Source: Promineifilum sp. (lineage in GTDB: Bacteria; Chloroflexota; Anaerolineae; Promineifilales; Promineifilaceae). From it: a DNA stretch of 32,486 bases. Positions 1-32,486 of the stretch are shown one piece after another. The DNA is taken from the NCBI GenBank assembly GCA_019695075.1, contig JAIBAS010000502.1, positions 1-32,486 of the forward strand, given 5' to 3'. The notes under the pieces were generated by a model that saw only the letters and a list, made by a program, of their open reading frames with translations, was not told the origin of the DNA and ran no database searches. Position numbers and translations under genes: made by a program. How positions within the stretch are numbered: the first letter of the stretch is position 1; the number at the start of each line of letters is the position of its first letter.

Positions 1-470
1 CCGCCTGGTTCGAGGCCGCCGTTGCCGCCGGCGGCGCGCCGAAGGCGCTGGCCAACTGGATCCTCAACGACCTCTTCCGGCTGCTCAACGAGAGCGGCCG
101 GCGCGTCGACGACATCCCCCTGGCCCCGGCGGCGCTGGTGGAACTGCTGCGGCTGGTGGACAACGGCGCGGTGAATCTGACTTCGGCCCGCGAGGTGCTG
201 GCCGAGATGGTGAACACGGGGCGCGGCGCGGCCGAGATCGTCGCCGCCCGCGGCCTGACACAGATCTCCGACGAGGCGGCGCTGCTGGCCGTCATCGACG
301 GCATACTCGCCGACAATCCCGGCCCCGTGGCCAACTATCTGGGTGGCAAGACGAGCCTGCTGGGCTGGTTTGTCGGTCAGGTGATGCGGGCTACACGCGA
401 CCAGGCCAACCCGGCCCTGGCCAACCGGCTGGTGGCCGAGCGATTGGCGGCGCAGGGCCGGACGCCGTAA
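1..470 (+). CDS. gatB: Aspartyl/glutamyl-tRNA amidotransferase subunit B, C-terminal part (5' end outside window)
   Basis: The reading frame is open from the first bases (codons begin at position 3) to TAA at 468-470, so the gene starts upstream of the window. The visible ~155 residues match the helical C-terminal region of GatB (tail domain plus YqeY-like domain), which binds the tRNA in the GatCAB amidotransferase. That complex converts Glu-tRNA(Gln) and Asp-tRNA(Asn) to the amidated forms in the cytoplasm. Recognisable stretches are ANWILNDL near the start, and NYLGGK followed by GWFVGQVMRATRDQANP near the end, the usual GatB ending. The catalytic cradle domain is not in the window. The next gene starts 18 bases downstream, so readthrough into the signalling block is possible, although no functional link is expected. 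Confidence 0.9.
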   Translation, partial: AWFEAAVAAGGAPKALANWILNDLFRLLNESGRRVDDIPLAPAALVELLRLVDNGAVNLTSAREVLAEMVNTGRGAAEIVAARGLTQISDEAALLAVIDGILADNPGPVANYLGGKTSLLGWFVGQVMRATRDQANPALANRLVAERLAAQGRTP

Positions 471-488
471 CCGGTCGCAGGACAAGAC

Positions 489-2510
489 ATGGACATCGCC
501 GGCTGGCAATTCACTCCCTTCATTGTTCCCGTCCTGGGCGCGGCCATCTTTGCCGTGGCCCTGGCGCTCTTCGCCTGGCGGCGGCGCGAGGACGCGGCCG
601 GCACGTGGGTCTTCCTCGTGCTGGTGGCGCTGGCGGCCTGGTGGAGTTTCACGTATGCCCTGGAACTGGCCACGACCGATCCGGACACGATGTTCCTGTG
701 GGTCAAGATGGAGTGGATAACCATCGCTCTGCTGCCCGTGGCCTTGCTCCTCTTCGCGTTGGTCTACACCGGCCACGGCCGCTTCGTCACCCTGCGCAAC
801 GTCGCCCTGCTGATGATCCTGCCGCTGACGATGATCACTCTGGCCTGGACAACGCCGGCGCACACGCTGCTCTACGCCGATCCGGGTGTCGTCGATAACG
901 GCAGCTTCATCGCCTTCTACGCCCAACGCGGGCCGGCCTTCTACGTTCACGTCGTCTACGGCTACATCCTGCTCCTCGCGGCCGTTTTCCTGATGGCCCG
1001 CGCCTGGCGGCGGGCACAGGGCGAGGCGCGCAAACTGGCCTTCCTCGTCTTGCTGGGGTCGCTGGTGGCCTTCTTCGGCAATATCGCCTATCAGACTGCC
1101 CTGCTGCTGGGTCTGCCGGTCTACGTCGACCTGACGGTGCTGGCGTTGCTGCTCAGCATCGTTTTCTTCGCCTGGGGCTGGTTCCGCTTCCGGTGGACCG
1201 ACATTGTGCCCGAACTAAGAGAGATGGCCCCCGTGCCGGCCGACGCCGACGTGGCCAATCTGGCCCACAATACCCAACTGCGCATCCTCAACCTGGTCTC
1301 ACTCACCCTGGGGGTGCTGCTGTTCGTGGCCCTGATACCCATCCTGACCCTCCTTTCGCGCGAGGAGGCCTCGCGCTGGCCCTACATGGCCGCCTATGTG
1401 GCCCTCTTCCTCATCCTTCTCGTCGTCGCTTTATGGCGGCAGGGGCCATATGGGCTACGAGCAGCCGGGTTGGCGACCGTCTATCTGGGCCTGCTGCTCC
1501 TCGACCTGCGCATCAACGGGCTGACCCCGGCGGCCGGCCTGTACATGGTCACCTACGCCGCCTTCGTCGCCATTCTCTTTAGCCGGCGGGCGGCGGCCCT
1601 GGGTCTGGTGATAGGCGTGATTGGGTTGCTCGCCACGCCGCCACCGGAAGCGACCGCACCCATCCGCGACATCCATTCGCTGATCTACCTGCTCCTCAGC
1701 ATCCTCATGACTATCGCCCTTCTGCTGGTGGGCCTCTTCGCCCTGCGCCGCGACAGCCAGACGCTGCTGCGGCGGTCGCGCGAGCTGGCTCGGGCGCTCA
1801 ATGTCGAGCGCACCCAACTGGAGCAGCGCGTCGCCGACCGCACCCGCGCCCTGGAAGCCAGCGCGACCATCAGCCGGCAGCTCTCCACCATCCTTGAGCG
1901 CGGCGAACTGGTGCGCGAGGTCGTTGAGCAATTGCGCGTCGCCTTCGCCTATTACCACGTCCACATCTTCCTGTGGGACGAAGCCAGCGGCCTGCTGAAG
2001 ATGGCCGGCGGCACGGGCGAAGCCGGCCAGGCGATGCTGGTCATGGGTCACGGCATTGACCCGGAGCAGGGGCTGGTCGGCCGCGCCTTCCGCACCAACA
2101 GCCCGGTCGTCGTTGCCGATGTCAGCCGCGATCCCGGCTGGCTGCCCAACCGCCTGCTGCCCGGCACGCGCTCGGAGATCGCCGTGCCCATCAATTACGG
2201 CGACGAGGTGCTGGGCGTGATCGACGCCCAGGACAACGAGGCCAACGGCCTCGGCCAGCAAGACGCGCAACTGCTGCAAATCATTGCCGGCCAGCTGGCC
2301 GTCGCCCTGCGCAACGCCCGCCTGGTGGCCCAGATTCAGCAGCAGGCCGAACAGGCGGCCCTGATCAACACCATCAACCAGAAGATCGCCCAGACCATCG
2401 ACATGGACGGCGCCATCCGCGTGGCGCTGGTCGAGTTGTCGCGCGCCCTGGAGGCGGGCAGCGCCGCGGTGCATCTGGACGCCGAGGGAGGCGCGAATGG
2501 CCACGAGTAG
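489..2510 (+). CDS. Membrane sensor protein with 7TM-type N-terminus and GAF domain, no kinase domain
   Basis: This 673-residue protein begins with about seven hydrophobic segments (residues ~8-240) resembling the 7TM N-terminal region of some histidine kinases. A second group of membrane segments follows at ~262-420. A short coiled coil (~425-460, with EQRVADRTRALE) then leads into a GAF domain at ~460-620. After the GAF the chain restarts like another GAF (INTINQKIAQTID...) but ends within about 50 residues. There is no HisKA, HATPase or receiver domain, so it can sense but not phosphorylate by itself. An AGGA ribosome site lies just upstream of the ATG. Its last 14 bases overlap the start of the multi-GAF kinase in another frame, implying translational coupling and probable partnership. 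The ligand cannot be read from the sequence. Confidence 0.85.
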   Translation: MDIAGWQFTPFIVPVLGAAIFAVALALFAWRRREDAAGTWVFLVLVALAAWWSFTYALELATTDPDTMFLWVKMEWITIALLPVALLLFALVYTGHGRFVTLRNVALLMILPLTMITLAWTTPAHTLLYADPGVVDNGSFIAFYAQRGPAFYVHVVYGYILLLAAVFLMARAWRRAQGEARKLAFLVLLGSLVAFFGNIAYQTALLLGLPVYVDLTVLALLLSIVFFAWGWFRFRWTDIVPELREMAPVPADADVANLAHNTQLRILNLVSLTLGVLLFVALIPILTLLSREEASRWPYMAAYVALFLILLVVALWRQGPYGLRAAGLATVYLGLLLLDLRINGLTPAAGLYMVTYAAFVAILFSRRAAALGLVIGVIGLLATPPPEATAPIRDIHSLIYLLLSILMTIALLLVGLFALRRDSQTLLRRSRELARALNVERTQLEQRVADRTRALEASATISRQLSTILERGELVREVVEQLRVAFAYYHVHIFLWDEASGLLKMAGGTGEAGQAMLVMGHGIDPEQGLVGRAFRTNSPVVVADVSRDPGWLPNRLLPGTRSEIAVPINYGDEVLGVIDAQDNEANGLGQQDAQLLQIIAGQLAVALRNARLVAQIQQQAEQAALINTINQKIAQTIDMDGAIRVALVELSRALEAGSAAVHLDAEGGANGHE

Positions 2511-5500
2511 CCCCGCGCCGGGCGGCCGTCCGCCCTGGCCGGCCGATTCCCTCAGCGACCAGACGCGCGCCTACGGCACGCAGATGCTCTACCGGTTGGG
2601 GCTGGCCGTGACTATCAGCGCCGGCGCGTCGCTGCTCATCGGTCTGTGGGCCATGGACAGCCTTGGCCTGTGGCGGCTGGGCGGGCTGGGGCTGCTGGCC
2701 GCCGCCGGCGTCGTCGGGCTGAATGTCCGGCGCAACGAATCGGCCGACGCGGGCCGCCGGCCGTTTGTCGTCCTGCTGCTGGTCGGCTTTCTGATGGTCA
2801 CGCTGCCGGCGGCGTTCGCCGGGGATATGTCCGCGCTGGTCGGCCTGTGGGTAGTGGCCTGGTTCGGCGTGCTGGTGGTCTCGGCCGGGCTGTTGCTCGG
2901 CCGCGTCTGGGCGCTGGCCATGACGGTCGCCGGTCTGGGGGCGTTGCTTATCGCGCTGGTGCCGAATGTCGGCCGCGCCGCCGGCCGCGCCGATGCCGGC
3001 GCGCTCGTCGCCCTGACCGCTATTGGCCTGGGCGTCTTCGCCTTCGCTCTCAATCTCATCTTCGAGGCCATCGCCCGCGCCCGCGCCCAGGCCCAGGAAC
3101 TCCAGCGCGGCCTCTGGCAGACGCGGGCCACACTGGAGGGGCAGGTCGAGGAGCGCACGCGGGCGCAGGCCCTGGCGGCCCGCGTCGGCCGGCAACTGAC
3201 GCGCATCCACGACCTCGATACGCTCCTCAACGAAGCCGTGGAGATGATCCGCGAGCGCTTCGACCTGTACCACGTCCAGGTCTACATGCTCAACCCGGTT
3301 GCCGGCGAGCTGGTGCTCAGCGCGGCCACGGGCGAGGCGGGCGCGGAACTGCTGCGGCGCAAACACCGTCTGCCCATCGGCCCCGGCTCGATCAACGGCA
3401 CGGCCGCCGCCAACCGCCAGCCCGTCGTCGTCGCCCACGCCCGCACCAGCCCCATCTTCCTGAGCAACCCCCTGCTGCCCAACACCCAGTCGGAGGCGGC
3501 CATCCCCATGATCGTCGAGGACGAGGTGCTGGGCATTCTCGACCTGCACAGCGCCGCGCTGGAGGGGCTGAATAGCGAGAATCTGGGCGTCTTCACCCTG
3601 CTGGCCGCGCAACTGGCCACCGCCGTGCGCAATGCGCGCCTCTTCGCCGAGATCAACGCCACCCGCGAGCAATTGGCCCGCCAGGCGGAGATGCTCACTC
3701 AGGGCGGCTGGCAGCGCTTTCTGGAAGATCGGCCGGCCGGCGGCGCGCTGGGCAATGCCGTGCCGGACGACGACAGCGACCGCCTGCAACAGCCCATCGC
3801 CGTGCGCGGGGCGACCATCGGCCGGATGGAACTGGCGACGCCGGCGGTGCGTTCGACCCAAGCCCAGCAGCTTGTCGCCGCCGTGGCCGACCAACTCGGC
3901 GCGCACCTGGAGAACCTGCGCCTGACGCAACAGGCGGAGACGGCCCTCGACGAGGCCCGCCAGCGCGAGGCGGAAATGGGTCTTATCAACCGCCTCGTCA
4001 CCCTGCTGGCCGCCGCGCCCGATCTGACCAGCAGCCTGCAAATCGTCGTCGATCAGCTGGCCGAGGCAACCTCCATCGGCCAGGTCGGCGTGGCCATCCT
4101 GAACGACAAGCGCACGGCCCTGACCGTCGTCGCCGACCGCTCCAGCAGCCTGAACACCGACAGCGCCGTCGGCGTGGTGATTCCGTTGGAGAACAACCCG
4201 GCCACACAAATGGCCATCGCTGAGCGCCGGCCGGTCGTCGTCGAGCACGCCGCCGAAAGCCCGCTGACCGCCTCGGCCCACGAAGTGCTGCGCCATCGTG
4301 GCGTGAAGACCATCCTCATTCTGCCGCTCGTCGTCGAGAACGAGGTCATCGGCACAGTCGGCCTGGACGTGGTCGAAGAGGGCATCGAACTGACCAAAGA
4401 GCAGCTCCAGCTGGCCGAAACCATCGTCTACCACGCGGCCACGGCCGTGCAGCGCGCCCGGCTGTTCAACGAAACCGAGCAGGCCCGGCGCGACGCCGAG
4501 CGCCTCTACGCCCTCAGCACATCTCTGAACGCCGTCCAGGACCTGGACGACATCCTCGACGCGGTGGTCGGCTCTGGCCTGGCCGAGGGCGCGTCGGCGG
4601 CGTCCCTGGCGATCGTCGAGACCGACGACGCGGGCCGGCCCGAATGGGCCACCTCCGTGGCCCGCTGGCGGGGCGGCGGTAGCGACGGGCCGGACGCCGG
4701 GCGCGACGGTTTGGGCGCGCGCGTCCATCTGCCGGCCGAGGGCTTCATCCGTGACTGGCTGACCAGCGTTGAGGACGCGCTGCTGATCGAGGATTTGACC
4801 CCTCTCATCGCCGCGGACGCCGGCGACATGATCGCTCGCGCCACCGGGGCCGGCGCGCGGGCCGCGGCGGTGCTGCCGCTGCAAGTGGGCGAACGCTGGG
4901 TCGGTATGTTGATCGTGTCCTGGCCGGCGCCGCGCGCCTTCCCCGGCCACGACCGGCAGATCTACACGTCCATAGCCAGTCAGGTGGCCGTGGCCCTGTC
5001 GAACCAGCAGTTGTCCGAGCAGGCCCGCGCCCGCGCCCGGCAACTGGAATTGCTCTCGCGCATGGAGGCCGACCTGTCGCTGGCCTCGACCGAGGATGAG
5101 ATCTTGCTGGCGCTGGCCAACGACGCGCCCTGGGAAGACGAGCCGGCGCTGGACCTGGTGTACCTCTCCAGCCGCCCCAGCGACGGCGCGCTGCTGGCCC
5201 AGCCCATCAGCCGGCTGGCGCACGGCCAGCTGGCGGCCGTGCCCGCCGACAGTGGCATCCCCCTGCGCGCGCTGCCCACCAGCGCCCTGTGGCTGGAGCA
5301 GCCGCGCGACCCGTTCGTCATCGCCGACACGGAGACCGACCCGCGCCTCGATGAGGCCATGTGCGCCCAGGCCCGGCGCGAGGGCTGGCGGGCGGCGGTG
5401 CTGCTGCCGCTGCGGCGCGGCGGCCAGTGGCAAGGGTTGTTCAGCATTAGCTGGCCGACGCCGCATACGCTGTCACCCGACGAGACTTTCCTGCTAGAGC

Positions 5501-7908
5501 GCCTACACGAACCGCTGGCCGCCACGATCGCCGGCCGCCGCGCCTATCTGGCCCAGCGCGTCGCCCTGTCCCAGACCGAGGCCCTCTACAACGTCAGCGC
5601 TCGCCTGAACATGGCTCAGTCCTACGATGACATCCTGGCCGTCATCCACCAGCACACCGAACTAGGCCGCCTGGCCGACGTCCTTCAGTTCGCCCACTTC
5701 GACCGGCCGTGGACGCCCGACCAGGTTCCGGAGAATGTCAGCATCGACGCCCAGTGGCAGCGTGACGTGGCCATTCCCCTGCTGCGCCGTGGCCGCGTCG
5801 AGGACAATCCCGTCCTGTCGCTGCTGCGTATCGACCGGCCGGTCGTCTTCGCCGACATCCAGAACGACCCCCGTCTCGACCGCGCCGGCCGGGCCGCGCT
5901 GCGCGCCCTCGGCGGCGCGCGCAGCGCCATCTTCGCCCCCCTGGTCGTCGGCGGGCAGTGGATCGGCTACATTGCCCTGCTCTACCGGCGCTTGCCGCGC
6001 ACCTTTGCCGAGGAAGAGATCGACAGCCTGGCCGCTCTTGTCGGTCAGGTGGCTGTGGCCGCGCAGACGATCCTGTTGCTGGAGCAGACGCGCCAACTGT
6101 TGGGTAGCGAGCAACGCCAGCGCCGCATCGCCGATACACTGCTGACCTCAGCCCGCATCATGTCCGAGACGCTCGACGAGACCCTTCTGCGCGACCTGTT
6201 GGCCACGCAACTATGCGAAACCGTGCCGGGGGCGCTCTTCGTCCACCTCTATGAGTGGCTGCCGGCCGACAAGCAGTTCCGCCTCGACCGGCGCGTGGAG
6301 TTGCCAGAGACGGAGAGCCGCGACCTGAGCCGTTGGAGCATGCCCATCGGCGCGACGTTCCCGGCCGAGGAGCGGCCCGACCTCTGGCAGCCGTTCGCCA
6401 ACAACGTCGGCGTGGGCCAGGTGCAGCCGATTGCCGGGGTCAAGGCCGAGTTCTATCGCCTGCCGTGGCGCGTCGGCCGCGGGGCCGCGGGCGTGCTGGA
6501 GGTCTTTCGCGGCGGGCCGACAGCCGACGAATACCCTGCCCCGCTGACGGCCGACGACCAGCGCCGTTGCGAGGGCATCACCCAGCAGGCGGCCCTGGCC
6601 ATTCAGAACGCGCAGTCATATGGCCAGACGCAGATGGCGCTGGCCAACCAGGCCCGCCTCTCGGGCGAACTGCGGGCCGTGTCCAACGTCAGTATCGCCG
6701 CCGCGGCCACGCTCGACGCCGACCGCCTGCTGGCCGCCGCCGCTGACCTGACGCGGGCCAGCTTCGACCTCTACCACGCCCATATCTATCTGCTCGACGA
6801 CGCGCGGACGATGCTGGTGCTGCGCGCCGGGTCGGGCGAGATCGGCCGGCGCATGTTGCGCGAGGGGCGGCACATCCCTCTCGACGCCCGCTCCATTGTC
6901 GCCCGCGCCGCGCGCGAGCGCGATGTCATCGTCGTGGACGACGTCGTCCACTCGGCCGACTTCCTGCCCCACCCGCTGTTGCCGCAGACACGCTCGGAGA
7001 TGGCCGTGCCGATGATCGTCGGCGAGCGGCTGCTGGGCGTCCTCGACGTGCAGGCCGAGGAGGCGGACCGCTTCCAGGGCGACGATGTGCTCGTCCACCG
7101 CATCCTGGCGGCGCAGCTAGCCGTGGCCACACAGAACGCCTACTACTTCGCCGAGCAACTCCGCACCGCCGAGCAGCTGCGCGAGGTTGACCGCCTGAAG
7201 ACCGACTTCCTGGCGCGCATGAGCCACGAATTGCGCACGCCGCTCAACTCCATCATCGGCTTTGCCGACGTGCTCCTCATGGGTCTGGACGGCAACCTGA
7301 CCGAGCGCATGCTCGAAGATGTGCAACTCATCCGCAATAACGGCTACCACCTGCGCGACATCATCAATGACATCCTGGACATGGCCAAGATCGAAGCCAA
7401 CCGGCTGGAGATCATTTTCGAGCCGTTCGACATCCAGCGGGTGGCCGGCGAGGTGATGGCCATGGCCGCGCCGCTGGCCGAGCAGAAGGGCTTGCAGCTT
7501 CATCTGGACATCCCCGACGACATCGACCCGCTGGTGGCCGACCGCACCCGCGTGCGCCAGGTGCTGTGGAACCTGATCGGCAACGCCATCAAGTTCACCG
7601 ACCGGGGCGATATCGCTATGCGCGTGCAGCGCCAGAACGGCGAAGTGCTATTCACAGTCACCGACACCGGCATCGGCATCGCCGAGGAGCATCTGCCCCA
7701 CATCTTCGACCAGTTCAGCCAGATCAACCCCGGCCGGCGCGGCTCGATCAGCGGCACGGGCCTGGGCCTGTCGATCAGTAAGAGACTGGTGGAACTGCAT
7801 GGCGGACGCATTTGGGTAGAGAGCCTGCCCGACCAGGGCAGCACCTTCCGCTTCGCCATTCCGGTCCGCGAGGCCGACCCGGCGGCCGCGCCGGAGGCAG
7901 CGCTATAG
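2497..7908 (+). CDS. Membrane-anchored multi-GAF sensor histidine kinase (1803 aa)
   Basis: A very large sensor kinase. The N-terminus has several membrane segments (~25-195), then a coiled coil containing LEGQVEERTRAQ. A row of GAF-type sensory domains follows at roughly 240-388, 494-655, 670-838, 850-1015, 1029-1198, 1209-1375 and 1394-1552, plus a degenerate half-GAF at ~405-487. The C-terminus is a complete kinase core: H-box SHELRTPLN with the phospho-acceptor His at 1577, N-box around Asn1692-1696, DTGIGI at 1723, and GTGLGLSI at 1753. There is no attached receiver domain; the stand-alone response regulator 87 bases downstream is the likely partner. Translation is probably coupled to the preceding sensor through a 14-base overlap. 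GAF boundaries are read by eye and the count could be off by one. Multi-GAF kinases are common in Chloroflexota, but seven in one chain is at the long end. Confidence 0.93.
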   Translation: MATSSPAPGGRPPWPADSLSDQTRAYGTQMLYRLGLAVTISAGASLLIGLWAMDSLGLWRLGGLGLLAAAGVVGLNVRRNESADAGRRPFVVLLLVGFLMVTLPAAFAGDMSALVGLWVVAWFGVLVVSAGLLLGRVWALAMTVAGLGALLIALVPNVGRAAGRADAGALVALTAIGLGVFAFALNLIFEAIARARAQAQELQRGLWQTRATLEGQVEERTRAQALAARVGRQLTRIHDLDTLLNEAVEMIRERFDLYHVQVYMLNPVAGELVLSAATGEAGAELLRRKHRLPIGPGSINGTAAANRQPVVVAHARTSPIFLSNPLLPNTQSEAAIPMIVEDEVLGILDLHSAALEGLNSENLGVFTLLAAQLATAVRNARLFAEINATREQLARQAEMLTQGGWQRFLEDRPAGGALGNAVPDDDSDRLQQPIAVRGATIGRMELATPAVRSTQAQQLVAAVADQLGAHLENLRLTQQAETALDEARQREAEMGLINRLVTLLAAAPDLTSSLQIVVDQLAEATSIGQVGVAILNDKRTALTVVADRSSSLNTDSAVGVVIPLENNPATQMAIAERRPVVVEHAAESPLTASAHEVLRHRGVKTILILPLVVENEVIGTVGLDVVEEGIELTKEQLQLAETIVYHAATAVQRARLFNETEQARRDAERLYALSTSLNAVQDLDDILDAVVGSGLAEGASAASLAIVETDDAGRPEWATSVARWRGGGSDGPDAGRDGLGARVHLPAEGFIRDWLTSVEDALLIEDLTPLIAADAGDMIARATGAGARAAAVLPLQVGERWVGMLIVSWPAPRAFPGHDRQIYTSIASQVAVALSNQQLSEQARARARQLELLSRMEADLSLASTEDEILLALANDAPWEDEPALDLVYLSSRPSDGALLAQPISRLAHGQLAAVPADSGIPLRALPTSALWLEQPRDPFVIADTETDPRLDEAMCAQARREGWRAAVLLPLRRGGQWQGLFSISWPTPHTLSPDETFLLERLHEPLAATIAGRRAYLAQRVALSQTEALYNVSARLNMAQSYDDILAVIHQHTELGRLADVLQFAHFDRPWTPDQVPENVSIDAQWQRDVAIPLLRRGRVEDNPVLSLLRIDRPVVFADIQNDPRLDRAGRAALRALGGARSAIFAPLVVGGQWIGYIALLYRRLPRTFAEEEIDSLAALVGQVAVAAQTILLLEQTRQLLGSEQRQRRIADTLLTSARIMSETLDETLLRDLLATQLCETVPGALFVHLYEWLPADKQFRLDRRVELPETESRDLSRWSMPIGATFPAEERPDLWQPFANNVGVGQVQPIAGVKAEFYRLPWRVGRGAAGVLEVFRGGPTADEYPAPLTADDQRRCEGITQQAALAIQNAQSYGQTQMALANQARLSGELRAVSNVSIAAAATLDADRLLAAAADLTRASFDLYHAHIYLLDDARTMLVLRAGSGEIGRRMLREGRHIPLDARSIVARAARERDVIVVDDVVHSADFLPHPLLPQTRSEMAVPMIVGERLLGVLDVQAEEADRFQGDDVLVHRILAAQLAVATQNAYYFAEQLRTAEQLREVDRLKTDFLARMSHELRTPLNSIIGFADVLLMGLDGNLTERMLEDVQLIRNNGYHLRDIINDILDMAKIEANRLEIIFEPFDIQRVAGEVMAMAAPLAEQKGLQLHLDIPDDIDPLVADRTRVRQVLWNLIGNAIKFTDRGDIAMRVQRQNGEVLFTVTDTGIGIAEEHLPHIFDQFSQINPGRRGSISGTGLGLSISKRLVELHGGRIWVESLPDQGSTFRFAIPVREADPAAAPEAAL

Positions 7909-7995
7909 GCGTTGGCGGCGCTCGTTGTAATACGCGGCGTAACCGTGCTGTGCTTGACTTACTGATGAAGACAAGCGTAACGAGGGAAAGGCGTA

Positions 7996-8382
7996 ATGGG
8001 ACGCAAACGAGTACTCTGCATTGAAGACAACGAGAGCAACCTGCTTCTCGTCGGGCGCATCGTCGAGGCCGAGAAGCACGACTTCCTGAGGGCCTCCGAC
8101 GGCAATACCGCCCTGGAGATGATCGCCCGCGAGCGGCCGGACCTCATCCTCCTCGACATCAACATCCCCGGCGTCGACGGCCTGGAGATCGCCCGCCGCC
8201 TGCAGGACGACCAGGCTCTGGCGGCCATCCCGGTGATCGCCACGACGGCCAACGTGCTGGTGGGCGACCGCGAGCGCTGTCTGGAGGCGGGCTGCGACGT
8301 CTACTTGCCCAAGCCGCTGGACGTGCGCGAGCTACAGGATGTCCTGCGCGCCTACCTCGGCCGCCCCAACGGCCGGCACTAA
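7996..8382 (+). CDS. Single-domain response regulator (CheY-like receiver)
   Basis: A 128-residue stand-alone receiver domain. The acidic pocket is Glu10-Asp11, the phospho-acceptor is Asp54 in LILLDINIPGVDG, the switch Thr is at 83/84 and the conserved Lys is Lys106 in LPKPLD. All key receiver residues are therefore present. There is no DNA-binding or enzymatic output domain, so it should act by protein-protein contact or as a phosphate shuttle. It lies directly downstream of the multi-GAF kinase, which has no receiver of its own, and the two probably form a phosphotransfer pair. A purine-rich ribosome site (gagggaaagg) precedes the ATG. The 87-base gap leaves room for a separate promoter, but I see no convincing one. 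Confidence 0.93.
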   Translation: MGRKRVLCIEDNESNLLLVGRIVEAEKHDFLRASDGNTALEMIARERPDLILLDINIPGVDGLEIARRLQDDQALAAIPVIATTANVLVGDRERCLEAGCDVYLPKPLDVRELQDVLRAYLGRPNGRH

Positions 8383-8484
8383 GCGCCCTTCGCTCTGTCC
8401 TCGCCGGCCCCCCGCCCTCGCCCGCCCTCTCGGCTTTCTCTGCACCGCCCACCACCCAGCCAGTCGCCCCAGGACTGCTCCGAC

Positions 8485-8499
8485 AGCCCGATCCGGGCT
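8485..8499 (+). terminator. Weak hairpin after the response regulator, possible terminator
   Basis: AGCCCG (8485-8490) and CGGGCT (8494-8499) form a perfect 6-bp stem with a 3-base loop, about 100 bases after the response-regulator stop. No good T-run follows, so a Rho-independent terminator is only a possibility. Confidence 0.25.
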
Positions 8500-8538
8500 A
8501 TGTCATTTCGCCAAGGTGCGCTAAAATCATCGCCGAAT

Positions 8539-8557
8539 GGCCGCCCCATTGGCGGCC
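8539..8557. repeat. Short perfect hairpin in the leader of the ATP-grasp gene
   Basis: GGCCGCC (8539-8545) and GGCGGCC (8551-8557) pair perfectly across a 5-base loop, ending 28 bases before the start codon of the ATP-grasp gene. No T-run follows. It could be a leader hairpin or part of the upstream transcript end; the sequence does not decide. Confidence 0.35.
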
Positions 8558-8585
8558 CTAAATCGATAGATCTTAGCGAGGCGAC

Positions 8586-9671
8586 ATGCGTGTTGCTCTG
8601 TTAGGGAACTTGCAGAAGAACGCTCCGACCTGGCCCGGAATGCCCGAGGATCGCTGGGACGACCTCGACTCGGAGGAGACGATCAACGCTATTCTGGTGG
8701 CCCTGGCGGCGGGCGGCCACGAGGCGACTTTTGTCGAAGGCAATCTCAGCCTCCTGGAGACCCTGCCCCGCCTGCGGCCCGACATCTGCTTCAACATCTG
8801 CGAGGGCCACTGGGGCGACTCGCGCGAGGCGCAGGTGCCGGCCATTCTGGAGATGTTGCGCATCCCCTACACCGGTTCCGGCGTGCTGACGCTGGCCCTG
8901 GCGCTGGACAAGCCGATGACCAAGCGCGTGCTGGCCTATCACCGGCTGTCCACGCCCGCCTTCCAGACCTTCGAGCGCGTCACCGAGCCGCTGGACGCCG
9001 ACATGCGCTTTCCGCTGTTCGTCAAGCCCAGCCGCGAGGGCACGGGCATGGGCGTCACGGCCGAGTCCATCGTCTACGACGAGCGGCAACTGCGCTTGCA
9101 GCTGCGCCGCCAGTTCGACACCTACGACCAACCCATCCTGGTGGAGCGCTTCATCGAGGGGCGCGAGGTGACCGTCGGCATCGTCGGCAACCTGACCTCG
9201 CCCGTGGCCTGGCGGCTGCCCGAAGATCTGGAAGCGCCGCGCATCTCCCGCGGCCTGCACTTCTTCCCGCCGCTGGAAGTGGACATGAGTCGCTATCCTG
9301 AGGAAGAGGCCGGCATCTACACCAGCCGCATCAAGACCGAGCTGGCGCACCAGTTCCACTATCTCTGCCCCGCGCCATTGCCGGCCGAACTGGTGGAGGA
9401 ACTGAACTGGCTGACGGCGGCCACCTTCCGCGTCACCGGCGGCTTCGATGTCGGCCGTGTCGACTTCCGCCTCGACGCGCACAACAATGACAAGCCCTAC
9501 ATCCTGGAGATCAACCCGCTGCCTGGCCTGAACCCCGGCTACTCCGACCTGCCCCTGGAAGCCCAGGCCGACGGCTGGACTTTCGAGCAGCTTGTCAATC
9601 GCATCCTGGACGAAGCGGTCGAGCGCTACGGCCTGACCGAGAACACCATCCCTGCCCCCATCACCGCCTAG
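8586..9671 (+). CDS. ATP-grasp ligase related to D-alanine-D-alanine ligase
   Basis: A 361-residue protein of the D-Ala-D-Ala ligase branch of the ATP-grasp fold. It has the family's NICEG motif (70-74), a glycine-rich ATP loop PSREGTGMGV (148-157), and the metal-binding ending with Asp293 (GRVDFR), Glu308 and Asn310 (LEINPLPGL). Such enzymes activate a carboxylate as an acyl-phosphate and join it to an amine. True Ddl makes the D-Ala-D-Ala of peptidoglycan. This protein is more diverged at the N-terminus, and the next gene encodes a LysW-like carrier, so a different carboxylate-amine ligation is possible. A GAGG ribosome site precedes the ATG. The LysW-like gene follows after 27 bases and the propeller gene 26 bases later, so the three are probably one operon. 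Substrate unknown. Confidence 0.8.
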   Translation: MRVALLGNLQKNAPTWPGMPEDRWDDLDSEETINAILVALAAGGHEATFVEGNLSLLETLPRLRPDICFNICEGHWGDSREAQVPAILEMLRIPYTGSGVLTLALALDKPMTKRVLAYHRLSTPAFQTFERVTEPLDADMRFPLFVKPSREGTGMGVTAESIVYDERQLRLQLRRQFDTYDQPILVERFIEGREVTVGIVGNLTSPVAWRLPEDLEAPRISRGLHFFPPLEVDMSRYPEEEAGIYTSRIKTELAHQFHYLCPAPLPAELVEELNWLTAATFRVTGGFDVGRVDFRLDAHNNDKPYILEINPLPGLNPGYSDLPLEAQADGWTFEQLVNRILDEAVERYGLTENTIPAPITA

Positions 9672-9698
9672 GAGTTCCCTTGTCCGCAGGAGAGACAG

Positions 9699-9986
9699 AT
9701 GCCCGACAAAGACCCCTCCCTCATGGCCCGTTGCCCCGAATGCGACTCGCGCATCTACTTCGACCGCCGGCCGGACAATGGGCAGATGATCGTCTGCCCG
9801 GAGTGTGAGGCCTGTCTGGAGGTCATCCGCAACAACCCCATCCGGCTGGATTGGGCTTCCGAGGAGGGCGAGCGCGCCGGCCCGCTGCCCGCGCCGCTGG
9901 ACGACTTCTTCGGCTTTGGCGGCCGGGACGAGGAGCGCGACCAGGACAGCAGCTACGGCGAAGACGAAGATTACAGCCGCTACTAG
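9699..9986 (+). CDS. LysW-like Cys4 zinc-ribbon protein with acidic tail
   Basis: A 95-residue protein. The first half has a CxxC...CxxC zinc ribbon (Cys12, Cys15, Cys33, Cys36) in the arrangement of LysW/ArgW amino-group carrier proteins, including the conserved run from VCPEC through LEVI to an NPIRLDW-like segment. In LysW a C-terminal EDWGE motif carries the growing amino acid on its last Glu. Here that ending is absent; an acidic tail (DEERDQDSS..GEDEDY) ends in Tyr instead. It is therefore either a carrier with a different attachment chemistry or a zinc-ribbon protein with another role. AGGAG about 7 bases before the ATG supports this start over an internal ATG at 9723. It lies between an ATP-grasp ligase and a propeller protein. 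No other lysine or arginine carrier-pathway genes are in the window. Confidence 0.75.
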   Translation: MPDKDPSLMARCPECDSRIYFDRRPDNGQMIVCPECEACLEVIRNNPIRLDWASEEGERAGPLPAPLDDFFGFGGRDEERDQDSSYGEDEDYSRY

Positions 9987-10012
9987 GCTACTAGGCCCGC
10001 GGGAGGCGTGAC

Positions 10013-11155
10013 ATGGTTCGGCGGGTGGTGAGGGGGATCGGGCTGGCGATGGGGTTGCTGCTGCTGCTGCTGGCCACGCTCGTCGCCTACTGGGCCTTGC
10101 GCCCCAACCGCGCCGAGGTCGATCCGGCCCTGGGCGCGGAGGTGTGGCCCGTTGTCAGCGACGGCTGGCACAACTCCAACACCCACCTCATCTACTGGCG
10201 CGACGCTTTCTTCCTCGTCCACGCCCGCTCGCGCTTCCACATGGGCAACAGCGACTCGCGGCTGGTCGTGCGCCGCTCGGCCGACGGGCGCGAGTGGACA
10301 GAGGTGGCTCTGCTGGGCATGCCCGGCGAGGACATCCGCGACCCAAAGTTCGCCGTCATCGACGACCGCCTCTTCCTCTACGCCCTGCCCAACACCGGCT
10401 TCGAGCCGGAGCCATACGGCACTGTCGTGGCCACCAGCGACGACGGCCTGACCTGGTCGTCGTTCACGCCCATTGAGCCACAGGGCTGGCTACTGTGGGA
10501 GCCGAAAACGCTCGACGGCCGGACGTGGTACGCCACGGCTTACTGGCACGAGCACGGCCGCTCGGCCCTCTTCCGCTCCACCGATGGCCTGACGTGGGAG
10601 CACGTCTCTGACATCCACCAGGGCGACCGCAACGACGAAACGGCCAACGCCTTCCTGCCCGACGGCCGCATGCTGGTGACGGCGCGGCTGGAGGGGGACG
10701 ATCGCGCCTGGCATCAGGGGTCGCCCAACGCCGCCACCCTGCTGGCCGTGGCCGCGCCGCCCTACACCGAGTGGACGACGACCCGCAGCGCCACGGCCCG
10801 CCTCGACGGCCCGGCGCTCTTCACCGACAACGGCCGCGTTTATGCCGTCGGCCGCTTCGACCCGGAGGGCACGGACCAGTGGTACGGCGGCTCCAGCCTG
10901 CTGGGCCGCAAGCGCACGGCGATCTACGAAGTGACGCCCGACGCCCTCATCCACCTGTCCGACCTGCCCAGCGCCGGCGATACGTCCTACGCCGGGGCGG
11001 TCGTGCGCGACGGCGCTCTCTACACAACCTACTACACCAGCGCCACCGCCCGTGATTACCCCTGGCTGCTGGGGCTGGTGACGCCCAGCGATATCCTCAT
11101 GGCCCGCGTGCCGCTGGACAGGCTGGCCGCGCTGGCCGATGCGCGCATGCCTTAG
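10013..11155 (+). CDS. Membrane-anchored Asp-box beta-propeller protein (sialidase-like fold)
   Basis: A 380-residue protein with a positively charged start and one hydrophobic segment (~8-28), which should act as an uncleaved anchor or signal peptide and place the rest outside the membrane. The outer part has three Asp-box motifs (SxDGxxW) at 89-96, 142-149 and 189-196, the hallmark of BNR/sialidase-type beta-propellers. Some such proteins hydrolyse glycosides and others only bind. I cannot confirm the sialidase arginine triad or an assigned nucleophile by eye, so 'sialidase-like fold' is as far as the evidence goes. GGAGG precedes the ATG, and the gap to the upstream LysW-like gene is only 26 bases, suggesting cotranscription. 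Confidence 0.75.
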   Translation: MVRRVVRGIGLAMGLLLLLLATLVAYWALRPNRAEVDPALGAEVWPVVSDGWHNSNTHLIYWRDAFFLVHARSRFHMGNSDSRLVVRRSADGREWTEVALLGMPGEDIRDPKFAVIDDRLFLYALPNTGFEPEPYGTVVATSDDGLTWSSFTPIEPQGWLLWEPKTLDGRTWYATAYWHEHGRSALFRSTDGLTWEHVSDIHQGDRNDETANAFLPDGRMLVTARLEGDDRAWHQGSPNAATLLAVAAPPYTEWTTTRSATARLDGPALFTDNGRVYAVGRFDPEGTDQWYGGSSLLGRKRTAIYEVTPDALIHLSDLPSAGDTSYAGAVVRDGALYTTYYTSATARDYPWLLGLVTPSDILMARVPLDRLAALADARMP

Positions 11156-11308
11156 CCTGAACATCACCTGAGTCTCGCGCGGCTATCCTTCCCTGCCGTC
11201 GCCCGCGCAGCTACACTGGCTGCCTTCATATCCCCGCCGCCGCCCGCGTCCCGCCCCCACCACTGCCGGAAACGTAGCCAAATCCATATCAGCAGAGGAG
11301 AGTGAACC

Positions 11309-11671
11309 ATGACCCATCACACGATGGCCGGCCACCACACGTCGGGGATGAGCGCCGACATGCAAGCATGTATCGACTTGTGTCAGGAGTGCCACACGAC
11401 CTGCCTGGAAACCCTGACCCATTGTCTGACGATGGGCGGCGACCACGCCGCGCCCGACCACATCGGCCTGATGCTCGATTGCGTCGATATCTGCCGCACC
11501 AGCGCCGACTTCATGCTGCGTCACTCGGCCCGCCACGCCCTGACCTGCGGCGTCTGCGCCCAGGTCTGCGACGCCTGCGCGGCCGACTGCGAGCGCTTCG
11601 ACGACGATTTCATGCGCGCCTGCGCCGCGACGTGCCGCCGCTGCGCCCAGGCTTGCCGCCAGATGGCCTAA
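11309..11671 (+). CDS. Csp-like four-helix-bundle copper-storage protein
   Basis: A 120-residue protein with 16 cysteines, mostly in CxxxC and CxxC pairs along predicted helices (Cys21, 25, 28, 32, 39, 58, 62, 80, 83, 87, 90, 94, 105, 109, 112, 116). It also has a His-rich start (MTHHTMAGHH). This matches the DUF326/Csp family, whose four-helix bundles hold many Cu(I) ions in a Cys-lined core. There is no signal peptide, so it resembles the cytosolic Csp3 type that buffers or stores copper. GAGGAG lies about 8 bases before the ATG. It stands alone between the propeller gene and a large palindrome; no copper ATPase or CueR/CsoR-like regulator is nearby. Confidence 0.88.
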   Translation: MTHHTMAGHHTSGMSADMQACIDLCQECHTTCLETLTHCLTMGGDHAAPDHIGLMLDCVDICRTSADFMLRHSARHALTCGVCAQVCDACAADCERFDDDFMRACAATCRRCAQACRQMA

Positions 11672-11687
11672 CGCCGTTCCCCGTGGC

Positions 11688-11745
11688 GCGATTCTCCCGA
11701 ATCGCGTTCCGGGCCTAGATGAAGAACGCGATTCGGGAGAATCGC
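11688..11745. repeat. Perfect 22-bp inverted repeat with nested palindromic arms
   Basis: Positions 11688-11709 and 11724-11745 are exact reverse complements separated by 14 bases. Each arm is itself a hairpin (GCGATTC, 4 bases, GAATCGC), so the site can fold as one long hairpin or two small ones. It begins 17 bases after the copper-protein stop and ends 10 bases before the -35 element of the DUF488 operon. No T-run follows, so it is not a textbook Rho-independent terminator, although it could still end or protect the upstream transcript. Confidence 0.85.
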
Positions 11746-11755
11746 ACCACGACGC

Positions 11756-11784
11756 TTGGGCTTTCGCGCCGCACCCCGTATAAT
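11756..11784 (+). promoter_or_regulatory. Promoter of the DUF488-DUF488-RecQ unit
   Basis: TTGGGC (11756-11761) and a perfect TATAAT (11779-11784) are separated by 17 bases, the ideal sigma-70 spacing. Transcription should start about 7 bases after the -10 box, near 11791, which almost coincides with the GTG start at 11792. The promoter therefore predicts a leaderless transcript and argues against a TTG start at 11756, which would lie inside the -35 box. Confidence 0.65.
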
Positions 11785-11791
11785 CGCCGGC

Positions 11792-12367
11792 GTGGACCGC
11801 GTGCCTGTCTTCACCATCGGCTACGGCGCGCGCGAGATCGACGCCTTCATCGCCGCGCTGCAACGCTACCGCATCGAGTTCCTGCTCGACGTGCGCTCGC
11901 GCCCCTATTCGCGCTACAAGCCTGACTTCTCTAAAGACGCCCTGGCGGAGCACCTGCGCCGGGCGGGCATCCGTTACGTCTTCATGGGCGACACGCTCGG
12001 CGGCCGCCCGGCCGATCCCACCTGCTACGACGCCCACGACAAGATCGATTACGCCCAGGTGGAGACGCGCGCCTTCTTCCGCGAGGGGCTAGAGCGTGTG
12101 GCCCGCGCCCACGAGCAGGGGCGGCGCGTCGTCCTGATGTGTAGCGAGGGCAAGCCGGAAGCCTGCCACCGCAGCGTGCTCATCGGCAAGGCGCTGGCCC
12201 GGCGCGGCATTCCCGTGGCCCACATCGACGAACACGACGAACTGCTGAGCCAGGAAGACGTGCTGCCGCGGCTGACGGGCGGGCAACTGTCCTTCTTTGG
12301 CGACGATATGCTGCGGGCCACCTCGCGCAAGCGCTATGAGCGGCCGGATGAGGACGAAGATGAATAA
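11792..12367 (+). CDS. DUF488 family protein (first of a tandem pair)
   Basis: This 191-residue protein belongs to the DUF488 family. It has the family's opening VFTIGYG, the strand LLDVRSRPYSRYKPDFS, and the conserved Cys-His motif CSEGKPEACHRS. The biochemical role of DUF488 is not established; the motif suggests a thiol-based or metal site. I chose GTG 11792 because the frame's upstream TTG (11756) overlaps the -35 element and homologues begin close to VFTIGYG; GTG 11801 is also possible. The C-terminus is strongly acidic (DEDEDE). Its end overlaps the start of the second DUF488 gene by 8 bases, and a RecQ helicase follows. This points to a cotranslated unit that may act on nucleic acids. 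Confidence 0.85.
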   Translation: MDRVPVFTIGYGAREIDAFIAALQRYRIEFLLDVRSRPYSRYKPDFSKDALAEHLRRAGIRYVFMGDTLGGRPADPTCYDAHDKIDYAQVETRAFFREGLERVARAHEQGRRVVLMCSEGKPEACHRSVLIGKALARRGIPVAHIDEHDELLSQEDVLPRLTGGQLSFFGDDMLRATSRKRYERPDEDEDE

Positions 12368-12845
12368 GGTCTACACCATCGGCGTCATCGGTTACGACGC
12401 CGACGGCTTCTTCCGCGCCCTGCAAGAGGCGGGCGTGGACACGCTGATCGACATTCGCCGGCGGCGGGCGGTGCGCGGGCGCGATTACGCCTTCGCCAAC
12501 AGCCAGCGCTTGCAAGCGCGCCTGGCCGAACTGGGTATCGGCTACCTGCACCGGCTTGACCTGGCCCCGACGACGAGCGTCCGCACCACACAGCGGGCCG
12601 CCGACGAGGCCGCCCACGTGGCCACCCGGCAGCGCGCCGCCCTTAGCCCCGCCTTCGCCGCCGCCTACGAGCGCGAGGTGCTGAGCAGCTTCGACCCGCA
12701 AGCGCTGGCCGACGCGCTGCCGGCCGGGGCCACCGTCGCCCTGCTGTGCGTTGAACGCGAGCCGGCCGCCTGCCATCGGTCGCTGGTGGCCGCCCGTCTG
12801 GCCGAGGCGTTGGGCGTCGCCGTCGCCCACCTGACGCCCGACTGA
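12360..12845 (+). CDS. DUF488 family protein (second of a tandem pair)
   Basis: A 161-residue DUF488 paralogue with the opening VYTIGVIGYD, the segment TLIDIRRRRAVRGRDYAF and the Cys-His motif CVEREPAACHRS. It shares the fold motifs of its upstream neighbour but is clearly diverged and shorter. ATG 12360 is chosen because it places the conserved strand at the N-terminus and has GAGGA upstream. The frame is open further up (an ATG at 12348 exists), but that sequence is just the other gene read in another frame. It overlaps the first DUF488 by 8 bases and lies 44 bases before the RecQ gene, so the three are probably cotranscribed. Function unknown. Confidence 0.85.
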   Translation: MNKVYTIGVIGYDADGFFRALQEAGVDTLIDIRRRRAVRGRDYAFANSQRLQARLAELGIGYLHRLDLAPTTSVRTTQRAADEAAHVATRQRAALSPAFAAAYEREVLSSFDPQALADALPAGATVALLCVEREPAACHRSLVAARLAEALGVAVAHLTPD

Positions 12846-12889
12846 CCAACACCCTCCTCTCACCTCACCCACTGTACTGGAGAAGCCCC

Positions 12890-15748
12890 ATGATCGTCAC
12901 CATCGTCGCCAAGACCCGCCAAGGCCGCGGCGCGTGCGTCGGCGGCATCACCGCCGACGGCCGCTCCGTCCGCCTGATCGCCTCCGACGCGGCCTTCAAC
13001 GAGCACTACAATCTGGAGTACGAAATCGGCCAGCGCTGGGAGATCGAGGCCGACCGGCCGGAGAAGATCATCCCGCCCCACGTCGAGAACGTCGTCGTCC
13101 GGCATAAGCGCCCGCTGCCGCCGGAGCGCGACCTGCCGGCGCTGATCGCCCAGCACATGCCCATCTACCACGGTGGGCCGCAGGTGCTCTACGAGGGGCG
13201 GTTGCAGACCGCGTCCCACGGCGCGCTCTACATCTGTCAGGACGGCGGCGTGCCCGCCCACAGCACAACCTTCTGGCGGCCCGACCGCCCCCTGACGCGC
13301 GACACCAGCGGCAAGCGCATCCACTACCGCTACCCCGCCGATGACGGCGGCCAGACGCTGACCTTCGTCGGCTTCCAGGAGCCGCCGGCGGAGATTGCCG
13401 CGGGCACGCTGTTGCGCGTCTCGCTGGCCCACTGGTGGCGGCCGGAGGAGCGGCCCGACGAGGAACTGCGCTGCTACGTGCAGCTATCCGGCTGGCTGCC
13501 GCCCGGCCATAGCGACGCCCTGGGCGACGCCCACGCCCCGACCATCCACCACGCCGAGGCCGTGGCGACGCCCACGCGCGACGAGGCGCGGGCGACGCTG
13601 AAGCGCGTCTTCGGCTACGATGCCTTCCGGCCGCTGCAAGAGGCGATCATCGCCAACGTCCTGGCCCGGCGCGACAGCCTGGCGATCATGCCCACCGGCA
13701 GCGGCAAATCGCTGTGCTTCCAGTTGCCGGCGCTGCTCTTCCCCGGCCTGACCGTCGTCGTCTCGCCGCTCATCTCGCTGATGGAAGATCAGGTGATGCA
13801 GATGCGCGAGTTGGGCGTGCCCGCCGCCTACCTGAACAGCACGCTGGCCTACGACAGCTACGTCACCATCGCCCGCCGGGTGGCCACGGGCGGGGTCAAG
13901 CTGCTCTACGTCGCCCCGGAGTCGCTGCTGCGGCCGGAGACGCTGGCCCTGCTCGACCAGACCGGCGTCGACTGTCTGACCATCGACGAGGCCCATTGCA
14001 TCTCCGAATGGGGCCACGACTTCCGGCCGGAGTACCGCCAGTTGGCCGCCGTGCGCCAACGCTTCCCCGACGCCATCTGCCTGGCGGTGACGGCCACGGC
14101 CACCGCCCGCGTCCGCGACGACATCCGCGCTTCGCTGGGCATCCCCGGCGCGGCCGTCTTCGTCTCCAGCTTCGACCGCCCCAACCTCTTCCTGGCCGTC
14201 GAGCCGCGCGTGGACGGCCTGGGCCAGACGCTGGCCTTTCTGGAAAACCACCGCGGCGAAGCGGGCATCATCTATTGCATGACCCGCCGCGCCGTGGACA
14301 CGCTGACCGAGCAGCTGGTCGCCCACGGCTGGAACGCGCTGCCCTACCACGCCGGACTGGACACGGCCACGCGCCAGACCAACCAGCGGCGCTTCACCTA
14401 TGACGAGGTAGCCATCATCGTGGCCACGGTCGCCTTCGGCATGGGCATCGACAAGTCCAACGTGCGCTTCATCCTCCACTACGACCTGCCCAAAGACCTG
14501 GAGAGCTACTACCAGCAGATCGGCCGCGCCGGCCGCGACGGTCTGCGGGCCGATTGCCTGCTGCTCTATAGCGCGCGGGACACCTTCACGATCACCCACC
14601 TCATCGAGCAGGGCGACCCGGCGCAACGCCCCGGCGCAATCGCCCGACTTCAAGCCATGCTGGCCTATGCCGAGACCGACCAGTGCCGCCGCCGGCCGCT
14701 GCTGACCTACTTCGGCGAGACGGGCGTGCCGGAGACGTGTGGCCTGTGCGACAACTGCACCGCCGCTGCCGGCGAGCACGTCGATCTGACCACTGCCGCG
14801 CAGAAGTTCCTCTCCTGCGTCAAGCGCACCGGCGAGCTATTCGGCGCGAGCCACGTCATCGACGTGCTGCGCGGGTCGCGGGCCGAGGGCGTGTTGCGGC
14901 GCGGCCACGACCGGCTGTCCACCTACAACATCGGCGGCGAGTATAGCCGCAAAGAATGGCAGCAACTGGGCCGGCAGTTCGTCCAGAAGGGATTGCTGAT
15001 GCAGGACATGGAGCACGGCAGTCTGAAGCTGACGGACAGGGGTTGGGCGGTGCTGCGCGGCGAGGCGTTCCACGGCATGCCGCCGCTGGCCGACCGCCGC
15101 GCCGCCCGCGCCGCGGTAGAGACGGGCTACGACACAGATCTGTTCGAGCAGTTGCGCGAGCGGCGGCTGCGGCTGGCCCGCGAGGCCGGCGTGCCGCCCT
15201 ATGTCATCTTCCACGACAGCTCGCTGGCCGACATGGCCCGCTACTACCCGCAGTCGGCCGACAGCCTGGCGCAGATGCAAGGCATCGGCGCGGTTAAGCA
15301 GGAGCGCTACGGCGACGCCTTCCTGGCGGTCATCCGCGCCTACTGCGCCGAGCGGGGCATTGCCGAGAAGCCCAAGGCGGGCGCGACGACGCGGGCGACC
15401 CGGCCGGCCATCCCCGTCAAGACGCGGCGCGACGAGGTGCTGGCCCTCTACCAGAGCGGGCGCAGCGTAACTGAGATCGGCGAGATCTTCGGGATCAAAG
15501 TGGCGACGGTGGCCAATCACCTCTGGGAAGCGGTGCAGGACGGCGCGAGCATCGACCCGGCGCCGCTGCCGGCCGAGACGGGCCTATCGGCCGCCGACCA
15601 GGCGCGCGTCCTGCAAGCGTTCCGCGACCTGGGCGCGGAGCGGCTGCGGCCGGTCTACGACGCGCTGGGGGAGACGATCAGCTACGACGCCCTGCACCTG
15701 CTGCGGCTCTTCACCGTTTGCACCGCTCTGCAACGGGCGGCCGACTAG
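12890..15748 (+). CDS. recQ: RecQ-family ATP-dependent DNA helicase with extra N-terminal domain
   Basis: A 952-residue RecQ helicase, a 3'-5' DNA unwinding enzyme of recombination and repair. Residues 1-~210 are an added domain not found in ordinary RecQ (opens MIVTIVAKTRQGRG, with GRSVRLI); it looks like an OB-fold-rich module of the type I recall as 'dual OB', an identification from memory. The helicase core starts near 232: FGYDAFRPLQ, Walker A PTGSGKS (Lys273), DEAH 366-369, TATAT, and the QIGRAGRDG motif. The RecQ zinc site is Cys599, 617, 620, 623. A winged helix (~635-725), an HRDC-like domain (~747-820) and a C-terminal helix-turn-helix region (~845-945, SVTEIGEIFGIK) follow. GGAG precedes the ATG. 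It follows two DUF488 genes and is probably in their operon. Confidence 0.93.
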   Translation: MIVTIVAKTRQGRGACVGGITADGRSVRLIASDAAFNEHYNLEYEIGQRWEIEADRPEKIIPPHVENVVVRHKRPLPPERDLPALIAQHMPIYHGGPQVLYEGRLQTASHGALYICQDGGVPAHSTTFWRPDRPLTRDTSGKRIHYRYPADDGGQTLTFVGFQEPPAEIAAGTLLRVSLAHWWRPEERPDEELRCYVQLSGWLPPGHSDALGDAHAPTIHHAEAVATPTRDEARATLKRVFGYDAFRPLQEAIIANVLARRDSLAIMPTGSGKSLCFQLPALLFPGLTVVVSPLISLMEDQVMQMRELGVPAAYLNSTLAYDSYVTIARRVATGGVKLLYVAPESLLRPETLALLDQTGVDCLTIDEAHCISEWGHDFRPEYRQLAAVRQRFPDAICLAVTATATARVRDDIRASLGIPGAAVFVSSFDRPNLFLAVEPRVDGLGQTLAFLENHRGEAGIIYCMTRRAVDTLTEQLVAHGWNALPYHAGLDTATRQTNQRRFTYDEVAIIVATVAFGMGIDKSNVRFILHYDLPKDLESYYQQIGRAGRDGLRADCLLLYSARDTFTITHLIEQGDPAQRPGAIARLQAMLAYAETDQCRRRPLLTYFGETGVPETCGLCDNCTAAAGEHVDLTTAAQKFLSCVKRTGELFGASHVIDVLRGSRAEGVLRRGHDRLSTYNIGGEYSRKEWQQLGRQFVQKGLLMQDMEHGSLKLTDRGWAVLRGEAFHGMPPLADRRAARAAVETGYDTDLFEQLRERRLRLAREAGVPPYVIFHDSSLADMARYYPQSADSLAQMQGIGAVKQERYGDAFLAVIRAYCAERGIAEKPKAGATTRATRPAIPVKTRRDEVLALYQSGRSVTEIGEIFGIKVATVANHLWEAVQDGASIDPAPLPAETGLSAADQARVLQAFRDLGAERLRPVYDALGETISYDALHLLRLFTVCTALQRAAD

Positions 15749-15782
15749 GGTGTGTATGCAAATTAGCGCGTTGGCCACGCCC

Positions 15783-15909
15783 GCCCCGGGCTGAAGCCGC
15801 GGGGCTAGTCAACGACGGCCCCTAAATGGGCCTTCAGAGGGGGATGCGCGTTGCCTGAGCCGGCCTCGGCCGGCGTCGTGACGTAGCCCGGTTGCCTTTA
15901 GGCCCGGGC
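15783..15909. repeat. Intergenic element with four consecutive hairpins
   Basis: Between recQ and the acyltransferase gene lie four inverted repeats in a row: GCCCC...GGGGC (15783-15805, stem extended with a bulge), GGCCC/GGGCC (15817-15832), GCCGGCC/GGCCGGC (15859-15874, loop of 2) and GCCCGG/CCGGGC (15886-15909). No reading frame is credible here. The regular layout looks like a mobile or structured repeat of the kind dispersed in Chloroflexota genomes; that is inference, since only one copy is in the window. Confidence 0.6.
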
Positions 15910-15951
15910 GGCCCGGTCGAACAGGCCGGTTCTCTACTTGGCCTACACGCC

Positions 15952-16620
15952 CTAGACCGCGCTGACCGAAGCCGGCTTCTTCAGGGGGAGCATCAGTTCC
16001 GGGTGGCGACCAACGATGTCGGCGAACTCGGCCTGGATGAGCGGCAACTCGGCCTCGTAGTCGTCACCGGGCCAGAAGACGGGGCCGACGCGCATGCGCC
16101 GATTGGAGTAGTCGAACTTGACCATCACCAGCGGCACGCGCGCGTTGCGGGCGATGTGGTAGAAGCCGCTGCGCCAGCCCTTACCGTCGTGGCCCTTGCC
16201 GCGCGTGCCCTCCGGCATGATCGCCAGCAGGAATTGCTCGCGGCTGTCGAACTCGTCGACCATCTGCGACACAAAATCGCGCGTGCGGTCGCGGTCGAGG
16301 GGGATGCCGCCGAACCAGCGCAGGAACCAGCCCACCGGGCCAACAAAGGGCGTGTGCTTCATGACGAAATGGACATCGACGCCCAGCGCCGCCATCGTGA
16401 AGGCGGTCATGAAGAAGTCGCCGTTGGACGTGTGCGGCGCGCCGACAAACACCAGGCGCGGCAGATCGGGCAGTTCTCCAACGACGCGCCAGCCCATCAG
16501 GCGCATCAGCAGCGTAAACAGGAAGCGCGTCAGGCGGTTGCCGCGGCGGGGGATGCTGGCCCCTAGCGCCGGCAGTTCGGTGCGGCGAAGGTCGTCGTGT
16601 GCGGGCTGTGTTGGCTCCAT
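15952..16620 (-). CDS. PlsC-type acyltransferase
   Basis: A 222-residue member of the glycerol-phosphate acyltransferase (PlsC/AGPAT) family. The catalytic H(x)4D motif is His63-Asp68 (PHTSNGD), and the later blocks GGIPLDR (104-110) and PEGTR (136-140) are present. Such enzymes move a fatty acyl group from acyl-ACP or acyl-CoA to lysophosphatidate or related acceptors at the inner membrane face. The protein is short, with one weak hydrophobic stretch (~33-44), so peripheral attachment is likely. AGGAG lies about 10 bases before the ATG. It is a single gene on the minus strand between two repeat-bearing gaps, so context does not give the acceptor. Confidence 0.88.
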   Translation of the reverse strand: MEPTQPAHDDLRRTELPALGASIPRRGNRLTRFLFTLLMRLMGWRVVGELPDLPRLVFVGAPHTSNGDFFMTAFTMAALGVDVHFVMKHTPFVGPVGWFLRWFGGIPLDRDRTRDFVSQMVDEFDSREQFLLAIMPEGTRGKGHDGKGWRSGFYHIARNARVPLVMVKFDYSNRRMRVGPVFWPGDDYEAELPLIQAEFADIVGRHPELMLPLKKPASVSAV

Positions 16621-16726
16621 GATCGTGGTAGCTCCTGCGAGCGCCGGGGCGGCCCGGCACGTGGGCAGCGGTTTGACTACACCTGCTAGAACACCGGGTT
16701 AGCAAAAAAGTGACGACAGGCTGGAG

Positions 16727-16781
16727 AGACCTCAGAGGTCTTCTGAGACCTCTGAGGTCTGGCCGACGAGGTCTGGCCGAC
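16727..16781. repeat. 15-bp perfect palindrome followed by a 14-bp tandem duplication
   Basis: 16727-16741 and 16746-16760 are exact inverted repeats with a 4-base loop, and each arm is itself nearly self-complementary (GACCTC/GAGGTC). A 14-bp unit GAGGTCTGGCCGAC then occurs twice without a gap (16754-16767, 16768-16781). It lies in the divergent gap between the acyltransferase and a GH13 gene, 72 bases before the latter's start. No T-run follows. Confidence 0.8.
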
Positions 16782-16852
16782 GCGCACTTCTGGCCCGCCG
16801 CGCCTTTTTCCGGCATGATCGCGCCAAACCTATTCGCCAAGGAGCAGCTACA

Positions 16853-18628
16853 ATGACCACCAACAGCTTCGTGCCCGACTGGGCCAGGGGCATCGTCTGG
16901 TACCAGATCTTCCCGGAGCGCTTCCGCAACGGCGATCCAACCAACGACCCGACGCTGGCCAGCCTGGAGGGCGCCTACCCGCGCGACCACACTCCGCCCT
17001 GGCAAGTACACCCCTGGACGGCCGACTGGTATCAGTTGCAGCCCTATGAGCAGCACAACGGGCGGGACTTCTGGTTCAACGCCCAGCGCCGGCGCTATGG
17101 CGGCGACGTGCAGGGCATCCTCGACAGCCTCGACTACCTGACCGACCTGGGCATCGAAGCCATCTACTTGAACCCGGTCTTCCCCTCGCCCTCGGCCCAC
17201 AAGTACGACGGCATGCTCTACCACCACATCGACCCCCACTTCGGCCCCGACCCCGACGGCGATTGGCGGCTCATGGCCAGCGAGACGCCCGAACAGCCGG
17301 AGACGTGGCTATGGACGGCGGCCGACCGGTTGATGTTGCGTCTGATCGACGAGGCCCACCGCCGCGGCCTGCGTCTCATTTTCGACGGCGTCTGGAACCA
17401 CATCGGCGTCAATTGCTGGGCTTTTCGCGACGTGGTGGCCCGCCAGCGGCAGTCGCCCTACGCCGGCTGGTTCAAGATCCCCAGTTGGGACGACCCCGAA
17501 GCCGGCACGACGTTCGACTACGTGGGCTGGTTTGGCGCGCGCGAACTGCCGGAGTGGTTCCAGGACGAGACCGGCGTCGCCGGCGGGCCGCGCGATTACA
17601 TCTTCGCCGCCGCGCGCCGCTGGATGGACCCCGACGGCGACGGCGACCCGCGCGACGGCATCGACGGCTGGCGGCTCGACGTGGCCTTCTGCGTGCGCCA
17701 TCCGTTCTGGAAAGCGTGGCGGCAGCACGTGCGCGCCATTAACCCGGAGGCTTACCTGGTAGCCGAGGTTGTCCTGCCGCCGGAGGAGGAGCAGCCCTAC
17801 CTGCGCGGCGACGAATTCGACGCGACGATGAACTACAACTTCGCCTTCGCGGCGATGGAGTTCCTCGTCGGCGGCGCGGGGGCTACGACGGCGACCGAGT
17901 TCGACGCCCGCCTGCGCGAGCTGCGCCGGGCCTACCCGGCTGAGGTCGCCCACGTGATGCAAAACCTGATGGACAGCCACGACAGCAGCCGGCTGGCCTC
18001 GGCCATCGTCAACCGCGACCGGCACCCCATGCGCGACTGGCCGGACTATCACCGCCTCTCGCGCGTCGAGGTCACGCCCGACTACGCCACGCGCCAGCCC
18101 GCGGCCGCCGAACGCCGCCGGCAGATGCTCGTGGCCCTGTTCCAGTTCACCTACATCGGCGCGCCGATGCTCTACTACGGCGACGAGGCGGGCATGTGGG
18201 GGGCCAACGATCCCTGCTGCCGCAAGCCGATGGTCTGGCCGGAGATGCAGTACGAGCCGGAGAGCGTGCTGCCCGACGGCCAACCGCGCCCCCACGCCGA
18301 CGCCGTCGCCTTCGACCACGACCTCTTCGCCCACTACCAGCGGCTCATCACGCTGCGCAAGACATCGCCGGCGCTGCGGCGCGGCGAGTTCCGCACGCTG
18401 CTGGCCGACGACGACCGGCGGCTGTTCGCCTTTGCCCGTGAGACGGACGACGACACGGCCATCGTCGTCCTGAACGCGGATGACCTGATGCAAATCGCCG
18501 ATCTGGAAGCGCCCGACGGCATGTGGACCGACGCGCTGAGTGGGGAGAGCTACCGGGCCGAGGCCGGGCGGTTGAGCCTGACCGTGCCGCCTGTCTGGGG
18601 GGCCGTTCTGCGGCCGGCCAGCCCGTAG
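16853..18628 (+). CDS. GH13 alpha-amylase family enzyme (cyclomaltodextrinase/neopullulanase-like)
   Basis: A 591-residue glycoside hydrolase of family 13, acting on alpha-1,4 or alpha-1,6 glucans or malto-oligosaccharides. It opens straight into the TIM barrel (GIVWYQIFPERFRNGD). The catalytic residues are visible: nucleophile Asp276 (GWRLDVAF), acid/base Glu305 (VAEVV) and transition-state stabiliser Asp377 (MDSHDSSR). The DGVWNH motif of region I is also present. The opening resembles neopullulanase/maltogenic amylase catalytic domains but lacks their usual N-terminal CBM34 module. There is no signal peptide, so it should be cytoplasmic and act on internal glycogen or imported maltodextrin. 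AAGGAG lies 8 bases before the ATG. It converges on a second GH13 gene. Exact specificity cannot be read by eye. Confidence 0.88.
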   Translation: MTTNSFVPDWARGIVWYQIFPERFRNGDPTNDPTLASLEGAYPRDHTPPWQVHPWTADWYQLQPYEQHNGRDFWFNAQRRRYGGDVQGILDSLDYLTDLGIEAIYLNPVFPSPSAHKYDGMLYHHIDPHFGPDPDGDWRLMASETPEQPETWLWTAADRLMLRLIDEAHRRGLRLIFDGVWNHIGVNCWAFRDVVARQRQSPYAGWFKIPSWDDPEAGTTFDYVGWFGARELPEWFQDETGVAGGPRDYIFAAARRWMDPDGDGDPRDGIDGWRLDVAFCVRHPFWKAWRQHVRAINPEAYLVAEVVLPPEEEQPYLRGDEFDATMNYNFAFAAMEFLVGGAGATTATEFDARLRELRRAYPAEVAHVMQNLMDSHDSSRLASAIVNRDRHPMRDWPDYHRLSRVEVTPDYATRQPAAAERRRQMLVALFQFTYIGAPMLYYGDEAGMWGANDPCCRKPMVWPEMQYEPESVLPDGQPRPHADAVAFDHDLFAHYQRLITLRKTSPALRRGEFRTLLADDDRRLFAFARETDDDTAIVVLNADDLMQIADLEAPDGMWTDALSGESYRAEAGRLSLTVPPVWGAVLRPASP

Positions 18629-18649
18629 CCAAGCCCCGTAGCACAGCCT

Positions 18650-18832
18650 GTAGCACAGCCTGTTAGGCTGTGGCAGGTGAAGACAGCCTAACAGGCTGTA
18701 CTACGGCGGCTCCGTAGCACGGCCTGTCAGGCTGTGGCGGGCGAAGACAGCCTAACAGGCTGTACTACGGCGGCCCCGTAGCACGGCCTGTCAGGCTGTG
18801 GCGGGCGAAGACAGCCTAACAGGCTGTACTAC
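18650..18832. repeat. Three-unit palindromic tandem repeat, 64-bp period
   Basis: Three 55-base palindromic units (18650-18704, 18714-18768, 18778-18832) repeat at exactly 64 bases. Units 2 and 3 are essentially identical; unit 1 differs at a few bases. Each starts GTAGCAC and ends GTACTAC and folds into a hairpin pairing a CCTGT(C/T)AGGCTGT arm with ACAGCCTAACAGG. A partial GTAGCACAGCCT copy precedes the first. The array fills the gap between two convergent GH13 genes and could end transcription from both sides. Confidence 0.9.
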
Positions 18833-18843
18833 AGGCTGGGCTA

Positions 18844-20670
18844 CTAACCCGGATTCTGCGAGAAGATCAGCCCGGCATATGGCCCCAGCGAGACCTTGGC
18901 GCTGGCCGGCTGGTTGTCGTAGGGGGTCGGCTCGGCGACCACGTCGGTGCTGACCTGGCCCTCGTAGTCGGCGCTATAGGGCTTGGCGTGGCTGTCGAAG
19001 CGCAGCGACCACAGCCCGGCGGCCGGGAAGCCAAGGGTGTAGTCAGTCACCGTGCTGTTGGTCATGTTCATGACCACGATGGTGCTGTCGCCGGGGCCGC
19101 CGTCATACCAGCGGTGGAAAGCGATCACCTTGTTGGCGCCGTTGACGTGGTAGACGTCGATATGCTGGCCGGTCAGGCCCTTGGTGTGGCCGTGCAGGTT
19201 GCGGCGCAGGTGCATCAAGTCCCGGTAGAGGGTGATGATGCTCTCCATCTCCTTGGCTCTGTCCCAGTCCAGCGGTTCGGTATCGACAAACCACTTGTCC
19301 TCCAGAAACTCCTGCCCTTGAAAGATCATAGGGATGCCCGGCGCGGTGAAGACCAGCACGCCGCCCATCGTCGAGCGCTTCTTGGCGAACCAGTGGCGGC
19401 TGTTGCCCGGCCAGATTTCTTCGGGCACGCGAGCCTTGCCGTTGGCGACCTCGTCGTGCGACTCGGTGTAGACGACGCGCTTAAAGGCGTCGCCGTCGTA
19501 CTTGGCGTAGAGGGCCGCCTTGACCGACTCCACGTCGCGGAACTGGTCGTCGTTGGTGATGATCGCCGTGCGGATGGGGTGGACGAACTGCGGGTCCCAT
19601 TGCGCGCCGAAGCCCGCACCGCCCGCGCCCGTGCTCTTCACCAGCCACTCATTGGCCTGCAAATCCTCGGCAATGGTCAGGTGGTTGGGCGCGAACTCGC
19701 GCACTTCCTCATTGATCCACTGCATGAAGCTCCAGCCGTCGGGGATGTCGCCGGCGGGGTCGTTGTCGTGGCCGTTGCGGTTGCGGATATAGGCCGTGGC
19801 GTCCCAGCGCAGGCCGTCCACCTGGTACTCGTGCAACCACATCAGGGCATTGTCGCGCAGGAATTGGCGCACCTCCGGCCGGCCGTAGTCAGGGCGGGTG
19901 TGGCCCCACGGTGTCTGGCTGCGGTCGTCGTTGTAGAAGTAGATGCCGCCGCCGTCGTCCTCTGACCAGCCATCGAAGCGCCACAGGTCGAGGTCGCTCG
20001 GCCCCAGGTGGTTATAGACCACGTCGAGGATGACGGCGATGCCGTGTTTGTGGGCGGCGCGGATGAACTCCTTGAAGGCCCGCGGCCCGCCGTAGTCACT
20101 CTCCACGGCAAAGGGCAGCGACAGGTTATAGCCCCAGGAGCGGCCGCCGGGGAACTCCATCGGCGGCATGACCTGCACGGCATTGACGCCCAGCGCGCGC
20201 AAGTAGGGCAGCTTCTGCGCCGCGCGCCGGAACGTACCCACGCGCTCTTCGTTGAGTGCGTTGAACGTGCCAATGTGCATCTCGTAGATGATCAGGTCGT
20301 TCCACGCCGGAATCTGGAAGTTTTCCGTCCCCTCCCAGTCAAACTCTGGATCGTGAATGACGCCGTTGCCCACCGAGTTGGTGACCTGACGGGCGTAGGG
20401 ATCGATGCGGAAGAGCCGCATATCGCCATTGACCAGCAGGAACTTGTACTGCTGGCCCGGCTTGGCGCCGGCAACGTCGGTGGCCCAGTAGCCGTCGCCC
20501 TCGTGGATGAGGGGGTTGGCCGTCTCGCTCCAGTCGTTGAAGTCGCCGACGACAAAGACCTTCTGCGCGTTGGGCGCCCAGACGCGGAAGGTTGTCCCCC
20601 TGGCGTGTGAGATCGGCCCCATGCCCGGCTTCATCTTGGGCCTCAGTGCTCTGTTTAGTGCCTTGAACAC
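18844..20670 (-). CDS. GH13 enzyme with CBM48-type N-terminus (glycogen-branching-enzyme-like)
   Basis: A 608-residue family 13 enzyme. Residues ~15-105 form a CBM48/early-set domain (TTFRVWAPNAQKVFVVGDFNDW), as in branching enzymes and trehalohydrolases. The TIM barrel follows, with the DVVYNHLG motif, nucleophile Asp290 (VDGLRWDATAY), acid/base Glu335 (LTIAEDLQ) and Asp406 (ESHDEVANG). The most likely role is a 1,4-alpha-glucan branching enzyme or a close relative working on glycogen; a trehalohydrolase-like activity is the alternative. I chose GTG at 20670: AAGGAG lies 7 bases upstream at 20678-20683. The longer frame would start at a TTG (20694) with that ribosome site inside the coding region. 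It converges with the other GH13 gene, suggesting shared glycogen/maltodextrin metabolism. Confidence 0.85.
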   Translation of the reverse strand: MFKALNRALRPKMKPGMGPISHARGTTFRVWAPNAQKVFVVGDFNDWSETANPLIHEGDGYWATDVAGAKPGQQYKFLLVNGDMRLFRIDPYARQVTNSVGNGVIHDPEFDWEGTENFQIPAWNDLIIYEMHIGTFNALNEERVGTFRRAAQKLPYLRALGVNAVQVMPPMEFPGGRSWGYNLSLPFAVESDYGGPRAFKEFIRAAHKHGIAVILDVVYNHLGPSDLDLWRFDGWSEDDGGGIYFYNDDRSQTPWGHTRPDYGRPEVRQFLRDNALMWLHEYQVDGLRWDATAYIRNRNGHDNDPAGDIPDGWSFMQWINEEVREFAPNHLTIAEDLQANEWLVKSTGAGGAGFGAQWDPQFVHPIRTAIITNDDQFRDVESVKAALYAKYDGDAFKRVVYTESHDEVANGKARVPEEIWPGNSRHWFAKKRSTMGGVLVFTAPGIPMIFQGQEFLEDKWFVDTEPLDWDRAKEMESIITLYRDLMHLRRNLHGHTKGLTGQHIDVYHVNGANKVIAFHRWYDGGPGDSTIVVMNMTNSTVTDYTLGFPAAGLWSLRFDSHAKPYSADYEGQVSTDVVAEPTPYDNQPASAKVSLGPYAGLIFSQNPG

Positions 20671-20815
20671 TTCCTTTCTCCTTGTTATCTGCAATTAGTG
20701 GCCGGTGGTCGGTGGCCAGTAGGCCCGTGGTCGGCGGGCGACCGCCGGCGCACCAGAGCCGGAGCGTTCCTCCTGTCCCCTGGAGCCTGGCCTCTCATCC
20801 TTCATCCTTCCCACT

Positions 20816-21598
20816 TCATCCCTGCAACAGCGATTGCGCGCCGTCGATCCAGACCTCCGTGCCGGTGATGTGGGTCGCGGCGTCGCCGGCCAGGAACAGC
20901 ACCAGGTCGGCCACCTGCTCGGCCGTGCCGGGGCCGCCGTCGGTCAGCGGCACCGCGCCTTCGGGGAACTCGATTGGCTCCTCGGCCGCGGCGAGGCTGC
21001 GCTTCTCGGTGTTATCGTCGATCTCCGTCTTGATCCAGCCGGGACAGATGACGTTGACGCGAATCTTGTGCTTGGCCAGTTCCAGCGCGGCCATCTTGGC
21101 GAAAGCGACCTGGCCGGCCTTGCTGGAGCTGTAGGCCGACGCGCCGGCGTTGCTGAAGATGCGCGTGCCGTTAACCGATGAAGTGATGATGATCGACCCG
21201 CCGTTCGGCTTCAGCAGCGACAGCGCATACTTGACGGTCAGGAACGTGCCCGTCAGATTGACGGTCAGCGTCTTCGTCCACTCCTCCGGCGTCAGTTCCT
21301 CCAGCGGCGCCCAGACGCCGTTGATGCCGGCGTTGGCGAAAACGACATCGAGCCGGCCCCACTCGCGGCCGACGCGATCATAAGCCGCCTGCATGGCCGC
21401 CGGGTCGGAGATGTCGGCCGCCAGGGGAATGGCCTCGCCGCCCATCTCGCGGATGCGCGTGGCCGTCTTGCGGGCGTTCTCTTCCGTATGATCGAGCGCG
21501 GCCACTCCGGCCCCCGCCCGCGCCAGCTTCAGCGCCGCGGCCCTGCCGATGCCCGCGCCCGCGCCCGTCACCAGAGCGACTTTGCCTTCCAGTGTCAT
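20816..21598 (-). CDS. SDR-family NAD(P)-dependent oxidoreductase
   Basis: A 260-residue classical short-chain dehydrogenase/reductase. The dinucleotide loop TGAGAGIG is at 11-18, Asp36 at the end of the second strand favours NAD(H), NAG is at 89-91, a Ser sits at 140/141, and the YxxxK pair is Tyr156/Lys160. A Rossmann-fold oxidoreductase acting on an alcohol or ketone in the cytoplasm is certain, but the substrate is not. The C-terminus has the usual ITGTEVWIDGAQSLLQG ending. AAGGTG precedes the ATG. It lies on the same strand as an acyl-CoA dehydrogenase 230 bases upstream, so a fatty-acid role is conceivable, but the gap argues for separate transcription. Confidence 0.92.
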   Translation of the reverse strand: MTLEGKVALVTGAGAGIGRAAALKLARAGAGVAALDHTEENARKTATRIREMGGEAIPLAADISDPAAMQAAYDRVGREWGRLDVVFANAGINGVWAPLEELTPEEWTKTLTVNLTGTFLTVKYALSLLKPNGGSIIITSSVNGTRIFSNAGASAYSSSKAGQVAFAKMAALELAKHKIRVNVICPGWIKTEIDDNTEKRSLAAAEEPIEFPEGAVPLTDGGPGTAEQVADLVLFLAGDAATHITGTEVWIDGAQSLLQG

Positions 21599-21750
21599 GG
21601 TTCACCTTCTCGTGCGCGTCCGCCGGCCCGGCCGGCCCGGCTTTGTGACGTTCATTACTCCTTTGAGCATTGAGAAGGATAAGCATTTACGCGGCGGTGG
21701 CCATGTACCGTGGATATATTTCTCTGAGAGACACCGGTCAGTGACGAATG

Positions 21751-21814
21751 GACGACAGACGACAGACGACAGACTGCCATCACTGACCTACTGACCTACT
21801 GACCCACTGGCCAC
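21751..21814. repeat. Low-complexity short tandem repeats upstream of the SDR gene
   Basis: A 7-bp unit GACGACA is repeated about 3.4 times at 21751-21774. A second run built on CTACTGAC/CCACTGGC follows to about 21814. No reading frame is credible. A related but weaker GGTCGGTGGCCAGT motif occurs at 20700-20730. Together these fill much of the gap between the SDR and acyl-CoA dehydrogenase genes. Confidence 0.7.
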
Positions 21815-21827
21815 TGCTTACTGACCA

Positions 21828-23036
21828 CTACTCCTCCGCCTCCCAATACGCCTGGTCATAAGCCGGCAACTCGCAACGCATCGGGCGCGTCTGGCGGTTG
21901 CCGAGGGCATATTCGGCCTGCATCAGCGTGTGGATCTGCGACGTGCCTTCGTAGATGACGCTGCTCTTGGTGTTGCGCAGGTGGCGCTCGACGTTGTACT
22001 CGTCGGAGTAGCCATACGCGCCGTGAATCTGCACGGCATCATCGGCGGCGCGGCGAGCGGCCTCGGTGCAGAACCACTTGGCCATGCTCGTCTCGCGCGT
22101 GTTGCGCAGGCCGCGGTTCTTCAGCCAGCCCGCCTTCCAGACCAGCAGTTCGCCGGCGTCGATGCTCTGTTGCATGTTGGCGATCATCTGCTGCACGAGT
22201 TGGTACTCGACGATGGGCCGGCCGAAGGTCTTGCGCTCGCGGCCGTAGGCGATGGACTCGTCGCGGCAAGCCTTGATGACGCCCACCGCGCCGGCGGCGA
22301 CGGTGTAGCGGGCGTTGTCCAGCGCGCTCATGGCGATCTTGAAGCCCTCACCCTCTTCGCCCAGGCGATGGCTGGCCGGCACGCGCACGTCGGCCATGTT
22401 GATCCAGCCGGTGTTGCTGGCCCAGACGCCCATCTTGCCGTGGATCGTGCCCGTCGTCAGCCCCGGCCAGCCGCGCTCCAGGATGAAGGCGGTGATGCCG
22501 TTGGCCCCGCGCTCCGGGTCGGTCTTGGCGAAGACGAGGAAGCGGTCGGCCACGTCGGACAGGGTGATCCACATCTTCTCGCCGGTCAGCAGGTAGTCGC
22601 CGCCGTCGCGGCGTGCCCGGCTGGTCATGGCGGCCACGTCCGACCCCGCTCCCGGCTCGGTCAGGCCGAAGCAGGCCAGGCGCTCGCCCGTGGCCAGCGG
22701 CGGCAGGAAGTCGCGTTTCTGCTCCTCCGTGCCCCACTGGAAGATGGGCAGCGCATGCAGGCCCAGGTGGACGGCAATCGTCTCGCGCACCGACGAGTCG
22801 GCGTACTCCAACCCCTCGGAGACGATGCCCAGCGACAGATAGTCCATGCCCGCGCCGCCATAGCGCACCGGCAGGCAGACGCCCATCAGGCCCAGCGCGG
22901 CCATCTGCGGGCGCAGTTCGTGGGGGAAGGTGTGGGTGCGGTCGTGCTCCTTAATGACGGGCATGACCGTCTTGCGCGCGAAGTCGTAGACAGTCCGCGC
23001 GATCAGCTGGTGGTTCTCGCTCAGGGTGAAGTCCAT
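21828..23036 (-). CDS. Acyl-CoA dehydrogenase family protein
   Basis: A 402-residue flavoenzyme of the acyl-CoA dehydrogenase family. It oxidises an acyl-CoA at the alpha-beta bond with FAD and passes electrons to electron-transfer flavoprotein. The signature stretches are present: [12 protein letters not shown] in the FAD/substrate region, [13 protein letters not shown], and the C-terminal helical domain with [12 protein letters not shown] and [18 protein letters not shown]. Glu363 in [12 protein letters not shown] is at the position of the catalytic base in short/medium-chain enzymes. Chain-length or branched/glutaryl specificity cannot be assigned. AGGAGAGG sits just before the ATG. No ETF or thiolase gene is nearby. 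Confidence 0.93.
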
Positions 23037-23108
23037 GATCCTCTCCTATGGGATAGCTGCCGGGGATCATAGCCGTTGATCGCCGCGCGCGCACCGATTA
23101 GGCGCAGA

Positions 23109-23242
23109 GCTCACGTAAAGACGCTCACGCAAAGCGCTCACGCAAAGGCGCAGAGGAACCAAGACGCAAAGAAGAATCTCTCTTCAATTCTTCTTTGCGC
23201 CTTTGCCCCTTAGCGCCTTTGCGTGAGCTTCTTTGCGTGAGC
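23109..23242. repeat. Long compound inverted repeat (copy A)
   Basis: The core arms GCTCACGCAAAGGCGC (23136-23151) and its reverse complement (23213-23228) are perfect over 16 bp. An inner pair, CGCAAAGAAGAAT (23165-23177) with 23187-23199, is perfect over 13 bp. Extra GCTCACGCAAAG half-copies (23109-23120, 23123-23134) face CTTTGCGTGAGC at 23231-23242. A related element lies at 30497-30607. There is no coding potential. Confidence 0.85.
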
Positions 23243-23276
23243 ACCTTTTCGCAACGCCTCGGCCGCGAACAACGAA

Positions 23277-23308
23277 AACGGGCCACCCTCACGCGAGGGT
23301 GGCCCGTT
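23277..23308 (-). terminator. Rho-independent terminator of the lipoprotein gene
   Basis: A perfect 14-bp stem (23277-23290 with 23295-23308) has a 4-base loop. Read on the minus strand, it is followed by a T-rich run (TTTTCGTTGTT). It lies 27 bases beyond the stop of the three-repeat lipoprotein gene, in the right orientation to end that transcript. Confidence 0.8.
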
Positions 23309-23334
23309 GTGGCTGCATTGGAAAACCGAAGGCC

Positions 23335-24267
23335 CTAGGGCATATTGGCCAGCCGCACCACCGTGCCGCTCAGGTCGGTGTGGGCCTCATACTCCTGGCC
23401 GCCGGCGCTGAGCATGACGATCCAGCCCGGCGTGATGGCTTGCAGGCAGGCCTCGTCCGGCCCGCCCAGGCCCAGGCAGCCATCGCTGAACTCGGCCTGC
23501 TCGGCCGACACCACGGTGATCTCGTCCGGCGTCAGGCCCAGCTGGTCGGCCAGCACGGCCGCGGCCGAGGCGGTGATGGCGTCGGTCGAATCCGTGCCCA
23601 TGCCCGCGTCGGCAATGCGCACGTTCGTGCCCGTCAGGTCGGTGTGGGCTTCGTACTCCTGGCCACCGGCATTGAGCATGACCAGCCAGCCGGGCGTGAT
23701 GGCCTGCGCGCACATCTCCTCCGGCCCGCCCAGCCCCAGGCAACCATCGCTGAACTCGGTCTGCTCGGCCGACACCACGGTGATCTCGTCCGGCGTCAGG
23801 CCCAGCTGGTCGGCCAGCACGGCCGCGGCCGAGGCGGTGATGGCGTCCATCTCGCTCGCGCCGGCGCTGTTGCCGGCAACGCGCACTTGCTCGCCGGTGG
23901 CGTCGGTGCGAACCTCGTACTCCCGGCCGTTGGCGCTGAGCATGATCGTCCAGCCGGGCGTGAGGGCCTGCAGGCAGCTCTCCGCCGGCCCACCCAGGCC
24001 CAGGCAGCCGTCGCTGAACTCGGTCTCTTCGGCCGACAGCACAAGGATGTCGCTCTCGGCGATACCCTGTTCGGTCGCCAGTTGAGCGATGGCGGCGGAC
24101 GTGACGGCATTGCCCGCGCCCTCGGCGGGCGTTTCGGCCGTCGGTTGCGCCATTTCCGGCGTCGCGGTCAGGTCGCTCGCGCCCGGTTCGGCCCCGGTGG
24201 GCTGACAGGCGACCAACAGGGCCAGCAAGAGCGCCAACACCGCGGCAAACGGCTTAAAAGAAGACAT
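23335..24267 (-). CDS. Putative lipoprotein with three ~88-residue Cys-containing repeats
   Basis: A 310-residue protein starting with a lipoprotein signal peptide: hydrophobic residues ~6-20 and lipobox LVAC with Cys21 as the acylation site. It should sit on the outer face of the membrane. After a linker rich in Thr, Pro and Glu come three repeats (55-142, 143-230, 231-310). Each has the core EFSDGCLGLGGP, a second Cys ten residues on, TPGW, and a GxEYExxTD ending; the pairs Cys88/98, 176/186 and 264/274 could form disulphides. Repeats 2 and 3 share an exact 87-base DNA stretch, so they were duplicated recently. AAGGAG lies about 10 bases before the ATG. I do not recognise a function; an extracellular binding or inhibitor-like role is possible but unsupported. 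Confidence 0.85.
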   Translation of the reverse strand: MSSFKPFAAVLALLLALLVACQPTGAEPGASDLTATPEMAQPTAETPAEGAGNAVTSAAIAQLATEQGIAESDILVLSAEETEFSDGCLGLGGPAESCLQALTPGWTIMLSANGREYEVRTDATGEQVRVAGNSAGASEMDAITASAAAVLADQLGLTPDEITVVSAEQTEFSDGCLGLGGPEEMCAQAITPGWLVMLNAGGQEYEAHTDLTGTNVRIADAGMGTDSTDAITASAAAVLADQLGLTPDEITVVSAEQAEFSDGCLGLGGPDEACLQAITPGWIVMLSAGGQEYEAHTDLSGTVVRLANMP

Positions 24268-24365
24268 GCGTGATTTACTCCTTGTGTCTTGATTTAGGTC
24301 AATTGGGCTGTGGTGTGGGCCGTGAAGGACCTACATGGTAGTAAAACGCCGGGGGTGTGTCAATT

Positions 24366-24388
24366 GTTCCCTCACTCACAGAGGAAAC
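24366..24388 (-). terminator. Weak hairpin after the 579-residue protein gene
   Basis: On the minus strand GTTTCCTC and GAGGGAAC can form an 8-bp stem with one G-U pair and a 7-base loop, 25 bases after the stop of the last gene of the SNF2 operon. Only a weak AATTGA follows, so this is a tentative terminator. Confidence 0.3.
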
Positions 24389-24412
24389 ATGACGCATTTC
24401 AGAGCTTCGATT

Positions 24413-26152
24413 TCAGCCAAGCAAGTAGCCCAACGCCTTAAGTCGTTTGCGAAACCTTTGGAGGTTTGAGGACGACACCAGCACCGTCGTACTGTCCAAT
24501 GGCCGGCATAGTCTCGACAAGGTCGTATCATGTTCAATGACAGTGAGGGCACGCGGCTCCTTCAACTGAATCATGATAGCCGTTTTCCCCTCAGTGAAGA
24601 CGCCAACGTTCCGCTTCAGCTGCGCCAACCAGTCAATGACCGTCTGGGGTAACAGGCCATGATGGTGTTTCGTCAAGAAACCGGCCAGAAGCTCGAACTC
24701 TTGACCAGACTCCACGGCCGTCAATAACTTCTCTACGCTCAACAGGTATACCTTATCTTCTATCGGATCCGCCATCACCTCCAATTGTAGTTGTTCATTT
24801 GGCAATAGATCCGTGAGAACATGCAGTTGTAACCCTTCGTCAATCACAAACAAGTCCCGCTGCGGCAGGAGCGTCGGGATATACTCGTCCGCCTGCCCTA
24901 ACAAGAACTCTCCCCAGTTATTGATACGGAAGTAGAGTAAGCCATCGTGTAAGCTGTATGCGCTATCGATGTACATAACAGAGACAGAGGCGCCCACGAA
25001 ACTGGCATCCTCCGACACGTAGGCGATATCCACCGCGCCGATTGTCGCCAGATACTCCATGATGACAGCATTAATGTATAGCCCGCGGACAATTAGCCAG
25101 TAATCTTCAGTGCCCATATACCCGTAGTCCTTATATGGCCCGGCGTACAGGTTACTCCACTGAGTTGCTTCCACGTCGAAGTCGAAATGCCAGATCTTGA
25201 TCGCCCGGTAGAAATCATGGATGTCAATCCAGGTATGCGTAGGACACCAGGAAAGCGCCTCGATGATCTTCTCACGGCGGGAAGCGGGCAGCGTTAGGGA
25301 AGTACCGCGTGCATTCAGCCCATGAAGCTGGTCAATACGGGTCAGTTCATCAAATGTGCTCTGTTCCGCCCATCTTTCGAACGCCTCAAGGAACACCGCA
25401 GGGTCTTGTGTGTGCAGGTATTTACGTCCGGCAGGGCTTAACTTGCCGCCATAGGCGACCAGGTTAGCGCCTTGAGTGAACATGTCCAGGCCAAAAGGGC
25501 GTATCACATTACGGCCTGTGATCTTCTCCGGTTCGGGGTGGAAATCACCTGCCACCAGTTGGGTAAGGACCTTATGCACGCTTCCAGCCGTCAGCCGTTT
25601 GTTGTTGGAACCCCACTTCAACGCGCCCTGGTCCACCAACTGTAGAAAGGTGAGCAAGTCAGCCCGTCCCGTTATCTCCGTTTCAGCTAGTTCTACGCTG
25701 TAGATGTCCCGGTCCTGGATAACGGTTCCCGGCAGCACCTCAACGCCCACCAGTTGAAACCGTTCTAGCGGCAAAACCAGGGCCGTCAAGTGGGGTATCA
25801 AGTCGACGGGAATCTGCTCGTTGATCACAAACAGATCGAACAGGACAGGTGTTCGCCGACTGTCGTAAAAGTATCCTATCGGCTGGGAGCGGGGCGGCAG
25901 TGCTCCATATTGAGCGATAAAGGCCTGCGCGTCGAACAGTCCTTCGTTGTGGTAGGCGCTGGAAACAGCTCTCTGAGCCAGAGGTTCAAGCTGCTGCCAG
26001 GTTCTGGACAGCGTCGCCTTATCAAGCATCTGCCGGCATATATAGTCAACGAGATCGGCTTTGCGGGTGAGCCGCTTGCCACCCAACAACTCGAAGTAAC
26101 GCTTGAGCGTCTCGCTCGTCCATTGATGTAATGCTTGCTCCATTGTCAACAT
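24413..26152 (-). CDS. Protein of unknown function in SNF2/SWIM operon, possibly helicase-associated winged-helix type
   Basis: A 579-residue soluble protein I do not firmly recognise. Its first ~45 residues (LKRYFELLGGKRLTRKADLVDYI) look like a SAP-like helical DNA-binding motif. The middle has winged-helix-like stretches (LTFLQLVDQGALKWGSNNKRLT; LIVRGLYINAVIMEYLATIGAVDIAYV). The overall look recalls the helicase-associated C-terminal family found near XPB/SNF2 helicases; this is a family resemblance judged by eye. There is no Walker motif or nuclease motif. Its start ATG (26152) overlaps the stop of the SWIM gene by 7 bases; ATG 26143 is an alternative. Both imply tight coupling, so it is probably a partner of the SNF2 and SWIM proteins. 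Codon use is visibly less GC-rich than in most of the window. Confidence 0.7.
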   Translation of the reverse strand: MLTMEQALHQWTSETLKRYFELLGGKRLTRKADLVDYICRQMLDKATLSRTWQQLEPLAQRAVSSAYHNEGLFDAQAFIAQYGALPPRSQPIGYFYDSRRTPVLFDLFVINEQIPVDLIPHLTALVLPLERFQLVGVEVLPGTVIQDRDIYSVELAETEITGRADLLTFLQLVDQGALKWGSNNKRLTAGSVHKVLTQLVAGDFHPEPEKITGRNVIRPFGLDMFTQGANLVAYGGKLSPAGRKYLHTQDPAVFLEAFERWAEQSTFDELTRIDQLHGLNARGTSLTLPASRREKIIEALSWCPTHTWIDIHDFYRAIKIWHFDFDVEATQWSNLYAGPYKDYGYMGTEDYWLIVRGLYINAVIMEYLATIGAVDIAYVSEDASFVGASVSVMYIDSAYSLHDGLLYFRINNWGEFLLGQADEYIPTLLPQRDLFVIDEGLQLHVLTDLLPNEQLQLEVMADPIEDKVYLLSVEKLLTAVESGQEFELLAGFLTKHHHGLLPQTVIDWLAQLKRNVGVFTEGKTAIMIQLKEPRALTVIEHDTTLSRLCRPLDSTTVLVSSSNLQRFRKRLKALGYLLG

Positions 26153-27006
26153 TCTGATCCACTCCCCTCATTCCCCATGGAGTAAGCGATTCGCATGGCC
26201 GTGGCCGAGGCTAAATCGTACGCCTCTGCCAGCCAAAGACGAGCGTCCGGCATGAAGTCCGGATCACCCAGCCGCTCCAACAGGGGATATGGCTCTTCCG
26301 GTGTGGCGATGTGCACCACAAACCCCTCAAGTTCCGGGCCGGATTGCCAGAAATCGGCCAAAGATTCATTGAGTGAGGGGGCGCGCATATAGTCGGAGAC
26401 GAGGGCAGCATCCTTGTGATCCTTCGTCGCGCCCAGAGCCGCCACGATCTCCTCTTGTGTTTTCCCCCGCAGTCGGAACAGTAAAAATGGATCCTCGTCA
26501 AACCGTTGCGCCAGAATGTAATGAACCGCTGCTAGATGTTTGCAGACATCGGCCCAATCAGGGCAGTTGCATTCTTGTTTAAGCTCTTCAGTACCCGGGA
26601 ACAGATTCAATTTCACTGATTGGAAAGCTTCTTCTATGTCCGGCGGCATTTGCCCGGCGAGCAACTGAGCGACGAAGTATGGCCGGTCGGCCAACGCTAC
26701 CATTACCTTCTTCCATGCCGTCTCCGCAAGCGGTATTATACGGATGGTCACTTTATAAGGTGCGCGTCGAGAACCTTGTACCTTGGCCTTAATCTCACCC
26801 TTACTCTCTTCGAGCGCCAGTACTTGCCCTTTGCGAGCATAACTGCGCCCACGCTGCAAACGGCCGCGATCCATTACCTGCTCCATTGCCTCAATCCACC
26901 GGCTGGCCCACCAGTTCTTCACAAACTCCCCCTGTTTGCTCCTGGCTTTGATGCCCTCATTGGTCTCAACCGGTCTGGTCGGTTTAGAATTGTGGTACCA
27001 ACTCAT
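26146..27006 (-). CDS. SWIM zinc-finger protein
   Basis: A 286-residue protein with a SWIM zinc-binding motif CxC...CxH at Cys146, Cys148, Cys155 and His157 (ECNCPDWADVCKH). SWIM domains bind DNA or proteins and are often found fused to or next to SNF2 ATPases, as with the ywqA-ywqB pair of Bacillus subtilis. I chose the ATG at 27006 because a perfect AGGAGG lies 6-7 bases upstream and the protein then starts MSWYHNSKPTRP. The frame is open 33 codons further, but those run into the SNF2 gene end. It lies 38 bases after the SNF2 stop, and its own stop overlaps the next start. The N-terminal half (NWWASRWIEAME, RGRSYARKG) is the usual lead-in of bacterial SWIM proteins. Confidence 0.88.
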   Translation of the reverse strand: MSWYHNSKPTRPVETNEGIKARSKQGEFVKNWWASRWIEAMEQVMDRGRLQRGRSYARKGQVLALEESKGEIKAKVQGSRRAPYKVTIRIIPLAETAWKKVMVALADRPYFVAQLLAGQMPPDIEEAFQSVKLNLFPGTEELKQECNCPDWADVCKHLAAVHYILAQRFDEDPFLLFRLRGKTQEEIVAALGATKDHKDAALVSDYMRAPSLNESLADFWQSGPELEGFVVHIATPEEPYPLLERLGDPDFMPDARLWLAEAYDLASATAMRIAYSMGNEGSGSEC

Positions 27007-27044
27007 GGTATCCTCCTGAATGGGTGGTCGGGCAATTGCCGGTA

Positions 27045-30000
27045 CTAATCGCGCCGCAGGCTCACCATCTGTCGCAGAGAGGCGGTGCTCATCTCGGTCA
27101 GCCAATTTTCCCCACTACCGATAATACTCTCGGCCAGTGCTTTCTTATCTTCAATCATGGCGTCAATGCGCTCTTCCAATGTACCCAGACAGACAAATTT
27201 GTGTACCAGCACGTTCTTTGTCTGGCCGATGCGGAAGGCGCGGTCGGTGGCCTGGTTCTCGACGGCCGGATTCCACCAGCGGTCGAAGTGAAAGACGTGG
27301 TTCGCTCCGGTCAGGTTCAGTCCGGTGCCGCCCGCCTTGAGCGAGAGCAAAAAGATTGGCGGCCCGTCCGGCTGTTGGAAATGCGCCACCATCGCCGCCC
27401 GCTTTTTGGGTGGGACAGCGCCATGCAAATAGAGGGTGGGCACACCAAACCGCTCATGAATAAAGCTTTGTAGCAGCTCGGCCATTTCAGTAAATTGGCT
27501 AAAGACGAGCACCCTATCGCCTTCGGCCAGAATCTCATCTAACAGGTCACTGAATCGCTCTAATTTACCGGAACGGTTAAGGTCTTCGCCCGGCCTATAG
27601 GCCTTCGTCTCGTGCAAGTAGTGGGCCGGGTGGTTGCATACCTGCTTCAGCTGCATGAGCATGCTCAGCACCAGCCCCTTGCGAGCGATACCGCCTTCAT
27701 CCTGCGACTCGATGGCGGCCAAGGCGTCGCGTACGACGGCCTCATATAGCGTCGCCTGCTCTTCGCTGAGCTGGCAGTACACCTTCACCTCTTGCTTATC
27801 CGGCAAGTCTTGAATGACGGTGGGGTCGGTTTTCACACGGCGCAGCAGAAACGGCCGTGTCATATGTCTGAGCTTTTGTGCGGCATCCTTATCCCCATAT
27901 TTTTCAATGGGCAGGATAAAATCTTGCCGGAACTTTTTTTGCCCGCCCAAATAGCCGGGGTTTAAAAAGTGCATAATCGACCATAGTTCTGAGAGGCGGT
28001 TTTCTACCGGCGTCCCCGTTAACGCCATCCGGAAGTCCGCGGTTAGTTTGCGGATGGTTTGCGCCTGTTTTGTGGTGGCGTTTTTGATGTTTTGCGCCTC
28101 GTCGAGAATCACGCCAAACCACTCGATTTGCTTAAGCGTCTCGCCATCTCGCCGCACCAGGGCATAACTGGTAAGCAGCACGTCGCAGGCTTTGGCCGCC
28201 TCAATTAGAGCCGCTTCGCGCAGCCGATCTCCGCCCTGATGGACCAGCGTTTGCAGGCCGGGTGCGAACTTTTGCTTTTCCAACTCCCAGTTGGTCACTA
28301 CGGAGGTTGGGCAGATGAGCAGAATAGGGGCCGGCAAGCAGCCCATCTCTTCCTTAAGTTGCTGGATCATGGTCAAGGCCTGGATGGTCTTGCCTAACCC
28401 CATGTCATCGGCGAGGATCACCCCTAAACCCCATCGACTGGCGAAGTAAAGCCAGGAATAGCCGTACTGCTGGTAAGGTCTTAACACCCCCCGCACACCG
28501 GCCGGGGTGGACAACAACTCCAGCTTCTCATCGCCTTGTAGCCGGTTCAGCCAGCTTTGCAACCAACTATCAAACTCTACACCATCTACCGACAGGCCAT
28601 CGCGCTGTGTCTCGCCGCCCAGCCCCAATTGCATGGCTTCAGGGAGCGAGAGAGCGCCCTCAAAATCCTGCTTTCGCCAGAATTTCATGGCGGCCTCGAT
28701 TTGCTCGGCGTCGAGTTGCACCCATTGGCCGCGAATCTGCACCAATGGCGATTTCAGGGCAACCAGAGCATCAAATTCTTCGTGACTCAGTTCGGTATCG
28801 CCCAACGAAAGCTGCCAGCGATAATTGACCAGATTCTCCAGGTTCATGTGACCACGGGAAAACTGCCCGGTCAATTTCGACGTGCTGCTCAATTTCAGGC
28901 GCACACCCAGGCGCGTGCCCGGCTTGTTCCACCACGGTGGAACAAGCAAGCCAAAGCCGGCACGTGTCAAATGCGGCGCGCATTGCCGCAAAAAAACGTA
29001 CGCTTCGTCTGTAGTCAGTGCAGCGCCGGTAGGGGCGCGCTGCTGTAGGCTGCGTTGGATTGGCTGGAAGAAACGGGCCGCGTACCCTAAACCGGTGAGT
29101 AGGCGTTCCTGCGGCTGCTCAAAATAGCGATTGAGCGATTGCAGGATACTCTCCTTGGTTTTCCACACTTCCGCGGCCGGCACCAGCAGGCTGGCATCAT
29201 CCCGTGCTTGCAAGAAGTAATTTAACTGCCAGCTGGTTTCGCTTTTTCCCGTCCGAGTATCCTCTTGCTGGGCCGGCACTTCCAGCCTCAGGGCGACGCG
29301 GTACTGTTTGTTGCCGGCAACGGTGAGCGTCCGTTCCCAGGCGCGAAAGCTGCTCGCCAAGTGCTGCATCTGCCCGGCGCTGGCCTGGACGGTGGCGTCA
29401 ACGGTAAACAACGCTCGCAACCAGGCCGCCGCGGGATCGTTGCCGGCAGGCAAAGAAGGTGCTTGCCTGGCTACCCAATGGCGCATGGCCGCGTCCGTCA
29501 GATGGTTCAAAAAGCCATCCAGACTAGCCTGAGGCGAGATGGTTTCGGCTGGGGTGACGGCGTCGGCGCGACAGATGGGCGGCATGGCCGCCGCCAACTG
29601 GGCGACCCGGCGCGCTTCATCTTCTCCATCCAGCAGCGGCCGCCAGCGAGATTCGAACCTCAATGTCCTCTGGTCGGGCACTTGAACCAGCGTCGGACGA
29701 ACCAACTGCCGGGCGAGTAGTTCCAGAGCAAAGGAGAAGGCAGTTTGCCAATAGTGGGCGTCGGCGCCTAAACGCCGCAGCGGCGGCAAATCATTTTGGT
29801 GCAAATAGGTCAACAACGACAGTGTTTGGAGTGCGTCCAGAGCCAGACCGGTAATCTCCCATTGGCATAGAGCAGGCGACTCGTCAGCCGCGTCCATCAT
29901 CTGCCCCAGCTCAGGCGGCAGCAAAGGGCCAAAGCGATTTGTGGGCAGCCAGAGAACCAGGGACTCAACCGGCAACTCGTTTGGCAGTCCCACTGCGGCG

Positions 30001-30170
30001 ATGAACCGGCGTAGTGTCTGTGGATTGGCGATACGCGGGTGAGGTTGCGTTTTCTTCTTGCGTTTATGGCCTATAGACTGGTCGACCATAGCCGATTCCG
30101 CCCAAATGAACGAACGGCCATGCAGTTCCTGTTGAACCGGCGTCAGCCAGTGCAGATGCAGAAGTTGCAT
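27045..30170 (-). CDS. SNF2-family DEAD/DEAH-like helicase/ATPase
   Basis: A 1041-residue SWI2/SNF2 ATPase. Residues 1-~555 are an N-terminal region typical of the bacterial long form, with a conserved module near 440-550 (HMNLENLVNYRWQLSLGD). The motor follows: Walker A ADDMGLGKT (Lys594), Walker B DEAQ 690-693, TGTPVENR near 718, then the second lobe with VFSQFTEM, SLKAGGTGLNLT and DRAFRIGQ (976-983). DEAQ in place of DEAH is normal for this group. Such proteins translocate on double-stranded DNA and remodel bound proteins. It is first in a three-gene operon with a SWIM protein and an unknown partner. AGGAA precedes the ATG. Adjacency to tRNA-Asp and lower GC in the operon hint at acquisition, but no integrase or duplicated tRNA end is visible. 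Confidence 0.93.
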   Translation of the reverse strand: MQLLHLHWLTPVQQELHGRSFIWAESAMVDQSIGHKRKKKTQPHPRIANPQTLRRFIAAVGLPNELPVESLVLWLPTNRFGPLLPPELGQMMDAADESPALCQWEITGLALDALQTLSLLTYLHQNDLPPLRRLGADAHYWQTAFSFALELLARQLVRPTLVQVPDQRTLRFESRWRPLLDGEDEARRVAQLAAAMPPICRADAVTPAETISPQASLDGFLNHLTDAAMRHWVARQAPSLPAGNDPAAAWLRALFTVDATVQASAGQMQHLASSFRAWERTLTVAGNKQYRVALRLEVPAQQEDTRTGKSETSWQLNYFLQARDDASLLVPAAEVWKTKESILQSLNRYFEQPQERLLTGLGYAARFFQPIQRSLQQRAPTGAALTTDEAYVFLRQCAPHLTRAGFGLLVPPWWNKPGTRLGVRLKLSSTSKLTGQFSRGHMNLENLVNYRWQLSLGDTELSHEEFDALVALKSPLVQIRGQWVQLDAEQIEAAMKFWRKQDFEGALSLPEAMQLGLGGETQRDGLSVDGVEFDSWLQSWLNRLQGDEKLELLSTPAGVRGVLRPYQQYGYSWLYFASRWGLGVILADDMGLGKTIQALTMIQQLKEEMGCLPAPILLICPTSVVTNWELEKQKFAPGLQTLVHQGGDRLREAALIEAAKACDVLLTSYALVRRDGETLKQIEWFGVILDEAQNIKNATTKQAQTIRKLTADFRMALTGTPVENRLSELWSIMHFLNPGYLGGQKKFRQDFILPIEKYGDKDAAQKLRHMTRPFLLRRVKTDPTVIQDLPDKQEVKVYCQLSEEQATLYEAVVRDALAAIESQDEGGIARKGLVLSMLMQLKQVCNHPAHYLHETKAYRPGEDLNRSGKLERFSDLLDEILAEGDRVLVFSQFTEMAELLQSFIHERFGVPTLYLHGAVPPKKRAAMVAHFQQPDGPPIFLLSLKAGGTGLNLTGANHVFHFDRWWNPAVENQATDRAFRIGQTKNVLVHKFVCLGTLEERIDAMIEDKKALAESIIGSGENWLTEMSTASLRQMVSLRRD

Positions 30171-30222
30171 ACGGGTTCCTGTCGGGACACCATGCGAGCC
30201 AACCGTGGTGATCTGAGACTAT

Positions 30223-30252
30223 AGGATACACCTTCCAAGGGGCAATCAACAA
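30223..30252 (-). promoter_or_regulatory. Possible promoter of the SNF2 operon
   Basis: On the minus strand TTGTTG (30247-30252) and TATCCT (30223-30228) lie 18 bases apart, about 52 bases upstream of the SNF2 start codon. Both hexamers depart from consensus, so this is tentative. Confidence 0.35.
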
Positions 30253-30284
30253 CCGCTAGTTGCTTTGGTGTTCCCCGGGCCAAC

Positions 30285-30313
30285 AAAAAAGACCTCGCCA
30301 GTGGAGGTCTTTT
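30285..30313 (-). terminator. Rho-independent terminator after tRNA-Asp
   Basis: AAAAGACCTC (30287-30296) and GAGGTCTTTT (30304-30313) form a perfect 10-bp stem with a 7-base loop. Read on the minus strand it ends in a run of six T, 24 bases beyond the 3' end of tRNA-Asp. The T-run on the plus strand is shorter. Confidence 0.85.
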
Positions 30314-30336
30314 GTGTCCGATCGTTGTTCGGTGGA

Positions 30337-30409
30337 CGGGAGCGACGGGGATCGAACCCGCGATCTTCGGCTTGACAGGCCGACGTGTTAACCGCTACAC
30401 CACGCCCCC
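30337..30409 (-). tRNA. tRNA-Asp (anticodon GTC)
   Basis: The reverse complement of these 73 bases folds as a complete cloverleaf. The acceptor stem is GGGGGCG/CGCTCCC with one G-U pair and discriminator G. The D arm is GTGT...ACAC and the anticodon arm is TCGGC-CTGTCAA-GCCGA, giving anticodon GTC. The T arm has loop TTCGATC. CCA is not encoded. A clear terminator follows. It stands alone upstream of the SNF2 operon; I found no duplicated 3' tRNA fragment near 24300 that would mark an integrated element. Confidence 0.95.
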
Positions 30410-30496
30410 TGGTGCAAGTCCGGATACTAACAGAAGTGGCCCGGCGTGTCAATAAAATCGGCCGGGCAATCCACGGTCACGGCAAAGTCGATAGAA

Positions 30497-30607
30497 GCTC
30501 ACGCCAAGGCGCGAAGGGGTAAAAGGCGCAAAGAAGAAACGGCCGATGATCAAGCCTCTTCTTTGCGTCCCTTGCTACCTTTGCTACCTTTGCGGCTTTG
30601 CGTGAGC
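30497..30607. repeat. Long compound inverted repeat (copy B)
   Basis: The ends GCTCACGCCAAGGCGC and GCGGCTTTGCGTGAGC (30592-30607) are imperfect inverted repeats. An inner GGCGCAAAGAAGAA pairs with a CTTCTTTGCG stretch near 30557. The words GCTCACGC, GCAAAGAAGAA and CTTTGCGTGAGC are shared with copy A at 23109-23242, so both belong to one repeat family. Copy B carries an extra short direct repeat, TTGCTACCT twice, in its right arm. Confidence 0.75.
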
Positions 30608-30621
30608 GCTTCTTCCTCGCC

Positions 30622-31485
30622 CTAGGCCGGTATCCAGCTAAGTAATTCGATATTGCGGGCCTCGAATTTGCCGCCGGGGTGACGCGACTCGGCCAGCTCG
30701 AACTGGAAGACGTGGTTGTAGCTGGGCAGTTGCTGCGGGTCGATCTTGTCGGGCAGGTTGGAGTCGTGGAAGTAGGCCGTCTCGTAGGGCGAATCGGGGT
30801 GCTGGGTGTCGGTCAGCCACAGGCGCGGCCCCATGACGCGCAGGAAGCGCATGAAGCCGTAGTTTGTGCCGTAGCTGAGCTTGTGGAAGTAGCACGTGCC
30901 GCGCACGATGGAGCCGAACTCACCCCACTCCGGCGCGTCAGTCACCGGCGCGCCGCCGACCATCGTCGGCACCAGGTCGGGGATGACGTAGCCGGACAGA
31001 AAGACGTCGGCCTCGCGCCGCAGGACGGTTGAGGCGTTATCCAGGGCCACGACCTCCACGCGGCAGCCGCGATTCTGCACGGCGGCGACGACGCGGGCAA
31101 AGTCGCCGTCGCCGGTCACCAGCAACACGCGGTCGAGGTTCTCTGATTGCAGCAGCATGTCCACGGCCAGGTCCAGGTCGGCGTCGGCCTTGGCATAGCG
31201 CTTGCCGTTCTCGTCCTCATACCAGTGGACTTCCTTAATGATGACCTTGTAGCCGAAGTCGCGCAGCAGAGCGTAGAAGCGTTGGGTGTTCTTTTCGTAG
31301 ACGGCGTCGGTGCGCGCCCGGTCGGCGTCGAAGCTGACGTAGGCGTTGAGGCGGGCCAGTTCGGCGCCGTCGCGGCAGGCGAATTCGCGCAGAACGTCGT
31401 AGCGCATGCGGTAGCCGCCGTTGCGGTACATGTTGGCGGTGTCGACGTAGACGCCGACGCGGGCAGTTGAGTGATTGTCGGGCAT
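30622..31485 (-). CDS. NYN-domain (PIN-like) protein with possible cold-shock-like C-terminus
   Basis: A 287-residue protein. Residues ~8-170 are a NYN/LabA-type PIN-like domain with the acidic residues expected of a metal-dependent RNase: Asp15 (VYVDTANMY), Asp101-Asp105 (KADADLDLAVDML) and Asp126/Asp128 (LVTGDGDFA). Residues ~190-285 may be an OB-fold/cold-shock-like module, with aromatic stretches GTCYFHKLSYGTNYGF, a YFHDSNL segment and an ending GGKFEARNIELL. I chose ATG 31485 because the conserved strand follows closely; the longer frame to 31608 adds 41 residues without similarity to the family. No good ribosome site precedes this ATG, so the start is less certain. It is divergent from a ROK regulator. 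A role in RNA cleavage or binding is inferred from domains only. Confidence 0.85.
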   Translation of the reverse strand: MPDNHSTARVGVYVDTANMYRNGGYRMRYDVLREFACRDGAELARLNAYVSFDADRARTDAVYEKNTQRFYALLRDFGYKVIIKEVHWYEDENGKRYAKADADLDLAVDMLLQSENLDRVLLVTGDGDFARVVAAVQNRGCRVEVVALDNASTVLRREADVFLSGYVIPDLVPTMVGGAPVTDAPEWGEFGSIVRGTCYFHKLSYGTNYGFMRFLRVMGPRLWLTDTQHPDSPYETAYFHDSNLPDKIDPQQLPSYNHVFQFELAESRHPGGKFEARNIELLSWIPA

Positions 31486-31615
31486 AGTATTGGGGGGTAT
31501 GGGTAAGTTAACGAATGGGATGGTACTCGATTGGCGGGCAAGATCGATAGGGTTTTCCCAGGCGGCCCACCGGATGGGGATTATAGCGCAGAGAAGACGG
31601 GAAGGCATGAATGGC

Positions 31616-31644
31616 TTGACATTCCTGAGAGAATCGTCTACACT
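31616..31644 (+). promoter_or_regulatory. Promoter of the ROK regulator gene
   Basis: A perfect -35 TTGACA (31616-31621) and a -10 TACACT (31639-31644) are separated by 17 bases, a near-consensus sigma-70 promoter. The expected start is near 31651, giving a leader of about 38 bases before the ATG at 31689. Confidence 0.8.
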
Positions 31645-31651
31645 TTACTTT

Positions 31652-31670
31652 GTAAGTTCATTTAACTTAC
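31652..31670. promoter_or_regulatory. Dyad operator overlapping the transcription start
   Basis: GTAAGTT-cattt-AACTTAC is a perfect 7-bp inverted repeat with a 5-base spacer, placed right at the predicted transcription start of the ROK gene. A dyad of this size with an A/T-rich centre fits the operators of ROK/NagC/Mlc-type repressors. Autoregulation by the downstream gene product is the simplest reading. Confidence 0.6.
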
Positions 31671-31688
31671 TAATTGTGCGCTCAGACA

Positions 31689-32486
31689 ATGGACAAAGCG
31701 ACCCGCAGCCAAACCCGCCACCACAACAGTCGTCTCGTCTTGAAGACGATCTACGACGCTGGCGAGATCAGCCGCGCGGAGATCGCCCGCCGCACCCACC
31801 TCACCCGTCCAACCGTCTCCACACTGGCCAACGGCCTGCTGGAGAGCGGCCTCGTCATCGAGACTGGCCCCGGCCCCTCGGCCGGCGGCAAGCGTCCTAC
31901 CCTGCTATCGATCAACGAAGATGGCCCCTGCCTGCTGACGCTCGACCTGAGCGGCGACGACTACCGCGGCGCGTTGGTGACGCTGCGCGGCCATGTCATC
32001 CGGCGGGCGACCCTGCCGGCGGCGGCGAGGCGAGGCGAGGCGGCGCTGGCCTGCGTCTACCAACTGGGTGACAAGCTGTTGCCCACCGGCCCGCTGCTGG
32101 GCATCGGCGTGGCCACGCCCGGCCTGGTCGATCCCCATCGGGGCATTGTCCTGCGCGCCGTCAATCGCGATTGGACCGACGTGCCCCTGGGCCAACGGCT
32201 GGCGGAGCGCTACGAGTGCCCCGTCCACGTGGCCAACGACAGCCACATGGCCGCGTTGGCCGAATACACCTATGGCGACGCCCCCGGCGGCGGCAACGTC
32301 ATCGTCATCCGCGTCGGCCAGGGCGTCGGCGCGGGCATTATCCTCAACGGCCGCCCCTTCTACGGCGACGGCTACGGCGCGGGCGAGATCGGCCACGTTG
32401 TCGTCGATCCCGGCGGCGCGCTGTGCAGCTGCGGCAACCGCGGCTGCCTGGAAACGACGAGTAGCATCCCGGCGATGCTGCGCGAG
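31689..32486 (+). CDS. ROK-family transcriptional regulator (3' end outside window)
   Basis: The frame is open from ATG 31689 through the last base, giving 266 residues of an incomplete gene. Residues ~10-65 form a winged helix-turn-helix (EISRAEIARRTHLTRPTVSTLANGLLESGLV). From ~75 comes the ROK sugar-kinase-like domain, with IGVATPGLVD, VANDSHMAALAE, RVGQGVGAGII and the ROK signature GEIGHVVVDPGG followed by the zinc-binding motif CSCGNRGCLE. ROK proteins with such an N-terminus are mostly sugar-responsive repressors; lacking the C-terminus, I cannot judge kinase activity or ligand. A strong promoter and a dyad operator lie directly upstream, pointing to self-repression. The genes it may control lie beyond the window or include the divergent NYN gene. 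Confidence 0.9.
   Translation, partial: MDKATRSQTRHHNSRLVLKTIYDAGEISRAEIARRTHLTRPTVSTLANGLLESGLVIETGPGPSAGGKRPTLLSINEDGPCLLTLDLSGDDYRGALVTLRGHVIRRATLPAAARRGEAALACVYQLGDKLLPTGPLLGIGVATPGLVDPHRGIVLRAVNRDWTDVPLGQRLAERYECPVHVANDSHMAALAEYTYGDAPGGGNVIVIRVGQGVGAGIILNGRPFYGDGYGAGEIGHVVVDPGGALCSCGNRGCLETTSSIPAMLRE

Follow-up and report, generated by a model that had tools for sequence, protein, structure and literature searches.

A p52/Tfb2-like protein encoded with an SNF2 motor and a SWIM zinc-finger protein in a Chloroflexota operon

Introduction

Gene pairs of an SNF2-family motor and a SWIM zinc-finger protein are known in bacteria, with ywqA-ywqB of Bacillus as an example. On a contig of Promineifilum sp. 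(Chloroflexota; assembly GCA_019695075.1, contig JAIBAS010000502.1), such a pair is joined by a third gene, whose 579-aa product received no name from Pfam, NCBIfam or PADLOC. This raises the question of what the third protein is and what it would do beside a dsDNA translocase. We addressed this question in the 32,486-nt stretch analysed here (the window) and among relatives of the protein. A literature search over titles and abstract starts identified no published account of the bacterial SNF2-SWIM pair. The eukaryotic system that matters in the following is TFIIH, the human transcription and DNA-repair complex. Its subunit p52 holds and regulates the XPB motor, binds it via a dimer of the XPB N-terminal domain (NTD) and the p52 clutch, and sets the XPB ATPase rate.

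Results

The three minus-strand genes (Table 1) are as tightly packed as the original prediction had stated, with a gap of 38 bases between the SNF2 gene and the SWIM start codon (ATG) and an overlap of 7 bases between the SWIM and third genes. The SWIM reading frame is open further upstream to a TTG at 27105 (26146–27105, minus strand). A lower GC content had also been proposed, and both measures we computed are low against most of the window: GC is 0.560 for 24413–30170 and 0.676 for the rest, and the third-position GC (GC3) of the three genes is 0.59–0.68, compared with 0.85–0.93 in 14 of the other 18 listed ORFs and 0.63–0.68 in the remaining four (numbers 7, 8, 10 and 15). ORF number 15 runs antisense to a lipoprotein ORF.

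Table 1 Features of the operon and its upstream tRNA gene, in window coordinates
Feature	Position	Strand	Details
SNF2-family dsDNA translocase (gene 1)	27045–30170	-	1041 aa
DUF3670 of SNF2 protein, residues 379–515	28626–29036	-	Pfam E 3e-41
SNF2-related motor domain (SNF2-rel_dom), residues 566–849	27624–28475	-	Pfam E 1e-70; DDMGLGKT at 588, DEAQ at 690
Helicase_C domain of SNF2 protein, residues 875–982	27225–27548	-	Pfam E 9e-23
SWIM zinc-finger protein (gene 2)	26146–27006	-	287 aa from ATG at 27006; AGGAGG precedes ATG
SWIM motif CxCx(n)CxH	26536–26571	-	motif CNCPDWADVCKH
p52/Tfb2-like protein (gene 3)	24413–26152	-	579 aa; AF2 model, Foldseek, VIA
SAP-like region, possible DNA binding, residues 8–80	25913–26131	-	profile of 78 relatives against 2rno, E 1e-4
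Middle region like p52 winged-helix half, residues about 130–430	24863–25765	-	6tru_D (p52 N-terminal half), Z 8.7, 150 residues at 3.6 Å
Clutch domain with XPB NTD fold, residues 430–516	24605–24865	-	XPB NTD of 6ro4_A, Z 11.9, 87 residues at 2.3 Å
Tfb2 C-terminal (p8/Tfb5-binding)-like domain, residues 520–578	24419–24595	-	3dom_B, Z 5.2, 55 residues at 2.6 Å
tRNA-Asp(GTC), upstream of operon	30337–30409	-	

Among eight genus members, the operon is intact in one, represented by an in-frame deletion scar in another and without a match in six; in other members of the genus, the tRNA-Asp gene adjoins an NYN gene. The tRNA-Asp is thus likely the edge of a variable site, next to which the operon probably arrived by transfer. 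The earlier idea of a transferred functional unit is plausible in view of the low GC and this patchiness.

The first gene encodes an SNF2 motor with DUF3670, and its nearest solved relative is the SNF2/Rad54-family helicase 1z63 (E 6.6e-138). Its best full-length match in NCBIfam, the SCO1167/SCO6262 helicase, scored 742.6 bits against a curated cut-off of 1200, and its best N-terminal match, the sll1366 helicase, 401.8 bits against 550. The adjoining SWIM protein reached 15.3 bits in Pfam, under the cut-off of 19.6; the motif is nonetheless present.

Structure prediction gave the third protein an AF2 model of pLDDT 93.1 and pTM 0.85. When this model was compared with the PDB using Foldseek, ranks 1–15 were all TFIIH p52/Tfb2 chains (best E 2.5e-7), and the remaining matches to E 0.1 were XPB, through the clutch, or further p52 chains. 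VIA aligned 298 residues to p52 at 6.3 Å (Z 13.9). Whole-length TM-scores were modest (0.33/0.41) because the domains agree better than their arrangement. The order of winged helices, clutch and C-terminal domain is that of p52, colinear over residues 130–578, with the SAP-like domain placed ahead of it; that domain was assigned from positions 8–80 through 2rno, a solved structure titled 'Putative DNA-binding protein' that we take to be a SAP domain. The model comparison thus bears out the "possible winged-helix regions" of the original prediction, which had not spotted the likeness to p52/Tfb2, and shows computationally that the predicted fold is of this type.

PF13625 matched the clutch below the cut-off (E 5e-4) in the Promineifilum protein and was found in 64 of 78 family members; hhalign of a bacterial XPB NTD with the clutch profile gave 96.6% (E 6e-10), and the family profile met the human XPB NTD at E 0.005–0.011. 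The Pfam Tfb2 family (PF03849) had no match in the 579-aa protein up to E 1. It appeared at E ≤ 0.01 in 16 of 98 relatives, with one over the cut-off and none in the window genome. Likewise, searching the PDB with a sequence profile brought up no p52 chain, even at E 10. The p52 match could be asked to mean less: the protein might be a general clutch/winged-helix DNA-binding protein, free or regulatory beside SNF2-SWIM, that shares small domains with p52. PF13625 is indeed widespread and also occurs in other 550–800-aa proteins. Against this reading stand the colinear domain order and the uniform identity of the top 15 matches.

Gene neighbourhoods bear on the same point. We tallied the best 80 of 236 relatives of the third protein, which come from many phyla. 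SNF2 and SWIM genes adjoin the third gene in 26 of these 80 loci, nearly all from Chloroflexota, and bacterial XPB does so in 21; the XPB-linked relatives are spread over many phyla. Two loci have an adjacent SWIM gene with no SNF2 seen within the stretch, two have another SNF2, and 29 are without an SNF2, SWIM or XPB neighbour. The last group suits a free-standing DNA-binding protein, as does the frequent occurrence of SNF2-SWIM without the third gene; the 49 loci with an SNF2, SWIM or XPB neighbour speak against it, and we regard that reading as rather unlikely.

The co-occurrence count also agrees with the proposal that the three genes are one unit, given that their order is kept far beyond chance. 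Starts of the third gene overlap SWIM stops by 4–8 bases in loci L070, L072, L073, L074, L075 and L076, and the trees of the SNF2 and third proteins are broadly alike. These sequence comparisons support a real, co-inherited unit. Viewed from the pair, the third gene is adjacent in 10 of 28 relatives bearing SNF2-SWIM, and the pair often persists alone (G008, G019, G020, G038, G046, G050 and G051). Such lone pairs, together with the Rad54-family relative 1z63, would fit a Rad54/RapA-like recombination or transcription-recycling motor to which the other two genes are loosely linked accessories with no fixed function. We consider this quite unlikely, as 26 loci retain the order and overlap of the third gene and the two trees are broadly similar.

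In the tree of the third protein, SNF2+SWIM-linked members form one clade (31 rows, SH-aLRT 100), and the p52-type subunit therefore looks as if it had moved between motors. Alignment A2 omitted five of the 80 loci whose ORF was incomplete or outside 550–680 aa (L111, L118, L141, L151 and L157), and in the tree two loci were relabelled as XPB-linked by hand (L154, with a divergent XPB 1.9 kb away, and L172, with a broken XPB directly upstream).

XPB (PF16203) is absent from the operon and without a match in the window genome (87% complete), so that the partner here would be SNF2-SWIM. Scored as PF16203 at E below 1e-40, with weaker matches of 465–498-aa and larger frames uncounted, XPB occurs in 1 of 30 triad genomes versus 22 of 88. 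From one set of 22 searched genomes, L104 and L116 were excluded from the 30, as their stretches have no SNF2+SWIM next to the gene. The Fisher values accompanying the tallies (0.0048 and 0.0076) ignore kinship and genome completeness. The bacterial XPB found beside relatives of the third protein carries the NTD. In Chloroflexota, XPB operons furthermore encode two clutch-type proteins: one also bears a SWIM motif, and the other has two clutch regions and matches Tfb2 weakly. We count it in favour of the translocase model proposed below that these operons follow the same logic of motor, SWIM and p52-like protein.

We also looked for an XPB-NTD-like clutch partner in the operon's own motor. None was found in the SNF2 and SWIM proteins by hhalign (probabilities 0.1–2.3%; 1% for the SNF2 N-terminal half). 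A moderate model of SNF2 residues 1–560 (pLDDT 78.8) had no Foldseek match at E ≤ 0.001, a best VIA Z of 3.2 and no match to the XPB NTD or p52. If SNF2 indeed has no XPB-type N-terminal clutch partner, the contact would differ from that in TFIIH or run through the SWIM protein.

Discussion

We propose, with a probability of roughly 0.6, that the products of the three genes form a dsDNA translocase whose p52-like subunit anchors and regulates the SNF2 motor, most likely in DNA repair. By analogy with eukaryotic p52 and XPB, this subunit would bind the neighbouring motor and may anchor, direct or limit it on DNA; the SWIM protein could dock on DNA or on a partner, and the complex would remodel DNA-protein complexes or lesions during repair. 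Binding and function are inferred.

Compared with TFIIH XPB-p52(Tfb2)-p8, the third protein shares the winged-helix-type middle, the XPB-NTD-fold clutch and the Tfb2-like C-terminal domain, and its relatives stand beside NTD-bearing bacterial XPB. It differs from p52 in its N-terminal SAP-like region and in lacking a Pfam Tfb2 match, and the system differs in using SNF2 rather than XPB and in adding a SWIM protein. The Chloroflexota XPB operons likewise place an SF2 dsDNA motor next to SWIM and p52/clutch-type proteins, and some carry the same p52-like gene; however, their motor is XPB, SWIM and clutch are fused (about 780 aa), and the double-clutch protein belongs to a distinct family. With ywqA-ywqB, the operon has in common a DUF3670-bearing SNF2 motor followed by a SWIM protein, whereas the translationally coupled p52-like gene is extra. 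Archaeal XPB-Bax1 (PMC7672443) likewise couples a prokaryotic SF2 motor to a partner of its own; Bax1 is a nuclease, whereas no nuclease domain was found in the SNF2-SWIM-p52-like triad.

The point of interest is the p52/Tfb2-like partner with its XPB-side relatives, rather than the SNF2-SWIM pair. Bacteria appear to possess a regulatory part that was regarded as eukaryotic, and this part appears to have switched from one motor to another. Tentatively, and at less than even odds, p52-type proteins could be an old prokaryotic adaptor class for SF2 dsDNA translocases, used with XPB across many phyla and transferred to an SNF2 motor on two occasions, one in Chloroflexota and the other in Gammaproteobacteria; the XPB-p52 module would then not be a eukaryotic invention, and the operon would be a bacterial TFIIH-like machine with another engine. 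If the p52 assignment is true, bacterial XPB has a TFIIH-type partner, the motor-regulator core of TFIIH can be tested in simple bacterial complexes of two or three subunits, and the exchange of XPB for SNF2 is a natural experiment on how translocases are anchored and speed-limited. Our search of titles and abstract starts, which included few subscription papers and preprints, found no report of a bacterial p52/Tfb2, making the novelty provisional. The function of XPB in bacteria and archaea is still termed elusive in a 2026 review (PMC13024598).

The gene composition had originally been taken to suit DNA repair, remodelling or phage defence. Repair is retained as the most likely reading, and defence is not. 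An anti-phage system of the Zorya, DISARM or Dpd type built around the helicase would agree with the PADLOC matches of the motor to DpdE and ZorD models, a very weak resemblance of its N-terminal half to ZorD (probability 0.15, Z 2.9), the patchy distribution, low GC and tRNA-side position, and an EAD7-domain gene in one triad. The equivalog cut-offs were missed widely, however (ZorD 267.8/1500, DrmD_b 107.6/950 and DpdE 48.4/500 bits). Ten proteins neighbouring triads elsewhere belong to ordinary Pfam families and had no defence context in PADLOC, and the third protein had neither a PADLOC match nor a viral predicted-structure match at E ≤ 0.001. We therefore rejected defence as the best reading and hold it to be improbable. 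The EAD7-domain gene sits between SNF2 and SWIM. A PADLOC match of the SWIM protein to PDC-S62 was likewise set aside, as its coverage of the 566-position profile is limited to about 33 residues, which we read as the zinc finger alone.

Layout and composition of the operon

The window is the entire contig C427 of a Promineifilum sp. genome with 86.9% completeness. The original prediction of a tightly packed three-gene unit (SNF2, SWIM and a 579-aa third protein; hereafter the triad) proved real, with its 38-base SNF2-SWIM gap and 7-base overlap between SWIM and third gene both exact. Its lower GC content was likewise borne out, at 0.560 vs 0.676 in the remaining window. Triads in eight other stretches have a GC content of 0.45-0.58 independent of their surroundings (0.53-0.58 in seven), so the window's triad resembles those of its relatives and not its own host. 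Of the relatives with names, most are metagenome-assembled genomes from Chloroflexota. Adjoining the operon, a lipoprotein-like ORF carries three similar repeats, each ending in a DGCLGLGG motif.

Coordinates of features in the window and in stretches (L) fetched around loci of relatives
Feature	Stretch	Position	Strand	Remark
SNF2 gene	window	30170-27045	-	first in transcription order
SWIM gene	window	27006-26146	-	from its ATG; second in transcription order
579-aa third gene	window	26152-24413	-	last in transcription order
tRNA-Asp	window	30337-30409		upstream of the SNF2-SWIM-third unit
Lipoprotein-like ORF	window	23335-24267	-
Fused 148-aa frame	L068	2716-3162		genome G007
p52-like gene and other SNF2	L158	9950-15576
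p52-like gene and other SNF2	L171	2546-8130
Gene between SNF2 and SWIM	L074	14034-14825
Gene between SNF2 and SWIM	L070	7205-7864
Gene between SNF2 and SWIM	L085	9042-9698
SNF2 gene with added residues	L086	7018-10884		genome G038; 1288 aa
XPB operon	L123	3710-8612

Fold of the third protein

The sole Pfam match of the 579-aa protein was PF13625, below threshold; Pfam Tfb2, NCBIfam and PADLOC gave no match. Scanning genome contigs yielded 236 relatives; the 80 best were retained, and a 78-sequence alignment served as input for a structure model (pLDDT 93.1, pTM 0.85). The structure search recommended with the original prediction returned TFIIH p52/Tfb2 chains at PDB ranks 1-15 (Foldseek, E 2.5e-7 to 1.5e-4). 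Every match to E ~0.1 was a p52 or XPB chain, the latter aligning on the clutch, a domain with the fold of the XPB N-terminal domain (NTD). VIA-align matched the model to p52 (Z 13.9, 298 residues, 6.3 Å), its N-terminal half (Z 8.7, 150 residues, 3.6 Å), the XPB NTD (Z 11.9, 87 residues, 2.3 Å) and the Tfb2 C-terminal domain (Z 5.2, 55 residues, 2.6 Å), and the domain order is that of p52.

The weaker sequence evidence points the same way. PF13625 was matched in 64 of 78 family members, the family profile reached the human XPB NTD (E 0.005-0.011) and the solved structure 2rno (E 1e-4), a putative DNA-binding protein with a SAP domain, and hhalign gave 96.6% for the bacterial XPB NTD against the third protein's clutch. 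Two results speak against the assignment: a PDB sequence-profile search did not find p52 chains even at E 10, and the window protein lacks a Pfam Tfb2 hit. We consider the third partner a p52/Tfb2-like protein by fold relation, with a probability of about 85%.

Motor partners of the third protein

Among the best 80 of 236 loci, nearly all of whose proteins scored 546-841 bits with the THIRD model, the proposed count of co-occurrence with the SNF2-SWIM pair gave 26. SWIM alone adjoined the third gene in two, with SNF2 not found in the stretch; XPB lay within 1.5 kb in 21, a different SNF2 (~1250 aa) adjoined in two, and none of these adjoined in 29. In Pseudanabaena-type cyanobacteria (L136, L146, L150, L170), neither XPB nor SNF2 lies near the p52-like gene. 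The different SNF2 is a second SNF2 partnership, seen in Halochromatium and another gammaproteobacterium (L158, L171), where the SNF2 gene's start and the p52-like gene overlap and SWIM was not found beside them. In some relatives, small genes separate SNF2 from SWIM, encoding an EAD7-domain protein or, in two genomes, a 218-219-aa protein of unknown family. Close to its Walker A motif, the SNF2 of G038 has an in-frame addition of ~210 residues, suggestive of an intein.

In a 78-row tree, SNF2+SWIM-linked third proteins formed one clade (31 rows, SH-aLRT 100; 29 so labelled, two without a motor found), separate from the remaining 47. Partner labels changed 13 times vs 38 in shuffles, a difference to which near-copies contribute. 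Clutch likeness to the bacterial XPB NTD was highest, with a median of 15.7 bits, in the 20 proteins linked to XPB, intermediate without a motor (8.2 bits, n=27), 0 bits at the median in SNF2+SWIM-linked proteins (n=29) and lowest in the two SNF2-only proteins (-3.0 bits). The low value of the SNF2+SWIM-linked clutch fits a loss of XPB contact but may simply reflect kinship.

XPB operons and a possible role

Many XPB genes in 20 stretches from relatives (L184-L203) adjoin clutch-region proteins of ~600-830 aa, either with a clutch and a SWIM-type motif (L184, L185, L188, L190, L191 and others) or with two clutch regions. All ten such neighbours scanned matched PF13625, two SWIM at E <= 0.01 and four Tfb2 below threshold. 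Chloroflexota XPB operons (L184-L203, L123) hold a SWIM-motif clutch protein and a double-clutch protein with a weak Pfam Tfb2 match. Across genomes, Pfam Tfb2 was found at E <= 0.01 in 16 of 98 relatives and in none of 14 controls; its cut-off was passed once, by a double-clutch protein of G062 (contig C281). A set of motor, SWIM and p52/clutch protein is therefore seen with XPB as well as with SNF2.

XPB (PF16203, E below 1e-40) was present in 0/10 triad genomes vs 22/88 others among the relatives, and in 1/20 further triad genomes; pooled, 1/30 vs 22/88 gives a Fisher value of 0.0076, which ignores kinship and completeness. Within the window's family, the contrast was 0/9 triads vs 5/7 SNF2-SWIM pairs lacking the third gene (Fisher 0.0048, with the same two factors ignored).

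The 579-aa protein probably forms a complex with SNF2. By analogy, it would most likely anchor and govern this motor on duplex DNA, its SAP-like and winged-helix regions supplying DNA contacts and the SWIM protein a zinc-dependent dock. Neither hhalign nor fold comparison of a pLDDT 79 model found a clutch-like partner in the SNF2 N-terminal half. The phage-defence option raised initially lost ground, as PADLOC and Pfam on 10 triad-neighbour proteins revealed no defence context. For this reason, and since the p52-XPB module serves repair, we prefer repair, in which the triad may well act.

History within genus and family

All eight genus members carry an NYN gene, followed by tRNA-Asp in six of eight fetched stretches and in the window. 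Past the tRNA the content varies, the window having the triad. G007 has a cyclase/AAA/TPR gene (Pfam) and then a 148-aa frame fusing SNF2 residues 1 to ~100 in frame to the third protein's last 50. This frame, which lies near NYN and tRNA-Asp, is likely an operon deletion scar; an assembly error is a lesser possibility. The six other members (68-99% complete) had no matches to the third protein or SWIM. In trees, the window's SNF2 falls among family members most of which lack the third gene; the third protein of the window groups with that of G014. These patterns point to a transfer inside the family, with the third gene lost repeatedly. In G007, a lipoprotein-like ORF similar to that of the window adjoins the fused frame.
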